A stretch of DNA of 64,000 nucleotides, taken from assembly GCA_963662175.1 (NCBI GenBank), contig OY759216.1, positions 40,627,087-40,691,086 on the forward strand. Reading direction: 5' to 3'. Below, one piece after another: positions 1 through 64,000 of this stretch. This stretch comes from Aradus depressus. Lineage: Eukaryota; Arthropoda; Insecta; Hemiptera; Aradidae. Under the pieces are notes generated by a model. That model had not been told where the DNA came from, made no database searches, and saw only the letters and a list, made by a program, of their open reading frames with translations. The stretch's first letter is position 1. Every line of letters starts with the position of its first letter. Position numbers and translations under genes: made by a program.

Positions 1-345
1 CCTATGAGAACAATACCTGTTGAATGTTTGCGAAATCGGCCCAAGTGAAGGTAGAGATCAGGGGAGAAGGCTCAACTCAAAAACTTTAATAACTATCTAT
101 GCAATGAAGTTATAGACACAACATTTTGGATGAGAATGTAAAAGCCCCTATGTAAGTCAAACATTGATTATAATGAACGGAGTAAACGGGGGACATATTC
201 GGATTCAGGAGGTCATTTTGCATAAGAATCAGCAGGAATGAGGTCAGGGCTCGAAAAACAATTTTTTTTTTGCAGAGCAGTGTTATTATTGCAAACGGTC
301 GACTGATTTTGGAGGAGGAGCGAATGGTTATTTGAGAAAAAAATT
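1..345 (-). repeat. TACTTCCCC-family repeat, partial
   Basis: Reverse-oriented, decayed copy of the window's commonest repeat. It holds the characteristic internal phrases ctcaactcaaaaactttaat, a variant of the cgacacaa segment, and gcaaacggtcgactgatttt. The expected ggggaagtaca terminus is lost, apparently where the palindromic element at 392-648 and A-rich sequence follow. No coding frame is supported. Confidence 0.6.
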
Positions 346-391
346 ACTGAGGGCTCATAAAAAAATAAAAAAATATACAAGACTCATTAAA

Positions 392-648
392 TAAGTAATT
401 AGATATATCAGTCAGGTGGTGAATCTTACTAGAGAAGAGGTCAAGGGACACGTTGGAGGATCAGGGACCAGCTGGACACTGATGATACTCCAACGTGTCC
501 CTTGACCTCTTCTCTAGAAAGATTCACCACCTGAAGATGGCAAATTGCCGAAACTAGTTGTGGTAAAAATAAAAAAATATGTTGGACTGATAAATCTAAT
601 TACTTATTTCACAAGTTAGTCCACTACATCTGCCTACCACCAAGTAAT
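392..648. mobile_element. Palindromic inverted-dimer element with hammerhead-like core
   Basis: A 257-bp insertion flanked by a perfect 12-bp direct repeat AGACTCATTAAA (380-391 and 649-660). It is a head-to-head inverted dimer: arms 413-458 and 488-533 match over 46 bp with one mismatch, centred near CAGCTG at about 472. Outer arms 392-412 and 586-607 also match with one mismatch. The right unit carries an extra ~52 bp (534-585) that includes most of a hammerhead-like ribozyme; the left unit lacks exactly this segment. No ORF. Target duplication and dimer shape suggest retrotransposition by a Penelope-like or similar enzyme, which is inference. Confidence 0.75.
526..564 (+). ncRNA. Hammerhead-ribozyme-like motif (type 1)
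   Basis: Reads as stem I ACCAC, core CTGAAGA, one unpaired T, stem II GGCA/TGCC with loop AAT, GAA, stem III palindrome ACTAGT, H17 = T, then stem I 3' strand GTGGT. Stem I pairs perfectly over 5 bp. The core fits the hammerhead consensus CUGANGA...GAA. Short palindromic stem III is known from retroelement hammerheads that work better as dimers. The extra nucleotide between A9 and stem II is atypical, so activity is not assured. Confidence 0.6.
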
Positions 649-660
649 AGACTCATTAAA

Positions 661-1100
661 CATCGGCGTGCCTCAAGTTTCTAAGCAAAGAAGTGTTTTT
701 TATATAAAATTTGAACATTTTTTGCGCCCAAAATTGAAAAAAAAAATACATGTTCCTTTTAAGTTTTTTTAAATATTTCTTTGAGAGAATGTTGCACTCC
801 GATAACGCCAATTAAGTTAATCTGTGATTAGCCTGGTATGAACTGTAAATGCTGAAAGCTTTGAACAATTATAGCGCTATATTCTCGGCTATGAATATGG
901 TAACAAGGTTATTCTAGAAATTAGCATAACTAATTAAGTTAACGTTTATATTAATTACCTTAGTTAAATATGTATTAACTGTTTCAGAATGTCTCTTGAC
1001 ATTCACTCGGGGACTCTTGTCATGTTCTGATGATGACTTCTGACACTTCAAGATGATATTCTCACATCACAACCACTCCAAACTTTATTATTTCCTCAGC
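661..1100. other. AT-rich stretch, no gene seen
   Basis: AT-rich sequence with poly-A/T runs. I see no coding frame, RNA gene or clear repeat boundary. Confidence 0.5.
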
Positions 1101-1105
1101 TATTT

Positions 1106-1960
1106 GAAGTATGGGGAAGTTATGTAATCGGCCAGAAATTTGATACAAACTTTTCAACGGAAATTTATATTTGTGTAAGTCGTCGCTGAATCACTGCCAA
1201 TGTACTTCCCCAGAGCCAATTCATCAATTAACTTTGATTAAGCTCCCCCTCCAAAGCTAGTCGACCTTTTGCGCTAATATTCAACAGTTGACTTACATAG
1301 GGGCTTCTAAATCCTCATCCTAAAGTTTTGTCGATGAACTCTTTATATAGGCAGTTATTATGGTTATTGAATTAAGGCCCCATCTCTAAACCTCCCCTTT
1401 CCTTCAGCTGATATCGCTGAAATTTGACAGGTTATGTCCACATTGGGTTTTGACTTCAAATATGAAATTTCATGTCAATACATTCATTACATAGACAGTT
1501 ATTATGGTTTGTGAATTGAGGCCCATCTCTGAACCTTCCCTTCCCTTCAGCTGATATCGCTGAAATTTGACAGGCTGTCAAATTGGGTTTTGCTTTCAAA
1601 TATGAAATTTCATGTCAATACATTCATTACATAGGCAGTTATTATGGTTTTTGAATTGAGGCCCATCTCTGAACCTCCCCTTTCCTTCAGCTAATATCGC
1701 TCCATCCACATTGGGTTTTGACATCAAATATTAAATTTCATGTCAATACATTCATGACATAGGCAGTTATTAGGATTTTTGTATTGAGCGCCACTTCCTT
1801 TCGGCCGATATCGCTGTAAAGTAATATGTGTCGTCATTATGGATTTTGATTTCACATATGAAATTTTGTATCCATACATACATTACAACGGCAGTTATTA
1901 GAGTTTTTGAGTTAAGCCTTTCCCCTAACCCCCCTTCCCCCCCCCCCCCCCCCCCTATCC
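1106..1960 (+). repeat. TACTTCCCC-family repeat with internal ~125-bp units
   Basis: 1106-1165 is a reverse-oriented terminal piece (ggggaagttatgtaatcgg). From about 1172 a forward copy starts with a degraded CGGTGAATCACCG palindrome and tgtacttccccag, followed by at least four internal units. Each unit carries a cggcagttattagggttttt-like block, a gaattgaggcccctcccc-like block, an atcgctgaaatttgacagg-like block and an aaatttcatgtcaatacatt-like block. It ends in a 19-base C run (1937-1955) that replaces the usual CCCCTTCCC tract. Confidence 0.65.
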
Positions 1961-3390
1961 ATTGGCTTATACTTTTTAAATCCTGGTAATTAACAATGGT
2001 TAGTTTAATTTTGACATTTTAACGGGCTTTAAGATATTTGATTCATTTTAGGCCACCTGGTTACTAACAATTGAATTACTTAAGCCTAGTAACATAGTAC
2101 ACCTTAAATGTGTTATTTAACTTGTGTTATAATGTTCAACTATGACACAGAGGTTTGAGTGGTTGGCTCCGGTGCTACTCGTAGTTCAACAAGGAGCTAC
2201 CTTAGGACCGACTTAGTGGAAGAGATAACCTCGAGTTACAGATGAGGCCAGCCACCTCCGGGGCTGGGAAACTGGCTCAACAGATACCACACTTCACAGA
2301 TCTAGCCGGAACTCGGAAGAGACTCCATCAAGATATGCCCTACACAGTAACATTAGCAGTATTCTGAGATTGAACTAAACAAGCTCTAATATTAATGTTT
2401 CAATATAACAAGTAAGGTCAATGTCCTCACTTCTCATGAACAATTTGTCTCAAAATTACTTAAATCACATCGTTTATAGTCCATTAAATAATTTCCCTCT
2501 GAACGATACTAGTCATGTTTATGACACCAGGAGGAAGAAATTTCGAATAACTATACATAGTTTCTCTCTTTTTAAAAATATTATTACTTATAAAGGAATC
2601 AACTTTTTAAATGCCCTTCTTAGAGACAACTCTCTAGAGCAGAGTCCTCACCAATACATGTCGTTATTACTTTTTTAATTATTTATATTATTATCATTAC
2701 TTCTATTATTTATTTCCTATTAAATTTATTGTTATTTTTTATTTACTTATTCATTTATATTTTTTTTTTCTTGCTATATTTCGCTCTTTATGTCAAGAGG
2801 AAGGGGTGAGTAATAGTCCTGAAGGAAGATTTATCTTAAAAAAATATAAATATTTAAAATAATAATTATTAAAACTTGGAATTTTATATTAATTTATCTT
2901 CTTTCATTTTATATACTTCTTTAATAATTATTATTATATATTTACCTTATATGAGTGAGTAAAGTGACAGACATTGATGGAGGATATCTATATACCTATT
3001 TTATTATTTTTGAACAATGAGTAAAGAAGTATTCCGTTTCCGAGTAGAGGGTTTCCTCAAATATAAAAAGGTTTGTTTGAATTTTAAATGTCTTTATTGT
3101 TTCTATTTTCTTGTGTGGGGAAGGGCATTGAAAAAGTAATTACTTTATGAGTTATTCTTTTTTCAAAACCAATGTTTAGTTAAATGAACATTTTTCATGA
3201 GGCATACTTTTCTCCCATTTATTAGTATTATTTTTATTTTAAATCTAGCAAATATGAACGTTTTGGAAAGAACTCCCATCATCAGTATCAAAATGTTTCT
3301 TATACAATTAATAATGGCATCATATGATTGCGTTATTCATTCAATAAATAAATAACATGTTAAGTATTCAAACTATATATAATTTACATG
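1961..3390. other. Unassigned AT-rich sequence with one GC-richer patch
   Basis: 2130-2370 is distinctly GC-richer than its surroundings and may be an old retroelement fragment, but I cannot identify it. 2400-3390 is AT-rich. An 85-codon open frame at 2421-2678 has no recognisable domain and is treated as chance. Confidence 0.4.
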
Positions 3391-3729
3391 TTAGGTTAGG
3401 TTGTATGACTCATGCCCGGGCTTTAACTACGAGATCATATCGCCTACTACCAGAGCGCTCTTTTGTCACTCTGGTGGACATGAGCCCGACCCTACTGTGG
3501 GAGTCCTAAATTTTGCCTACCCTAAATTGTTATTCACTTAGGGCAGGGGTCTTTAACGAGTACCTGACATCGTACAGGCTCGGGACCATCGCTTAACGTC
3601 CGAAGGACGGCGTGCTTAAGTTTATTTTACCTCCCAGATAAAATAAACTAAGGGCCTCGGTCGGGTTTCGAACCCACGTTTTTGAGCTCAGAAGACAAGC
3701 ACGCATACCACTGAGCTACAGGCGCCCTC
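3391..3729 (-). mobile_element. SINE-A (tRNA-headed SINE)
   Basis: Full-length reverse copy. Read on the minus strand: head gagggcgcc..., B box ggttcgaaac, body with gcacgccgtccttcgga, 3' end gggcatgagtcatacaacc and a tail of AACCT units (plus strand ttaggttaggtt). Flanks share an imperfect ~10-bp AT-rich duplication (tataattta). The A box region is slightly decayed. Confidence 0.85.
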
Positions 3730-4271
3730 TTTATAATTTATATATAAAAGAATGCTAACTAATCTCAAATTTATTTGCTGATTTTTTTTTAAATTCCTTT
3801 ATGAATATATACATATATATATATATTAGTAAGAATTTAAACGACCCCCAAATCGTGTTCTTATGGACCGAGTGAATTGATTTCTCATAGAAATCCGCTA
3901 AAAACATCGAACTAAAAAAGTAGGACCTCCTGCCATCGGCCCTCCTCCCTAATTGAACATTTGGAACTCTTTAAGAGATATCCTTTAAGGTATCGTAAAT
4001 TCGTGATCCTATGATCCCAAACAAAGGAAAAACATTTTTTGATCTCCAAATCTCAGAGAAAAATATATGTATTTCAGAACACGACTTATTGAATCATAAG
4101 TAATAATTAGTCACACATTTTTGCAAATAAAAATTAACATTCTTGGGTGCAACATTTATCAGTAGTTGGACTATTCTTGAAATATTCGTAAAATGTAGCC
4201 AATTCTGTAAAATCTATGAACAATAAATTAAACGTTCTTTATTCCCCCTCCTCAACTATCTTAAGAAATAC
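3730..4271. other. Unassigned sequence
   Basis: Contains an (AT)n-like patch at about 3805-3830 and otherwise unrecognised sequence. No gene seen. Confidence 0.4.
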
Positions 4272-4533
4272 ATATCGCACCCCAGCTTTAGACGTGACAC
4301 AAATCAACAATCATGAATGCCTGTAAAACGACACGGAAAAATTACTATAATTTCCAATGACTATTTTGAAATAATTAGGGCTCGTACGTTTTTCTTTCTA
4401 GTTGCTAATCTATTGGATCCCGAGAAGTGTCGTTTTTCCTGAATAAAGAGATCATTTTTCTTACCTCATATGCGACATAAACCAAAAATTGACGAATTTT
4501 GAATTATGTCACTTCTGAAGCGGGGTGCGATAT
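4272..4533. mobile_element. MITE with ~28-bp terminal inverted repeats
   Basis: Left end 4272-4299 (atatcgcacccc...gtgaca) and right end 4507-4533 are inverted copies with few mismatches. The 262-bp element is non-coding. It shares inner sequence (gtgacacaaatcaacaatcat) with the 265-bp element at 17666-17930, which supports one MITE family. The target duplication is not clear. Confidence 0.6.
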
Positions 4534-5374
4534 ATTTTTGAACTCGTTGAATCCTCCTTTGAAATGATACACAACACACTGTGATTGTAAAAAAGAGAAA
4601 ACATTGTGGAGCCTCCTACCCGAGTGCCTTTACCAAATCGAATTACATGCGACACATAGCGCATTGCTTGAGTAGAACCGTACTTTAAATAAATATCAAG
4701 TTACATTACGATATGTTCAGCCTCCATGGAGGAGCTCGTGGACACATAGAGTACAATTTTAAAAGCTATTATGATGGAAAACGCCAGAATACGTAGAGAA
4801 AGTTCTACACAGAACTGTCAGACAAGATCAAAAATTGTTTTTATATAGATTTATTTATATCTATTTGTGTGTATCTCGTGTTATTTATTATTGATATTAT
4901 AGCATATGGGCTAGTATCATTGAGGGACGTTTGACTGCGCTAGTGAGTCTGACAATAAATGCTTTATACCAAGGGGGAAAAAAATAATAAAAAAATGAAA
5001 CAAGAAAAAGAGAAAAAGGAAATTGTGTTATTGTAGATTTAATCCAACAAAGTAGGTCCAAAGAACCACTGGGAGAGGAGCTCTTCGCCTGTTTTCTGCT
5101 TCACAATGGGCAACATGAGCCAGATACGGTTTGGGGCCTGGCTAGCGTCCAAAAAGGGACATTTAGATCCTTACCACAGCTAGGAGGCATTAATCCACAG
5201 AGGATATCATTGTCAAAGGCAGATCCTAGGTGCTAGGTGTGGAGCCGCTAGCCACTAATGTGCTCAGAAACTGCACTGATCATCTCACTAAGTGAGAGCC
5301 GCACTCAAATGTGAAGAGGAGTTACATAGAAATTAACTCACTAATAGAAACTGGAGTCTGTTTGTTTGTTTTTG
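4534..5374. other. Unassigned sequence with a GC-richer patch
   Basis: 5040-5330 is GC-richer and resembles decayed retroelement sequence, without an identifiable domain. No gene seen. Confidence 0.4.
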
Positions 5375-5918
5375 TGACTCATGGCCGAGCTTCAACATAT
5401 CGCTTTTGTGACTCATGCCGGAGCTTCAACATATCGCTTTTGTAACTCATGCCCAATCTTCAACATATCGCTTTTGTGACTCATGCCCGAGCTTCAATAT
5501 ATCAACTTTGTGACACATGCCGGAGCTTCAACATATCGCTTTTGCGACTCATGCCCGAGCTTCAACATATCGCTTTTGTGACTCATGCCCGAGCTTCAAT
5601 ATATCAACTTTGTGACTCATGCCGGAGCTTCAACATATAACTTGTGTGACTCATGCCCGAGCTTCAACATATCGCTTGTGTGACTCATGCCCGAATTTCA
5701 ACATATCGCTTTTGTGATTCATGCCCGAATTTCAACATATCACTTTAGTGATTCATGCCCGAGCTTCAACATATCGATTTTGTGACTCATGCCCGAATTT
5801 AAACATACCACTTTTGTGACTCATGCCCGAGCTTCAGCATGTAGGCTTTGTGACTCATGTCCGAGCTTCAATATATCAACTTTGTGACTCATGCCCGAGC
5901 TTCAACATATCGCCTACT
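5375..5918 (-). repeat. 34-bp tandem array derived from the SINE-A 3' end
   Basis: Sixteen units start every 34 bases from 5375 (5375, 5409, 5443 ... 5885) with consensus tgactcatgcccgagcttca followed by acatatcgcttttg. The unit equals the terminal segment of SINE-A in reverse orientation (tgactcatgcccgggctttaac...catatcgcc). The array runs directly into SINE-like body sequence at 5919. A 63-codon frame here is only the repeat read through. Confidence 0.9.
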
Positions 5919-6000
5919 ACCAGAGAACTATTTGCTGCTCTGGCTCATTTTCACTAATTCTAAATTTTGCCAATCCATATTTAATTACTAGTACCAGCAA
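5919..6000 (-). mobile_element. SINE-A remnant next to the tandem array
   Basis: Continues from the last 34-bp unit with tactaccagaga..., ctaaattttgcc, matching SINE-A body in reverse orientation, but heavily diverged after about 5950. Confidence 0.6.
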
Positions 6001-6140
6001 GGCCCGGGGCTAATGGTCGACGCCAGATGTTGGATGGTTCTGTACCGAATTTAAATCTACTAATGAACGGTTATTGGTTTGGAATTTCGATGAATTTTGA
6101 AAAAATTATAATTACGTACTTCTTTTGTTACTGATTTCAT

Positions 6141-6252
6141 AGGACTCTCATAGTAGATTCGGGCTCAATTTCACCAACGAGACGAATGAGCACTCCGGTA
6201 GTAGGCGATATGTTATCGTAGTTAAAGCCCGGGCATGAGTCACAATAATTAA
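6141..6252 (+). mobile_element. SINE-A 3' fragment
   Basis: Forward fragment with a diverged taggactctcatagtag block, the gtagtaggcgatatg block and the gcccgggcatgagtcacaat end, followed by aattaacta rather than AACCT units. It lies in inverted orientation to the remnant at 5375-6000. Confidence 0.7.
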
Positions 6253-6535
6253 CTATCGCGGTTAAAGTTCATACTTTACGAATTTTTGTTCCGTTTGTAA
6301 TAATAAAATAAATCAATATGCCACGAATCCGTAGTTATAGAAACATTACACAAAGTTAGCTGACAAAAGTGTAACTACTTTTCTACTGTTTCTTTTGTTT
6401 TATTATTCAGAGTTTTGAAATTTGATATCTCTTCTTTATTGACTAAAAAAAGCAACAACCTTTTTAATTGGTTGTTTTGGGTTGCATTTATTTTTTGTTT
6501 TAACTTCCCTGTGGTATTATGTTGTCTACATTATA

Positions 6536-6627
6536 GGAGACTACAAAACGGGAAAAATAGAAAAGAGGAGAGAGTGTTCTGTGTAAAGGTCGGTATAAGA
6601 AAGTTCTCTTATGGCCACTTTACAACA
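6536..6627. mobile_element. TGTGATGTGG-family MITE, one arm
   Basis: Matches the right arm of the palindromic MITE best seen at 30854-31079: gagagagtg.tctgt, ggtataagaaagt and tatggccac. The other arm is missing. Confidence 0.55.
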
Positions 6628-7229
6628 TACATTTTAGGGCAATAGTCATTTATAGAATAATAATTGTTTGATTTTCACTTTTTACTCTCCACTTCATAAC
6701 AATGAAATTGAATCATCGATGTTTTGAATCATCGTTGAAATAAGATTGCATACTGCTGCGCTACGCATCCTGGGTGAACTTTGAAGATTACTCACATCTC
6801 CGATAGAGAATTTGGATTTCATGGTGATTTCTTATCTCAAAATTGAGGTAACAGCATTTCAAAAAGATCTCGTGGTACCAGGAGAGTAGGTAGGTGAGTG
6901 CTAGTGAAGGGCTATTATATCCGCTCTTGAATAACGGTTTGAAAACCCGGGGCAGTGATCAATCAATTGAGTGAAACCTAGGGCCTACAAACAAGATGGA
7001 AGGCTAATGTATCAGAGCATCCCCTAAGTAATGTTGGTTTTTAGAAATTATTTCTACTGTTTATTTCATTATGTCAATTCAACTAGATTATGATTAATGT
7101 ATTAACAATGTTTGAAAATGGATTAATAACTCACTTTTTCATTCTACTATGGTAGGGAGAAACAAGAAATTTTCTCTCTAGTTTACATTTTACAGAATCT
7201 CAACAGTCAATCCAAATTTTCTATTGAAA

Positions 7230-7480
7230 ACGAATTGTTCATCTACAAGATAATAGACAATAATAAGACATACATGGACATACGGACTTGAGTTGTGCTA
7301 AGACTTCCAATCCAAGAAAGGATTAGGAAAGAACATCTGTCGATGCACCCTTCTATGTGTCCAACGTTCCATAATGACCTTAAAATTCCTTTTGTAATTG
7401 ACCTCTTCCAGTCCTGCTTTTCTAACCTCTTCTTTCATGTCCATCTTGTCCTTCTACTCCCATCCAGATAAAAATAATAA
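7230..7480 (+). pseudogene. Decayed Jockey-like LINE remnant
   Basis: Interrupted frames recall the C-terminal part of Jockey-type reverse transcriptase: a tacggacttgagttgtgct stretch corresponds to the IYGLELWG region of the intact element at 61 kb, followed by ccaatcca and a Ser/His/Pro-rich end. Stops and frameshifts are frequent. Assignment rests on similarity to the copies at 19.7 and 61 kb. Confidence 0.4.
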
Positions 7481-7700
7481 TTTTATTTCCCTTGAACCAA
7501 TACATGGTAATAGGATACGATCATAAGAATGTATACATTAAGATAGCGCTTATACCTTAAATTTATAACTATTTGAGTCTGACACACGTATGATTAGTAA
7601 TAACAATACTATTATAAAAATAAAATAAAATAAATAAAAAATTAATAAATAAATACTTAAAAATATATGTGTAAAAAAAATATTCCGGAAGTGTCTCTAT

Positions 7701-7746
7701 CACAACTATATTTCGGGACTTTCTTACGTCCCTTCATCAGGTTCCA
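7701..7746 (-). ncRNA. Hammerhead-ribozyme-like motif (type 3)
   Basis: On the minus strand: GGAAC, canonical CTGATGA, one unpaired A, stem II GGGAC/GTCCC with an 8-nt loop, GAA, short ATAT, A, GTTG. Stem II pairs perfectly; stem I pairs for only 3 bp (AAC/GTT). The host element's boundaries are not clear. Confidence 0.5.
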
Positions 7747-7882
7747 ATAAGAGATATAGAAAAGAGAAAGAAAACAATATAACAATTACAAATATAAATA
7801 AATAATTAAAAAAATATACATAAATATTCAAACGTTATGAAGTTATAGGGAAAATTAACTTTAAAAAGTTTTTTTTTTTATT

Positions 7883-7900
7883 GCCCCACGTTGGGCGCCA
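7883..7900 (-). promoter_or_regulatory. LTR-retrotransposon primer-binding site, tRNA-Lys type
   Basis: The plus strand reads gccccacgttgggcgcca, which is the expected 3' end of an insect tRNA-Lys(CTT) plus CCA. The minus strand is therefore a primer-binding site, TGGCGCCCAACGTGGGGC. One base separates it from the putative LTR end at 7902. Confidence 0.7.
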
Positions 7901-7901
7901 A

Positions 7902-8271
7902 TGTAATGTTCAGAGGTTACTCAAATATATGAAACTTTTTTAAAAGGCCCCACTCCCTCATAAAAAAATCCCTCTTCTCGGGGATACGCTCCCAGGACCT
8001 TTCTGCTAGACCTTCCAAACTACACTCCCCAGATTTCTACATCGGCCGGAAACTCCTTGCTATCTCCCCCACCCCACACACTCAGGTTTGTCTTTTCTTT
8101 CTTTCTATAAATGTATACATAATTAAAATCTTTTTTATTCACTTTGCCATTATTTTTATTATTATTTATTTGTACTTTATTTTCTATTAAACTATTCTGA
8201 TACATTCTTCTCATCAGAGAATAACAATTTTTCTAATTCACTGAGACCCCCCATTTCTACACGTCACACAA
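7902..8271 (-). mobile_element. Putative 5' LTR of a decayed LTR retrotransposon
   Basis: Minus-strand LTR candidate that starts around tgtgtgacgtgtag (8271) and ends ctgaacattaca (7902), next to the Lys-type primer-binding site. Only one LTR is seen, and no gag or pol frame follows on the minus strand below 7883. The 64-codon frame at 8020-8214 lies inside it and is not treated as a gene. The distal boundary is approximate. Confidence 0.5.
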
Positions 8272-8910
8272 TATATTGAACAAATATAAAATAATAAATA
8301 ACACATGTAAATGAATGTATAAAAAAATATAAATAAATCAATAAAATAATAATAAAAATAAGAAATAAAAAAAAAAGTAATACATTTTTTTTAAATAATA
8401 AATTGTTAGGGGTGCGTTAGTCGAAAATGTGGATGGAGAATAAGAATGGGGCAATACTGAGCCCTTATTGTGACATTTTTTTTTTCATTATTTTATTTTA
8501 TTTTATTTTTTCGTTCCATCCTAATCCACAGGAAGCAGTAGTAGTTTAATATGACGTCATGCTTAGGGATTTATGATTATGTTTAGTATTCATATAAGCA
8601 ATTTCATCTTGGGATGGGAGATAAACCGTTTAGATAAACAGAGTTGGATGGATTCAGGAGCGGTCTGTGATAATGTAACAGGGAAGGTGGAGGAGGTTGC
8701 CTGTTCTGTATTCAGGTCTGTGCTAGATGTCCCGAGGGATAGCAAGGATAGCCAATACCAATACTACGGGACAGCGGTTCTACAGTATTCAAATGGACAA
8801 ATATTATTGCAATTATATAGTATTTGTTGAATTAAATATTACTAAACTATTTTTATAGGTGAAAATTGATCTGTGAACTTAGACTTCGTCATAGGAACTT
8901 GTTTAACTTT
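8272..8910. other. Unassigned sequence
   Basis: AT-rich with A/T runs. An 85-codon plus-strand frame at 8573-8830 has no recognised domain or coding context; I do not call it a gene. Confidence 0.4.
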
Positions 8911-9168
8911 TATATTGTCTAATTCATTATATTGTCTAATTTTATATTGTCTAATTCATTATATTGTCTAATTTTATATTGTCTAATTCATTATATTGTC
9001 TAATTTTATATTGTCTAATTCATTATATTGTCTAATTTTATATTGTCTAATTCATTATATTGTCTAATTTTATATTGTCTAATTCATTATATTGTCTAAT
9101 TTTATATTGTCTAATTTTATATTGTCTAATTCATTATATTGTCTAATTTTATATTGTCTAATTCATTA
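8911..9168. repeat. Tandem repeat, ~32-bp unit
   Basis: Alternating attgtctaattcattat and attgtctaattttat blocks repeat with a combined period of about 32 bp for about eight cycles. Late units lose one block. Non-coding. Confidence 0.9.
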
Positions 9169-9927
9169 AGTTCAAAAGTAACATATTTAAGTTTACTAGG
9201 TTGCCATATATAGACAATGGACTTGATTGTACCTGGGACATCCAGTAATCAGGTAGTACCCATGTAAAGTCCTTCGGCCATCCGATTATAATCACGATAA
9301 TTATCATGACCATCGCTGTTGCCATTCCCCCACAATCCATTTCTGGACAATGTCCTTCCAACACTCTGGTCTGTACCCTTCCTCCAGATCTAGACATAAG
9401 GGCTCATCGATATTTGCTCCTGAAGGCGACAGTCCAGTCCAAGACCAAGTCTCTTGCTCCGGCAAGCACCTGTAGCACAGCCGTAGAGACAGTACGATGG
9501 CCTTTGTAACGCTTCAAAGGGCTGCTTTATGTGACCGTTGCCTGGCTCCGTGGATTTTGATTACTAGGGGGTGTCGGGCGTCGGTTCTCCCTGGTGGGAG
9601 GGGCAATTTGTTAGCGTATCGCCTATGGCGGCTTGATCGCAAAGCACTTACTATCTAAACAAATTTCTTCAAATAAGAGTTGTAGAAAAAATTGGAAGGT
9701 AGATTTTATATGAAATAGGTTTTTTTATGTGACCCGGTTTGCGAGATACATGCCAAGTGTACCTGCGACCCATTGTACCTGTGAATACGTAAAGAACATC
9801 CAAATCTTCATACAGAACAAGATAGAAACACAAAACTCTTATTTTTATAACAACTTTCACAACAGAGTGTATGTGGGTCTTTTTCTTTCCTATCCTGTAA
9901 ACTTCTTTATTGAGACACTGGTAAAAA
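9169..9927. other. Unassigned sequence, partly GC-richer
   Basis: 9190-9640 is GC-richer and holds overlapping short frames on both strands, none recognisable. Possibly an old retroelement fragment. Confidence 0.35.
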
Positions 9928-10506
9928 ATAAATTCGTCGGTGAGTCACGGTGCATATCAGCAATAAGGGTTTTTGAGTTGAGACCCTCTCCTCTTATCCC
10001 CCACTACCAATTTGGCGGAAAATTAATAGAGTTTTCCTTATATGATTTTGAATTTAAATATAAAATTTCACGTTGATACGTTCATTACATCGGCAGTTGT
10101 TGGGGTTTTTGAGTTGAGTGCTCTGATCAAAAACTCCCCTTCCGTTCGGCTGATTTCATTGAAAATTCACAGTTGACTATATGGGTTTTTGAATTTATGA
10201 AATTTTATACCGACACTTTCAATACAACGACAGTGTTTTTGTTTAGCTTCCCTCTTAATCTCCTCTTTATCCTTTAGCCAAATCGGCTGAAAATTAATAG
10301 GTGGTCGTCCTTATTGGGTTCTGAATACACATATAAAATTTCGTGTCGATACATTCATTTTACCGGAAGTTATCGTTTCCACAGAATATTTTTTTTTAAT
10401 TTTTGGAATGAGGGTTCCGAAATTATGAAATTTCGGTGAAAACTTACCATGGAATTTAAGACCAATTACACAACTTCCACTATACTTCGCATAGCTGGGA
10501 AAGTAA
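9928..10506 (+). repeat. TACTTCCCC-family repeat
   Basis: Starts with gtcggtgagtcacgg, lacks the tacttccccag block (internal deletion), then shows several ~125-bp units and the distal end gaaatttcggtgaaaactta, ttacacaacttcc and cttcgcatagctgggaaagtaa. Confidence 0.7.
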
Positions 10507-11108
10507 TAAAATAAAATAAATTAATAAAACTCAAATGAAATATATTTTGCTAATTAGTAAATTATCTTTTTCCTTCAAATTTGAGCCCAATCTTAATGCA
10601 GATTATTTCTACCCTCAAGCATTTTAATATATTCCTTCCCCTAGCTAGGCATCATTTAAAATGAAAATATCAAATAATCTGAGAAAAATGTTTTTCCTCT
10701 CTTTCAATATTTTCCGGGAATAAAATAACTCTGAGAAACAACTGAGTTGAAATGTTAAATATTCATTTGTTATTATTTTCTTTCAGAAAGTTTCTTCGTA
10801 ACAAATAATAAAAAAAAAATCTGAAAATAGATAAATATAAAATGATCAAAAAGTATGGCAGAGCTAAAGAGGCAACTTTGCAAACTGAGCAACAAAGCCA
10901 CTGAACTGAATTTGAAATGTTAAATGGAGGGGGGGCCTCTGACTTGGAAATAAGTCTATTTCCATAGCCGGCTTTCCCGGCTTTTCCTACACTGCTTCCA
11001 AGATTATTTCTTTACTTTTTTTTTATTTTTTCTCTCTTCTTTTAATACTCCGTTTTCCTTTATTTAACCGCCATCTAATATGATTTTGTATTTATTCCCT
11101 TAACCGGG
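10507..11108. other. Unassigned AT-rich sequence
   Basis: No gene, SINE or MITE signature recognised. Confidence 0.4.
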
Positions 11109-11335
11109 AGAGGGCGTCGGACCTCAGAGGTAGCATGCTAGTTTACAAAGCTCAAGATCGCGGGATCGAAACCTGACCGACACCATTCTTCGGATAGGAC
11201 GTTGAGAGATAGTTCCGATAGTTTTATGAAAACGAAATAGACAAAATATTACAAGAAGATATGATATTGGTGAATAAACAAGAGGGACACTCATGGATTT
11301 TTTTTTTTTTTTTTGGATTGGCCTCGGTAGACACC
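11109..11335 (+). mobile_element. SINE-A-related element, diverged
   Basis: The head gagggcgtcggacctcagag and a B-box-like gggatcgaaacctg resemble SINE-A, and cttcggataggacgttgaga matches its body. Beyond about 11220 the sequence departs from SINE-A and ends near a T run. Confidence 0.5.
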
Positions 11336-11508
11336 ACATTAGCCATCAATGTGTTATTTTAGTTATATTTACGACATCATGGCCCCGGGAGGGAGTTCTA
11401 TCTAAAAACTCACTCCCGGACGGGATTCGAACCCGCAGACCATGGTGAGACCATGCGACCAAAGCCCTACGCTCTAGCCTGCACGGGCACCATGGCTCCC
11501 CACACATG
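11336..11508 (-). mobile_element. SINE-B (second tRNA-related SINE family)
   Basis: Minus strand: head ggggagccatggtgcccgtg, a region gcaggctagagcg, B box GGTTCGAATCCC, then gtccgggagtgagttttta and agaactccctcccggggcca. The last block recurs at 20440-20660, 22975-23216 and 23343-23466. The B-box match to the RNA polymerase III consensus is excellent. Confidence 0.65.
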
Positions 11509-12030
11509 GATTGAAGCTGAAAAGCGGGATGCCATAACTCACTACATGTAACATATTCATATAGAATACCTGTGTAGAATACAATGTATGTTTAAAAAGT
11601 AGGCTCACCTGGATACCTGTATCTTGTATAATCTGACCAATAAGAATAATTAAATGCTAAATTGTAATGTTTTTTTTTTTTAGATACCTACCTATTATGT
11701 GGAGTAAAGATACACTATTCGAATATCTTGAAAACCCAAAGAAATATATTCCTGGCACGAAGATGATGTTTGCTGAAATTAAGAATTATTCTTAGAATGT
11801 TATAGGACAGTAAAACCTACATACGAGTATATATCGAGAGTAAGAGTGGATGAATCAACTTGTTCTAGGAATTGTGTTGTATTCTGTTGCGAATTGACTT
11901 TTAAAAACTGTAAGTAATGTTGCTTCTTTTGGTATAGAGTGATTTTTATTGGTTACATAAAGATAGTTGTGTGTTTCTCCTCACGGCTCCATGTCCAAAG
12001 ATCAAATCCAAAATATCTAATCAAAAATAT
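11509..12030. other. Unassigned sequence
   Basis: No recognisable gene or repeat. Confidence 0.4.
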
Positions 12031-12042
12031 CAAAAGATAAAA

Positions 12043-12394
12043 GAGGGCGCCGGTAGCTCAGTGGTATGCGTGCTTGACTTCTGAGCTCAAGGTTGTGGGT
12101 TCGTAGCCCGACCGAGGCCCTTAGTTTATTTTATTTGGGAGGTAAAATAAACTTAAGCACGCCGTCCTTCGGATGGGACGTTAAGCGATGGTCCCGAGCC
12201 TGTACGATGTCAGGTACTCGTTAAAGACCCCTGCCCTAGGTGAATAAAAATTTAGAGTAGGCAAAATTTAGGGCTCCCACAGTAGAGTCGGGCTCATGTC
12301 CACCAGAGTGACGACAGAGCGCTCTGGTAGTAGGCGATATGACCTCGTAGTTAAAGCCCGGGCATGAGTCATAAAACCTAACCTAACCTAACCT
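12043..12394 (+). mobile_element. SINE-A, full length with target duplication
   Basis: Best reference copy (352 bp). The head contains A box TAGCTCAGTGG and B-box-like GGTTCGTAGCC; the body contains gcacgccgtccttcggatgg; the end is gggcatgagtcataaaacct with three further AACCT-type units. The perfect 12-bp duplication CAAAAGATAAAA lies at 12031-12042 and 12395-12406, so this is a genuine retroposition. The head could derive from tRNA-Lys (loop containing CTT in sister copies), which is tentative. Confidence 0.95.
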
Positions 12395-12515
12395 CAAAAG
12401 ATAAAATTCCTAACTACAAAATAAACAATTGTCAAATAATATTTATTACTGCCAAATTTAAAATTAATAAATAAAATAAAGAATATTACAATACATTATT
12501 ATAATTTAATATTCA

Positions 12516-12861
12516 GAGGGCGCCGGTAGCTCAGTGGTATGCGTGCTTGACTTCTGAGCTCAAGGTCGTGGGTTCGTAGCCCGACCGAGGCCCTTAGTTT
12601 ATTTTATCTGGGAGGTAAAATAAACTTAAGCACGCCGTCCTTCGGATGGGACGTTAAGCGATGGTCCCGAGCCTTTACGATGTCAGGTACTCGTTAAAGA
12701 CCCCTACCCTAGATGAATAAAAATTTAGGGTAGGCAAAATTTAGGACTCCCACAGTAGAGTCGGGCTCATGTCCACCAGAGTGACGAAAGAGCGCTCTGG
12801 TAGTAGGCGATATGACCTCGTAGTTAAAGCCCGGGCATGAGTCATAAAACCTAACCTAACC
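12516..12861 (+). mobile_element. SINE-A, full length with target duplication
   Basis: Nearly identical to the copy 120 bp upstream, in the same orientation. Flanked by a 12-bp duplication TAATTTAATATT (12502-12513 and 12862-12873), which shows an independent insertion rather than a local duplication. Confidence 0.95.
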
Positions 12862-12873
12862 TAATTTAATATT

Positions 12874-13242
12874 AGCACGATCCTTAGGTACAATTGCATA
12901 GTAAAATGCAACACTGTAAATAAAATTTTAACCCAATAATTAAAAATGTATTGTCTAGAAAGTTGATCCAGTAACACGGTCAATAACGCGCAGTAGGAAA
13001 TTTCAGAACACCCGGTAAAAAAAAATTAAAGACTAAGATTTAAAATGCACAATTATTACCGAGTAAATCCAGTTGATGTACCCTAAGAAATAAAATGTTG
13101 ACCCTCCGTCGGTCCTTTTAGTGAAACAATCCAGATTCTCAAAACACACTTTGAAAGCAGAAATAAATGCTTGTTCAAAGTCAACGATCAAAGTCTTTCT
13201 CATAGAAATAAATATGGAATATGATATTTATGTTTTTGTTAT
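12874..13242. other. Unassigned sequence before the minisatellite
   Basis: No repeat recognised. The open frame that runs through the array begins here at 13121. Confidence 0.4.
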
Positions 13243-13810
13243 TATACACCATGATATTATTATGAAGATGGCTGATGTAGTGAGAGGTGACTATTTCACA
13301 GGTTGTAAAATGATACACCATGATATTATTATGAAGATGGCTGATGTAGTGAGAGGTGATTATTTTACAGGTTGTAAAATGATACACCATGATATTATTA
13401 TGAAGATGGCTGATGTAGTGAGAGGTGACTATTTCACAGGTTGTAAAATGATACACCATGATATTATTATGAAGATGGCTGATGTAGTGAGAGGTGACTA
13501 TTTCACAGGTTGTAAAATGATACACCATGATATTATTATGAAGATGGCTGATGTAGTGAGAGGTGATTATTTCACAGGTTGTAAAATGATACACCATGAT
13601 ATTATTATGACGATGGCTGATGTAGTGAGAGGTGACTATTTCACAGGTTGTAAAATGATACACCATGATATTATTATGACGATGGCTGATGTAGTGAGAG
13701 GTGATTATTTCACAGGTTGTAAAATGATACACCATGATATTATTATGAAGATGGCTGATGTAGTGAGAGGTGATTATTTCACAAGTTGTAAAATGATACA
13801 CCATGATATT
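13243..13810. repeat. 69-bp minisatellite, open in frame on both strands
   Basis: About 8.2 copies of a 69-bp unit (atacaccatgatattattat... gttgtaaaatg). Because 69 is a multiple of three, a plus frame (13121-13834, 237 codons) and a minus frame (13181-13804, 207 codons) both stay open, giving 23-residue repeats (MIHHDIIMKMADVVRGDYFT + GCK on plus). Unit differences in the plus frame include synonymous GAC/GAT and TTT/TTC plus a few replacements (K/T, G/S). No signal peptide, start context or homologous domain supports a real gene. Confidence 0.9.
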
Positions 13811-13834
13811 TTTAAATTAGATATTTTGGATTAG

Positions 13835-14055
13835 ACGTGATACCCTCCTCACATTTCGCATTTTTCAAGTTTTTTTTTCGCACTGGCTAATACTCCATTC
13901 AAATAGGGATTATAACTACTATTAAATACATAATATGAAATAATATAAAAATTGGTTTCATTATCGATTATCCTGTATGCGGTGCAACAACCAAAAGCTC
14001 TCATCCTAAATATACATCTTGTGTGGGGAAGAATTATATTTTTATTTTCCTAAGA
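13835..14055. other. Unassigned sequence
   Basis: AT-rich; nothing recognised. Confidence 0.4.
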
Positions 14056-14220
14056 TCCTACTAGAGGAGGTGGCCTAACTCAAGAACCTTAATAAAGGTC
14101 AGTGTAACGAATGAATCAACACGATATTTAGTGATGATTGGGATGTCCCTGAGTAAAACACCTATTAATTTTCAACCAAGTTCATTAATTCACTCTCTGG
14201 AAGTACATTGCCGGTGATGA
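14056..14220 (-). repeat. TACTTCCCC-family repeat, terminal part
   Basis: Reverse fragment with ggcctaactcaagaacctta and the terminus ggaagtacattgccggtgatgag. Confidence 0.55.
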
Positions 14221-14644
14221 GATGAGTTTTTCAACGGGCCGGTTGGTTTACCTTCATCGTCGATTCATGCCATGAAAGCGGTCAAACAACCAGTTTCAAT
14301 ATTGGCTCTGGTTTCATTCGCTATGTTCAAATGAAGCCAACTTGTAGGCTCTCTCACTGGTTCCTGCATAACTGATGATATGACTTTGCAAGTCCAGGAC
14401 ATTCTATATTTGCTCTATAAATTGAAGCCACAAGATTTGAATGAGGCCATAGCCTGCAGCGAGATGCTGTTGCAAATAAATAAATACTTGGTATACTTCA
14501 TTTGAATATAAATTGATTTCTACTTCGTTGATTGAATAATATTAATTGTTATAAACAATGCAGAACACTTCTAGTTTATTACCACCTGAACGTGCTGCAG
14601 TTCGGGTTTGTTTATTCCATGGAATTTTGTACACTAACAAAAAA
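14221..14644. other. Unassigned sequence
   Basis: Moderately GC-balanced sequence without a recognisable frame or repeat. Confidence 0.35.
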
Positions 14645-15340
14645 GTCGTCGATGAATCAACGGCAATGTAGGTACTTCCCCAGAACGAAATAATCAATTA
14701 ACTTTTTGCTCCTCCTCCAAAACCAGTTGGAACACTGTCTGTACTGTCGATAAATTCATTAGATCGGTAGTTATTAGGGTTTTTGAATTGAGCCCCTCCC
14801 CTGAACCCCTTCAACCGATATCGCTGAAATTAGAAAGATTATGTTCTCATTGAGTTTCAACTTTAAATATGAAATTTCATCTCGATACGTTCATTACATC
14901 GGCAGTTATTGGGGTTTATGAGTTAAGCCTCCCCCTTATCCCTCTCTTCCCTTCTGGCGATTCCACTGAAAGTTGATAAGTGTTGTCCTTATGGGGTTTT
15001 GAAATCCCATATGAAATTTTGTATCGATACATTCATTCTATCGGCAGTTATTAGAGCTTTTATGTTTAGCCTCCCCCCTAATCCCCCTTCTCTCTGGTCG
15101 ATCTGCTTGTAAAATAATTAGTGTCGCCAATAGAGGGTTCTGGATTCACAAACAAAATTTCGTGTCGATACATTCATTCTATCGGCAGTTATCATGTTCT
15201 CAGACACAGAGACAGACAGACTTTTTTTATCGTGTTTGGAATCTAGAGGTCGAAAAACATGAAATTATGTTGAAAACTCGGCATCGAATTTTTTACCGAT
15301 TACATAACTTCCCCTTCACTTCGTATAGCTAGGGAAGTAA
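14645..15340 (+). repeat. TACTTCCCC-family repeat, near full length
   Basis: Reference copy of about 700 bp. Left end gtcgtcgatgaatcaacggc and tacttccccagaacgaa; then ttcattagatcggtagttat and about four internal units of ~125 bp (gttattggggtttatgagtt, cgtgtcgatacattcattc). The distal part has cagacacagagacagacag and a terminal segment acataacttccccttcactt with cgtatagctagggaagtaa. The two ends are inverted copies of TACTTCCC(C)(T)AG. No ORF. Confidence 0.75.
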
Positions 15341-15984
15341 AATGTTAATTAAATTTTATTTTTCAATACATTTGATTCAATGCATTTTTCAGAATTAAAA
15401 ACAAAAAATTGGGTAGCCAGGAAATGGATTCCACGATTATGGGATCTACTCGTATTTCTGTCTGAGTACGTTGCTTTGTTTCACGTATTTTTCCCCATAG
15501 GTGTGTTCTCTTTTTTCTTGACAATGTTTCGGCACACTTCCACGTCTCATCTTCGGCTCACAATGAACATCGTATGTGAAACAGTACAGATTCCTTGATT
15601 CAATTATAGATATTTTCACATATACAAATCATAGGTCCTTTGAAATTCTGTATACACTTCCAAATTCGTGAATTAAGCAAAGCTCATTTCGAATTCGTGA
15701 AATAGGCAATTACAAAGATTCGGGGTAACATATATACAAAATAGTGAACAATTAATTTTATTAATATTGTGTACTTTTCCCTTCAATTACACTATAAAAT
15801 AACATTGTACAAGAAATCATATACTGTACAAGAAACTTATCCTATAAAATTACACTATACAAGTTTACACTATGAAATTACACTCTATTAAAAGTTTTTA
15901 CTATACGAGGTGGGAGGGAAGGAGGCCGGCCGCCATCTTGTTTACTAGCCATTGTCCCAGAACCTGTATTTTCCCCCTACTCCC
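15341..15984. other. Unassigned; degenerate short repeats at 15770-15905
   Basis: 15770-15905 contains diverged direct repeats of acactataaaattacactatacaag type. A 72-codon frame at 15380-15598 is unrecognised. Confidence 0.4.
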
Positions 15985-16018
15985 GGGCATGAGTCGCATA
16001 ATAACTAACTAATATAAT
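15985..16018 (+). mobile_element. SINE-A 3' terminal scrap
   Basis: cccgggcatgagtcgcataataactaacta matches the SINE end, with a TAACTAACTA-type tail instead of AACCT units. Confidence 0.6.
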
Positions 16019-17665
16019 AGGAGAAATACACAATTGATGTATCTACAAGCAGAGCCGAAATATGATGAATGTGGCGTATTTTCTGTTGGAAGATCTAGAT
16101 ATACAAGCTCATAACTTAAGAGTTATCTACAGTAATGGCTATGAGATACAACCGCAATAATTGATCACATTAATAATACACTTATTTGAAGTTAATTAAA
16201 TAGGACATATCTGGATTGTGATGTAAACTACGGAACATTTTTTTTTATGAATATAAAAAGTAAATTTTTTTTTTATAATATAATATATATATTATATATA
16301 TCGAGTTCTTGAAAAAAAACAAGGGACGTCAAATAAAAGAAATCAAAAGAACAGCTGTGAGATAAAATATAGAGAGATGAGTGGTGAGCTAGTTCTGGAA
16401 CAGTGCACATACAGTTGAGATGTTTGTTTTTAGTGAGGTTGAACAATTACCAGAAAGTTGAGTTATCGAGGTCTAAATTATGTGGTAGAAACTTGAAAAG
16501 AAGCTACATTTAATCATATATATTTTTCAATATGCCCAAACAAAAAGAAAAAAGGAATAGTTTTTAAGTATTTAGTTTAATGATTTTGTTCTTTTGGTTT
16601 TTTCTTTTGCTTTGTTTTGTTAAATGTTTAGTTTTTTAATTAATGTATGTAAATGTGTAAATAAAGCAAATAACCCAATTATTTGTCCTTTTAAAATTCT
16701 ATTCTATTCATCTTCCCTGTTGGCCCAGTTATATCATTTGAAAAATCTTTGGATTAGAATTTAATATTATTTAAAATTATTAAAAAATTGGTATCTCTTT
16801 GTAAATCCAAGTGTAAAGTTTGTTAAATGAAATTTTTTTGTTGTATACATGTACTTTCTTAAAAATTGCACGTCATAAATTATTGATAATATTTTTTAGG
16901 GCCATTTTCGAAAAACTACTGTAGAAATCAAAATTTAAATAAAAAAAAGAGATCAAATTTCTACAGGAAACGTGGTAATTAAAATAATTATCACAGGATA
17001 TTCAAAACATATCAACATCAGAACCGGTCAAAATTCAATTCTCCATGTCAGAAATGAGATACATATTTCAGTTGGCAATTGGCCTTAAGGTTTGCTAACT
17101 TTAAGACTCAGAAAAGCATAAGAGGGTCAAATTAGTAATATGGTTTGTTTTCATCATCTTATTCCTATTGTAAAGAATTACAATTTTCCCTAATCATAAG
17201 GCGAGACTTTCTTCAGCATGGAGCTAACCGACAACTAGATATGTAGGTACTATGAAAGGGCGACAAAGATGATCTTGGCAATAACATCAAAAGAAAATTT
17301 AAAGAGCAAGCAAACCTTCTTCAACAATATTCACAAAAATTACTTGGCGCGGACTGCAGTTACGTCATTGAGACTGTTGACCTGTAAACCAACAACAGGA
17401 TATTGACATTGAACATGGATTAACACTTCCGCAAAACATGGAAAGAAGCGGTTAAATATCGGGGCAAAGGATGCAGGCGCCCTTCATACCTTCCCCAGGG
17501 ACCCTTCATACCTGGCATCTTGCTCTCTCTCTCACTCTGCTGTTGGACGTAAGTTGAATTCATCTATCTCATGTTTCCAAGTGTTAACTGTTCTTGTCAT
17601 CCTCTGTTGTTATCATTGAGTTCTGATTTTAATAAATTCTCAATTAGTTTTACTACCTTTAGTTT
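16019..17665. other. Unassigned AT-rich sequence
   Basis: No gene recognised. 17200-17470 is less AT-rich and may be an old coding fragment, but all frames are interrupted and I cannot name it. A small AT palindrome sits near 16270-16305. Confidence 0.4.
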
Positions 17666-17930
17666 ACATTTCGCTCCGTTGATAGAAAAGTGACAAGTAA
17701 AAAATGGCATTACAAAAATGTTTTGCGATAATTGATCATGATGAACCCAAGAAGCCAATATTTTTATGTGGAAAAACGACACAACTGTAATTTTACAGAT
17801 TTGCCACCAGAGAGCAGAAGTCTCGCTTTACTATTTACCGAGATCACAATACTGTTTTATAGAAAAACGCCAGTTGTGAGTTAGGATGATTTTTGATTTG
17901 TGTCACTTTTCTATCAAAGGAGCGATTTGT
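17666..17930. mobile_element. MITE with 30-bp terminal inverted repeats
   Basis: 17666-17695 (acatttcgctccgttgatag...) and 17901-17930 are inverted copies with about three mismatches. The inner sequence matches the 4272-4533 element in inverted orientation. Non-coding, 265 bp. Confidence 0.65.
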
Positions 17931-18103
17931 ATTATAATTGAAGCCTCCCTTGCTAGCCTAAATAATAATACCTCTCGCAATTTGCCAAGCAAAATAAGTA
18001 ATATAAATATGAAGATCCCGGTTGGTGAGTGATGCACCAAAGTATAACTCTAGTAAGAGTCTTAACTATAAAACTACTTCTTCACAAGTGGTGAAGGCGC
18101 CGG

Positions 18104-18508
18104 CACAGTGGTCAAAAACTGATTTTTTCGAGACAAAAGTCTGCCCAGGCAATTTGTTTTGTTCGATTCACAATTAAAATCGAGCGATTTTCTAAAAAAT
18201 CACAAAAAATTATCTATTTTTATGTTTATTCCCGAGTTTCATCACGGTAACTGAATTTTAATTTGAATCGAACAAAAAAAAACTTGGTCAAAATATCTGC
18301 AAACCTCGCTATTTATTTTCTGAAATTTTTCAAAAACTTTATAATTTCCTTTATAAAATAATGTTTTTATAAGTTGATAAAAAATTGTATAAATGAGGTG
18401 AAAGTGAATTCATTTGTGAATAAAATACCGTTAGTTTCATCTTGATAGAATCAGTAGAACGGCCTGGGCAGACTTTTGTCTTGAAAAAGTCAGTTTTTGA
18501 CCACTGTG
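18104..18508. mobile_element. Transib-like miniature element with RSS-like ends
   Basis: About 45-50 bp terminal inverted repeats begin CACAGTGGTCAAAAACTGA and close with the complement (CACTGTG at 18502-18508). The 5-bp sequence CGCCG flanks both sides (18098-18102, 18509-18513), with one extra G on the left. Transib elements have CACWRTG-like ends and prefer CGNCG-type targets. Each end also has ACAAAAGTC 22 nt inside the heptamer, recalling a 23-type V(D)J recombination signal. No transposase frame; a non-autonomous derivative. Confidence 0.65.
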
Positions 18509-18513
18509 CGCCG

Positions 18514-18985
18514 TACCTCTCGGAAGATCTCGGTAATTCTCGCATGCCCCCTTCATAATACCTTACAGTTCCGTGCTGTTGAGCAGATTTCAAACTATGT
18601 CCTCGTAACAATACTAGCTAGACACAAGGACCCTAGATTTGAAAGGACCTTGGTACAAATGGTACAATTGGAATTGTGCGGCATAACCAGTACAATGGAC
18701 AAATTAGCATGACTATACAGACAGAAATTCAGAGACCAACTCCCTGGCCTGCTGTAGAAAACAGTCAACTTTTAATTACTACCTAGTAAGTAGATTTAGT
18801 TTTTCGTAAATGTATTTTTAATTTGTTAATTCTCAATTAGCAGAATTGTTTAAATCATTTGAACTCTCAGAGGAACACTACTCCCATTAGATCAATCATT
18901 GGCTACAATGCATTCCATTTGTAAAAATAATTTTGTATTTAAATGATTCAGTAAGTTTAAATTTATTAGAGAGACGAAAAAGAGA
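18514..18985. other. Unassigned sequence
   Basis: No recognised repeat or gene. Confidence 0.4.
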
Positions 18986-19410
18986 AACTCGTTGGCAGTG
19001 TAACTTCCCCAGCACGAATTATCCATCGACCATTTGATTTAAAAATCTGTACATGGCTTTTACAGGCACATATCCTCATAATAAATTTTGAGTCCATACA
19101 TTCATTACATCGGCAGTTTGGTTTAGGGATTTTGAGTTGAACCCCCTCCCCACCCCTCTTAATATATTATTAATGAAGTCTTTAAGGGTTTTGAATTAGA
19201 GTTGGCTGAAAATCGTCCTTATGAGATTGTGGAAACACATATAAAATTTGGTGTCAATACATTCATTCTATCGGTAGTTATCGTGTTCATAGATATGTAC
19301 ATGATGTATTTTTCCAATTTTTGAAATCAGGTGGTTGGTAAAGAATGAAATTTCCGTAAAAACTCAACAATTACGATAACATAATTTCCTCTTTCGTATC
19401 GCTGTTAAAA
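18986..19410 (+). repeat. TACTTCCCC-family repeat, internally deleted
   Basis: Left end cgttggcagtgtaacttccccagcacgaatt, then ttcattacatcggcag, one or two internal units, and the distal end with ataatttcctctttcgtatcg. Confidence 0.65.
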
Positions 19411-19654
19411 GAAGACTTTTTCCGTTAAAAATGATGAATAATGTGGTCTGTCTCAAGACAGACTTTAATTAGAGACGTAATTACACAATATCCAAAGAGG
19501 TAGGAACATGAATATAATTGGAAGAATACAGATAAAATTGGAAAGTAAGAAAGAAGAGTCACTCCTCCTCAATTCAAGAGCGGGGATAAGTTGTCATGCC
19601 TGACGCACTCCGTGCTGCCAGTGTTGACTCAGGTGGCGAGTAAAGGGTAATGAA
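19411..19654. other. Unassigned; small perfect hairpin
   Basis: A 7-bp stem GTCTGTC/GACAGAC with loop TCAA lies near 19446-19463. No other feature. Confidence 0.3.
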
Positions 19655-20000
19655 GAAAAGTGCAACGATTTCACATTTACTCTGCGACGCCGAACCTGTC
19701 CCACAGTTTCCGTTATCTTGGGTTCTACCTCGACGAAAGATTGACCTGGAACCACCATACAGGACTCAAACGACTAGAAGGTTCCCTCCAACAGAAGTTA
19801 AAGATAGTTAATCCAAACTATCCGTGGAGCATAAATTGTCTCAAAACATTATACATACGGACTAGAAATATGGGGTTGTGCTAAGCCATCCAACATCAAG
19901 CACATCCAATCCTTTCAATCCAATGTCCTAAGAACCAGCCTACTATGTTTCCAACCATACCCTACACAATGATCACAAAGTTCGTTTTGTCGTTAACCTT
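19655..20000 (+). pseudogene. Jockey-like LINE reverse-transcriptase remnant
   Basis: One frame reads RYLGFYLDERLTWNHHT, matching the VRYLGFYLDSRLTWNPHT segment of the intact frame at 61286-61936. Further on, frames recall the yGLELWG...IQSFQSxxLR region. Frameshifts and stops show it is dead. This is the region just after the polymerase core in Jockey-type elements. Confidence 0.7.
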
Positions 20001-20025
20001 GTTAAGCCCTGCTTAAAATATATTT

Positions 20026-20127
20026 GATGTGGCCATTATAAGACTTAAACCAACCACGCTTACAGATCACTCTCTCTTCCTCTCCCCATCCTAATTTCAT
20101 ACTGGCATTACTGGGTATAAGAAAGTC
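20026..20127. mobile_element. TGTGATGTGG-family MITE, left half
   Basis: gatgtggccattataagact, aaccaaccacgcttacagat, cactctctc, then cttcatactggcattactggg-like sequence. This is the left half of a palindromic MITE split by a LINE; the right half is at 20955-21092. Confidence 0.65.
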
Positions 20128-20950
20128 ATTTATAAAACTGTCCTGAGACCGGACATCACATATGCGAGTGAAACCTGGGTCCTGATTAGGAGGGACCAAG
20201 TCTTGCTCTTGGGAGAGAAAGGTATTGAGGAAGATACACGGCCCTACTCCAGAGGGGGATAGATGGAGGATACGGACCAATAGGGAGCTGAGGGACCTGA
20301 ACAAGAGTGCTTATAAATACTTAATTACATATAAATACTTAAACAACCAACCGAAAACACAAACTAAAATAATTTCTGTAATAATAATAAAAATAAACGT
20401 CTATTATTATTTATTATTATTTTTTTTTGTGTTATGAACGATGCATATCAGCCATGTCTCTTTTAACGGTGTTATCCTACTTATTTATTACGACATCCAT
20501 AGCCCCGGGAGGGAGTTCTATCTACGAAATAAAACTCACTCTCGGACGGGATTCGAACCCGCAAACAAAAAACGGCATTTTATAACTTTTCGAGGAATGA
20601 ATGATATGATAGTTTTATGAGCAATTACATTTCTGATTATACCATCCAGAGGGGAGCCATGTCGTCAATACATTGACTTGGTGGCCTTCGTGAAGCTGGG
20701 GTGGCTGAGATGGCTGGGACATCTACAGAAGATGGAGCCAGACAGAAGGCCGAGGAGGATACTGGAGGGACACCCGAAAGGACAGAGGAGAGGGTGATCC
20801 CGCTTACGTTGGCTGGAGGACGACGTCACAACGATGGGTGTGAGAAGGTGGAGACGGCAGGTCGAGGTTGGAGAAGAATGCAAAGGCCCAGATTCTACAA
20901 GGACCGTAGCGCCGGGGAAAGTAAAGTAATGAAACAAAAAAAAAAAAACC
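20128..20950 (+). pseudogene. Non-LTR retrotransposon 3' end, interrupted by a SINE-like insertion
   Basis: Two parts of one reverse-transcriptase C-terminus. Part one, 20128-20309: YKTVLRPDITYASETWVL, LLLGRKVLRKIHGPTPEG, WRIRTNRELRDLNKS. Part two, about 20663-20935: VAFVKLGWLRWLGHLQKM, a Pro/Arg-rich segment, SRLRWLEDDV, then an A-rich tail. The parallel fragment at 28.3-28.6 kb reads straight through this junction (RNLYKSPNLVAFVKQG), which proves the 20310-20662 segment is an insertion. It is 5'-truncated inside the MITE; a short tcattt flanks both ends. A stop in part two shows decay. Confidence 0.75.
20310..20662 (-). mobile_element. SINE-B-type element inserted in the LINE
   Basis: About 353 bp shared with 22862-23216. 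Minus strand: gggagccatgtcgtcaat-related 5' end, an AT-rich segment, B box GGTTCGAATCCC, gtccgagagtgagttttatt, agaactccctcccggggct, then an A/T-rich tail. It interrupts the reverse-transcriptase frame between the NKS and the DLVAF residues. Confidence 0.7.
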
Positions 20951-20954
20951 TGAC

Positions 20955-21092
20955 GCCAATTCATTTCTTTCATACACCCCAGTATTGCCAAGATGTTTTA
21001 GATGTTTTGAAGGAGACGGGGAGAGAGAGAGAAAGAGTGAGAGAGATCTGTAAGCGTGATTGGTATAAGTTACAAGTCTTGGCCACATCACA
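20955..21092. mobile_element. TGTGATGTGG-family MITE, right half
   Basis: Contains ccccagtattgccaagatg, a gagagagaga stretch, gatctgtaagcgtgattggt and ggccacatcaca. It completes the MITE begun at 20026. Confidence 0.65.
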
Positions 21093-21700
21093 TATTTTTA
21101 CTATTGTGATCACATATTTGCTAATTATTTGTGTATTGTACATATATCGTAAATAAATAACTAAAAATATGATCCAGAAAGCCTATAAGGACTCCTACTG
21201 ATTTAAGTAGAAGAGTTTAGAGGGAGTGCGAAAACTTTCTAGTAATAACTTGTCATAACAAATAATTATAATCATTCAATCTGAAGAAGTACATTACCAT
21301 TTTCTTCTTATATTATACTTATTTGTATTCCTATAATTTCAGATAAATTCATTTTGAAGCGAGGCAACCATAAGAGAATGTCTAATCTTGTTCCAATATA
21401 TTAGTTTAAGAGAGGAAAAAATAAGAAAAATGTGGAGAGCCCCCGCAGATCTAATATTTTGAGACCATTTTAGCAGGCGCCAGTTGGGACTTCATATAAC
21501 TTATCCAAACTTTGCTCAATTTTGCTTCAAACTTTCACCCAATCGTACAAGTTTTTCTTCAATCATAAGTTATTATCAACCACTTGGAACCCTTCTTCCT
21601 TGAGAACTCTTAATTTACGAAGTTCAAAAGGAGCCGCCAATACCGATTTGAGATATATAGATCAGTTTTTGATTTGCAACAACTGCAAGCGAATTTAAAT
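21093..21700. other. Unassigned sequence
   Basis: No gene or repeat recognised. Confidence 0.4.
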
Positions 21701-21714
21701 ATTATTTTGTTTAA

Positions 21715-22012
21715 TAAAATGGAGCGGGGAGGGACCAAAACCCCTTAAAAACAACTACCGAGTTTCAGACAAATCGACCAAAGGGAAGGGGGTATTAGAG
21801 GAGAGGCTTAACTCAAAAACTATAATAACTGCCGTTGTAATGAATTTATCGATACGACATTTAGTATGAGGATTTAGGACGCCCTGAGTTAGTCAACTGT
21901 TGAATATTACCGCAGACGGTCGACTGATTTTCGAGGGAGAGCGAAACGAATTCAAATATTCGTTCTGGGGAAGTACATTAACGGGGATTCACGATTTTTC
22001 ACGATTTTTTTA
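21715..22012 (-). repeat. TACTTCCCC-family repeat, 3' part
   Basis: Reverse copy: aaaaccccttaaaaacaa, gaggcttaactcaaaaacta, actgccgttgtaatgaattt, agtcaactgttgaatattac and ttctggggaagtacattaac with ggggattcacg. Confidence 0.7.
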
Positions 22013-22086
22013 TTATTTTTGTAACAAATAGTTGTAATACAACACTTCACCTATTATCTAATAGACGGTGAATTAAAAGAATTTGA

Positions 22087-22430
22087 GAGGGCACCGGTAG
22101 CTCAGTGGTATGCGTGCTTGTCTTCTGAGCTCAAGAACGTGGGTTCGTAACCCGACCGAGGCCCTTAGTTTATTTTAACTGTGAGGTAAAATAAACTTAA
22201 GCACGCCGTCCTTCGGATAGGACGTTAAGCGATGGTCCCGAGCCTGTACGATGTCAGGTACTCGTTAAAGACCCCTACCCTAGATGAAATAAAAATTTAG
22301 GGTAGGGAAAATTTAGGACTCCCAGAGTAGAACCGGGCTCATGTCCACCAGAGTGACCAGCGCTCTGGTAGTAGGCGATATGACCTCGTAGTTAATGCCC
22401 GGGCATGAGTCATAAAACCTAACCTAACCT
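22087..22430 (+). mobile_element. SINE-A, full length with target duplication
   Basis: 344 bp. A box intact; B-box-like GGTTCGTAACCC; the tail is three AACCT units. The 13-bp duplication TAAAAGAATTTGA lies at 22074-22086 and 22431-22443. Confidence 0.95.
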
Positions 22431-22443
22431 TAAAAGAATTTGA

Positions 22444-22861
22444 AAATCCAGATAGAACATAAAGAAAGTTTAAAAGTGGTTCGAACAAAACCATTCATCA
22501 AAGAGTTAGTGAAGTTTAATGATGGTAAAGTTAGCGATGGGATGGAGAACTGGGCATTGTCTTCCAAGAACTAGGGGTCGTTAGAAGCCAGGAGTACCAG
22601 AGGTCTTGAGGGAATCATTCAATCGAGACAATCCAACCATAGGGTAATTCTAAATGGAGATTTCAGGAGTGGGCGGGCATGTTGTGGTTCATGAATTCAA
22701 GTCGGGACAAGGAGAGAAAAGAACATTAGATCACAGGGTACGGAGTAACAAAAATTAAAATAAAACTGACTCACTCCACCCTTACGTACAGTGTAGAGAC
22801 TAATGGAACACTGGCCCAAAGGAGAGGGGATACGAGGTTCATTCTTTAACTCTTTATACAT
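22444..22861. repeat. Dispersed repeat, identity unknown
   Basis: 22785-22852 (acagtgtagaga...ggggatacgaggttcattc) recurs in inverted orientation at 24425-24505, and a part occurs near 56980. The rest is GC-richer than average and unrecognised. Confidence 0.4.
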
Positions 22862-23216
22862 GCATATAATTACTTAAACAAACAACCAAAATAATATGAT
22901 ATACACAAACTAAAATAATTTATGTAATAATAATAAAAATAAATAGGTATATCTATTATTATTATTTTTTTTTTTTGGCTTTATGTACGATGCATATCAG
23001 CCATGTCTCTTTTAATGTTGTTAACCCACTTATTTATTACATCCATGGCCCCGGGAGGGAGTTCGATCTACGAAATAAAATTCACTCTCGGACGGGATTC
23101 GAACCCGCAAACAAAAAACGGCATTTTATAACTTTTAGAGAAATGAATGATATGATAGCTTTATGAGCAATTACATTTCTGATTGTACCATCCAGAGAAG
23201 AGCCATGTCGTCATTA
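22862..23216 (-). mobile_element. SINE-B-type element
   Basis: Second copy of the 20310-20662 element; the two agree along almost their whole length, including the B box and the tcattcatttctc-like AT segment. A 63-codon frame across it is chance. Confidence 0.7.
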
Positions 23217-23342
23217 CAGTAAAGAAAATATGAACTTATTTTAAATGTATAAAAGTCATTTCACGCGTATCTGTTTACCTTGTTAGAATTTAATAACTTA
23301 ATTTCAATTTAACCACTATCATTAGACAGGGAGAAAAATAAA

Positions 23343-23466
23343 ATATATGTTTTTTTTGTTTTTTTGGCCTTATGCATATTAGCCATATCACAGTGTTATC
23401 AAGTTATTCACGACATCAATGGCCCCGGGAGGGGGTTCTATCTATGAAATAAAACTCACTTCCGGG
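23343..23466 (-). mobile_element. SINE-B fragment
   Basis: Contains ggccttatgcatattagcca, gacatcaatggccccgggag and ctatgaaataaaactcactt, stopping just before the B-box region. Confidence 0.65.
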
Positions 23467-23717
23467 CTGGATAAGTAACATGATTATGAATCTTAACATG
23501 ATATAAATAACTATGTAATAATATAAAATTAATATAAATTCAACAACTTCAAATTGATTTTTTTTTTGTCCCATTTTCCTTAAATAATAACAATAATTTA
23601 CCTGTTATTGAATTTATAATAATTATATATTACTACATAGATATTTATTTTTATTAAATGTGATTTATAAAATTACACACATTGTATGTAATTATTAAAA
23701 TATTATAAAATTAATTA

Positions 23718-24061
23718 TAGGTTAGGTTAGGTTTTATGACTCATGCCCGTTCTTTAACTACGAGGTCATATCGCCTACTACCAGAGCGTTCTTTCGTCAC
23801 TCTGGTAGACATGAGCCCGACTTTATTGTAGGAGTCCTAAATTTTGCCTACCCTAAATTTTCATTCACCTTGGGTAGGGGTCTTTAGTACCTGACATCGT
23901 ACAGGCTCGGGACCATCGCTTAACGCCCCATCCGAAGGACGGCGTGCTTAAGTTTATTTTACCTCCCAAATCAAATAAACTAAGGACCTCGGTCGGGTTT
24001 CGAACCCACGATCTTGAGCTCAGAAGACAAGCATGCATACCACTGAGCTACCAGCGCCCTC
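23718..24061 (-). mobile_element. SINE-A, near full length
   Basis: Reverse copy with a ttaggttagg tail, gggtttcgaacccacg (B box) and ccactgagctaccagcgccctc head. No clear target duplication. The 22 bases just outside its head (24061-24082) also occur, inverted, beside the head of the SINE at 43082. Confidence 0.9.
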
Positions 24062-24082
24062 AGAAAATGTCTATGTGGGGTG

Positions 24083-24535
24083 AGAGATGTGAAGGTGGAC
24101 AGGCTAGGAGTAAGAAAAGTGTTTAGGCTTAAGGTTTGGTGAACCAAAAAGATGTGAAATAACATTGAAATCGATGCGCGAAGGCGGTTCTTTTATTTAT
24201 TTATATGTCCTAAATAACTTTGATTTGAAGAATGGCCAATATTTATTAGTTTATAAGATTTCTTTTTTAAAAACTGATTTAATTTTTTTTTTTTTTTTTC
24301 ATTATTTAGTTAATAAATTTAATTATCTATCTCTAATTCATCATTTTACAGATATTTAGTTGAAGTCAAATATATCATGTATTTTTGAATGGATGTACAA
24401 GTATTTGTTTGGATCTATAAAGAGTGAGTGAATAAACCTCGTATCCCCCTCCCCTTAGCTATTAACCAGTGTGTAATTCTGACTCTACACTGTACGGGTC
24501 CGGTGAGCCTGATTTATGGATGTCCTAGATGCCCT
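24083..24535. other. Unassigned sequence with an inverted repeat copy
   Basis: 24425-24505 is the inverted relative of 22785-22852. A T run lies at about 24280-24300. No gene. Confidence 0.4.
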
Positions 24536-24675
24536 CATTGGGTTTTGACTTCAAATATAAAATTTCAAGTCGATACGTTCATTACATCTACAGTTATTGT
24601 GGTTTTCGTTGAAATCGATCCATCGATTTCTAAACGTCATTGGAATCACCGGCAATGTACTTGCCCAAAGCTGTG
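24536..24675 (+). repeat. TACTTCCCC-family scraps
   Basis: cattgggttttgacttcaaat and cgttcattacatctacagtt, then ggaatcaccggcaatgtact; rearranged order indicates an old, broken copy. Confidence 0.5.
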
Positions 24676-25004
24676 CTGAGATTAGTCACGGAAATTCCAA
24701 GACACTTTCATTTCTGCAAGAGTAGCAATCAGTAGAAGATGAAAGGATCCCTGAGATGCATCTCTAAGAAGACTCTGGCGGTGGGAATGGGAACGACTAT
24801 GAGATATGAGAAGGATGGCTCCTGTTTCCTGGGAACAGTCCTATTGTGCTCCTGTCAATGACAGGAACGTAAGGCGACGACATAACCATGCTTTGGATAT
24901 TTATGTGCCCTTTGCCCAACCTAACCCACAACCGGAACACCAGCTTAATATATATCTCTAGGTCAATCGTTTCTACAGAAACCGCTCTAGGATAGTTCAT
25001 TCAT

Positions 25005-25495
25005 TTAAAATAAGTAATACCATAGTATCAATCCAACTACATATATATATTTTATTTTTACCATAACTAGTTTCGGCAATTTGCCATCTTCAAATGGTGA
25101 AATTGAACATAGACCAAATATAAGACTAGAATATACGAATTAGATATGTTTTTGCCAGAGATCTTGTGGAAGTTCATTGTAAATACTACTGAATAGAACA
25201 TTTAGAACGAGTCAAAAATTTCCATTATATTTATATAAAAGACACAATATATTTTGCTGGTTAGAGCATTGTCAAGTGTACACGATGCAGACTTATGACT
25301 GGTGGTATTATTTTGAAAACAGTCAAGATAGAGGGTGGGAGGAGGGGGGGGGGGGGGGGGAGGGGAAGATATCTCAATATTAACCTATTACCTATGTCAC
25401 AATATTAACTATATCTCAATATATTGTGTATTTTATATAAATATAGTGGAATTTTTGACTCGTTCTAAGTGTTTTATTCAGTAGTAGAATTTACG
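25005..25495. mobile_element. Hammerhead-like element region with large inverted repeat
   Basis: The segment 25005-25110 matches the right unit of the 392-648 element on the minus strand (gttggattgata...tttcacc). Just to the right, 25178-25257 and 25417-25495 form an imperfect ~78-bp inverted repeat (ctactgaatagaaca... / ...ttattcagtagtag) around a spacer with a 17-G run at 25344-25360. It may be another inverted dimer; a flanking duplication was not found. Confidence 0.5.
25060..25098 (-). ncRNA. Hammerhead-like motif (type 1, mutated core)
   Basis: Minus strand: ACCAT, TTGAAGA, T, GGCA/TGCC, GAA, ACTAGT, T, ATGGT. Stem I has changed from ACCAC/GTGGT (copy at 526) to ACCAT/ATGGT, a compensatory change that preserves pairing. 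The first core base is T instead of C, so it is probably inactive. Confidence 0.5.
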
Positions 25496-26475
25496 AAATA
25501 AGTTAAAAATAAAAACAGTGAAATTATATAAAAATTGACAAACATAAGTAACAATTAACTTATTAGAGAATGGGTCAAAGAAATGGACGCATGTCAATGA
25601 GGGGACCACAAACAAAATGGCGAATACTTTGATGTTTTCCTTTAAAACCTCTGCGAGTGCCTCACAAACCTTTGAGATGATGCTGCTTATCGACTGTTCT
25701 GAGATACTAAATAAATATTGAAGACTGCTAAGAAGCGAAGTTAATAAATATAAAATAAATACTCAAAATCAGAAGGTTTCATCCTTGTGAAATGTTTGTA
25801 ATGTCCACTTCATATCTTGAAACTTTATTTCACTTACTAAACTGCCAACATTTTCCGCATCTTCTTGATTTTCTTCGCGGCTACCAAATAAAAAATATAA
25901 ATATACGCCACTGCAGCTTCCATAGTTGTTTACAAGAAACTCTGGAAACAGCACAAACCCGTTTCGTTCGTCGTTCGGCGCAATGTTCAGCTCTATACGT
26001 AGCTTAAAAGGTACCTATAAAGAGAGCATAAGATCCAATACTCTCGGTAACTTCTAAAGGTCTAGAAAATGTATATTAGTTTCAAAGTAAAGGATATGAT
26101 GGTTTTAACATAAAATTATGCCTTGTAAAAGGCCCTTTAAAGGAACCGTTATATGTTTCAATTGGAACGACGGGATGTAATATGAAAGGTACAAGGCTAA
26201 ATATAAATTTAAAGTAAAATTTAATTAATTATATGTCGGTGGGAGTTGAGGGAGGGGGTGGGGGGGGGTAGGGGGTAGGAAAAGTTGAGGGTAGGTTAGA
26301 GGTGGGTAACAAGCCAAGTCTAAACAGGACAAAGTAGACAGATAACAGAATGTGGACTTAATGAGAAAGTTCTAAGTAAGTCTTGGGAGAGGGGGGTATA
26401 ACATGGTGTTATATGTCAGGCGAGGTTCTGTAAGGATACAGGAGGAGGGATCAGATTAGCTTCTTGCAAGTTGTC
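25496..26475. other. Unassigned; G-rich patch at 26245-26285
   Basis: Contains a G-rich segment with several G runs at 26245-26285. Overlapping short frames at 25769-26007 are unrecognised. Confidence 0.4.
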
Positions 26476-26640
26476 AAGACTAGCGGTTCTCAATATGGGA
26501 AGGTTTTGCATTTCGAGAACCAATAATGAAGATTATTTATGGAAAAGAAAATGGAAGGTTATGAAAAAGATGAGAAGCAAAGAGGTAATCAGGAAACTGG
26601 GTTGAACCTCACTTCTTGAAGAGCTTCTTAGGAAGTCTTA
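26476..26640 (+). repeat. Dispersed ~165-bp local repeat, copy 1
   Basis: tcaagactagcggttctcaa, gcatttcgagaaccaataat, gaagcaaagaggtaatcag; related copies at 28112, 28247 and 28574. Confidence 0.65.
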
Positions 26641-26835
26641 CTTTGTTCCTTTCCACATACAATCTGAATTGCAACTTAAGCTTCACCAAAGCATATTTCT
26701 GTGGTTACAATTTGTTAAGTCTAAATTTGTAACTTTTAGGGCAGCACTTTTTTACTTTTTCATAAATCGTGTAAATCCAGTTTTTTGGAATAAATAAATT
26801 ATGTTTGCATCATTATTATCTATATCATTGATTCC

Positions 26836-27500
26836 AAAATCGTCCTGGAATGCCTTCAAGCACTAGAGTCCCTGACGGACCAAAATAGAGTAGAGATGGG
26901 TACCAGGACAGGGGGTTTGAGGGCAACGAAAGGGCTGATCAACTGGCCCGGTCAGGAGCTGACAGAGAACCTATAGAACCGGAACCCTTCTGCGGGATCT
27001 CTAAGAGCACCGCAAGGGCGGCAATAAAACGTTGGCTGACCAGGAATCACATCCAGTTCTGGATAGGGGTCCCAAAGCAAAGACATTCAAAACTCTCTGT
27101 TGCGGAACCCTCAGAGAAAAGGAGCTGAGAGCTCCTGAATATGAGCAGATTGGATTTAAGAGCTATGACAGAGCTGATCACAGGACACTGTCATATGAAC
27201 AAACACCTACACAATATGGGCATCGCTAGAAGCCCTCTGTGCAGTAAATGTGGCGAGGAAAATAAGACTCCGGTTCATATTCTAAACCAGTGCGGGGCAC
27301 TAGAAAGCAGAAGATTTTACTCCTTCGGGTCTGCCATAACGGAACCGAAGTAGGAATGGAAGGAACCTGCAGAAGTATCTTGGGCTTTATTAAAGATACA
27401 GGGCTGATGTAGGGACCAACACACACAGGGCACACAATAGGCCTACGCTGGCTGCGGTGACACTATCAGCCCTCGAAGGAAAAAAAAAAAATAAAAAAAT
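26836..27500 (+). pseudogene. LINE 3' end with RNase H and CCHC-like motif
   Basis: Frames, with a break near 26910, read RWVPGQG, NERADQLARSGAD (end of an RNase H domain), then STARAAIKRWLTRNHIQFW, ELITGHCHMNKHLHNMGI, SPLCSKCGEENKTPVHILN and QCGALESRRF, a Cys-Cys-His-Cys motif. This order is typical of I/R1/Jockey-group non-LTR elements that carry RNase H. The 3' UTR ends ggcctacgctggctgcgg...ccctcgaagg plus poly-A. Frameshifts and an in-frame stop make it dead. It is 5'-truncated. Confidence 0.75.
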
Positions 27501-28111
27501 ACCATATACCTTTTAAATCTATAGGAGTGAATGAAAATGAATATTGTTAATCCTTTTTTGGATTTTCCCTTAGTTACCTAATCATTCCCCATCACTTAGG
27601 TACCTAATTATTGACCACACTTATCTAATTATTAACCATACTTTTTGAAATACTCGTGAATGATGCCTCTCTAAAGTTGAGCAAGTTGATTCAACAGAAA
27701 ACACCCTCTTCACTTGGAATAGTCTGGCGAAGTGAATAAATGGTTAGATGCAGTTATCTCGTGAATGATTCCTCAAAGAAGTATATTAAGTTAATTTAAC
27801 CGAGAACACACACAATTTCGTAAAATACACAGAAATCCACATCTTTATAATTCCGAAAGTATTAGAGTCCTGAGCTCCCAACTTCTTCCCAGTGCGCAGA
27901 TGGCATGGGAGATGATCACAGTACACTTAACTCATTTTGGCCATTTTACGACTTATCAACTTATTCCCTGTGACCATAGATTTATTCTAGAAGAGGGTTA
28001 ACAAGCTATTTGTGTAAGTTAGAGAAGTTTCCAGGCCGGTTGGGCACCTCGCAAGAGAAGGTATACGAACCAATATATCTGCTTGGAAGCGGTATGAAAA
28101 ATATGAAGTTA
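27501..28111. repeat. Low-copy degenerate repeats
   Basis: A diverged direct duplication (tcgtgaatgatgcctc.. / tcgtgaatgattcctc..) lies at about 27650-27830. 27990-28045 (ggttaacaagctattt...ttccaggccggtt) is repeated at 28795-28840. No gene. Confidence 0.4.
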
Positions 28112-28318
28112 CCCAAGTCTAGGGATGTTCAATATACAAGGATTTGCATTTCGACAACCAATAATGAAGATCTTCCATGGAAAAGAAATAGAAGGATATG
28201 AAAAAAAATGAGAAGCAAAGAGGTAATCAGAAAACTAGGGTTACCAAGTCTAGTGGTTCTCAATATGCAAGGATTTGCATTTCGACAACCAGTAATGAAG
28301 ATTTTTATGGAAAAAATA
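28112..28318 (+). repeat. Local repeat copies 2 and 3 (tandem)
   Basis: Two adjacent copies of the caagtctag...ggatttgcatttcgacaacc unit, beginning at 28112 and 28247; the second is cut by the LINE at 28319. Confidence 0.65.
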
Positions 28319-28571
28319 GTTTGTTTTCTCTGGTGTTATAGTTCTTGTAGAACCTGGGTCTCTGCAACGATCCGTCTCCACATCGTCCTCCAGCCAATCT
28401 AAGCGGGGTATCCCTCTCCTTCTCTGTCCTCCCGGGTGTCCGATGTCCTAGGCATCGCGGACGGCCTTGCTTCACGAAGGCCACCAGGTTCGGACTCTTA
28501 TACAGGTTCCTTAGCTCTATATTGGATCGTGCTCTCCATTTATCTCTCTAAGGAGTAGGGCCATATATCTA
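28319..28571 (-). pseudogene. Non-LTR retrotransposon 3' end fragment
   Basis: Minus-strand frames read IYGPTP, RDKWRARSNIELRNLYKS, PNLVAFVKQG and end with a short 3' UTR (ccaggttctacaagaac). It is the same family as 20128-20950 but uninterrupted at the SINE-B insertion point. Inserted in the local ~165-bp repeat. Stops and frameshifts present. Confidence 0.65.
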
Positions 28572-28573
28572 TA

Positions 28574-28735
28574 TCGAAGTTACCATGTCTAGTACTTTTA
28601 AATCATCAAGATTGTGCATTTCGAGAACCAATAATGACGATTTTTCATGGAAAAGAAAATGGAAGAATTTGAAAAAGCAAGAGTTAATGAGGGTTGAAGT
28701 TCAGTTTTTCAAGAGCTTCTCAGAAAGTTTGATCC
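28574..28735 (+). repeat. Local repeat copy 4
   Basis: ccatgtctagtacttttaa, gcatttcgagaaccaataat; resumes the repeat interrupted by the LINE. Confidence 0.6.
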
Positions 28736-29116
28736 TTTGCACATACAAACAACAGTGCTCCCTCACCAGACAAAGTTTAGCCTGGAAAAGGGTTAACAAG
28801 CTATTATAATGTATGTTGGAGAAGATTCCAGATGGTTTGGGAGAGGTTTTGTTGGGGGTAAATATGGAGAGATCAAATTAGCTTCCAAGCGAGCAAGCTT
28901 GTCCTGGTATCATAAAGAAAGTTCCTGGAAGTTACTAAAGAAGCCTAGTACCTACCCTCCTTAGTATAGCAACAAGAATTTGCTTCTGAAGGATCTTCAA
29001 GGAAAAGTTCCTCTGGAAAAAAATAAAGAATATCGCAGCTCCAAAAAAATAGGTACCTAACTACAAAAAGGTAAATGTTCAGAAATCTCGTTTTCATGGG
29101 AACTCAATATTATTAT
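28736..29116. other. Unassigned; relates to 26.4 and 28.0 kb
   Basis: 28787-28910 is a diverged duplicate of pieces at 27990-28045 and 26385-26480, indicating an old segmental rearrangement. Confidence 0.35.
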
Positions 29117-29132
29117 TATACTTTATATAAGA

Positions 29133-29417
29133 GAGGGCGCCAGTAGGTCCGGTGGTGTGAGTGCTTGCCTACTGAGCAAAAGATAGCGGGTTCGTAGCCC
29201 GGCCGAGGCCATTAGTTTATTTTATTTGGGAGGAAAAAACTTAAGCACGCCGTCCTTCGGATGGACGTTAAGCGATGTCAGGTACTCGTTAAAGTATCCC
29301 TTCCCTGGATGAAATAAAAATTTAGGGTAGCGAAAATTTAGGACTCCCTAAGAAGTAGAGTCGAGCACACTATAGGCCTACTCTTGCCGCGATGATATAA
29401 AGCCTCGAAAAAACAAA
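29133..29417 (+). mobile_element. Chimeric SINE-A with LINE-like 3' end
   Basis: SINE-A head and body, diverged, with internal deletions. At about 29360 the normal end is replaced by gagcacactataggcctact...aagcctcgaaaaaacaaa. That matches the 3' end of the LINE at 27430-27500 (ggcacacaataggcctacg...ccctcgaagg-A). Flanked by atactttata on both sides. Confidence 0.7.
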
Positions 29418-29429
29418 TAATACTTTATA

Positions 29430-29780
29430 GGTTAGGTTTATGACTAATGCCCGGGCTTTAACTACGAGGTCATATCGCCTACTACCAGAGAGCTCTTACG
29501 TCACTCTGGTGGACATGAGCCCGACTCTACTGTGGGAGTCCTAAATTATGGCTACCCTAAATTTTTATTCACCTAGGGTAGGGGTCTTGTATCTGACATC
29601 GACGAGTACCTGACATCGCACAGGCTCGGGACCATCGCTTAAGGTCTCATCCGAAGGACGACGTGCTTAAGTTTATTTTACCTTCCAGATAAAATAAATT
29701 AAGGGCCTCGGTCGGGTTTCGAACCCATGACCTTGAGCTCAGAAGTCAAGCACGCATACCACTGAGCTACTGGCGCCCTC
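29430..29780 (-). mobile_element. SINE-A with target duplication
   Basis: Reverse copy of about 350 bp containing a short internal duplication of the cgacgagtacctgacatcg segment. The 12-bp duplication TAATACTTTATA lies at 29418-29429 and 29781-29792; a third copy of the same target precedes the chimeric SINE at about 29117-29127. Confidence 0.9.
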
Positions 29781-29792
29781 TAATACTTTATA

Positions 29793-30454
29793 TAAATTTG
29801 GCTTGGACAAGTCTGCGAATGGCTTTTTCAGTCTACGAAATCTAATAGAGATAGAACTCTGAAACTTCATACAAATGCCATTTAAGGTGAGAATCCATTA
29901 TATGAAAATTTCAGCCCGATCAGTTCATCGTCTATCCTTTGCATGACATATATCATAATTGTTTCTGATATCTACTTGATTTATGCGAAAATTCTTGGTT
30001 CTATAGAAAAATCGTCTATGAAAAAAATTTTCCTTATGAAACTTCTAACCAACAATTATTGTCAAATTTGAAGTAAAAACAAAAGTTCAAATAATTTTAG
30101 CGTCTCATTTCCTCAACTACAAAGGGGAATAATAGATAAATAGAAAAATGATAAGCTCAAATAACTTAATTAAAATAGTAATATTGGTCCTTATTACTGA
30201 GAGGATGGAGGAAGCAGATTCAGGGTTGTGTCCTGAATAGCTGCTCCGAGTCCTGAAGGCCAACAGGACGGATTTAATCACAACAGCCGCCACTCTTGTA
30301 ATTTCCCCCAGTTCTGTCAAAGGTCCTCTCCGTCTTGGTGTTACTGGACGCTTCCATAACAATATCCATTTATATTATTTGCGTTAACTAACAAGCAAGG
30401 AGTATCATTAAAGTTAGTTAAATAAAGAAAAAAATAATAATTAAAAAAAAAATT
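29793..30454. repeat. Old dispersed repeat
   Basis: 29830-30100 (gaaacttcatacaaatg, cagcccgatcagttcat) resembles sequence at 30590-30720 and 49.9-50.2 kb, including a cccgaaaacggttag phrase. No frame. Confidence 0.4.
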
Positions 30455-30560
30455 GTGATGAGACCGACCATTACAGGACTTTCTTATACCAACATCACTC
30501 TCTTTCCCCCTTCTCAAAATTATTTCATGCCAGCATTACTAGATATAAGAATTTCTATTC
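30455..30560. mobile_element. TGTGATGTGG-family MITE arm
   Basis: gaccgaccattacaggactt, tcttataccaacatcactct, catgccagcattact. One arm only. Confidence 0.6.
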
Positions 30561-30853
30561 TAGTTTCTACTAGTTTTGAAACACATATTTTAAGACGTTG
30601 CCTTGATTTACCCGAAAACGGTTAGTCCTGTCGAAAAATTGTTCCTTATAAAATTGCAAATCGCTAATAAGTCCTCAAATTAGAGATAGGATCAATACGA
30701 CAAAAGTTATAACTCCCCGAAGAATGTAAACTAAATGTCTGTAAAGAATATATTTAAGTAATTTTTAAATTACGTAACTCATAGCAACGAACTTTAAAAT
30801 GTATTTTTTATATTGGTAGTTTTTCAAAAATTATAAAAATTAAGAAAAATATA

Positions 30854-31079
30854 TGTGACGTGGCCATTACAGGATTTTCTTATACCAACGATGCTTTCGG
30901 ATCACTCTCTCTCCACCTCCCCTTCTCAATATCATTTTGTTTTCTCTCATTGTACAACGTTATCTTGAGAGTAAACCTTCTTATACCCAGTAATGCCAAT
31001 ATGAAATAATTTTGAGTTGGGGAGAGAGTGATCTGTAAGCGTAAATGATATAAGAAAGTCCTGTAATGACCACATCACA
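30854..31079. mobile_element. TGTGATGTGG-family MITE, complete palindrome
   Basis: Ends TGTGACGTGGCCATTACAGG and its complement cctgtaatgaccacatcaca; the inverted repeats extend about 75 bp inward (tcttataccaac, cggatcactctct). Sister copies at 49551-49770 and 56358-56640 are bordered by TA, suggesting a Tc1/mariner-type element. Non-coding. Confidence 0.75.
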
Positions 31080-31649
31080 ATGTTATTTATTTTATTTTAT
31101 TTATTTTTTTTTCAAAACAGCTACTAACCTGCTAACTAATTACCAACCAGGCAACACCGGATAATCTGCTAGTTTTTTATACAAACAATTAAAGATAAAT
31201 GAAAGAAAAACGAAAGATTGTTGATACAGGGAATCGATATAACCATACAAATTCATTCTGCCGGCGAGGGCTGTTCTCCACAAAATTGAACCTCTGTCCT
31301 GATAATTGTCATCTGATATTGGCTGGTCTGTTGTCCCCCTCCTTTGGTTCATTTGTGGATTCTCACAATGCACAATTTAGGAGGGTTGACATTTCGGGGA
31401 GCCCGTCAATATGCAACACGGGGTAGCCTAAGGGAAAATAATGACATATATACCGCATTGTGTAGAAGTCTAATGTTTTACAAGTTGCAATATATAATAA
31501 TAATAATACAATATATAATAATATAATAAAAACTTGCTCTGAACTCTTACAGATTTTATTGTTCATTCATTGTTGTATATAATATATTGTAGCATGTCTC
31601 CCCCATGGACAATTATTATCATTATTATACAGCAAGGACCAGTGACACT
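31080..31649. other. Unassigned sequence
   Basis: Several overlapping short frames on both strands at 31140-31570, none recognisable. Confidence 0.35.
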
Positions 31650-31870
31650 ACGAGCGAATCGAGGCCACTTGGAGCTGATTTAAAGAGGATTTTATTTAGA
31701 AGAATATGCTTGGAACTAGCGATGCCTGCGAGAGAATCGCGATCGCTAGGAGCGAAACAAGAGCGAATTGTGGGTTGTTTGGAGTTAAATTGAAGATAAT
31801 TTCATTTAGAAGAACATGCTCGGAACTAGTGATGCCTGCGAGAGAATCGCGATCGCTAGGAGCGAAAACA
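31650..31870. repeat. 110-bp tandem duplication
   Basis: gatgcctgcgagagaatcgc followed by gatcgctaggagcgaa appears at 31721 and 31831 (period 110), with upstream agaagaa.atgct.ggaact matching. The unit is GC-rich around a gcgatcgc palindrome. Confidence 0.8.
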
Positions 31871-31989
31871 AGGAACAAAGGATACAGAGGAAAGAAAGGA
31901 AGCGAGATAATTGTTTGCATCCGGTGTTGCATGTACTGCAGGGCGGGCCAGCACATCTGCTGTTCTTAGAAGAGCCTTACGCAACCGGT

Positions 31990-32100
31990 GATAGGTGATT
32001 GGCTGGAGGTGGATTTGGCGGGAAATAACATCCAATGAGATACATCCACCCCCGAGTTGTGCCCGGGAAGAGGTCAGTCCTTGTTCAGTCAACGTTGAGA
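31990..32100 (+). promoter_or_regulatory. Promoter-like cluster: E2F-type site, CCAAT boxes, initiator-like motifs
   Basis: Within 100 bp: ATTGG (31998-32002), TTTGGCGGGAAA (32014-32025, an ideal E2F consensus), CCAAT (32032), and two TCAGT initiator-like pentamers (32074, 32085). Together with the 110-bp duplication upstream, this could be the promoter part of a solo LTR or of an unknown gene. No downstream reading frame is recognised. Confidence 0.35.
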
Positions 32101-32438
32101 GTTGGGGCCAGACAGACCACGTCAATTATATCTTTCTTTTAGATTTTACAGTTGAGTTTTAAATATCTGAGTAAATCAACTCCTTCTTCATGCTTGAGCC
32201 GGTCAGGCCACATCGAACTACAGTGTATTTCGGACGGTGTAAAGTCAGTGAAAAATGTAACTTCATATGTAGCCTCGAAACCAGACAGATCTTCAACGAC
32301 TTTAAAATATGTGACCGAATGATTTCTGCGGGATGTCCAGATAAGGATGATCACACCTTCATCGCCAGGGATATCATTATCGAGGTACCTCGTAGTTAGG
32401 TTATAATTATACTCCTTCAGACATACGGCCAAATATAT
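32101..32438. other. Unassigned sequence, both strands partly open
   Basis: A 69-codon plus frame (32190-32399) and a 97-codon minus frame (32139-32432) overlap. Composition is less AT-rich than the flanks, but neither shows a domain I recognise. Confidence 0.3.
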
Positions 32439-33347
32439 TGTAACGCTAGTTATTAGTGCTACTTGCTATTCTAATTTAAATTATATTAATAATAGTTATA
32501 TACAATAACGATTATTAGAGGACCGGGTTATGTATGACTTATAAATAAAATAATTACTTTAAAATAATTTGTTACATTTTTCTTTTATTTTAAATTTCAT
32601 CATGACACATTTTTTCATGGGTTAGTATCACATAAAAATTACAGACATAGAGATTTTTTTTTTTTAAACACACATTCAACTAAACCTGCGGGGCTTGCAT
32701 GCTGTATTGAGTTGATGATCGATGATTTCGTTTTGTACCACTGATGAGATGGGATTGTTGGTAGACCTCTGACGTCCTCTCCTGATTTTTGTTAGTCATT
32801 CCATCATGAAACAGCCATTCCTCATTTCCTAATTATTCGCCTCTGGATGTCTTTACCAGTTGATCTTCATTATTACGGGATACACACACACTTTTTCTTC
32901 TATGTCCTCAGACAATCAAACTTACTCCACTGCACATCTTTCCACAGATCCCTCCACAGACACCCTCTCACATCTCACTCTGAACAACGACTCCTTCCAC
33001 GAGGGGACAGACCACTTCTCTCTTGTTTTGGATTCAGCTCCGTCATTGGCCCACAATTTTTACAGCCTTTAGCACTAAACATCTGGGTTTTTTTATATCA
33101 CTTTCATATTCCCGTATACAATCCTAGTTGCTTACATTTATAGTTAACTAATTATTAGCCTAACATTTCATTTTATGACATAATTGAAATAAATGATTTG
33201 ATATATTTTGAAACTATATCGACCCTGGTACAAATCGATTTGATAACCCCCAGTAACCTTCCTTAGGTCTACTAAACAGATTGTATTTACTTATTTTATT
33301 TTCCATTTCTTAAATATTACATGTAATGGACAATATAGAACGTTACA
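32439..33347 (-). repeat. 3' LTR
   Basis: 909 bp, TGTAACG...CGTTACA. It appears identical to the other LTR except in one T/A run near 32652-32668. Two short plus-strand frames inside are duplicated in both LTRs and are not genes. Confidence 0.92.
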
Positions 33348-33360
33348 TTGCCCTCTGCTA
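33348..33360 (-). other. Polypurine tract next to 3' LTR
   Basis: Minus strand AGCAGAGGGCAA lies directly upstream of the 3' LTR, the expected place for plus-strand priming. Confidence 0.55.
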
Positions 33361-35409
33361 AAATATCAAAATATATCATTCATTTGCCTACATACGTGTT
33401 TAGTACCAAACTATTTCATAATCTTATGGTTATATGTACCACTTGGCGACTCAAAATAACATGGTGACCCAGTTTCTATAATTAATTAATTACACACAAA
33501 TTTTTTGTCTATTATGGAATACATTCTTCAAGGTAACTCTTTTTAATAATATTATACAACAATTAGGTTACAAATCCAATTCAATTAATTTATTTACGTC
33601 TTATCATAATGTTATATTAGATTTATTTTCTTATTTTACTTTATTTTCTCATTTCTTCTATTTACCACTACTCTATTCTCCATACGCAAATTCTACATTC
33701 AAAATTCCAACACTAATCATTAATTTGCCATACAATTTACCCACACTCCTTAATATAATCTAAAATTCTTAAATAATCTCCCTGGTATCTCTTAACCATC
33801 CTGATCTCCTTGGATCTTCGCCTACTACCATAAAATACTCATAATCCAATTCCTTCCCACCTATAGGCTAAGCCTAAAAATTTTTAATAATCATTCTTTA
33901 ATCCTTCCTTCTATTTAAAAGTACAATTCCCTCTCTCCTTTCAATTATCTATATTTTTTTTTTTTTATTTACTTCCTTCATTACCATATTTATTTATTAT
34001 TTAATATTCCATTTATTAATAACATCACTGTCACAATTAGACATAACTCAGATAATTATTTATATTTTACTACTTTTATTTACGCTATCTCGACTTACTT
34101 TCCCTATTGATTTACTGCACTAATTTTTATATAATGCTCTTAAGATGATATTCTTAAAAAAAAATATTCTTATAACATTTTCCCCGTAACTTACAAAATT
34201 TTTTTTTATTTATTATTATTATTATTATTATTATACGGAATTACTTTCAAGGTTATATTTCAATATTATATGTTTTTATTTTTTTATTATCCATTTTAGG
34301 ATAATTCCTTTTATCAATCTATTATTCTGAACCTACGAGCGATTATCGCTCTCAAAAACCATTTGTGGGTTAATATAACTCGTTTCCGTAAGGACGCTAA
34401 ACTCCTTAAATCAACATGGCCCACGTTGTTGACAATTACGGTTAATAACACTAACAAACCCTTTAAACTAATATATTTTTTTTTTTTTTTATAAATATTT
34501 TTATTTTATCACCAATACCATAAAAAAATGCATGCATAAATACCAATAAATAGTTCAATTCGAGACTAACCCTTATTATAAAATTTCCCATAAAAATAAC
34601 CACCATAAATATAATATTACAATAAATAAATATGTTTTTATTTAAAAACATTTAAAATCAAAAATATTCTGTACAGAATGCAGAGTTCACTACCCATTAT
34701 TTACATATAATTTAATTATATAATTTTTTTTTATTCTATGTCAGAACATCACCCACTCTCATATTTTTAATCAGTCTCAGACCCAACATTGGTCATTATT
34801 ACCTCTTTTATAATACCACCACTCTAATAAAAAAATAGCATACATCATATTAAAAATAACAAGACATACCATAAACAAATACACAATCAATATTAACATT
34901 ATTTGACGTGTTTACAAACTTCAGTTGTTTATCATAAAAGACTCTAACAGCTGTCTTATCCTTTATCTATTCATCAGTACGTCTCCTCAATCTAGACTTG
35001 GTTGACATATCATGTTAACTACGTCCCATATTTATTTCTAACTTTAGTTTAATTTATTCTTTATTTACAATTATTTATTAATTAGACCCTATTTACATCT
35101 CGAGTGACAACTTCTTTGTTTACATTAATTTCATTCATTTTATTGATTTTTATTAACTCAAATTTTACATGCAAACAATTCTTGACAGATAAAATTGTGA
35201 TATCAAATCTCAGGTACATTTTTCATTAATTAATTATATCATTTTATTTTGCAATTATTCATTTCGACAAAATTCAACATATTAACTGATACTTTCTATT
35301 TCTATTTTTTTTTTTTTATTAATTTTAATGTTACATTTTATAGTTCCAGATCATTATCCTAGACAAGCACTTTTCCATATCCATAATTTCATCGGTTAAA
35401 CTACCTATG
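33361..35409 (-). other. Non-coding AT-rich interior of the LTR element
   Basis: About 2 kb of very AT-rich sequence where pol would be expected; only chance frames (for example 34463-34651). Either pol was never present or it has been replaced. Confidence 0.6.
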
Positions 35410-36315
35410 TTATTTCTTTCTCTTATATTTATAATTTAATTTTCGATTATCTATTTTTCTAAATTTGTTACTAATGTTTAAACTTATCTTTTTCTTTATT
35501 CGTTTATTTCTTTGACGTAGATATTTTGTTTTCGAATTTTTCAAATTATTTTTATTATGATTATTTTTGAACTCAAGTTTTTTACACCTGTTATAGTTAC
35601 GTTTATTTACACATCTATGAAAATTTGTTTTTCCATATCCGATCTTTCTAGGACTTTTAATTTTATTTATCTCATGTTTTCTTAAGTTTGTGATTTTTTT
35701 ATTGTATAATTTCCTTGTTTCTTTATTTTTATTATGATTCGGTCTTTTCACCACACTACCATTTGTTATTTGAATTGTAATATATTTAAATTTCTCTAGC
35801 ACCTTATTGATGTTTATATTTTCCTTTATTTCTCCATTTTCCTGTCCCTCTACACTCATATTTCGATTTAATTTACTCTCGACAGCTTCTACCGCACTTT
35901 CTATCTTATTATTTAATTGTTCACATTTATGATTTATTTCTAAACTTTGATCTCTAAATTTATCAATCTCGTTATTTACTTCATCGCAACGGTTGTTTAA
36001 ATCTTTTTTAATATTTTCAAATTTTATGCTTACGTCTTCCTTTACTTCATCAATTTTTGAATTCATTTCATTAAAATGTTTTGATTGTTGCTCGAATTTT
36101 GAATTCATTTCATTAAAATGTTTTGATTGTTGTTCAAATTTTGAAATCATTTCCGAATGATTTGCGTTCATATTTTTTATTAACATTTCCATCATGGTGT
36201 TTAAACTTACATTTGTCTCACTCTCCGGCTGAAGGCAATTATCATTAGTTACTCTATTTTGTCCGCCATTATTGTTCGGATTCGTTCTCTGAGAACCTCT
36301 ATTATAGTCGGCCAT
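35410..36315 (-). CDS. Gag-like coiled-coil protein of the LTR element
   Basis: 301 codons starting MADYNRGSQRTNPNNNGG. The N-terminus is Asn/Gln-rich. Residues ~40-165 are predicted from composition to form a coiled coil, with a duplicated FEQQSKHFNEMNSK motif (about residues 63-90). Residues ~180-301 are strongly basic (Lys/Arg/Asn-rich, ending YKYKRKK), suiting nucleic-acid binding. No CCHC zinc knuckle or protease is seen. Position right after the 5' LTR and primer-binding site supports a gag role. The ATG is about 175 bp downstream of the LTR. Alternatively it is an accessory ORF; the basic tail might reflect a frame change in an ancestral gag. Confidence 0.65.
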   Translation of the reverse strand: MADYNRGSQRTNPNNNGGQNRVTNDNCLQPESETNVSLNTMMEMLIKNMNANHSEMISKFEQQSKHFNEMNSKFEQQSKHFNEMNSKIDEVKEDVSIKFENIKKDLNNRCDEVNNEIDKFRDQSLEINHKCEQLNNKIESAVEAVESKLNRNMSVEGQENGEIKENININKVLEKFKYITIQITNGSVVKRPNHNKNKETRKLYNKKITNLRKHEINKIKSPRKIGYGKTNFHRCVNKRNYNRCKKLEFKNNHNKNNLKNSKTKYLRQRNKRIKKKISLNISNKFRKIDNRKLNYKYKRKK

Positions 36316-36420
36316 TTTGGACGCTAACTTTTTATACAGTTTTAAAATTAATTTTTACAAATATATTTTACAAAATTATACATAAGGTCCTTTTATAATT
36401 TTCTTTTCGGGCGCCATATA

Positions 36421-36466
36421 CAAATTTAATATTTCAAGTCCTTAATGTTTCAAGTCCTTAATTTTT
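36421..36466 (-). repeat. Triple 18-bp-type leader repeat
   Basis: ttcaagtccttaat occurs three times in tandem (with small changes) beside the primer-binding site, the last copy merging into it. Confidence 0.6.
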
Positions 36467-36469
36467 CAA

Positions 36470-36488
36470 GTCCCTGTTCGAAGCGACA
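36470..36488 (-). promoter_or_regulatory. Primer-binding site of the LTR element
   Basis: Minus strand TGTCGCTTCGAACAGGGAC begins two bases inside the 5' LTR. Its distal half equals the GAACAGGGAC of tRNA-Lys-type sites; the proximal half is mismatched to the usual TGGCGCCC, so the priming tRNA is uncertain. Confidence 0.55.
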
Positions 36489-36490
36489 TT

Positions 36491-37398
36491 TGTAACGCTA
36501 GTTATTAGTGCTACTTGCTATTCTAATTTAAATTATATTAATAATAGTTATATACAATAACGATTATTAGAGGACCGGGTTATGTATGACTTATAAATAA
36601 AATAATTACTTTAAAATAATTTGTTACATTTTTCTTTTATTTTAAATTTCATCATGACACATTTTTTCATGGGTTAGTATCACATAAAAATTACAGACAT
36701 AGAGATTTTTTTTTTAAAACACACATTCAACTAAACCTGCGGGGCTTGCATGCTGTATTGAGTTGATGATCGATGATTTCGTTTTGTACCACTGATGAGA
36801 TGGGATTGTTGGTAGACCTCTGACGTCCTCTCCTGATTTTTGTTAGTCATTCCATCATGAAACAGCCATTCCTCATTTCCTAATTATTCGCCTCTGGATG
36901 TCTTTACCAGTTGATCTTCATTATTACGGGATACACACACACTTTTTCTTCTATGTCCTCAGACAATCAAACTTACTCCACTGCACATCTTTCCACAGAT
37001 CCCTCCACAGACACCCTCTCACATCTCACTCTGAACAACGACTCCTTCCACGAGGGGACAGACCACTTCTCTCTTGTTTTGGATTCAGCTCCGTCATTGG
37101 CCCACAATTTTTACAGCCTTTAGCACTAAACATCTGGGTTTTTTTATATCACTTTCATATTCCCGTATACAATCCTAGTTGCTTACATTTATAGTTAACT
37201 AATTATTAGCCTAACATTTCATTTTATGACATAATTGAAATAAATGATTTGATATATTTTGAAACTATATCGACCCTGGTACAAATCGATTTGATAACCC
37301 CCAGTAACCTTCCTTAGGTCTACTAAACAGATTGTATTTACTTATTTTATTTTCCATTTCTTAAATATTACATGTAATGGACAATATAGAACGTTACA
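36491..37398 (-). repeat. 5' LTR
   Basis: 908 bp, TGTAACG...CGTTACA, differing from the 3' LTR only in the T/A run near 36706-36720 as far as I can compare by eye. Confidence 0.92.
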
Positions 37399-37402
37399 AT
37401 AT

Positions 37403-37862
37403 ATATTAAATTGTTTTTATTTTAAAATATAATATGTTCCCATTTAAAATCAGGACTAATTGTTACAATATATATAACATGAAAGAGTGCAAAAAATATA
37501 TAACTACTATAAAATTAATTTAACAATTAACATGCAAACAAAAATTATTTTCTCTTAGTTCCTACAATAATCCTCTACTCCGTTCCCTCTATTCTGCCAT
37601 ACTTCCCCAACGATGGCTTAAGCGTCAATGGCCTAGAGACCTCGTTGGCAGCAGCAGTGACAGTGATTAGTTACAAATGGGAGTAACTCAGTGACTAATG
37701 ACACCACTGGCTGATTTTTCCCCTTTTGACATTGCAATTATCCTCTCTTAGCACATTTACTTGTTGTATTTATTTGTTTATACAATTGTAAATATTAATT
37801 TGTAAATAAAAAAATAACTATTTACAATTTATTTAACTACACAACTCTCATTTATTCATTTT
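37403..37862. other. Unassigned sequence
   Basis: AT-rich; 37590-37660 (gccatacttccccaacgatgg...) has a Jockey-like 3'-end flavour but no readable frame. Confidence 0.35.
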
Positions 37863-38215
37863 TAACCCCCGACGCAAAAGGAGGGTGTAATAAGTTTGAA
37901 GCCTTTGTCTGTGTGTATGTGTTTGTGGCATCGTAGCTCCATGACGGCTGAACCGATTTCTAAGCTTTTTTTTTTATTTTTTTTTTCAAAAGTTGGTATT
38001 TGCGATATGGTTCTTAGCCGTTTGGTGAAAATCGGGTATGTTGTTTCCAAGATCTTCAGGTTTCATCAGAGCCTGTTTAGGGATCTCGGCCTCTATTACA
38101 GCTAGAGACTTGGACTTTGAGCTCAAATGTTTATAAGGCCAAGCCCCCCCCCCCCCCCCCCCCTCCCAAAAAAAACACCAAGGTTTCAGTGAAAAAAAAA
38201 AATTGCGTCGGGTTT
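37863..38215 (+). mobile_element. AACCCCCGACGCAA-family element
   Basis: Short inverted ends AACCCCCGACGCAA and TTGCGTCGGGTTT. Inner phrases gtttgaagcctttgtctgtg, cgtagctccatgacggctga and aaccgatttctaagc resemble a repeat common in insect genomes. A 20-base C run (38144-38163) lies inside. An inverted sister copy is at 43539-43870. Confidence 0.7.
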
Positions 38216-38340
38216 TTTTTTTTTATTTAACTTTTATTTTATTAATAAAAAAATATGTTTACTTTCTTAACCTACAGTTATCTAAAAAAAATGAAAATAT
38301 GCTAACTTAGATCTGATTAATATAGGATATATATCTTATA
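38216..38340. other. AT-rich linker
   Basis: Nothing recognised. Confidence 0.4.
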
Positions 38341-38780
38341 TACTCTAAGATTTAACAACTGTTTAAATATTTAATCAATGTCGTCGTATTCATTTAACCG
38401 AAACAAATATTATTAGAAGCATTAGTATTATAATTAGAATTATTCGGATATTGATTTTTAGCAAAAACGGTTAATAACAGTTTAAATATGTCATCAATGT
38501 CGTATTCATTTAACCGAAATAAATATTATTTGTAGTATTAGTATTATTATTCGGATATTGATTTTTAGCACAAACGGTCTATTGATTTTACAAGAAAATC
38601 TACAACTTAATTGATTAAGTCGTTCTAGGGACATAGTACTTACTGGTGACTCACCGATAATCACTTGTGTGTCTAAAAGTCAATATACTCTAAGATTTAA
38701 TAACTGTTTAAGTATCTAATCAACGTCGTATTCAATAAACCGAAATAAATATTATTAACATTAGTATTATTATTAAAATA
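38340..38780. repeat. ~115-bp tandem repeat, three copies
   Basis: Units with taacaactgtttaaatat, tcaatgtcgtattcatttaa, ccgaaataaatattatt start near 38350, 38467 and 38697; about 110 bp of other sequence separates units two and three. Confidence 0.75.
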
Positions 38781-39180
38781 TTTCTTAATGAAGTTAAATG
38801 AAGAGAGAGACAGTGGAGGAAATGCGATATCTCCGGTAGGGCTGTTAGATGGTAGATACTCAATTTCTCCTGTCACATTGATCTGAACATTTCGGTCGAA
38901 TCAATTTCCAGATGAAAGATGACAGGAAGAAAGCGCGAGGAAAATAGCTTTCCAATGGGATCTCGGGTCACTTCTCTGCTGTATTGGAAAAAGGAAAATA
39001 CTCCAAAATGAGAATATATGATTTGACGTTCTTTCCTATAAACTGAAAAGAATGAGGTTCGATTCCTCACTCCGAGAATATACAATCAAATAAGTATAAT
39101 AATATTTACAACTTCAAAGTTGAGAAGAGCGGACTTATTGTATAAATAAATAAAACAAACTTCTTCATTGAAATATAAGA
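38781..39180. other. Unassigned sequence
   Basis: No recognised gene or repeat; a 70-codon minus frame at 38873-39085 has no domain. Confidence 0.35.
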
Positions 39181-39189
39181 AAAACAAAA

Positions 39190-39222
39190 ACTACCGGTTT
39201 CGGCATTATACCATAGTCATAA
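39190..39222 (-). ncRNA. Degenerate hammerhead-like motif
   Basis: Minus strand: ATGACTA in place of CTGANGA, T, GGTATAATGCC hairpin, GAA, palindromic ACCGGT. Architecture matches the others, but core bases are lost, so a dead relative at best. Confidence 0.3.
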
Positions 39223-39249
39223 ATTAAGATTTATTATTTTCATAGTTAT

Positions 39250-39290
39250 TATAGTGACTCATGCCCGGGCTTCATATGTCGTATATGTTA
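39250..39290 (-). mobile_element. SINE-A 3' scrap
   Basis: gtgactcatgcccgggcttc followed by atatgtcg. Confidence 0.5.
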
Positions 39291-39484
39291 CTATGACTAT
39301 TGGTTCTGTCTAAAATCTGAGGGCATAGTAGAAAAACTCAATTTTTCGATAGGACCAACCGTTACCGTCATGTATGGTATGAGTTGGCGTAGTCTTGATT
39401 AAAAATCCTTCTCTTCGTATATTTTGTTTTAAGAGGCGTCCATGTAGACATTTTTTACTAGCGAATCGCTGTTGTAGTTGTTCT

Positions 39485-39745
39485 TTGTTGTTTGTGGCTT
39501 AAGCCCGGGATTGAACCAATAACTCGTCGTCCAACTACTATCTTCAGCCGCTCCCTTGGAGATGATCACGACTCTTCAGTGGGTGTCTTACGAGGTTAAT
39601 TAGGGTAGGAGACTTTAACGAGTAACTGACATCGTACAGCATTTTATTTTATCGGCTGCCGTAGAACGGCGTGCGCAGACGTATAAATACTAGACGTGAT
39701 AAAAACCTAATGGGCTTCATTGGTTTCGAACTTGTGATATTTTTT
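39485..39745 (-). mobile_element. Highly diverged SINE-A
   Basis: Landmarks in order: cttaagcccggga, tagggtaggagactttaacg, agtaactgacatcgtacag, acggcgtgcg, aacctaatgggcttc and ggtttcgaac. An old copy. Confidence 0.5.
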
Positions 39746-39831
39746 TATTATTTATCTCTATGATACCGGCGGTGTTGCGGGCTGCAAAAAACGTAATTAT
39801 ATATCACACAAGTATTTTGACATTTCAGCTA

Positions 39832-40262
39832 TAAGAGGTATAGAGGACGTTATGTAATCAACCAGAAATTCGATGTTCAGTTTTCACCAGAATTTCATGC
39901 TACCAAAAAATAAAGCAAAAAATGTCTGTCTAGCTTTGAGTCTGAACACAATTTTTCACATGTATACGAAACCCCCTTGAGGACGTCACTTATTGATTTT
40001 CAGCCAATTCGGCTGAAGGAAAGGGAGAGATTAGGGGTGGATTAACGCAAATCTCTAATAATTGCCGTTGTAATGTATCGACACAAAATTTTATATTTAA
40101 ATTCCCACAAGAATTGAGATGGGGGCTAGAAAAAAAAACCGAATAACTGCCGATATAATGATTGTATCGACAAAAAATTTAATATGAGGATTCAGAAGCC
40201 CAATTATTGATTTTGTTAGAAGAGAGAGCGAAAACGTAATTGAATAATCCGTGCCAAGACAT
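39832..40262 (-). repeat. TACTTCCCC-family repeat
   Basis: Begins ggacgttatgtaatcaacc, then gatgttcagttttcaccaga, two to three internal units, ending gcgaaaacgtaattgaataa. The terminal hairpin is lost. Confidence 0.65.
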
Positions 40263-40359
40263 TTGACTGTCTGACTACGTCATCAACATATGGAATGATA
40301 TGGTTCATACACAATCCCCGCTAAAAGAATTTTTATCAATTTCGGAATTGGTTCGCCTT

Positions 40360-40633
40360 GTTCTGTTCGTGTATTGATTGGTTCAACAGTACTTGGGATC
40401 TCAATGTTCTGTCCATGTATTGATTAGTTCAACAGTACTTGGGATCTCAATGTTCTGTCCATGTATTGATTGGTTCAACAGTACTTGGGATCTCAATGTT
40501 TTGTCCATGTATTAATTGGTTCAACAGTACTTGGGATCTCAATGTTGTGTCCATGTATTGATTGGTTCAACAGTACTTGGGATCTCAATTTTCTGTCCAT
40601 GTATTGATTAGTACAACAGTACTTGGGATCTCC
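40360..40633. repeat. 46-bp tandem repeat, six copies
   Basis: Unit gttctgtccatgtattgatt followed by ggttcaacagtacttgggat and ctcaat, starting at 40360, 40406, 40452, 40498, 40544 and 40590. Confidence 0.92.
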
Positions 40634-40995
40634 CTGATAAAATATATATAGTCTGGTCTCTATCCGGTGATCCTCAGATCCTGATCAGAGTATGTGCCAG
40701 CTAAATGGTCTCCCATAAACTATTTACAGCCAGCTTTGCCCTAACCCGTCTTCCACCTAATTGCCTTCTAAGCTATATAGAATTATCTACAGGTGGATAC
40801 GAGCCCCTTCTTAACGGTGCTCAGTACAACCAAACTGCGTCTACCACAAACAATAATAAAAAGTTCTCAGAGAATCACTGGTAATATACTGGCCCCAGCT
40901 CGATTTAAACCATTGTATTCCCTCTCCCAGTTTATATTGGGTTTTTGATTAACATATTAAAAAAATTTGGAAACCCGGACCAGGCGCTTAGGTTT
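40634..40995. other. Unassigned sequence
   Basis: Relatively GC-balanced; no frame or repeat recognised. Confidence 0.35.
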
Positions 40996-41103
40996 CTTAT
41001 CTTAAAGACCAGTAGGCAATATTTAGGACTCCCACAGTCGCTAGGCTCATGTCCATCAGAGTGACGAAAGAGCGCTCTGGTAGGAGGCGATATGACCACG
41101 TAT
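40996..41103 (+). mobile_element. SINE-A 3' fragment
   Basis: atttaggactcccacagtcg, gtgacgaaagagcgctctgg, aggcgatatgaccacgta, then broken off. Confidence 0.75.
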
Positions 41104-41225
41104 GCCCCACTCTATAATCCCCTCTTTCCCATTCACTGATTATACTGAAAATTGGCATCTGTCAGACCAATAGCATTTTGGATTTACGGATAAAATTTCG
41201 TGTCGATACATTTGTAGCGGATCCA
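41104..41225 (+). repeat. TACTTCCCC-family internal unit
   Basis: taatcccctctttcccattc and aaaatttcgtgtcgatacat. Confidence 0.55.
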
Positions 41226-41305
41226 TACCTGCTTGTTATATCGATACCCTGGAGGTAAAGAACACCAAATGTCCGTTCTAGGTGTGTGTGTCTGTGAACA
41301 CGAGG

Positions 41306-41553
41306 TCAGGTTAGGTTAAGTTTTATGACTCATGCCCGGGCTTTAACTACGAGGTCATATCGCCTAGGGGTCTTTAATGAGTACCTGACATCGCTTAACC
41401 GGGACCATCGCTTAACGTCCCATCCAAAAGACGGCGTGCTTAAGTTTATTTTACCTCCGAGATAAAATAAACTAAGGGCCTCGGTCGGGTTTCGAACCCA
41501 CGATCTTGAGCTCAGGAGACAAACACGCATACCACTGAGCTTCCGACGCCATC
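41306..41553 (-). mobile_element. SINE-A with internal deletion
   Basis: Reverse copy with a ttaggttaag tail, lacking the ctactaccagag...ctaaatttt segment; the head end is mutated (gagcttccgacgccatctc). Confidence 0.85.
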
Positions 41554-41880
41554 TCTGAGAACGCCATAACTTCCGATAGAATAAATGTTTAAGAATGAAT
41601 ATATCGGCACGGAATTTTATATATGTATCTAGAACCCTCCCTTTTCAGTGGAATAAGCCGAAGGGAAGGGGGATGAGAGGGGGCTCAACTCAAAAACTCC
41701 AATAACTGGCAAGGTAAGGAATGTAACGACCCAAATCTAATGAGGTTTCATGATTTTTCCCCCAAATGGTCAATTGGTTTTGGTCGGAAAGAGAAAAACT
41801 TATCTATTACTTTGAGTTTATCAATAAGTAGATAGCCGGTGATTCACCGAATTTTAACTTCGAAGTAAGGGGGAAGTTAT
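41554..41880 (-). repeat. TACTTCCCC-family repeat
   Basis: ggggctcaactcaaaaactc, then a perfect gccggtgattcaccg near 41828-41842, followed by ggggaagttatgtaa from another terminus. Confidence 0.6.
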
Positions 41881-41885
41881 GTAAA

Positions 41886-42410
41886 ATGTGCTACTATGGT
41901 CTCAGCAAGAACTTCAGAAGCAACCACATATCCAGGCAGACTAAATTTGTTCTATATAAGAGCCTTATCCGCCCATTTCTTCTGTATGGCTCAGAAACCT
42001 GGACAACTTCGAAAATGAGCGAACAGAGCCTATTGGTGTTCGAAAGGAAGGTGCAGAATATTTGGAGGAGTGCAAGTAGGCCATGCATGGCGCAGACGCA
42101 ACAACCAGGAGCTTTACGAACTATATAGAGAACCAGATGTCCTGAAAGTCATGAAGATTGGGCGGTTAAGATCGGCAGGACATGTCGCCAGAATGGAAGT
42201 TGAGGAAATGCAGAAGAAGCTGCTGAGCCTATACATGAAGTAAGACGGCGAGGGAGACCTAAGCTGAGATGGGCAGATGGTGTGGCAGAAGATGCCAGAA
42301 ACATATTGAGTATCAGGAACTGGATGGCAGCCGCACAGGATCGAGACAATTGTCGGCTGTTGGTGGAGGAGGCCAGGACCCGTCACCGGGTTGTAGCGCC
42401 ACCATAGATC
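41886..42410 (+). pseudogene. Decayed non-LTR retrotransposon reverse-transcriptase C-terminus
   Basis: The first frame reads LSKNFRSNHISRQTKFVLYK, SLIRPFLLYGSETWTTSKM and LLVFERKVQNIW. After frameshifts come NQELYELYREPDVLKVMKIG, RLRSAGHVARM, GRPKLRWADGVAEDAR and WMAAAQDRDNCRLLVEEART. This is the classic tail of insect endonuclease/reverse-transcriptase LINEs. It ends near the stop at 42408; no poly-A is clear. Confidence 0.75.
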
Positions 42411-42469
42411 CCAAATATGAAAAAAAATTGTCTATCTGTCAGTTTGTGTGTGTGTGTCTGTGAACAGTA

Positions 42470-42640
42470 TAACAACCAATAAAATGAATGAATCATAAAT
42501 TAATTACGAAAAACCCAATGAGGACATAACCTTATCGTAAACGGTAGTCTTGTTTTGAAGTGGGAGCGAAAACATTTGAATAATTCCTTCTGGGGATGTA
42601 CATTGCCGGGGATTCACCATTTTTTTTCTTCTATTTTGGG
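42470..42640 (-). repeat. TACTTCCCC-family terminal fragment
   Basis: taatgaatgaatcataaatt-like unit, gggagcgaaaacatttgaat and ctggggatgtacattgccgg with ggattcacc. Confidence 0.6.
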
Positions 42641-43060
42641 TTTCCAAACAATTATTGAAAAAAAAAAAAAACTACAGAAACTAATGACTAAATCCTAAAT
42701 GGAACTGACATATTAATCTGGGAGGCACAGGGGTAGCTAAAAGGATGAGAGACTTGGATATGATAATCAGATTAGTCTGGTAAGTAAATTCCTTTATTGT
42801 CACAACAAATTTAGGTTCATTACTTCACTGAATATTTGGATTAAGGACGATTCTATAGTTGTTAATAGGACCGAATGGAATGGGATTTAACGCGTCATAA
42901 ATTCAACAAGGGATGAAATCATCATTAGGTGTGTGTTCCTGTATAGAGACACAGACAACGTAAACATTTGTCTGACTCTGTTGGGGCACATTATAAATTT
43001 AATATGGTGAAAAGTGCCACAAATAAAATTGGAGAGGGTACATACACTGGCGTAGTCTGC
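42641..43060. other. Unassigned sequence
   Basis: Nothing recognised. Confidence 0.4.
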
Positions 43061-43081
43061 ACCCCACATAGACATTTTCTG

Positions 43082-43411
43082 AGGGAGCTGTGGTATGCGT
43101 GCTTGTCTTCTGAGCTCAAGAACGTGGGTTAGAAACCCTACCGAGGCCTTTAGTTTATTTTATCTGGGAGGTAAAATAAACTTAAGCACGCCGTCTTTCG
43201 GATGGGACGTTAAGCGATGATCCAGAGCCTGTTCGATGTCAGGTAGTCGTCAAAGACCGCTGCCCTAGGTGAATAAAAATTTAGGGTAGGCAAAATTTAG
43301 GACTACCACAGTAGAGTCGGGCTCATGTCGACCAGAGTGACGAAAGAGCGCTCTGGTAGTAGGTGATATGACCTCGTAGTTAAAGCCCGGGCATGAATTA
43401 TAAAACCTAAT
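43082..43411 (+). mobile_element. SINE-A with target duplication
   Basis: The head has lost ~9 bp including part of the A box (gagggagctgtggtatgcg). B box GGTTAGAAACCC is mutated. The tail has a single AACCTA unit. The 14-bp duplication ATAGACATTTTCTG is at 43068-43081 and 43412-43425. Confidence 0.9.
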
Positions 43412-43538
43412 ATAGACATTTTCTGCAGAGGTATTGTGAAACAGCAGAGTTTTAAAAACAATGGAATGCATTAAATAAACTATTTCTTCTCTAAATGAAA
43501 ATCTGACTAATAAAAAAAGTTAAATAAAAAATTTACAT

Positions 43539-43870
43539 AAACCCGACACAAAAAAAAACCTTTAAAAAAGTCAATTAAAAAAAAAATGTTTGTTCATTCA
43601 TTTTTTTTTAGTGAAACCTTGGTATCCAAGTGTCTAGCTATAATAAAGGCCGAGATCCCTATACAGGCTCTGATGAAACCTGAAGAAATTGGAATCGGCA
43701 TACTCGATTTCCACCAAACATGGCTATTCTTCTCATCTCGCAAATACCAACTTTGGAAACAAAAAAAACGCTTTGAAATCGAATCAGCCGTCTTGGAGCT
43801 ACGATGCCACAGGCAGTCACACAAACAAAGGCTTCAAACTTATAACATCCCTCCTTTTGCGTCGGGGGTT
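43539..43870 (-). mobile_element. AACCCCCGACGCAA-family element
   Basis: Inverted sister of 37863-38215: begins aaacccgacacaa, contains tttcttttttagtgaaacctt-like and gaaaccttggtatccaagtg sequence, ggccgagatccctatacagg, and ends cttttgcgtcgggggtt. Overlapping short frames on both strands are chance. Confidence 0.75.
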
Positions 43871-44462
43871 AAAAAATTATTTAAATAATAACAGTTATGA
43901 TTAAAACTAAAACTTAGTTAGATACTAACTAAAATATATATGTAGGTATATATGAAATAAACAAAGTATGAAAATGAAATGAAATTAAAAATAATCTTCA
44001 TTCTGGGACATACGTCCCCTAAGAATAATAACATAAAGAATAAACAAGAGTATACAAGCATTAACCAGTTGAGAAGAATAAAAATAAAATAAAAGAGGTC
44101 TCTAGGAATAAATATTAAATGTTAAAAACAGGCGATGAGTAAAACAATAGAATAAAAGAGTAAAAAAATGATAAAGAGAAATAAAAACATAGCAACAATA
44201 ATGACTTGTATATGAATGAATTGTAAACAACTGGACTGATGAAACAGAAGAGTAACATTCGGTCCAGTGGAGAGAGAGACATATAGGAAGACGAGAACTA
44301 TCTTATGGGAGCCAGCCTTAGGAATCAGAGGTTTGCTGAGTTAGGAGATAATGGAAAAGTAGGGACTTAAATGAAAGAAGAGTAGGAGCATGGAGAGGGA
44401 GAGAGTTCCAGAGGGAGTTAGCCTGGATATAGGGAATATAGGGAGGAGTAAGGCAAGTTAGT
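43871..44462. other. Unassigned sequence
   Basis: 44230-44450 is purine-rich (agagagggagagagttcc) and may be retroelement-derived; no domain seen. Confidence 0.35.
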
Positions 44463-44734
44463 TATTGTGACTCATATCGCCTACTACCAGAGTGCTTTTT
44501 CGTTGCTCTGGTAGACTTGAGTCCAACGCTGCCATGAAATTCCTGAATTTCGTCTTCCCTGGTTTATTTAGTAAACTGATCTTTAACGAGTACCTGACAT
44601 CTTACCATCGCTTAACGTCCCATCCTGAGGATGGCCTGCTCCAGGTTTCTCAGCTGCCAGAGGAAAAACTTAATGGCCTCTTTAACCCGTAATCTTGAGC
44701 TCAGTAGCCTACCTCTGAGCTACCGGTATCTCAA
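44463..44734 (-). mobile_element. Diverged SINE-A
   Basis: tatcgcctactaccagagtg, tttaacgagtacctgacatc, cgcttaacgtcccatcctga, ttgagctcagtagcc and ctctgagctaccggtatctc in order. The tail is of the TAACTA type. Confidence 0.7.
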
Positions 44735-45321
44735 GTAATCACTTTATATTTGAATACAATTGAATATAATTAAAAAATACTATTATTAGGAGAAAAGTAT
44801 TTTATAGAATAATGATGTTTCAAAACTGAGAGAAAGGGAGTGAAAAAGCTGTTTGGATTAGTTAAGCCAGAGCTCACAGCTGGTAAAGTAAGAAGCTTTC
44901 CCAAACATTACGGTCGGATGGTTATAAAGGATAATGGCGTTAGAGCTTTCCTCTTGTTTTTAGAACATGATTAACTGCCAGGGGCAGCTCCTAGTCCATA
45001 ATAATATAAAAATATGTTCTAGGCAAGTGGAGCTTCTGTGTCAGCTACTTGTATTTTCTCTTCTGAGACATATATAACCTTGTTTTCTTTTCCTCCGTTC
45101 CTACATCTAACAACGTGGATATTTACTTTCAAAAGGTACCTCACTATCTTTTGGCTGTTCTGTATCTCAAACAGCCAGAGGAAAAAGTCGTTGGTGACTC
45201 ACCGTGTCAAAATTTATGTTTATATAACTCGAGGAGTACAAAACCAGCAGGACTCCCGCACACTGCCATACACCACTCTCCAACTAATGGAGAGGGGAGG
45301 AGGCGGCGGGAGACCCAAGCT
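44735..45321. other. Unassigned sequence
   Basis: A motif gtcgttggtgactcaccgtg at about 45187 recalls the TACTTCCCC-family palindrome. Otherwise unrecognised. Confidence 0.35.
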
Positions 45322-45633
45322 GAACTACAAGGTCATATCGCCTACTACCAGAGTGCTTTTTCGTCACTCTGGTGGACATGAGCCCGACTCTACTGTGGGA
45401 GTCCTAAATTTTGCCTATCCTAAATTTTTATTCACCTAGGGTAGGGGTCTTTAACGAGTACCTGACATCGTACAGACTCAGGACGATCGCTTAGCGTCCA
45501 TCAGAAGGACGGCGTGCTTAAGTTTATTTTACCTCCCAGATAAAATAAACTAAGGGCCTCGGTCGGGTTACGAACCCACGACCTTGAGCTCAGAAGACAA
45601 GCAAGCATACCACTGAGCTACTGCTGCCCTCTA
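45322..45633 (-). mobile_element. SINE-A, 3'-truncated copy
   Basis: Reverse copy complete from the head (gagctactgctgccctc) to the catatcgcctactaccagag block, where it stops without the gcccgggcatgagtc end. Confidence 0.85.
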
Positions 45634-46213
45634 TAATATTATATATACAGATTGTTTTCAGTCGCTGACTTATATTTGGGGCCATTTGCAAATATCTATT
45701 CACCAAATATTCATTTATCTCTAAAACGTCTAAGTTGACTGTCAGGAAAAGCTTTTCGGAATAATTATTTTCAAACTCCCTGGTAACTGTCAGAATTAAA
45801 AAAGTCTGACAGCCTGTAGAGTTCCATTTATATTCACCATTAAAAATAAATAAACTGCAATTAAACTATCCAGTAGCCACTCGGAAACACTCTCGTCATC
45901 CCTATTTCTCCTCTTCATCTTGCTCTACCAGCAGCGGAGGCAGACCAAGGTAGAGCTTGTGTGACCACATGAGGGGACCTAGTAGCCCAGTAGCCTACTA
46001 ACACTACCTAGATTTATACAGTCTATCAACAGGTGTCTAGGTATGGGATGGCGTGAATCGAGCTGCAGGATTCATATGTGAAGATAGAGAGGTTACAGAG
46101 AAATATGAAAAAGCAGGATTTCATGAGGTCGGTGACGGGGTGAAAATAACATTATTATTATAATTTTTTTCGAATTACCCCACATACAATGTTATGTTTC
46201 ATTTTTATATAGA
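45634..46213. other. Unassigned sequence
   Basis: No gene or repeat recognised. Confidence 0.4.
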
Positions 46214-46432
46214 ACTATACATATAGTTAGTTATCATGACTCATGCCCGGGCTTTAACTACAAGGACATATCGCCTATTACCAGAGCGCTCTTTGTCACT
46301 ATGGTTAACATGAGCCCGACTCTACTACGGAAGTCCTAAATTTAACTTAATCACGTTTTTTAACTAGGGTAAGGGAGCTTTAACGAATATCTGACATCTC
46401 ACAGGCTCGGAACCATCGTTTAACCCCCTATC
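46214..46432 (-). mobile_element. SINE-A, head missing
   Basis: tagttatcatgactcatgcc, tatcgcctattaccagagcg, ctcggaaccatcgtttaac; the tRNA-like head is absent and the tail is TAACTA-type. Confidence 0.75.
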
Positions 46433-46861
46433 TGTTAATATCGGTGTATAATATATGTGCAACTACAATAAACAGAACTATTGCTACCATAGTCAACCTA
46501 GTATTATTATTATTATTGTTTATACCAGCACAAATAATTTTAGAAATGATTACGTAAACTGAATAAAGACAGTCACAATGGATGACAGACCAATGGATTT
46601 CATAGATATTGTTCAGATGATTTAGAACACATACTATTAATGGTATCTATTGGTATTATAATGGGCATTCTATAGAGAATGGCTGCCATCTCTACACAGA
46701 GGACAAGTTAGTTATTGGTATCTATCTAGTAAATAAACCTAGACCACTTACCTCTCGTATTTTACTATATTCATGATCCATTGTTCTAGTAATTAATACA
46801 AATTCCAGAGAACACAATTATTCATGAATAAATTGGATGACCAACAACTTGTTATAATATT
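46433..46861. other. Unassigned sequence
   Basis: Short diverged direct repeats (ttattggtatctat..) only. Confidence 0.35.
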
Positions 46862-47147
46862 TAGTTAGTTATTATGACCCATGCCCAGGCTTTAACTAAG
46901 AGATCATATCGCCTACTACCAAAGCGCTCCTTTGTCACTCTGGACATGAGTCTTACTCTACAATCAGAGTCCTAAATGTTGCCTATCCTAAATTTTTATT
47001 CGCTTGGGGTAGGGGTCTTTAACGAGTACCTGACATTAAGGTTTTTTACCTCCCAGGTAAAATAAACTAAGGGCCTCGGCTGGTTTTGAACTCACGATCC
47101 CGAGCTCAGTAAGCAAGCACGCGTACCACTGAGCTACCAGAGTCCTT
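46862..47147 (-). mobile_element. SINE-A, internally deleted
   Basis: gttagttattatgacccatg tail side, gtctttaacgagtacctgac joined to ttttttacctcccaggtaaa (body deletion), then ggttttgaactcacgatccc and accactgagctaccagag. Confidence 0.8.
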
Positions 47148-47389
47148 ACTTATTTTAATTTAATCAAAAAACAAATTGCATAGAAATATTTTCAAAAAAA
47201 TCTTAAAACCTTGCAATTACCTTCATTGTTTATATTTGATGCATTAATAATCCTTAGGATCAACATAAATATTTCCCCTCTCAACAATACTAGTCATGAT
47301 TATAGCAGGAAGAAATAATAGTTTTAAATAGTTAAAATGATATGATAATTTAGTATGAGAATTCAAATATGACGATAAATATGGAATTT
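47148..47389. other. AT-rich linker
   Basis: Nothing recognised. Confidence 0.4.
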
Positions 47390-47475
47390 CAGCCCAAACG
47401 GTCAAAGATGAGCGAAAACATAATTAATTAATTCGTGCTGGGGAAGTACATTACCGGTGATTCACCGACGGCTTT
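47390..47475 (-). repeat. TACTTCCCC-family terminal fragment
   Basis: gcgaaaacataattaattaa, ttcgtgctggggaagtacat and the perfect palindrome accggtgattcaccg with acggct. Confidence 0.75.
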
Positions 47476-47912
47476 ATTATTTATTTTATTAGCTCTCCAC
47501 TATTTTGACGCAGATCAGAGAAATTTATTCAGACACATGCAGTCAAATATAAATAGTAGAGGAAATATATTAAAATAAATCTGGCTAGAGCGCGTAGCAT
47601 TTGTCAATTTAAACGAGATATGAATATTAATTTGTTACTTGTTTTTAATTTATAAAAAACTTTTCAATACCCAGAGGAGCGATTTGCATGTTTCTGCCGG
47701 ATTTTATTCCATTTGTTGAAATAATCCAAATGTTGCTTCAGTCTGTATTTTAAAAATAAACTTTATCTCTGTGAATTATTTATGTGATTATTTATTATTT
47801 ATGTGGGTTTGTGGTCACGGTGGTAATACCGATAACGACAATTCTGATGAAGTGGTAAAGCAGGCTGTCCTGACTGGAGAGAAAGTGAACTTTCTGACCA
47901 CCTCAGATATCA
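47476..47912. other. Unassigned sequence
   Basis: Nothing recognised. Confidence 0.4.
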
Positions 47913-47913
47913 T

Positions 47914-48250
47914 TTGAAGAAATATATGTTTAAAGAATGGCAGAAAGAGAGTTCGATCTCTCTAAGGAAGTCAAAGGTATCTTTTAGAGAAATACACAAG
48001 CCACTATTTCTGCCAAAACTTGGTTCCACTCACTGGGACACTGAGTGTCCGAAGTGTGGATGCTACGGAGTCTCTCCCTCGTATACCCCAACCGTGTCCT
48101 AGGCTGCTCCCTCACCTCCAAAGACAGAGACATCTTCTGTACAGACAGATACTGAACCAGGGACTTTCCCTTCCCACAGACATCTCCCGGCTACTCATGT
48201 TCCATATAAAAGGTTGGATCTTATACAAGTCCTCTATGACTACATAAGGA
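47914..48250 (+). pseudogene. Possible non-LTR retrotransposon C-terminal fragment
   Basis: Frame 1 has HWDTECPKCGCYG; after a shift frame 2 reads TESLPRIPQPCPRLLPHLQR and QRHLLYRQILNQGLSL. A CxxC followed by an E(S/T)LPH-like...C arrangement occurs near the C-terminus of some R2/CR1-group elements. No poly-A. Low certainty. Confidence 0.35.
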
Positions 48251-48378
48251 CCAACCAACAATATAAAAATTTAAACTTACCGTAAGAATGACTATATATA
48301 TATTTTTTTTTTTTTTCTTATTTTTTAAGTATTAGAATAACAATATTTCAATAAAATAAATAAATATATTGTAGTAGT

Positions 48379-48510
48379 AGGGCGCCGGTAGCTCAGTGGC
48401 ATGCGTGCTTGCCTTCTGAGCTCAAGAACGTGGGTTCGGAACCCGACCGAGGCCCTTAGTTTATTTTATCTGGGAGGTAAAGTTAAGCACTCCGTCCTTC
48501 GGATGGGACG
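48379..48510 (+). mobile_element. 5' half of SINE-A, 3'-truncated
   Basis: Head with intact A and B boxes (TAGCTCAGTGG, GGTTCGGAACCC) through ccgtccttcggatgggacgg, then abrupt end. Flanks share atattgta-type sequence on both sides, so it may be a genuine truncated insertion. Confidence 0.8.
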
Positions 48511-48664
48511 GAAATATTGTAAGAAAACATGTAGAATACACAGAAAATTATATAAACTCGATTCAGTTATCAATTCATACTGAATGGAGGGGACAATAGT
48601 GACTAGATTTAGATAATCATATGTATTTTTAAAATTTAAATATAATAATATTTGAACTAAGACA

Positions 48665-49185
48665 CAAATAAAATACCCCACCCCTCCTCTGATCCACCCC
48701 TTTCCTTCGAACGATTTCACGAAAATTAATACATGAAAATAGGTGCTGTATTTAAAGGGTTTTGAATTTAAATATGAATTATCAGGTCGATATTACATCG
48801 GCAGTTTCTTCGATCGAGCCCCTCTTCTCTGATGCCCCTTCCCTTCGCCCGGTTTTGTGGAAAAATAATAGGTGCCGTCCTTATGGTATTTTGAATTTAC
48901 ATATGGAACTTCTTCTTAATACATACATTTCAAAGGCAGTTATAATTGTTCTGTTAAGCCCCATTATGACCTCCTCTTTCTTTTCGTTTGATTTGGCCAA
49001 AAAACAATAAGCGACGAATGGGGTTCTGGATATAACTAAAAAAATTTTGTATCGATGCATTAATTCTATCGGGAGTTACCTACCGTGTTCTCCGACACAC
49101 ACAAACACACGCAGGAATTCCGGTGAAAACTGCACATTGAATTTCGCAACTTCCCATATACTTTGTATATATGAGGAAGCAAAGC
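48665..49185 (+). repeat. TACTTCCCC-family repeat
   Basis: tttccttcgaacgatttcac, tattacatcggcagtttctt and three internal units, then cgacacacacaaacacacgc and gaattccggtgaaaactgca; ends cgcaacttcccatatacttt with tatatgaggaagcaa. Confidence 0.7.
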
Positions 49186-49549
49186 TAATAAATTGCAAGT
49201 TTAAATGTGCATTAAATGTTTTTCAATGGATTTCCTCCAGGAACACTACACCCCATTAACTCTCCCATCATCCCATCCCATTGAATTCTGTTCAATTCTA
49301 CAACAATAGAAAGAAATGCAGGGGCCGTTTTCCCAGTAATATTTATTAGTGTTCATCAGACAGGTAGTCAAACAATAGATAACCCAAAATCTATTGTTTA
49401 TTGTTAACAAAGAACAAAATAACTTTAAAATAATTTCCTGTTATTTTGTCACAAAAAATAGCTAGTATTCTTTATGATTGTTGCTGCTGAGTTCTACTAG
49501 CAGCATTTTGTAGCAATCTAATAAATTTTGTTGAGTAAAACAATTCTAT
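49186..49549. other. Unassigned sequence
   Basis: Nothing recognised. Confidence 0.4.
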
Positions 49550-49550
49550 G

Positions 49551-49770
49551 TGACGTAGATATAACAGGATTTTCTTATACCAACATCTTTTTTACAGATT
49601 ACTCTCCCCACTCTCACATTACAGGGTAGAAGAGTTTTGTGTTGTTATCAGCGGTCTACTTTGTTTCATCTTACAGCGTATTTCTGAGAGTGACTAAATT
49701 TAACCAGTAACGCCACGTATGAAATGATTTTGTAAAAGCGTGGTTGGTATAAGAACGTCTTATTATGGCC
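49551..49770. mobile_element. TGTGATGTGG-family MITE
   Basis: Ends tgtgacgtagatataacagg and cttattatggccacattata; inner gattttcttataccaacatc mirrors ggttggtataagaacgtc. Bordered by TA. Confidence 0.7.
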
Positions 49771-49799
49771 ACATTATATATATATATTTTATTTTCTTC

Positions 49800-50480
49800 T
49801 CTATTTTTATTATTTTTACATTCTTGGATCGCTTTATTCGTATTGGTTCTATGTCAAATCTGAGGACAAACAGGAGATAGAAAATTTAATAAGGAACATT
49901 TTAGGTAAGAACCCAACACTTAAGCTATTCATTTTATTCAATTTATTTTTAAAAATTGTTAAAAGAAAGTACTGATAACAAAAATATATTTAAAATTTTT
50001 TGCTCTGCGTTAAAATTCAAATATTATATACAATTAGTAATTTTTTTCGATGGGATTTGGGGGCGCTATAACTTTGTTCATATTCGTCCTATCTCAATTC
50101 TAAGGGCAATTGGAATAGTTAGAAATAGAATAAGGAACATTTTTGGTTAGAGCCAATTGGTTGAACTAACCGTTTTCGCATAAAATCATGAAACGTCTGA
50201 AAAAGTGTTTTTCAAGGCGATGTTTTAAGACAGACAGTTTTCGGCACGTGTCTCGCAAACCAGAAGGCCTTTGAAAAATGTATGATTTGAAAAATTTATA
50301 ATGATTAAGTCATAAATATAAGCGTTATCTTGTAAAATGTAATTAGGCCAATTTTCGTCTGATTTCGACCTATTTAATCAGATCTACGTTAGCTCTTATT
50401 ACATCTTCATCCCAAATTTCAAATTCATAGCTACAATCGTTTCACGGAGTTACAAACACAGACATCTTCGCACGATTACA
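49800..50480. repeat. Old dispersed repeat, related to 60.0-60.2 kb
   Basis: 50330-50470 (aattttcgtctgatttcgac, cctatttaatcagatctacg, catagctacaatcgtttcac) is the inverse of 60060-60210. 49840-49900 and 50080-50150 are a diverged direct pair (attcgt.ttggttctatgtcaaatctgagga / attcgtcctatctcaattctaaggg). Confidence 0.5.
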
Positions 50481-50849
50481 ACAATACTTTATTTTACAAA
50501 CGTTACAAGAAAGTAATAATAAAATCATATTCATAAAAAAATCCCCGAGATATACCACGATTAAATCTGAATATGAATACGAAAAATATGTGAAGTGTAA
50601 ATGTTAACCTTGAGACAGGCTCCAGTCTTGGAATGTATTATAGGGAAAGTTATGCAAATTACACGGAATACCGAGTTTGTGTGTGGAATGCGTGTATCTG
50701 AGTCTCTCACTCCAATGTAACGTTAAATACACGCTTAGCTATTTCAATGAAATAAAGTAAGAAAGAAAAAAAATTTGTAAAGAAATGATGCAAGGAGAAT
50801 CACACAATACCTTTCAAATATATACAAATATACATATACCTACCCATTT
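50481..50849. other. Unassigned sequence
   Basis: Nothing recognised. Confidence 0.4.
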
Positions 50850-51025
50850 GTCACATTTGGCCAAACCCCTCCTCTTCCCTCCAAGCCTCCCTTAAGTCCT
50901 TCAAGCCCCCCCCCCCCCCCCCCCAACAAAAAAGCGCCCCCCCACCAAAAACAAGCCCCCCACCAAAGTCCCAGTAAAAAAAAATGAACAAAAAAAAATT
51001 TCTTGTGTCGGGGGTTTTTAAAATT
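50850..51025 (+). mobile_element. AACCCCCGACGCAA-family 3' part
   Basis: Contains a 19-base C run (50906-50924), ccaccaaagtcccagtaaa and the end cttgtgtcgggggttttt, like 38130-38215. Confidence 0.6.
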
Positions 51026-52189
51026 TTTAATTTAATGTTTTTTTTTAACAATTTCTTTGCTGACAATTTGACATTTGTTGAGTTCCTATCTTCTTGAGAT
51101 AAGGTCTGTTCGTTTAATTTTTTTTTTTTTTTCATGACAATGGGAAAAATAATAAAATGTCATATTTTCGTCATTATTTTCCCGGTTCTTTTCGATTTGG
51201 TCGTTTCCGATGGAAGTTGTCCTCACTTCTTTTGTTGTTCTCCTTCTGTTGTGGTCGTCTCCAAGTATAAAAAAACACGGAAAGGAGTTGGACGGACTTT
51301 TTGACAGTACAGTCCGCCGCAACTGCCTTCCCGAGTCCTTTCTACTTCTCCAATCTTCTGTCTTCTCAGACTCGTCCTAGTTCTCTTTGGTTGTAGACTC
51401 CATCTTCAGGCGTAGCAGCTTATCGTAAAATACACATTCATGCATTAACATACATATATTGAAAATCTATATATACAGTTTGTCCCACGAAACATGCTCA
51501 CCCGAAAATTTGGTTTAAATAAGAATAAAATTTGGCCATATCCTAAGAACACAAATACGGGAGCTCATATCGTTATAGGTTCTCATTCTGATTTTATAAT
51601 AGTTCTGGAACGGCTCATCCGATTTTCCTCGGGGTACTAAACTAAAATGTCCGTTTTGAAGGGTAGCTTACAAATATGAAATAAAAAACAATAGGTTCTC
51701 ATTTAAAGCTTTCGATAATAATTCCGTTATATGCTCCAGTTTTAGGATTTTTAGAGTATGTCCAAATTTAATTCTCGATTCTGTTTCTGTACCTGGCACT
51801 CGAACTAATGGAAAAAGCCCGATTAAAAAATTATAATAATTGAGACTAATTTAGAGTGATTAATGGGACACTATATATGTAGTGTTGAGTTACACAATAT
51901 GTCCATTTACTAAAACTTTGTGAATTGAAGAAGTGAAAACGTTAAATAAATTGAAATTTGGGTGTATTTCTAATAGGGCTGACGGAACTTCTTCAATGAA
52001 TCTTTATTGGGGGTCTTTAAATATTATAATAAAATTGTGAGAGTTCAGACTATATTTTTTTATTTTACAGCCTGTGAAAAAAACTACTTCTCTCTACATC
52101 ATCAGCCATCTTAACACTGAGACAGATAATTGTTCCTCCTACAAAAATTAAAATAAAATGTTTAAACTGATACACAAATAAAAGACTAC
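51026..52189. other. Unassigned sequence
   Basis: 51478-51520 (cagtttgtcccacgaaacat) looks like a Tc1/mariner-type end but no partner end was found. No gene. Confidence 0.35.
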
Positions 52190-53190
52190 AGTTAGTATCT
52201 TTTACCACAATACCATATAGTCAACCAGCAAGTCTATAGTTAGTATATTTTACCATATAGTCAACCAGCAGGTCACACTCACAATACATTATAGTCAATC
52301 AGCAAGTCTACACTCAACTCTCTTACCACAATACCTTAGAGTCAATGAGCAAGTCTACAGTATCTTTTACCATATAGTCAACCAGCAGGTCACACTCACT
52401 TCTTTTACCACAATACATTATAGTCAATCAGCAAGTCTACACTCAATTCTCTTATCACAATACCTTAGAGTCAATGAGCAAGTCTACAGTTAGTATCTTC
52501 ATATATATATAAAGCTGAAAATGTCTGTGCGTTGTACCGCTATAACTCACGAACGGCTTGATGAATTTGATTAATTTTTTTTTAAATTTGTTCGTCATCG
52601 TCTGTGGAAGGATATAGGCGTATTAGTACCTCAATATCTGGTCCATCCCAGCATCCACCCACGCAATCTTTGTAACTCGAAAACCATTGCAACGATTAAT
52701 GAGAAATCTTTTTGAATAAATTAGTTTTAGCTCCAGGATGATTGAAGTCTATGTTTTAATCAACCTGGTGGTCACAAGCGTTCTCAAGTACTCACTGGCT
52801 AGGACTGATGCTAAGTATTCACTAGCTGTGGTTTCCGCCGTTGAATGGCGCGTACTAGCCATGGTGCCCAGGGGTCCTAAAAACTTACTAGCTGGGATGT
52901 CTGCCGTTGAAGGACTATAAGCGTTATTCCGTATGAATAATTGAAAATTATAACATCATGAATGTACTATTGAAGAATTTAAATGGATTCGAACGAGAGA
53001 TATTAGGAGAAAAGTCAAAGTTCCCCGGGCAACGCCGGGTATTACTGCTAGTTCACTCAGCAGGTCACACTCACTTCTTTTACCACAATACCTTAGAGTC
53101 AATCAGCAAGTCTACACTCAATTCTCCTACCACAATACCTTAGAGTCAATGAGCAAGTCTACAGTTAGTATCTTTTACCACAATACCAAA
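52190..53190. repeat. Tandem array interrupted by a Helitron
   Basis: Units of the type ttttaccacaataccttaga, gtcaatcagcaagtctacac, with a gtcaaccagcaggtcacactc variant, repeat about every 40-50 bp on both sides of 52499-53051; the array resumes after the insertion with the same unit types. Confidence 0.8.
52499..53051 (+). mobile_element. Non-autonomous Helitron
   Basis: Begins tcatatatatataaagctga with a gtctgtgcgttgtaccgc 5' region. Ends with hairpin CCCGGgcaacgCCGGG (53024-53039), then CTAG at 53048-53051 followed by T. Hairpin plus CTRR terminus is the Helitron hallmark; no inverted repeats or target duplication, as expected. Inner phrases aactcacgaacggcttgatg and cctcaatatctggtccatcc resemble a family widespread in insects. 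No Rep/helicase frame; a 60-codon frame at 52738 is not recognised. Confidence 0.75.
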
Positions 53191-53327
53191 TTAAAGAAAC
53201 AGCTACAAGTAAATATTATTAACATAATTTTGATAACAACTGGTGTTTGTAGAGTTGACCTCAACGTCACACACATATACGTGATGTAGCTAATACAGGA
53301 CTTTCTTATACCAACCACTCTTGTATA

Positions 53328-53491
53328 TGAAAACTGACATTATTGCAGAGATATTGTGAAATAATTCAAATGGACTTGAAAAATAAAACTTGTTTATTTA
53401 AGATGTTGTCTAATTTCACTAACTATATATACATGGGAGTACTTTCGGTATTTCTACCATCCTCAGCCAAAAGCATAAGAGATAAGACTCT
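53328..53491 (-). mobile_element. 164-bp hammerhead-like element, monomer with target duplication
   Basis: Precisely bounded by an 11-bp duplication ACTCTTGTATA (53317-53327 and 53492-53502). Minus-strand order: agagtcttatctcttatgc, hammerhead-like core, atatagttagtgaaattaga, caacatcttaaataaacaag, ttgcaataatgtcagttttca. The same family forms the inverted dimer at 60763-61089. No ORF of its own (the 73-codon frame at 53343 crosses it by chance). Confidence 0.85.
53431..53471 (-). ncRNA. Hammerhead-ribozyme-like motif (type 2)
   Basis: Minus strand: TTTTGG, CTGAGGA, T, stem II GGTA/TACC with loop GAAA, GAA, palindrome AGTACT, C, CCATGT. The core is intact. Stem I is weak (GG/CC plus one pair). 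Compared with type 1, stem II changes from GGCA/TGCC to GGTA/TACC, preserving pairing. Confidence 0.55.
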
Positions 53492-53575
53492 ACTCTTGTA
53501 TAGATCACTTTTCCTCTCTTTTCTCAAAACATTTTATGCTGTCATTACTTTGTATATAATATAAAAGTAATGTTT

Positions 53576-54025
53576 TTTTTTGTTTCCTCGTAGAGGAAAT
53601 GTGTAATTCTGAGTGACTTTTTAATAATAATAAAAAAAAAATGGTGGCTACCTCTTTGACTATTAGGGCACAAATACCCATGCTTCCATCCTCATGACTT
53701 TGGTTTTCTCATAATATAACCCGGAATATAACCCAGTTCTACAGAAAATTCAATCGGCCAAGGCTGCGGTTTGGTTTCGTGACCTGCTCTCTATAATTAG
53801 TTTCTCAAAACACCTTCTCTCGTGTTGATCTGTGGCTTCCGACCTCCGTCAGACCTAGGTCACGAAACTGCATTTCTCACCTACTCGTTGTCTTCATTTG
53901 TTCTTAGATCATAACATTCTTTTTGGCGACTAGACAAACTGAGTTGCTAAAAAAAAAATGGGTCTATTCAATAAATAAAATAATTTATTTTAAGTAAAAT
54001 AAACAATATATTGATATAAAAAAAG
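53576..54025. other. Unassigned sequence
   Basis: Nothing recognised. Confidence 0.4.
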
Positions 54026-54200
54026 GCGACGGTGAATCACCGACTATGTACTTCTCCAGCACTAATTAATCATTTAAGTTTTTTCTCTCCCTCCAAAGCT
54101 AATCGACCGTTTGGGCTAAAACTCAATATTTGATGTACACAGTGGCTCTAAATCTTCATATTAAATTTTGTCTCGATAAATTCATTACATTGGCAGTTAT
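54026..54200 (+). repeat. TACTTCCCC-family left end
   Basis: cgacggtgaatcaccgacta, tgtacttctccagcactaat, cattacattggcagttattg. Confidence 0.75.
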
Positions 54201-54299
54201 TGGTACATGGACATTGGGTTAGTTTAGTTTTTTCTTTTTTGGGGCGCTCAACTACGAGGGTTATCAGCGCCGAGGATTGCTACTATGTAGCCCTTTACA

Positions 54300-54600
54300 C
54301 TTAAATGAAATTTATTAATTTTTATATATACATATTTTTTTATCTCATTTTTTATTATTACTGTTTTCTTTCCTTATTTATTTATCATTATTATTTATTT
54401 ATTCATTTTTTTATTTTTTTTTTTCTTCTTTTATATATATATATATTTTTTTTCTTTTCTTTTCTTTATTTTTCCTTCTTCTTATTTTTCTTTTTTTATT
54501 TTTTTTTTTTTTTTATTTTTTTTTTATATAAGTATATACCTATATATTTATATATATATTTTTTTTTATTCACTTATTGATTATTATTATCTCTATTCCT
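54300..54600. repeat. T-rich low-complexity tract
   Basis: Long poly-T runs mixed with (TA)n. A 91-codon frame here codes only Phe/Tyr/Ile/Leu and is an artefact of composition. Confidence 0.8.
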
Positions 54601-54699
54601 GCACATAATTACCTATTACCTGGCTCGTCAGAATAGTGACATTACGTTATTTGCTTTTAAAAAGTCAAATAGTTTCTCTATAACTGATATCGAATCAGA

Positions 54700-54990
54700 G
54701 AGAAGATGAGGAAGACTGGGGTTGTGTATTCCATGTAAGGACATTGGGTCTAGAGCTATGGAGCTCAGCCAACATTAATAGAATACAATTTTTTCAGTCA
54801 AATGTCCTGCTGTAAATTGTCAATGCTCTATTTTATGTCATCAACTCCGCTTCAAGAAATTCAATTCTAATTTGAATGCCCATCCCAATCCAGTCGCTCA
54901 GCGCTTGTCCTCTCAGTCCCATCCAGACAACCCTCTGCGCCGACCATCGATTGTACAAATTGTAGAATAAGAATTAATAATAATAATAAA
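54700..54990 (+). pseudogene. Jockey-like LINE 3' fragment
   Basis: Frames recall GLELWSSA, INRIQFFQSNVLL, IVNALFYV and a Ser/His/Pro-rich tail (NPLRRPS-like), parallel to residues ~115-210 of the 61-kb frame. Stops interrupt it; it ends in a (taa)n tract. Confidence 0.6.
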
Positions 54991-55203
54991 TACATGGTGA
55001 AAATAGTTTCTTAAAACTCTGGTAAAAATGGCGAGAAAAGAAAATATATTCATTAATGTTCATACATTTTCCAGGAAGTATGGTACCTATTTCATATACA
55101 TGCAAGTGTAATTTATGTGAAAAATTATTTTTATTTATTTTTCGCACTTAACTTTCTTGAAGAAAGAAAATTATGTATTTAAATCATAATAACACGTCAG
55201 TTA
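54991..55203. other. Unassigned sequence
   Basis: Nothing recognised. Confidence 0.4.
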
Positions 55204-55275
55204 AAAAAAAAGTCGTCGGTAATCACCGGCCATGTACGACCCCAACACGAATTAATCAATTACGTTTTCGTTCTT
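55204..55275 (+). repeat. TACTTCCCC-family left end, cut short
   Basis: aaagtcgtcggtaatcaccggc, acacgaattaatcaattacg; broken at about 55280 where LTR-like sequence starts. Confidence 0.7.
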
Positions 55276-55279
55276 CCTC

Positions 55280-55465
55280 CTGTGTTATATGGGAGTATCG
55301 ATTGTTATAATTTATTTGTATCGATTGTTTTGGGTATTGATCGTGTAACCAGTCAGAGGAGCACTGGATCTTGTATCTCGTTAATAAAGTTATTTAAACA
55401 GTTTAGACTAAATTGTTTTATTTACTGTAAAGACCATTAAAATTATGGCGACAGAGATGGGATTT
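55280..55465 (+). mobile_element. Possible solo or truncated LTR
   Basis: Starts tgtgttatatgggagt and contains an initiator-like ccagtcagag and an aataaag poly-A signal. Followed by TGGCGACAGAGATGGGA, which looks like a primer-binding site. The expected CA end is not clear and no internal frame follows. Confidence 0.35.
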
Positions 55466-55659
55466 TTTCTGTGAAATAATACAGATAATTTGTTTAGTCT
55501 CACGTACTCCGTTCTTTCAGTTGTGACTCAGACGGGTCAACATATCTGTCCCCAATCATGAAATTTTAAATTGTCTAAATTGTGTTTTAATCAAAATATG
55601 TGATATTTCATTTTACAACCAGTGAAATAAACATTTTCTCACCGCATCATATTATGAAA

Positions 55660-55915
55660 CTTACTGATTTGCAGCCAAATCGGCCAAAGAGTGGGGGGGG
55701 GGGGGGGGGGGGAGAGAGAGAGAGAAATTGCTTAATACAAAAACACTAATAACTCACGACATTGTCTTGACACAAAGTGTAAAATGAGGATTCAGTCGAA
55801 TTGATAATAAAGATAATTTTTGTGTTATCAGAAGTTCAATAAACATGAAATTCCGTTGAAAATTTCTGTTTGATTATATAACTTGGCCTATACTTTCTAA
55901 AGCTGTAAAGAAGCT
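55660..55915 (-). repeat. TACTTCCCC-family repeat with 20-base G run
   Basis: cagccaaatcggccaaagag, G run 55693-55712, gagagagaga, acaaaaacactaataactca, then gaaattccgttgaaaattt. Confidence 0.6.
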
Positions 55916-56357
55916 GCAGAAAAGCTCCCATTTAAAAAATACGAACACTTTTGAACAAATAATTTTGATAATCCGGAATTAATTGTTAGTTGGCCGCAGA
56001 TCCGCTGAGTGCTCCAACTTTTCTTATATAAGACTGCTTTATTATTAAGATGAACTTTTTAACCCCCCACCCCCCAAGATTACAAAACCACCCTTCCGCT
56101 CACCAAGGCTCTACTCCAAATGAAACTCTCCCCTATCCTCTTTCCTACCACATTTATTTTCTCTTTTATCTAAAATGAAATTTATTTCTTAGAAACTCGG
56201 ACTTATATTCCTATTTTAACTTTCGGAATAATCTATTATCGTGTTTGTGGGGTGACTCAGAAAAATAAAAATGAATGAATGAGTTTGTTTATTGGACATA
56301 AAAAAATATCTTATTGAAAGGAGCTCGATATATGTGATTGAAATATATTAAAAGAAT
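55916..56357. other. Unassigned sequence
   Basis: Nothing recognised. Confidence 0.4.
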
Positions 56358-56640
56358 ATGTGATGGGATCGTAACAGGACTTATACCAACCACGCTACTA
56401 CACATTAATTTCTCTCCCCTTTCCACCTCCCAAAATCACTTCATATAGTAAAGTGTTGGAAGTAAAGTGTTGGAGTCATCAGTGTTCTTTGTTTAATTGT
56501 GTAGATTAGTACTGAGAGTGATTTTCTTATATTCACCAGCAACGCCAGTATGATATGATTATGGGAGATGAGAGGGGGAGAAAAGTGTTTTGTAAATGGG
56601 TGGTTGGTATAAGAAAATCCTGTTATGGCCACATCGCATA
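56358..56640. mobile_element. TGTGATGTGG-family MITE
   Basis: Ends tgtgatgggatcgtaacagg and cctgttatggccacatcgca, bordered by TA on both sides; inner accaaccacgct mirrors gggtggttggtataag. Confidence 0.75.
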
Positions 56641-56707
56641 TACATTCTTTTATTATTTATTTGCTTACACTAAATTTTTATCATTTATTTATATTTTTAT
56701 TTCAATT

Positions 56708-56805
56708 CAGGGTAGGGTTATTCAACGAACACTGGACATCGTGCAGGCTCGAGACCATCGCTTAACGTCCCATTCGTAGAATGACGTGCTTAAGTTTATT
56801 TTACT
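56708..56805 (-). mobile_element. SINE-A middle fragment
   Basis: agggtagggttattcaacga, gacatcgtgcaggctcgaga, cgcttaacgtcccattc, gacgtgcttaagtttatttt. Confidence 0.75.
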
Positions 56806-57700
56806 CCCAATTTTGTTTTTCAATATATTTACAACTATTTATATACATACGATATATATGTAACAAGCAAACATGATACATGAATAAATAAAATGTCTGA
56901 TTCAAAATACCGCTCATATTTATGACCTAAACTGATTTTCAACGCAACTGCGACAGCATCAGTGGCACATCCCACCCGTACAGTGTGGAGTCTAAATTTC
57001 ATATTCTAGAAAAAAAATATATCTGCAATTTTTCTTGGTCCAAGAGTCTGCTGACTACCTTATCCTTTGGTAAAAGACTGGCCTAAGGAAAGTGAAGAGG
57101 CATATCCCTGGGAAAGGTAGAAAGGTCTCGGTCTCTTTGATGTAGAAAAGGGCATTGACCCATCTTAGATGGAAAATATGAAGAATATACCTCTGGAATA
57201 TAATATTTAAAAAAATATAAAAAATACCTTTTTTACTGGAATAATATTATTATTATAATAATGTAATAGTTCTGTAATGGCCACATCACATAATAAAAAA
57301 TATAAAAACAAATATATATATTTAATTATTTTTAATTCCTTATATATATTTATTTGTTTTTATAAGGAATTAAATATATTTACAATTTTACACAAAATAT
57401 TATAATGTAAAGTTCATGTTAGAAACCATTAATGTTTCAAATAGCTATATAACTTAAGTTTCAGGAGTTAAAGCTTGTTATCTTATGATGGGAGGTTCAG
57501 GTCAGACTGGATATTCTGATCTGCTAAGTTTTCAGCCCAAGTTTGCATTGAGTTTAGCAAAGTGATGTCTGCCAAAACAGTAGCCTCCTATCTCAATAGG
57601 CAGCTTCTCCCTCACTGACCTTCTCAGGCTGCCCATGGGACTTTCAGCCACCGCTGGAATTATATTGTGCTAACTTTGAAATTACTGACTCAAGTAAGTC
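56806..57700. other. Unassigned; small MITE scrap and a palindrome
   Basis: 57266-57292 matches the right end of the TGTGATGTGG MITE. ttaattccttata / tataaggaattaa form an inverted repeat at about 57332-57372. No gene. Confidence 0.4.
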
Positions 57701-57775
57701 TATCTAAGTATAAGGAAGTATTGTAATCGTGCGATAATCCGAGATTGAGTGTTCAACGAAATTTCACGTTTTGCT
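57700..57775 (-). repeat. TACTTCCCC-family terminal scrap
   Basis: ggaagtattgtaatcgtgcg and gagtgttcaacgaaatttca. Confidence 0.45.
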
Positions 57776-57898
57776 ACGTAGGTACACTTGTACCAGTCTA
57801 AGGCTCTGCTGACAGGCGAAGGGATTCTTAACTTACTTGGCCTGGTCTATCTTTTGTCTGTAAACAGAGAACAGTTCAATTTTGTGTCTAACTCCCGG

Positions 57899-57902
<4 letters not shown>

Positions 57903-57932
<30 letters not shown>
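57903..57932. repeat. (GA)n microsatellite
   Basis: About 13 GA dinucleotides. Confidence 0.9.
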
Positions 57933-57933
<1 letters not shown>

Positions 57934-57969
57934 GAAAGAGAGAACGGTGAAAAAAAAATTTGGTGTATT

Positions 57970-58470
57970 CTACCTCTTTTCTGTTGGGAGCATAGGAAGA
58001 TAGTTACATTCTTCCTTGTTACATTCGTAGACGTATTTATAGTCCGAAGAGTGAATGGAAATGTTTGATTTCACCTTTTCCTAGTTACTGTCCTACATTA
58101 CCTGTAGGGAACATAGGAAGATAGTTAAATTCTTCCTTGTTACATTCGTAGACGTATTTATCGTCAAAAGAGCGAATGGATATGTTCGATTTTACCTCTT
58201 CCTAGTTACGGTCCTACTCTACCTCTTTTCAGTATGGAGGATATGAAGATAGTTAAATTCTTCCTTGTTAAAGTCGTAGACGTTTTTATCGTCAGCACAG
58301 TGAATGACTGAGTTCCGTTTCACCTCTTCCTAGTTACGGTCCTGCTCTACCTCTTTTCTGTAGGGAGGATATGAAGAGGGTTTAATTCTTTCTGGTTACA
58401 GTCGTAGTTTATCTCATATGCAAAGTGATTAAATGATGCTTCATTCCACCTCTTCTTAGTTATGGCACTA
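57970..58470. repeat. ~125-bp tandem repeat, about four copies
   Basis: Units with ggaagatagttaaattcttc, gtagacgtatttatcgtc, cacctcttcctagttacgg; spacing between cttccttgtt landmarks is 121 to 128 bp. Confidence 0.85.
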
Positions 58471-59175
58471 GTCTGTCCCTCTGCAGACTTATTAGATGAT
58501 TTTCATTCAATTCTCTTCTTAGTCTCTCGTCTGTATATTTATTAGATGATTTTCATTCAAGTCTCTTCTTAGTCTCTTGTCTGTATATTGATAAGATGAT
58601 TTTCATTCAATTCTCTTCTTAGTCTCTCGTCTGTATATTGATTAGATGATTTTCATTCCATTATCTTCTTAGTCTTTCGCCTGTATATTGATTAGATGAT
58701 CTTCATTCCATTCTCTTCTTAGTCTCTCGTCTGTATATTGATTAGATGATTTTCATTCAATTCTCTTCTTAGTCTCTCGTCTGTATATTGATTAGATGAT
58801 TTTCATTCAATTCTCTTCTTAGTCCCTCGTCTGTCTATTGATTAGATGATTTTCATTCCATTCTCTTCTTAGTCTCTCGTCTGTATATTGATTAGATGAT
58901 TTTCATTCAATTCTCTTCTTAGTCTCTCGTCTGTATATTGATTAGATGATTTTCATTCCATTATCTTCTTAGTCTCTCACTTTATATTGATTAGATGATT
59001 TTCATTCAATTCTCTTCTTAGTCTCTCGTCTGTATATTGATTAGATGATTTTCATTCAATTCTCTTCTTAGTCTCTCGTCTGTATATTGATTAGATGATT
59101 TTCATTCCATTATCTTTTTAGTCTCTCGCCTGTATATTGATTAGATGATTTTCATTCAATTCTCTTCTTAGTTAC
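58471..59175. repeat. 50-bp tandem repeat, about 14 copies
   Basis: Unit tctctcgtctgtatattgat followed by tagatgattttcattcaatt and ctcttcttag, period 50 throughout the array except for one short unit. The last unit returns to the cttcttagttacggacctagtcta phrase of the 125-bp repeat, so the short array seems to have expanded from within it. Confidence 0.92.
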
Positions 59176-59929
59176 GGACCTAGTCTACTTCATCTACATT
59201 TTCCTTGTTTCGGTCGTCTTGTTAATTATAGTCGCAGTCCCTCCCTCACTTGTTGGAGGATGGTTCTCCCTAGCTCCTCTGTACCAGGAGAGTCGTTGGA
59301 TAAATCTTTCCTAGTTGCACTTAGTTCATCACCCAACTGCAGGGAAAGATCACTCTTCCCAAGATTGACGCTTTCTACTTGCCGAGAGATAATTAATGAC
59401 ATTACTAATTAATCCTGCTCTCCTCTTTTCATTATTTTTCCCCTTTTCCCTCTTTCATCAGTTTATTTTCTCTCAGGCCTCTTCTTAGTCGAGCCTAACC
59501 TCATCCCCTCTCTTTGTTTTAAAAAAGATGAACTCCGCTACGAGTCTCAGCTAACTTTTAATATCACTTAAGTCAAACCAAGACTTTTCTCTCCCATTTC
59601 TCCTCTTATAAAAATTTTATCAATTAATTCGAGAGAGTTATAAATTAATTATTTTGGTTTAATAATGATGGAGATGATTAAACAGTTCTTATAAATTAAG
59701 TGCCCTTTCAAATTATTGATTTTAGTGCTAAAGCTTTGATGTACTCAGTTACAGAGATTAATTCACTTTTCATAAAATACATTTGATGCCTGTATACTAC
59801 GCGTTTACAAAACATCGCCCCAGGAATGTGCATAAATTAGTGATCATTTCGCAAAGGCAACAAGAAAAGATTTAGAAATTCCCACAGAAATTGAAAATTT
59901 TTATATGAGACTTTCCATACACCATTTGA
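59176..59929. other. Unassigned sequence
   Basis: Nothing recognised. Confidence 0.4.
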
Positions 59930-60290
59930 GAAAAACATTTGGAAAATCCAATATCGAGTTTTCAACGAATTTTCACGTTTCAAGATAAGTACCCTGAATA
60001 CGTTTTGACCATTTTCGGTCTGTGTGTATGTGATTAGATATTTGTGAGCACTTTAACGCAGAAACGATTGTAGTTATGAACTTGAAATTTAACATGAAGA
60101 TGTTACATGAGCTAATATAGATCTATTTAGATTTTGGCCGAAATCGGACGAAAGTTGAGGCCAGTTTACTTCGGGCCCTAAGTACATTTTATAAGATACC
60201 GCTTATATTTAAGAACTAATTAAAATCTTTCCAAATAAAAGTTTATAGTTATGGAAAACTAAAAGGCAAATTTTAAAAAGAATATATTTT
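59930..60290 (-). repeat. Old dispersed repeat, inverse of 50.2-50.5 kb
   Basis: acgcagaaacgattgtagtt, tctatttagattttggccg and aaatcggacgaaagttgag mirror 50330-50470. Confidence 0.55.
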
Positions 60291-60748
60291 TTTTTTCAAA
60301 AATCGGACGTAGAGAATAGAGGGTTTAGGGGGAGGCTTAACAAAAAACTCTAATATCTGCCGATATAATGAATGCATCAACACAAAATTGTATATGTGTA
60401 ACCAGAATCCCATAAGGGACAACACACATAAATTTTCAGTCCAATCGGTAAAAATAGAAGGAGGATTAGGGGTGAGGCTCAGTTAAAAAACTCTAATAAC
60501 TGTCGATGTAATGAATGTATCGACACAAAATGTAGTGTGAGGATTTAGGAGCGCCTATATAAGTCAACTATTGAATAATACCGCAAACTGTCGACTGGTT
60601 TTGGAGGAGGAGCGAAAACTAAATCGATTAACTCCTTCTGGGGAAGTACATTGGCGGTGTTTCAGCGATGCGCTAACGTTCAACAGTTGACGTACATTCT
60701 CTAAATGTATTGCTACTAAATTTTCTGTCGATAAATTCATTGCCGAGG
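60291..60748 (-). repeat. TACTTCCCC-family repeat, host of the dimer insertion
   Basis: gggggaggcttaacaaaaaa, actctaataactgtcgatgt, gcaaactgtcgactggtttt, ttctggggaagtacattggc, then a forward-oriented scrap ending ataaattcattgccgaggca, into which the 60763 element inserted. Confidence 0.7.
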
Positions 60749-60799
60749 CATTATAATACCGTTTATTTATATTATTGTCTAATTTCACCAACTATATTT

Positions 60800-60840
60800 A
60801 CATGGGAGTACTTTCGGTATTTCTACCATCCTCAGCCAAA
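60800..60840 (-). ncRNA. Hammerhead-like motif (type 2), left unit
   Basis: Minus strand: TTTGG, CTGAGGA, T, GGTA/TACC, GAA, AGTACT, C, CCATG. The core is as in the 53-kb monomer. Confidence 0.55.
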
Positions 60841-60944
60841 AGCATAAGATATAAGACTAAGTTAATATTACAGAATGTCAGCCTCTCGAGGAACCCATTA
60901 CCCTCCCCTCCTCTGTAATATTAACTTAGTTTTATCTCTTATGC

Positions 60945-60986
60945 TTTTGGCTGAGGATGGTAGAAATTACGAAAGTACTCCCATGT
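60945..60986 (+). ncRNA. Hammerhead-like motif (type 2), right unit, stem II damaged
   Basis: Core CTGAGGA and GAA intact, but the stem II 3' strand is TTAC instead of TACC, so stem II is broken. Confidence 0.45.
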
Positions 60987-61143
60987 AAATATAGTTGGTG
61001 AAATTAGACAATACCATAAATAAACAAGTTTTATTTCTCTCAAGTTCATTTGAATTATTTCACAATATCTCTGCAATAATGTCAGTTTTCATTATAATAC
61101 CGTGTTTTAAATTGATTATTATATAATTATTATCCAATATATA

Positions 61144-61929
61144 TATTTTTTTTTTTTATTTTATTCTATTTGCAATCTATATACAATATATACATAATAA
61201 GCAAATATGTGGTAAAAGAAAAATATAACGTCACTTGATGGGAGAAGCCAGCCAGCGCTGACACTCCCTCGAAAGTTAATTGTCATTATTCACTATCCTC
61301 CGAGAGAAGATCGCGAGGCCACCTCCTGTTCAAGCGGCGGGGAGGATTGTCAGGATGGGAATGAGAGGAAAGGTCTTGTGCGAGAGGATTTGAATGGGAA
61401 GAAAGGTTTCGGTGGAATGATTGGAATCGGGATTTGATTAATTCATTTACAGTGGGAATACTGAGATCTCTGTGTAGGACTTTATTGGTGACATAGAAAG
61501 GAGCATTGACAATTCGTCGGAGGAGTTTGGACTGGAATGCTTGGATACGATTGATGTTGGATTGTTTAGCTGTACCCCAAAGTTCGAGTCCGTAAATCCA
61601 AATTGGACGTATAATGGTCTTGTAAATCGTAAGTTTGTTGTTAGTCGTCAGTTTCGATTTTGGTCCAAGTAGTCGACGTAACAGTCCGTATCTTCGATTC
61701 AGTTCTTGTCGTTTAAGTCGTGTATGTGGGTTCCACGTAAGTCTACTGTCTAGGTAAAACCCGAGATAGCGGACTTGGTTTGAAGAGGGAATGAGGATGT
61801 TGTTAATGATGACGGGAGGACAGGATTGACGGCGTAGGGTAAATGTGACTTGAACACATTTCTGCTCATTTAATTTAATTCTCCAGAGGTTGCACCACCT
61901 CTCTATTTCAGTGAGGTGCTCCTGGAGGA
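61144..61929 (-). mobile_element. 5'-truncated Jockey-type LINE with target duplication
   Basis: Bounded by a 13-bp duplication TATCCAATATATA (61131-61143, 61930-61942). Minus-strand order: truncated reverse-transcriptase frame, ~130-bp 3' UTR, A-rich tail (T run 61146-61158 on plus). Young: the frame is open. Confidence 0.88.
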
Positions 61930-61936
61930 TATCCAA
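61286..61936 (-). CDS. Jockey-type reverse transcriptase, C-terminal part
   Basis: 216 open codons, the C-terminal end of a LINE ORF2. Segments in order: EIERWCNLWRIKLNEQKC (end of the polymerase palm region), VRYLGFYLDSRLTWNPHT (~54-71), IYKTIIRPIWIYGLELWG (~103-120), IQAFQSKLLRRIVNAPFYV (~130-148), then a Ser/His/Pro/Arg-rich tail. Catalytic YXDD lies upstream and is missing, so the fragment cannot act as a polymerase. There is no genuine start: the first two codons come from the duplicated target and the nominal first codon is TTG. Matching decayed copies lie at 7.2, 19.7 and 54.7 kb. A true copy would be several kb long. Confidence 0.85.
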   Translation of the reverse strand: MDILQEHLTEIERWCNLWRIKLNEQKCVQVTFTLRRQSCPPVIINNILIPSSNQVRYLGFYLDSRLTWNPHTRLKRQELNRRYGLLRRLLGPKSKLTTNNKLTIYKTIIRPIWIYGLELWGTAKQSNINRIQAFQSKLLRRIVNAPFYVTNKVLHRDLSIPTVNELIKSRFQSFHRNLSSHSNPLAQDLSSHSHPDNPPRRLNRRWPRDLLSEDSE

Positions 61937-61958
61937 TATATAAATTATAAATTATATA

Positions 61959-62280
61959 TAGGCGTGCTTTACTTCTGACCTCAAGGTCGTGGGTTCGTAA
62001 CCCGACCGAGGCCCTTAGTTTATTTTATCTGGGAGGTAAAATAAACTTAAGCACGCCGTCCCTCGGTTGGGACGTTAAGCAATGGTCCCGAGCCTGTACG
62101 ATGTCAGGTACTCGTTATTAAAGACCCCTTCCCTAGATGAATAAAAATTTAGGGTAGGCAAAATTTAGGACTCCCACAGTAGAGTCGGGCTCATGTCCAC
62201 CAGAGTGACGAGCGCTCTGGTAGTAGGCAATATGACCTCGTTGTTAAAGCCCGGGCATGAGTCATAAAACCTAACCTAAC
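61959..62280 (+). mobile_element. SINE-A, 5'-truncated with target duplication
   Basis: Lacks the first ~30 bp (A box) and begins ggcgtgctttacttctga. B-box-like GGTTCGTAACCC; tail AACCTAAC. The 14-bp duplication TTATAAATTATATA is at 61945-61958 and 62281-62294. Confidence 0.92.
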
Positions 62281-62294
62281 TTATAAATTATATA

Positions 62295-62574
62295 AATATA
62301 TATAATATATAAATATAAATAATATAAGTATACAATTATTACAAATGTCTAATGAAGGAACAGGCTGATTATTAAGGAAGGGAGGAAATCCACACAAAAA
62401 AACTCACTGAACTCCACGAACTACTGCTTGTAAAGGAGATGGGGCAAGCAAACAGATTCCTGGAAAGGCTCATTATGTTTAGGGGTCTCATCACAAAGGA
62501 TTTCAGAAAAAAATATGTTTTTAATTTAGGTATTTCCTGTTTAAAACATTAAAAACAAGGTTGAAATTAGGTTT
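62295..62574. other. Unassigned sequence
   Basis: Nothing recognised. Confidence 0.4.
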
Positions 62575-62703
62575 TATTTACTTCCCCAGTTATACATTAT
62601 GTATTACATATATTTTCCCAAAACACCATAAGACAAATTGTTCAAAAGGAAGAGAAGGGGGGCCGAATTCAAAAACCATAGTAACTTCCGCGTGTATTGA
62701 ATA
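62575..62703 (-). repeat. TACTTCCCC-family repeat, left part
   Basis: tttacttccccagttataca terminus and ggggggccgaattcaaaaac; continues at 63374 after the pogo-like insertion. Confidence 0.6.
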
Positions 62704-62705
62704 TA

Positions 62706-63370
62706 CAGTAGAACCTCTATAAGTCGAACATCAAGGGAGACGCCAAAAAATTCGAGTTATAGAGTTTTTGACTTATGGAGGATTTCGACTAAGGTGGATT
62801 TTGATTCGACTTGTAGAGGTTAATATTAATTCTAACTAATTTTGAGTTAGAGAGGTGAAATAAATAAAAATTCAAGTTACAGAGGTAACAAACATATTTA
62901 TATTTATTATAAATAAACATTATTTCAAAACTTCCTTAAAATAAAAAATACGTAGTATATGTAGGTATTAAAAAAAGTCAGTAATTTTTTTTGCTTTAGT
63001 TAATTGGTAATCCTATTTATTGTATACTCCTAAATTGTTTTCTAAGAAACAATGTATATTGTCGGCAAATTCTTAAAGTCTGTAACTTATTTTTCTTCGA
63101 GCTACAGAGGTAATAAGTTTCAAATTATCTAGTTGTAAAAGTTCTAAAATAAAACGTTGCTATGTTCGAGATACAGAGGTCCAATTTATTTTTTCGAGTT
63201 ATAGAGGGAAAATATGTACCAAAATGGCTTGTAGGGACTCACTGATTATTTCGACTTATAGAGGGTTGAGATTTCGAGTAATGGAGGTTTTGGGGCTTGA
63301 AGGGAAAGGAACAAAACTTTTTTTCGAGTTTTGGAGGTTTTCGACTTATCGAGGTTCGACTTGAAGAGGT
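62706..63370. mobile_element. Pogo/Tc1-like foldback element with internal TIR-motif repeats
   Basis: Left end CAGTAGAACCTCTATAAGTCGAAC after TA; right end gttcgacttgaagaggt before (A)TA. CAGTAGAACCTC-type ends are typical of pogo-like elements. The interior holds at least a dozen variants of ttcgagttatagaggt, mostly in one orientation. The terminal CTACTG of the right end is lost. No transposase. Confidence 0.65.
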
Positions 63371-63373
63371 ATA

Positions 63374-63690
63374 AAAAAAACGATCCTCAACAATTTTCAG
63401 CCGAATTGGCCAAAATTAGTTTCAGAGGGAGAGGGAACACTTAGTTCAATAATTTGCTGTGGGGAAGTACATTGGTTATTCAACTAAAATTTGTTTTTAT
63501 TCATAGAGTGTAATGCAATTATCGACACAAATTCAGTATAAGGATTAGGAGCCCTATGTAAGTCATCTATTGAATATTAGCGCAAACGGACGACTGGTTT
63601 AGAAGGGGGGCGAAAAATGTATTGATTAATTCGTTTTGTGAAAGTACATCGATGATTCACCGACGATTTTTTTTCTACTAAATTCATGGA
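63374..63690 (-). repeat. TACTTCCCC-family repeat, two termini in series
   Basis: ttttcagccgaattggccaa, gctgtggggaagtacattgg, then a second stretch ending ttcgttttgtgaaagtacat with gattcaccgacga. Confidence 0.65.
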
Positions 63691-64000
63691 ATTATTTAGT
63701 TATAATTTATCGATTTAGTAAAAGGACATCAGGTATAATTTCAATATATAATTTATTTCATTTTTTTCTCAAGACGTTTCGACTTATATTGTAATTTTCA
63801 ATTCTAAAAAACATTTTTCACTTAATGTTTTAATTTAATGTTTGTGTGTCTTAAATAAAATACATAATTAAGAAATAATTTAAAAAAAAAAAATTTAATA
63901 TCGATTTTAAATGAAAAAGAGTTAGATGTAGGTTATAACAAGGCTATAGGTTCTATTTACATATAATATTATTTGGTTAGAAAGATGCAAGGTTTTTATC
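63691..64000. other. Unassigned AT-rich end of window
   Basis: No gene or repeat recognised. Confidence 0.4.

Follow-up and report, generated by a model that had tools for sequence, protein, structure and literature searches.

The hammerhead-type motifs described here are very probably minimal type I hammerheads of Penelope-like elements (PLEs), carried in non-autonomous copies made up almost wholly of PLE pseudo-LTR (pLTR) sequence. The kind, a PLE-associated minimal type I hammerhead, is already known and is found here in great number. Minimal type I hammerheads of PLEs were reportedly described by Cervera and de la Pena in 2014 and by Lunse, Weinberg and Breaker in 2017. According to the available text of PMC7761336, PMC7229834, PMC6155905 and PMC6466107, they are scattered through animal genomes in thousands of non-coding copies, lack stem III and loop-loop contacts, and have a palindrome that suits dimers. 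The copies studied here resemble the published ones, as far as these texts go, in their dispersed non-coding nature, reduced stem III, palindrome and link to PLEs; unlike the tandem copies described there, close copies here lie head to head.

The motifs were analysed in a window of 64,000 nt, that is, the whole stretch of DNA under analysis. A strict descriptor (CTGANGA, zero to two extra bases, stem II, GAA, A-to-U stem III, H17 and stem I) revealed five sites, with core position C3 at 531 (+), 60951 (+), 60835 (−), 53466 (−) and 7740 (−), and gave one match in total on 100 order-1 Markov windows. A relaxed scan, in which up to two core changes were tolerated and the palindrome was obligatory, returned exactly the six places named in the initial annotation and nothing more, at a chance level of 0.35 per window (60 simulations), nearly all of it with two core mismatches. 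The hammerhead-type motifs in the window are real and go beyond chance. The sites are as follows.

526..564, + strand: family A hammerhead (stem I ACCAC/GTGGT, CTGAAGA, extra U, stem II GGCA/TGCC, GAA, ACTAGT)
25060..25098, − strand: family A hammerhead, copy A2, with C3 at 25093 changed to U
53434..53469, − strand: family B hammerhead (CTGAGGA, extra U, GGTA/TACC, AGTACT)
60803..60838, − strand: family B hammerhead in the left inverted arm of element B2, matching the strict descriptor
60948..60983, + strand: family B hammerhead in the right arm of B2, a strict match with damaged stem II
7704..7743, − strand: family C hammerhead (CTGATGA, extra A, GGGAC/GTCCC, ATAT)
39187..39225, − strand: family D hammerhead fossil, core broken by two changes (ATGACTA), C3 position 39220

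The conserved core CUGANGA...GAA...NUH with three helices was found at the five strict sites and is lacking at 25060 and 39190. The six places had been proposed to form one family with a single architecture; they belong instead to four families (A, B, C and D), and the architecture is shared by 526, 53431, 60800 and 7701 and lost in the cores of 25060 (C3 to U) and 39190 (two changes). An intact CTGANGA, one extra base, a paired stem II, GAA, a palindrome and H17 are all present at 526-564, 53434-53469, 60803-60838 and 7704-7743, with a stem I of 3-5 bp; at 53431 and 60800 it has just 3 bp, followed by a mismatch. H17 of site 526-564 is U559, and cleavage is predicted after 559. Site 25060 (−) reads TTGAAGA, so that C3 is U, and to judge from this sequence the A2 hammerhead is probably inactive. 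Relatives of the family D fossil mostly carry CTGACGATGGTATAAAGCCGAAACCGGT among the places listed. The fifth strict match, 60948-60983 (+), was absent from the initial list and is the partner of 60803-60838. The compensatory stem changes claimed at the outset were confirmed, with C-G replaced by U-A in stem I between the two window A copies and in stem II between families A and B.

Three of the elements around the motifs could be delimited in the window, together with their target site duplications.

392..648, + strand: family A element A1, a near-palindromic insertion with homology ends and target repeats
380..391, unstranded: left copy of the target site duplication of A1, AGACTCATTAAA, an exact direct repeat
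649..660, unstranded: right copy of the target site duplication of A1, an exact direct repeat
412..534, unstranded: foldback of A1, arms 412-463 and 483-534, 96% complementary
53328..53491, − strand: family B element B1, single-armed, with a long 3′ end
53317..53327, second copy 53492-53502, unstranded: target site duplication of B1, ACTCTTGTATA, an exact direct repeat
60763..61089, + strand: family B element B2, a head-to-head inverted pair, arms 60761-60874 and 60912-61025, 95%
60749..60762, second copy 61090-61103, unstranded: target site duplication of B2, CATTATAATACCGT, an exact direct repeat

A1, B1 and B2 have exact 11-14-nt direct repeats exactly where homology stops, and random placements gave an exact repeat of at least 11 nt between flanks of like size in 6% of cases. 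Target duplications bounding the copies at 25060 and 39190 were looked for and none was found; the 7701 copy is flanked only by A-rich low-complexity repeats. In A1 the left outer end is an inverted short 3′ end and the right outer end a long, tailed 3′ end; counted from A9, the short-end motif lies at +73 and the element end at +112. The 5′ end of B1 is placed 2 nt before the preferred AGTCTTATC site, and B2 stops on its left about 25 nt before the usual short end is reached. Both A1 and B2 are foldbacks. The A1 foldback sequesters the stem I 5′ strand; imposing stems I and II on the complete A1 RNA carries a penalty of 11.7 kcal/mol, against 0 for a 101-nt RNA. The window sites are fossil copies in short interspersed, non-autonomous units, and several of these copies, with changed cores or a stem I tied up in a foldback, look probably dead. 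The proposal of hammerhead-type cores in small retroposed elements is upheld.

Other features of the window were recorded. Two identical 115-codon frames at 32796-33140 and 36847-37191 indicate a segment duplicated about 4 kb apart, and tandem arrays occupy 5370-5913 (34-nt units), 13244-13814 (69-nt units) and 58491-59172 (50-nt units). Matches to microRNA families in the window and in two loci of the source genome (L413 and L548) were below curated cut-offs, the best ones lying on foldbacks, and were taken as artefacts.

The source assembly (698 Mb) was searched with patterns made of core and stem II, using reversed patterns as control. Matches amounted to 786 for family A, 9,741 for family B, 503 for family C and 5,483 for family D (up to two mismatches), and each reversed control gave 0. 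Since the A and B patterns fix the core and stem II, stem I, and very nearly stem III, can serve as an independent test. The palindromic 6-mer of stem III was intact in 87 of 97 A copies and 56 of 58 B copies. Pairs 1, 2 and 3 of stem I form in 86, 87 and 88 of the A copies and in 56, 56 and 55 of the B copies, and pairs 4 and 5 in 79 and 78 (A) and in 17 and 41 (B), respectively. At pair 3, the 97 A copies have C-G (75), U-G (9) or U-A (4), or are unpaired (9). The B sample (58 copies, 55 loci) comprised 15 cut by a tool, 20 picked for a listed pair and 20 picked mostly for being without a pair. B copies tend to start 22-23 nt upstream of the core (17/43), with which window B1 agrees within 2 nt. 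A further hammerhead-like family, CTGACGA[A/C/G]GGCGTAAGCCGAAAC, was noticed in the source genome, with some tens of copies and a variable extra base.

A search of the source genome for GIY-YIG (PF01541) gave 150 scored matches among 1,852 candidates, with open frames of up to 859 codons. Locus L548 contains two head-to-head open frames in which reverse transcriptase (RT) and GIY-YIG lie in one ORF, RVT_1 and GIY-YIG both scoring over cut-off; among 120 listed of its 359 protein relatives, those with a named organism are metazoan, and they are 27-37% identical. Its hammerheads, CTGATGA-U-GAGG/CCTC-GAA-AGCCGGCT, have the extra U and the palindrome AGCCGGCT, with a stem I of just 2 bp followed by a mismatch. 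In locus L549, where stem I has 3 bp, a D hammerhead lies some 390 nt downstream of a GIY-YIG fragment and shares its strand. A PLE in the same genome with RT, GIY-YIG and a like-built hammerhead (L548), together with the D hammerhead beside a GIY-YIG fragment (L549), gave substance to the suggested link to PLEs. The link to an autonomous PLE concerns family D only, through the truncated copy L549, with none for families A, B and C; for family C a relation to PLEs is suggested by likeness alone. Several observations weigh against the PLE reading: Rfam gave no match, the A1 foldback would block the ribozyme, stem I of L548 is that short, ten scanned window frames yielded no PLE protein, families A, B and C were linked to no autonomous partner, the left end of B2 falls short, and a partner end was not found for 51 of the 97 A copies.

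Around L548, a satellite of ~90-nt units is present on both sides of the head-to-head PLE (157-341 and 6381-6601), and the left end of this PLE lies within the 3′ part of its ORF, unlike in A and B elements. The window contains a reverse transcriptase fragment at 61289-61951 (−) (RVT_1, E 4e-5, below the curated cut-off), which bears no resemblance to the L548 PLE protein and which we take to be LINE-like.

The covariance-model check proposed with the motif was negative, as Rfam hammerhead models gave no match in the window, at gathering or at E≤10, nor in a 101-nt search of site 526. The same models at gathering listed none of the hammerheads found by descriptor in eight viral contigs; for one of them the score is 27.2, below the cut-off of 34. 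Because these models overlook the hammerheads of the eight viral contigs, their null result on the window says little. Rfam at its cut-offs misses hammerheads of this type.

One extra base follows A9 at all six window sites, U in five of them and A in family C. The initial annotation regarded this base as unusual, a view contradicted by a viroid precedent (PMC3705267, in its available part) and by hammerheads of viral contigs. According to that source, the (+) hammerhead of CChMVd likewise has one extra base between A9 and G10.1, in this case an A (A10, at the matching place) within a replicating viroid RNA, and trans-cleavage rises 3-4-fold when it is replaced by U (PMC3705267). IMG/VR was scanned with CTGANGA-X-GGC..GCCGAAAC, and matches were counted if stems I and III also form. 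This occurred in 58 of 122 matches with X = U (47 distinct), in 1/18 with A, 0/13 with C and 2/6 with G, and, with no extra base, in at least 107 of 138 among the matches listed. In these IMG/VR counts U is the commonest inserted base, and the extra U after A9 is therefore to be regarded as a natural, recurrent hammerhead variant. The exact family A core had no match in viral contigs, and a looser PLE-like pattern was seen, by eye only, in 10 of them. In the source genome, 70 matches have A, C or G as the extra base. Full hammerheads with a long stem III and an extra U are present in many IMG/VR contigs (loci L001-L118, e.g. L023, L078 and L031), in some cases two or three to a contig, and a complete hammerhead with extra U was also observed in a Verrucomicrobia MAG contig (L156:5502).

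It is improbable that the extra U is kept since A9-U-G10.1 is the start codon of the PLE. An AUG is present at that place in families A, B and D and in L548, but the frames from it are short in the window copies and, as read from its sequence, in L548, whose long frame begins downstream of the hammerhead; family C has A instead, and in viral contigs the frames from the AUG reach 100 codons in none of 44 extra-U hammerheads. Tested in this way, a start-codon reason for the extra U proved weak.

Orientation was counted in the first 100 places listed per family (90 of the 100 for family D), a listing that is not a random sample, with neighbours at up to 1,200 nt. Among these places, close neighbours were head to head in 17/17 cases for A, 29/31 for B and 26/26 for D. 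The two other B pairs were one same-direction and one tail to tail, so that same-direction close pairs numbered 0/17, 1/31 and 0/26, respectively; in family C no close pairs were seen by eye among 100 listed places. Eight of the counted B pairs look as if derived from a single repeated unit. In C1:135346-689141 of the source genome, eight B pairs, all spaced by 69 nt, recur at ~65-135-kb intervals and are probably copies of a larger repeat.

This arrangement bears on the possibility that the elements are non-LTR retrozymes, i.e. tandem hammerhead repeats of ~150-400 nt spreading via circular RNA, which also have type I hammerheads in small non-coding retroposed units (available text of PMC7229834). 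We consider this very unlikely, as neighbours among listed places are head to head and tandem ones rare, an arrangement in tandem repeats of 150-450 bp was not found among the listed places of families A, B and D, and the hammerheads are minimal, not canonical. The idea that a palindromic stem III would serve dimers held as to the palindrome, which most A and B copies retain; the tandem arrangement of dimeric PLE hammerheads or retrozymes was not seen, since close copies pair head to head in the listed places.

The ends of the insertions follow a nearly strict rule. Among 97 distinct A copies (90 loci), 50 have the short 3′ end only, 35 the long one and 12 neither; the short end peaks at +73/74 from A9 (44/85) and the long end at +112 (11/35, range 106-116). 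There are thus two alternative outer ends ~38-41 nt apart, and the tail is confined to one outer end. A pairs combine one long and one short end in all 15 classifiable cases of 17. With a duplication of at least 9 nt, the ends were long-plus-short in 29/30 A insertions (the remaining one long-long) and in 12/12 B insertions, and a cross-locus control gave such duplications in 39/870 (A) and 0/132 (B). With a duplication of at least 8 nt, the long-plus-short combination was seen in 44 of the 46 A copies for which a partner end was found, 51/97 being without one; with at least 7 nt, it was seen in 28 of 29 such B copies, 31/60 (two of them window copies) being without one. Target duplications across the examined insertions measure 9-16 nt. 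Of all by-products of the analysis, the long-plus-short rule is the most useful and the most worth following.

Inverted pLTRs, a tail on one end and a short duplication were found together, in window A1 as well, B1 being single-armed and B2 short at its left end. In the available text of PMC3846280, the pLTRs of Penelope families in Adineta vaga are inverted, one of them carries a 31-nt tail, and the arrangement is mostly head to head; several copies of rotifer PLEs have 8-10-nt duplications, others do not, and the palindromic junctions are ascribed to self-priming. The insertions described here are like these families in their inverted pLTRs, one-sided tail, short duplications, palindromic junctions and mostly head-to-head order; the word hammerhead is not in that part of the account (PMC3846280).

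Foldback MITEs, i.e. non-autonomous DNA transposons with the motif in their terminal repeats by descent, would explain the target duplications at both ends and the long near-palindromes with a common centre in part of family A. Free variation of the family A centres was considered at first and then abandoned, as many have a common spacer around CCAGCTGG; the orientation of this spacer is independent of the long end (L442 vs L479). A MITE origin does not fit a duplication length that is not constant (9-16 nt), ends unequal by a tail of ~38-41 nt, single-armed insertions such as B1, B junctions that vary among insertions, or the same motif in or beside PLEs with RT and/or GIY-YIG. It is already disfavoured and in our opinion scarcely to be expected.

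Two accounts of the inverted pairs were considered. It is quite possible, at somewhat below even chances, that inverted copies arise from self-priming (snap-back) on an antisense template and not from two separate RT starts. Palindromic centres, arms without any differences in 4/28 measurable pairs and the proposal of this route for rotifer PLEs (PMC3846280, in the available text) speak for it. On our reading it predicts equal outer ends, and one long and one short end were found instead. In addition, two B pairs bounded by duplications (L518, 8 nt; L524, 14 nt) have arms nearest to different copies, an outcome that later mutation could equally produce. Both arms were closer to copies elsewhere in 7/14 B and 7/14 A pairs; as later mutation also brings each arm closer to its source copy, this test cannot decide on two templates per insertion. 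One B pair (L510, spacing 76) looks like a nested insertion. The other account, which we advance tentatively and think somewhat doubtful, is that each insertion results from two reverse-transcription starts, one per nicked target strand, with each start site used once and the cDNAs joining head to head; one end would then receive the long tail and the other the short end.

Under the PLE reading, a short hammerhead-bearing RNA would be taken up by the PLE enzyme, reverse transcription would begin at either of two positions, located ~73 and 112 nt from A9 in family A and 92 and 133 nt in family B, and the copy would be inserted where the target is rich in A+T. The ribozyme of a living element would cut PLE transcripts after H17, as a dimer with palindromic stem III or with the help of PLE protein. 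In the Poseidon PLE of Anolis, PAc, the ORF opens at stem II and reverse transcription is initiated 111-118 nt into it; there is an optional tail of 30-40 nt, and both strands of the A+T-rich targets are cut and extended. The PAc hammerhead cleaves only with protein, and cleavage is dispensable for insertion in vitro (PMC11167929). The likeness to PAc extends to the hammerhead at the ORF start, the RT start at 111-118 nt, the 30-40-nt optional tail and the A+T-rich targets; unlike the autonomous PAc, the A and B copies that were read are short and have no long frame at the hammerhead (PMC11167929).

The role of minimal ribozymes has been termed a mystery (available text of PMC7761336). The genome studied here offers more than ten thousand matches to such hammerhead patterns, in several families and many with exact ends and duplications. 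Exact ends and duplications in such number make two questions testable, namely the role of the minimal PLE hammerhead and the building of inverted PLE insertions. The paired, opposite-facing copies record the manner in which such elements insert. If the two starts are true, the cutting and extension of both strands seen in the tube with the anole PLE would be carried into a genome, and a long-noted oddity of PLE structure would be explained.
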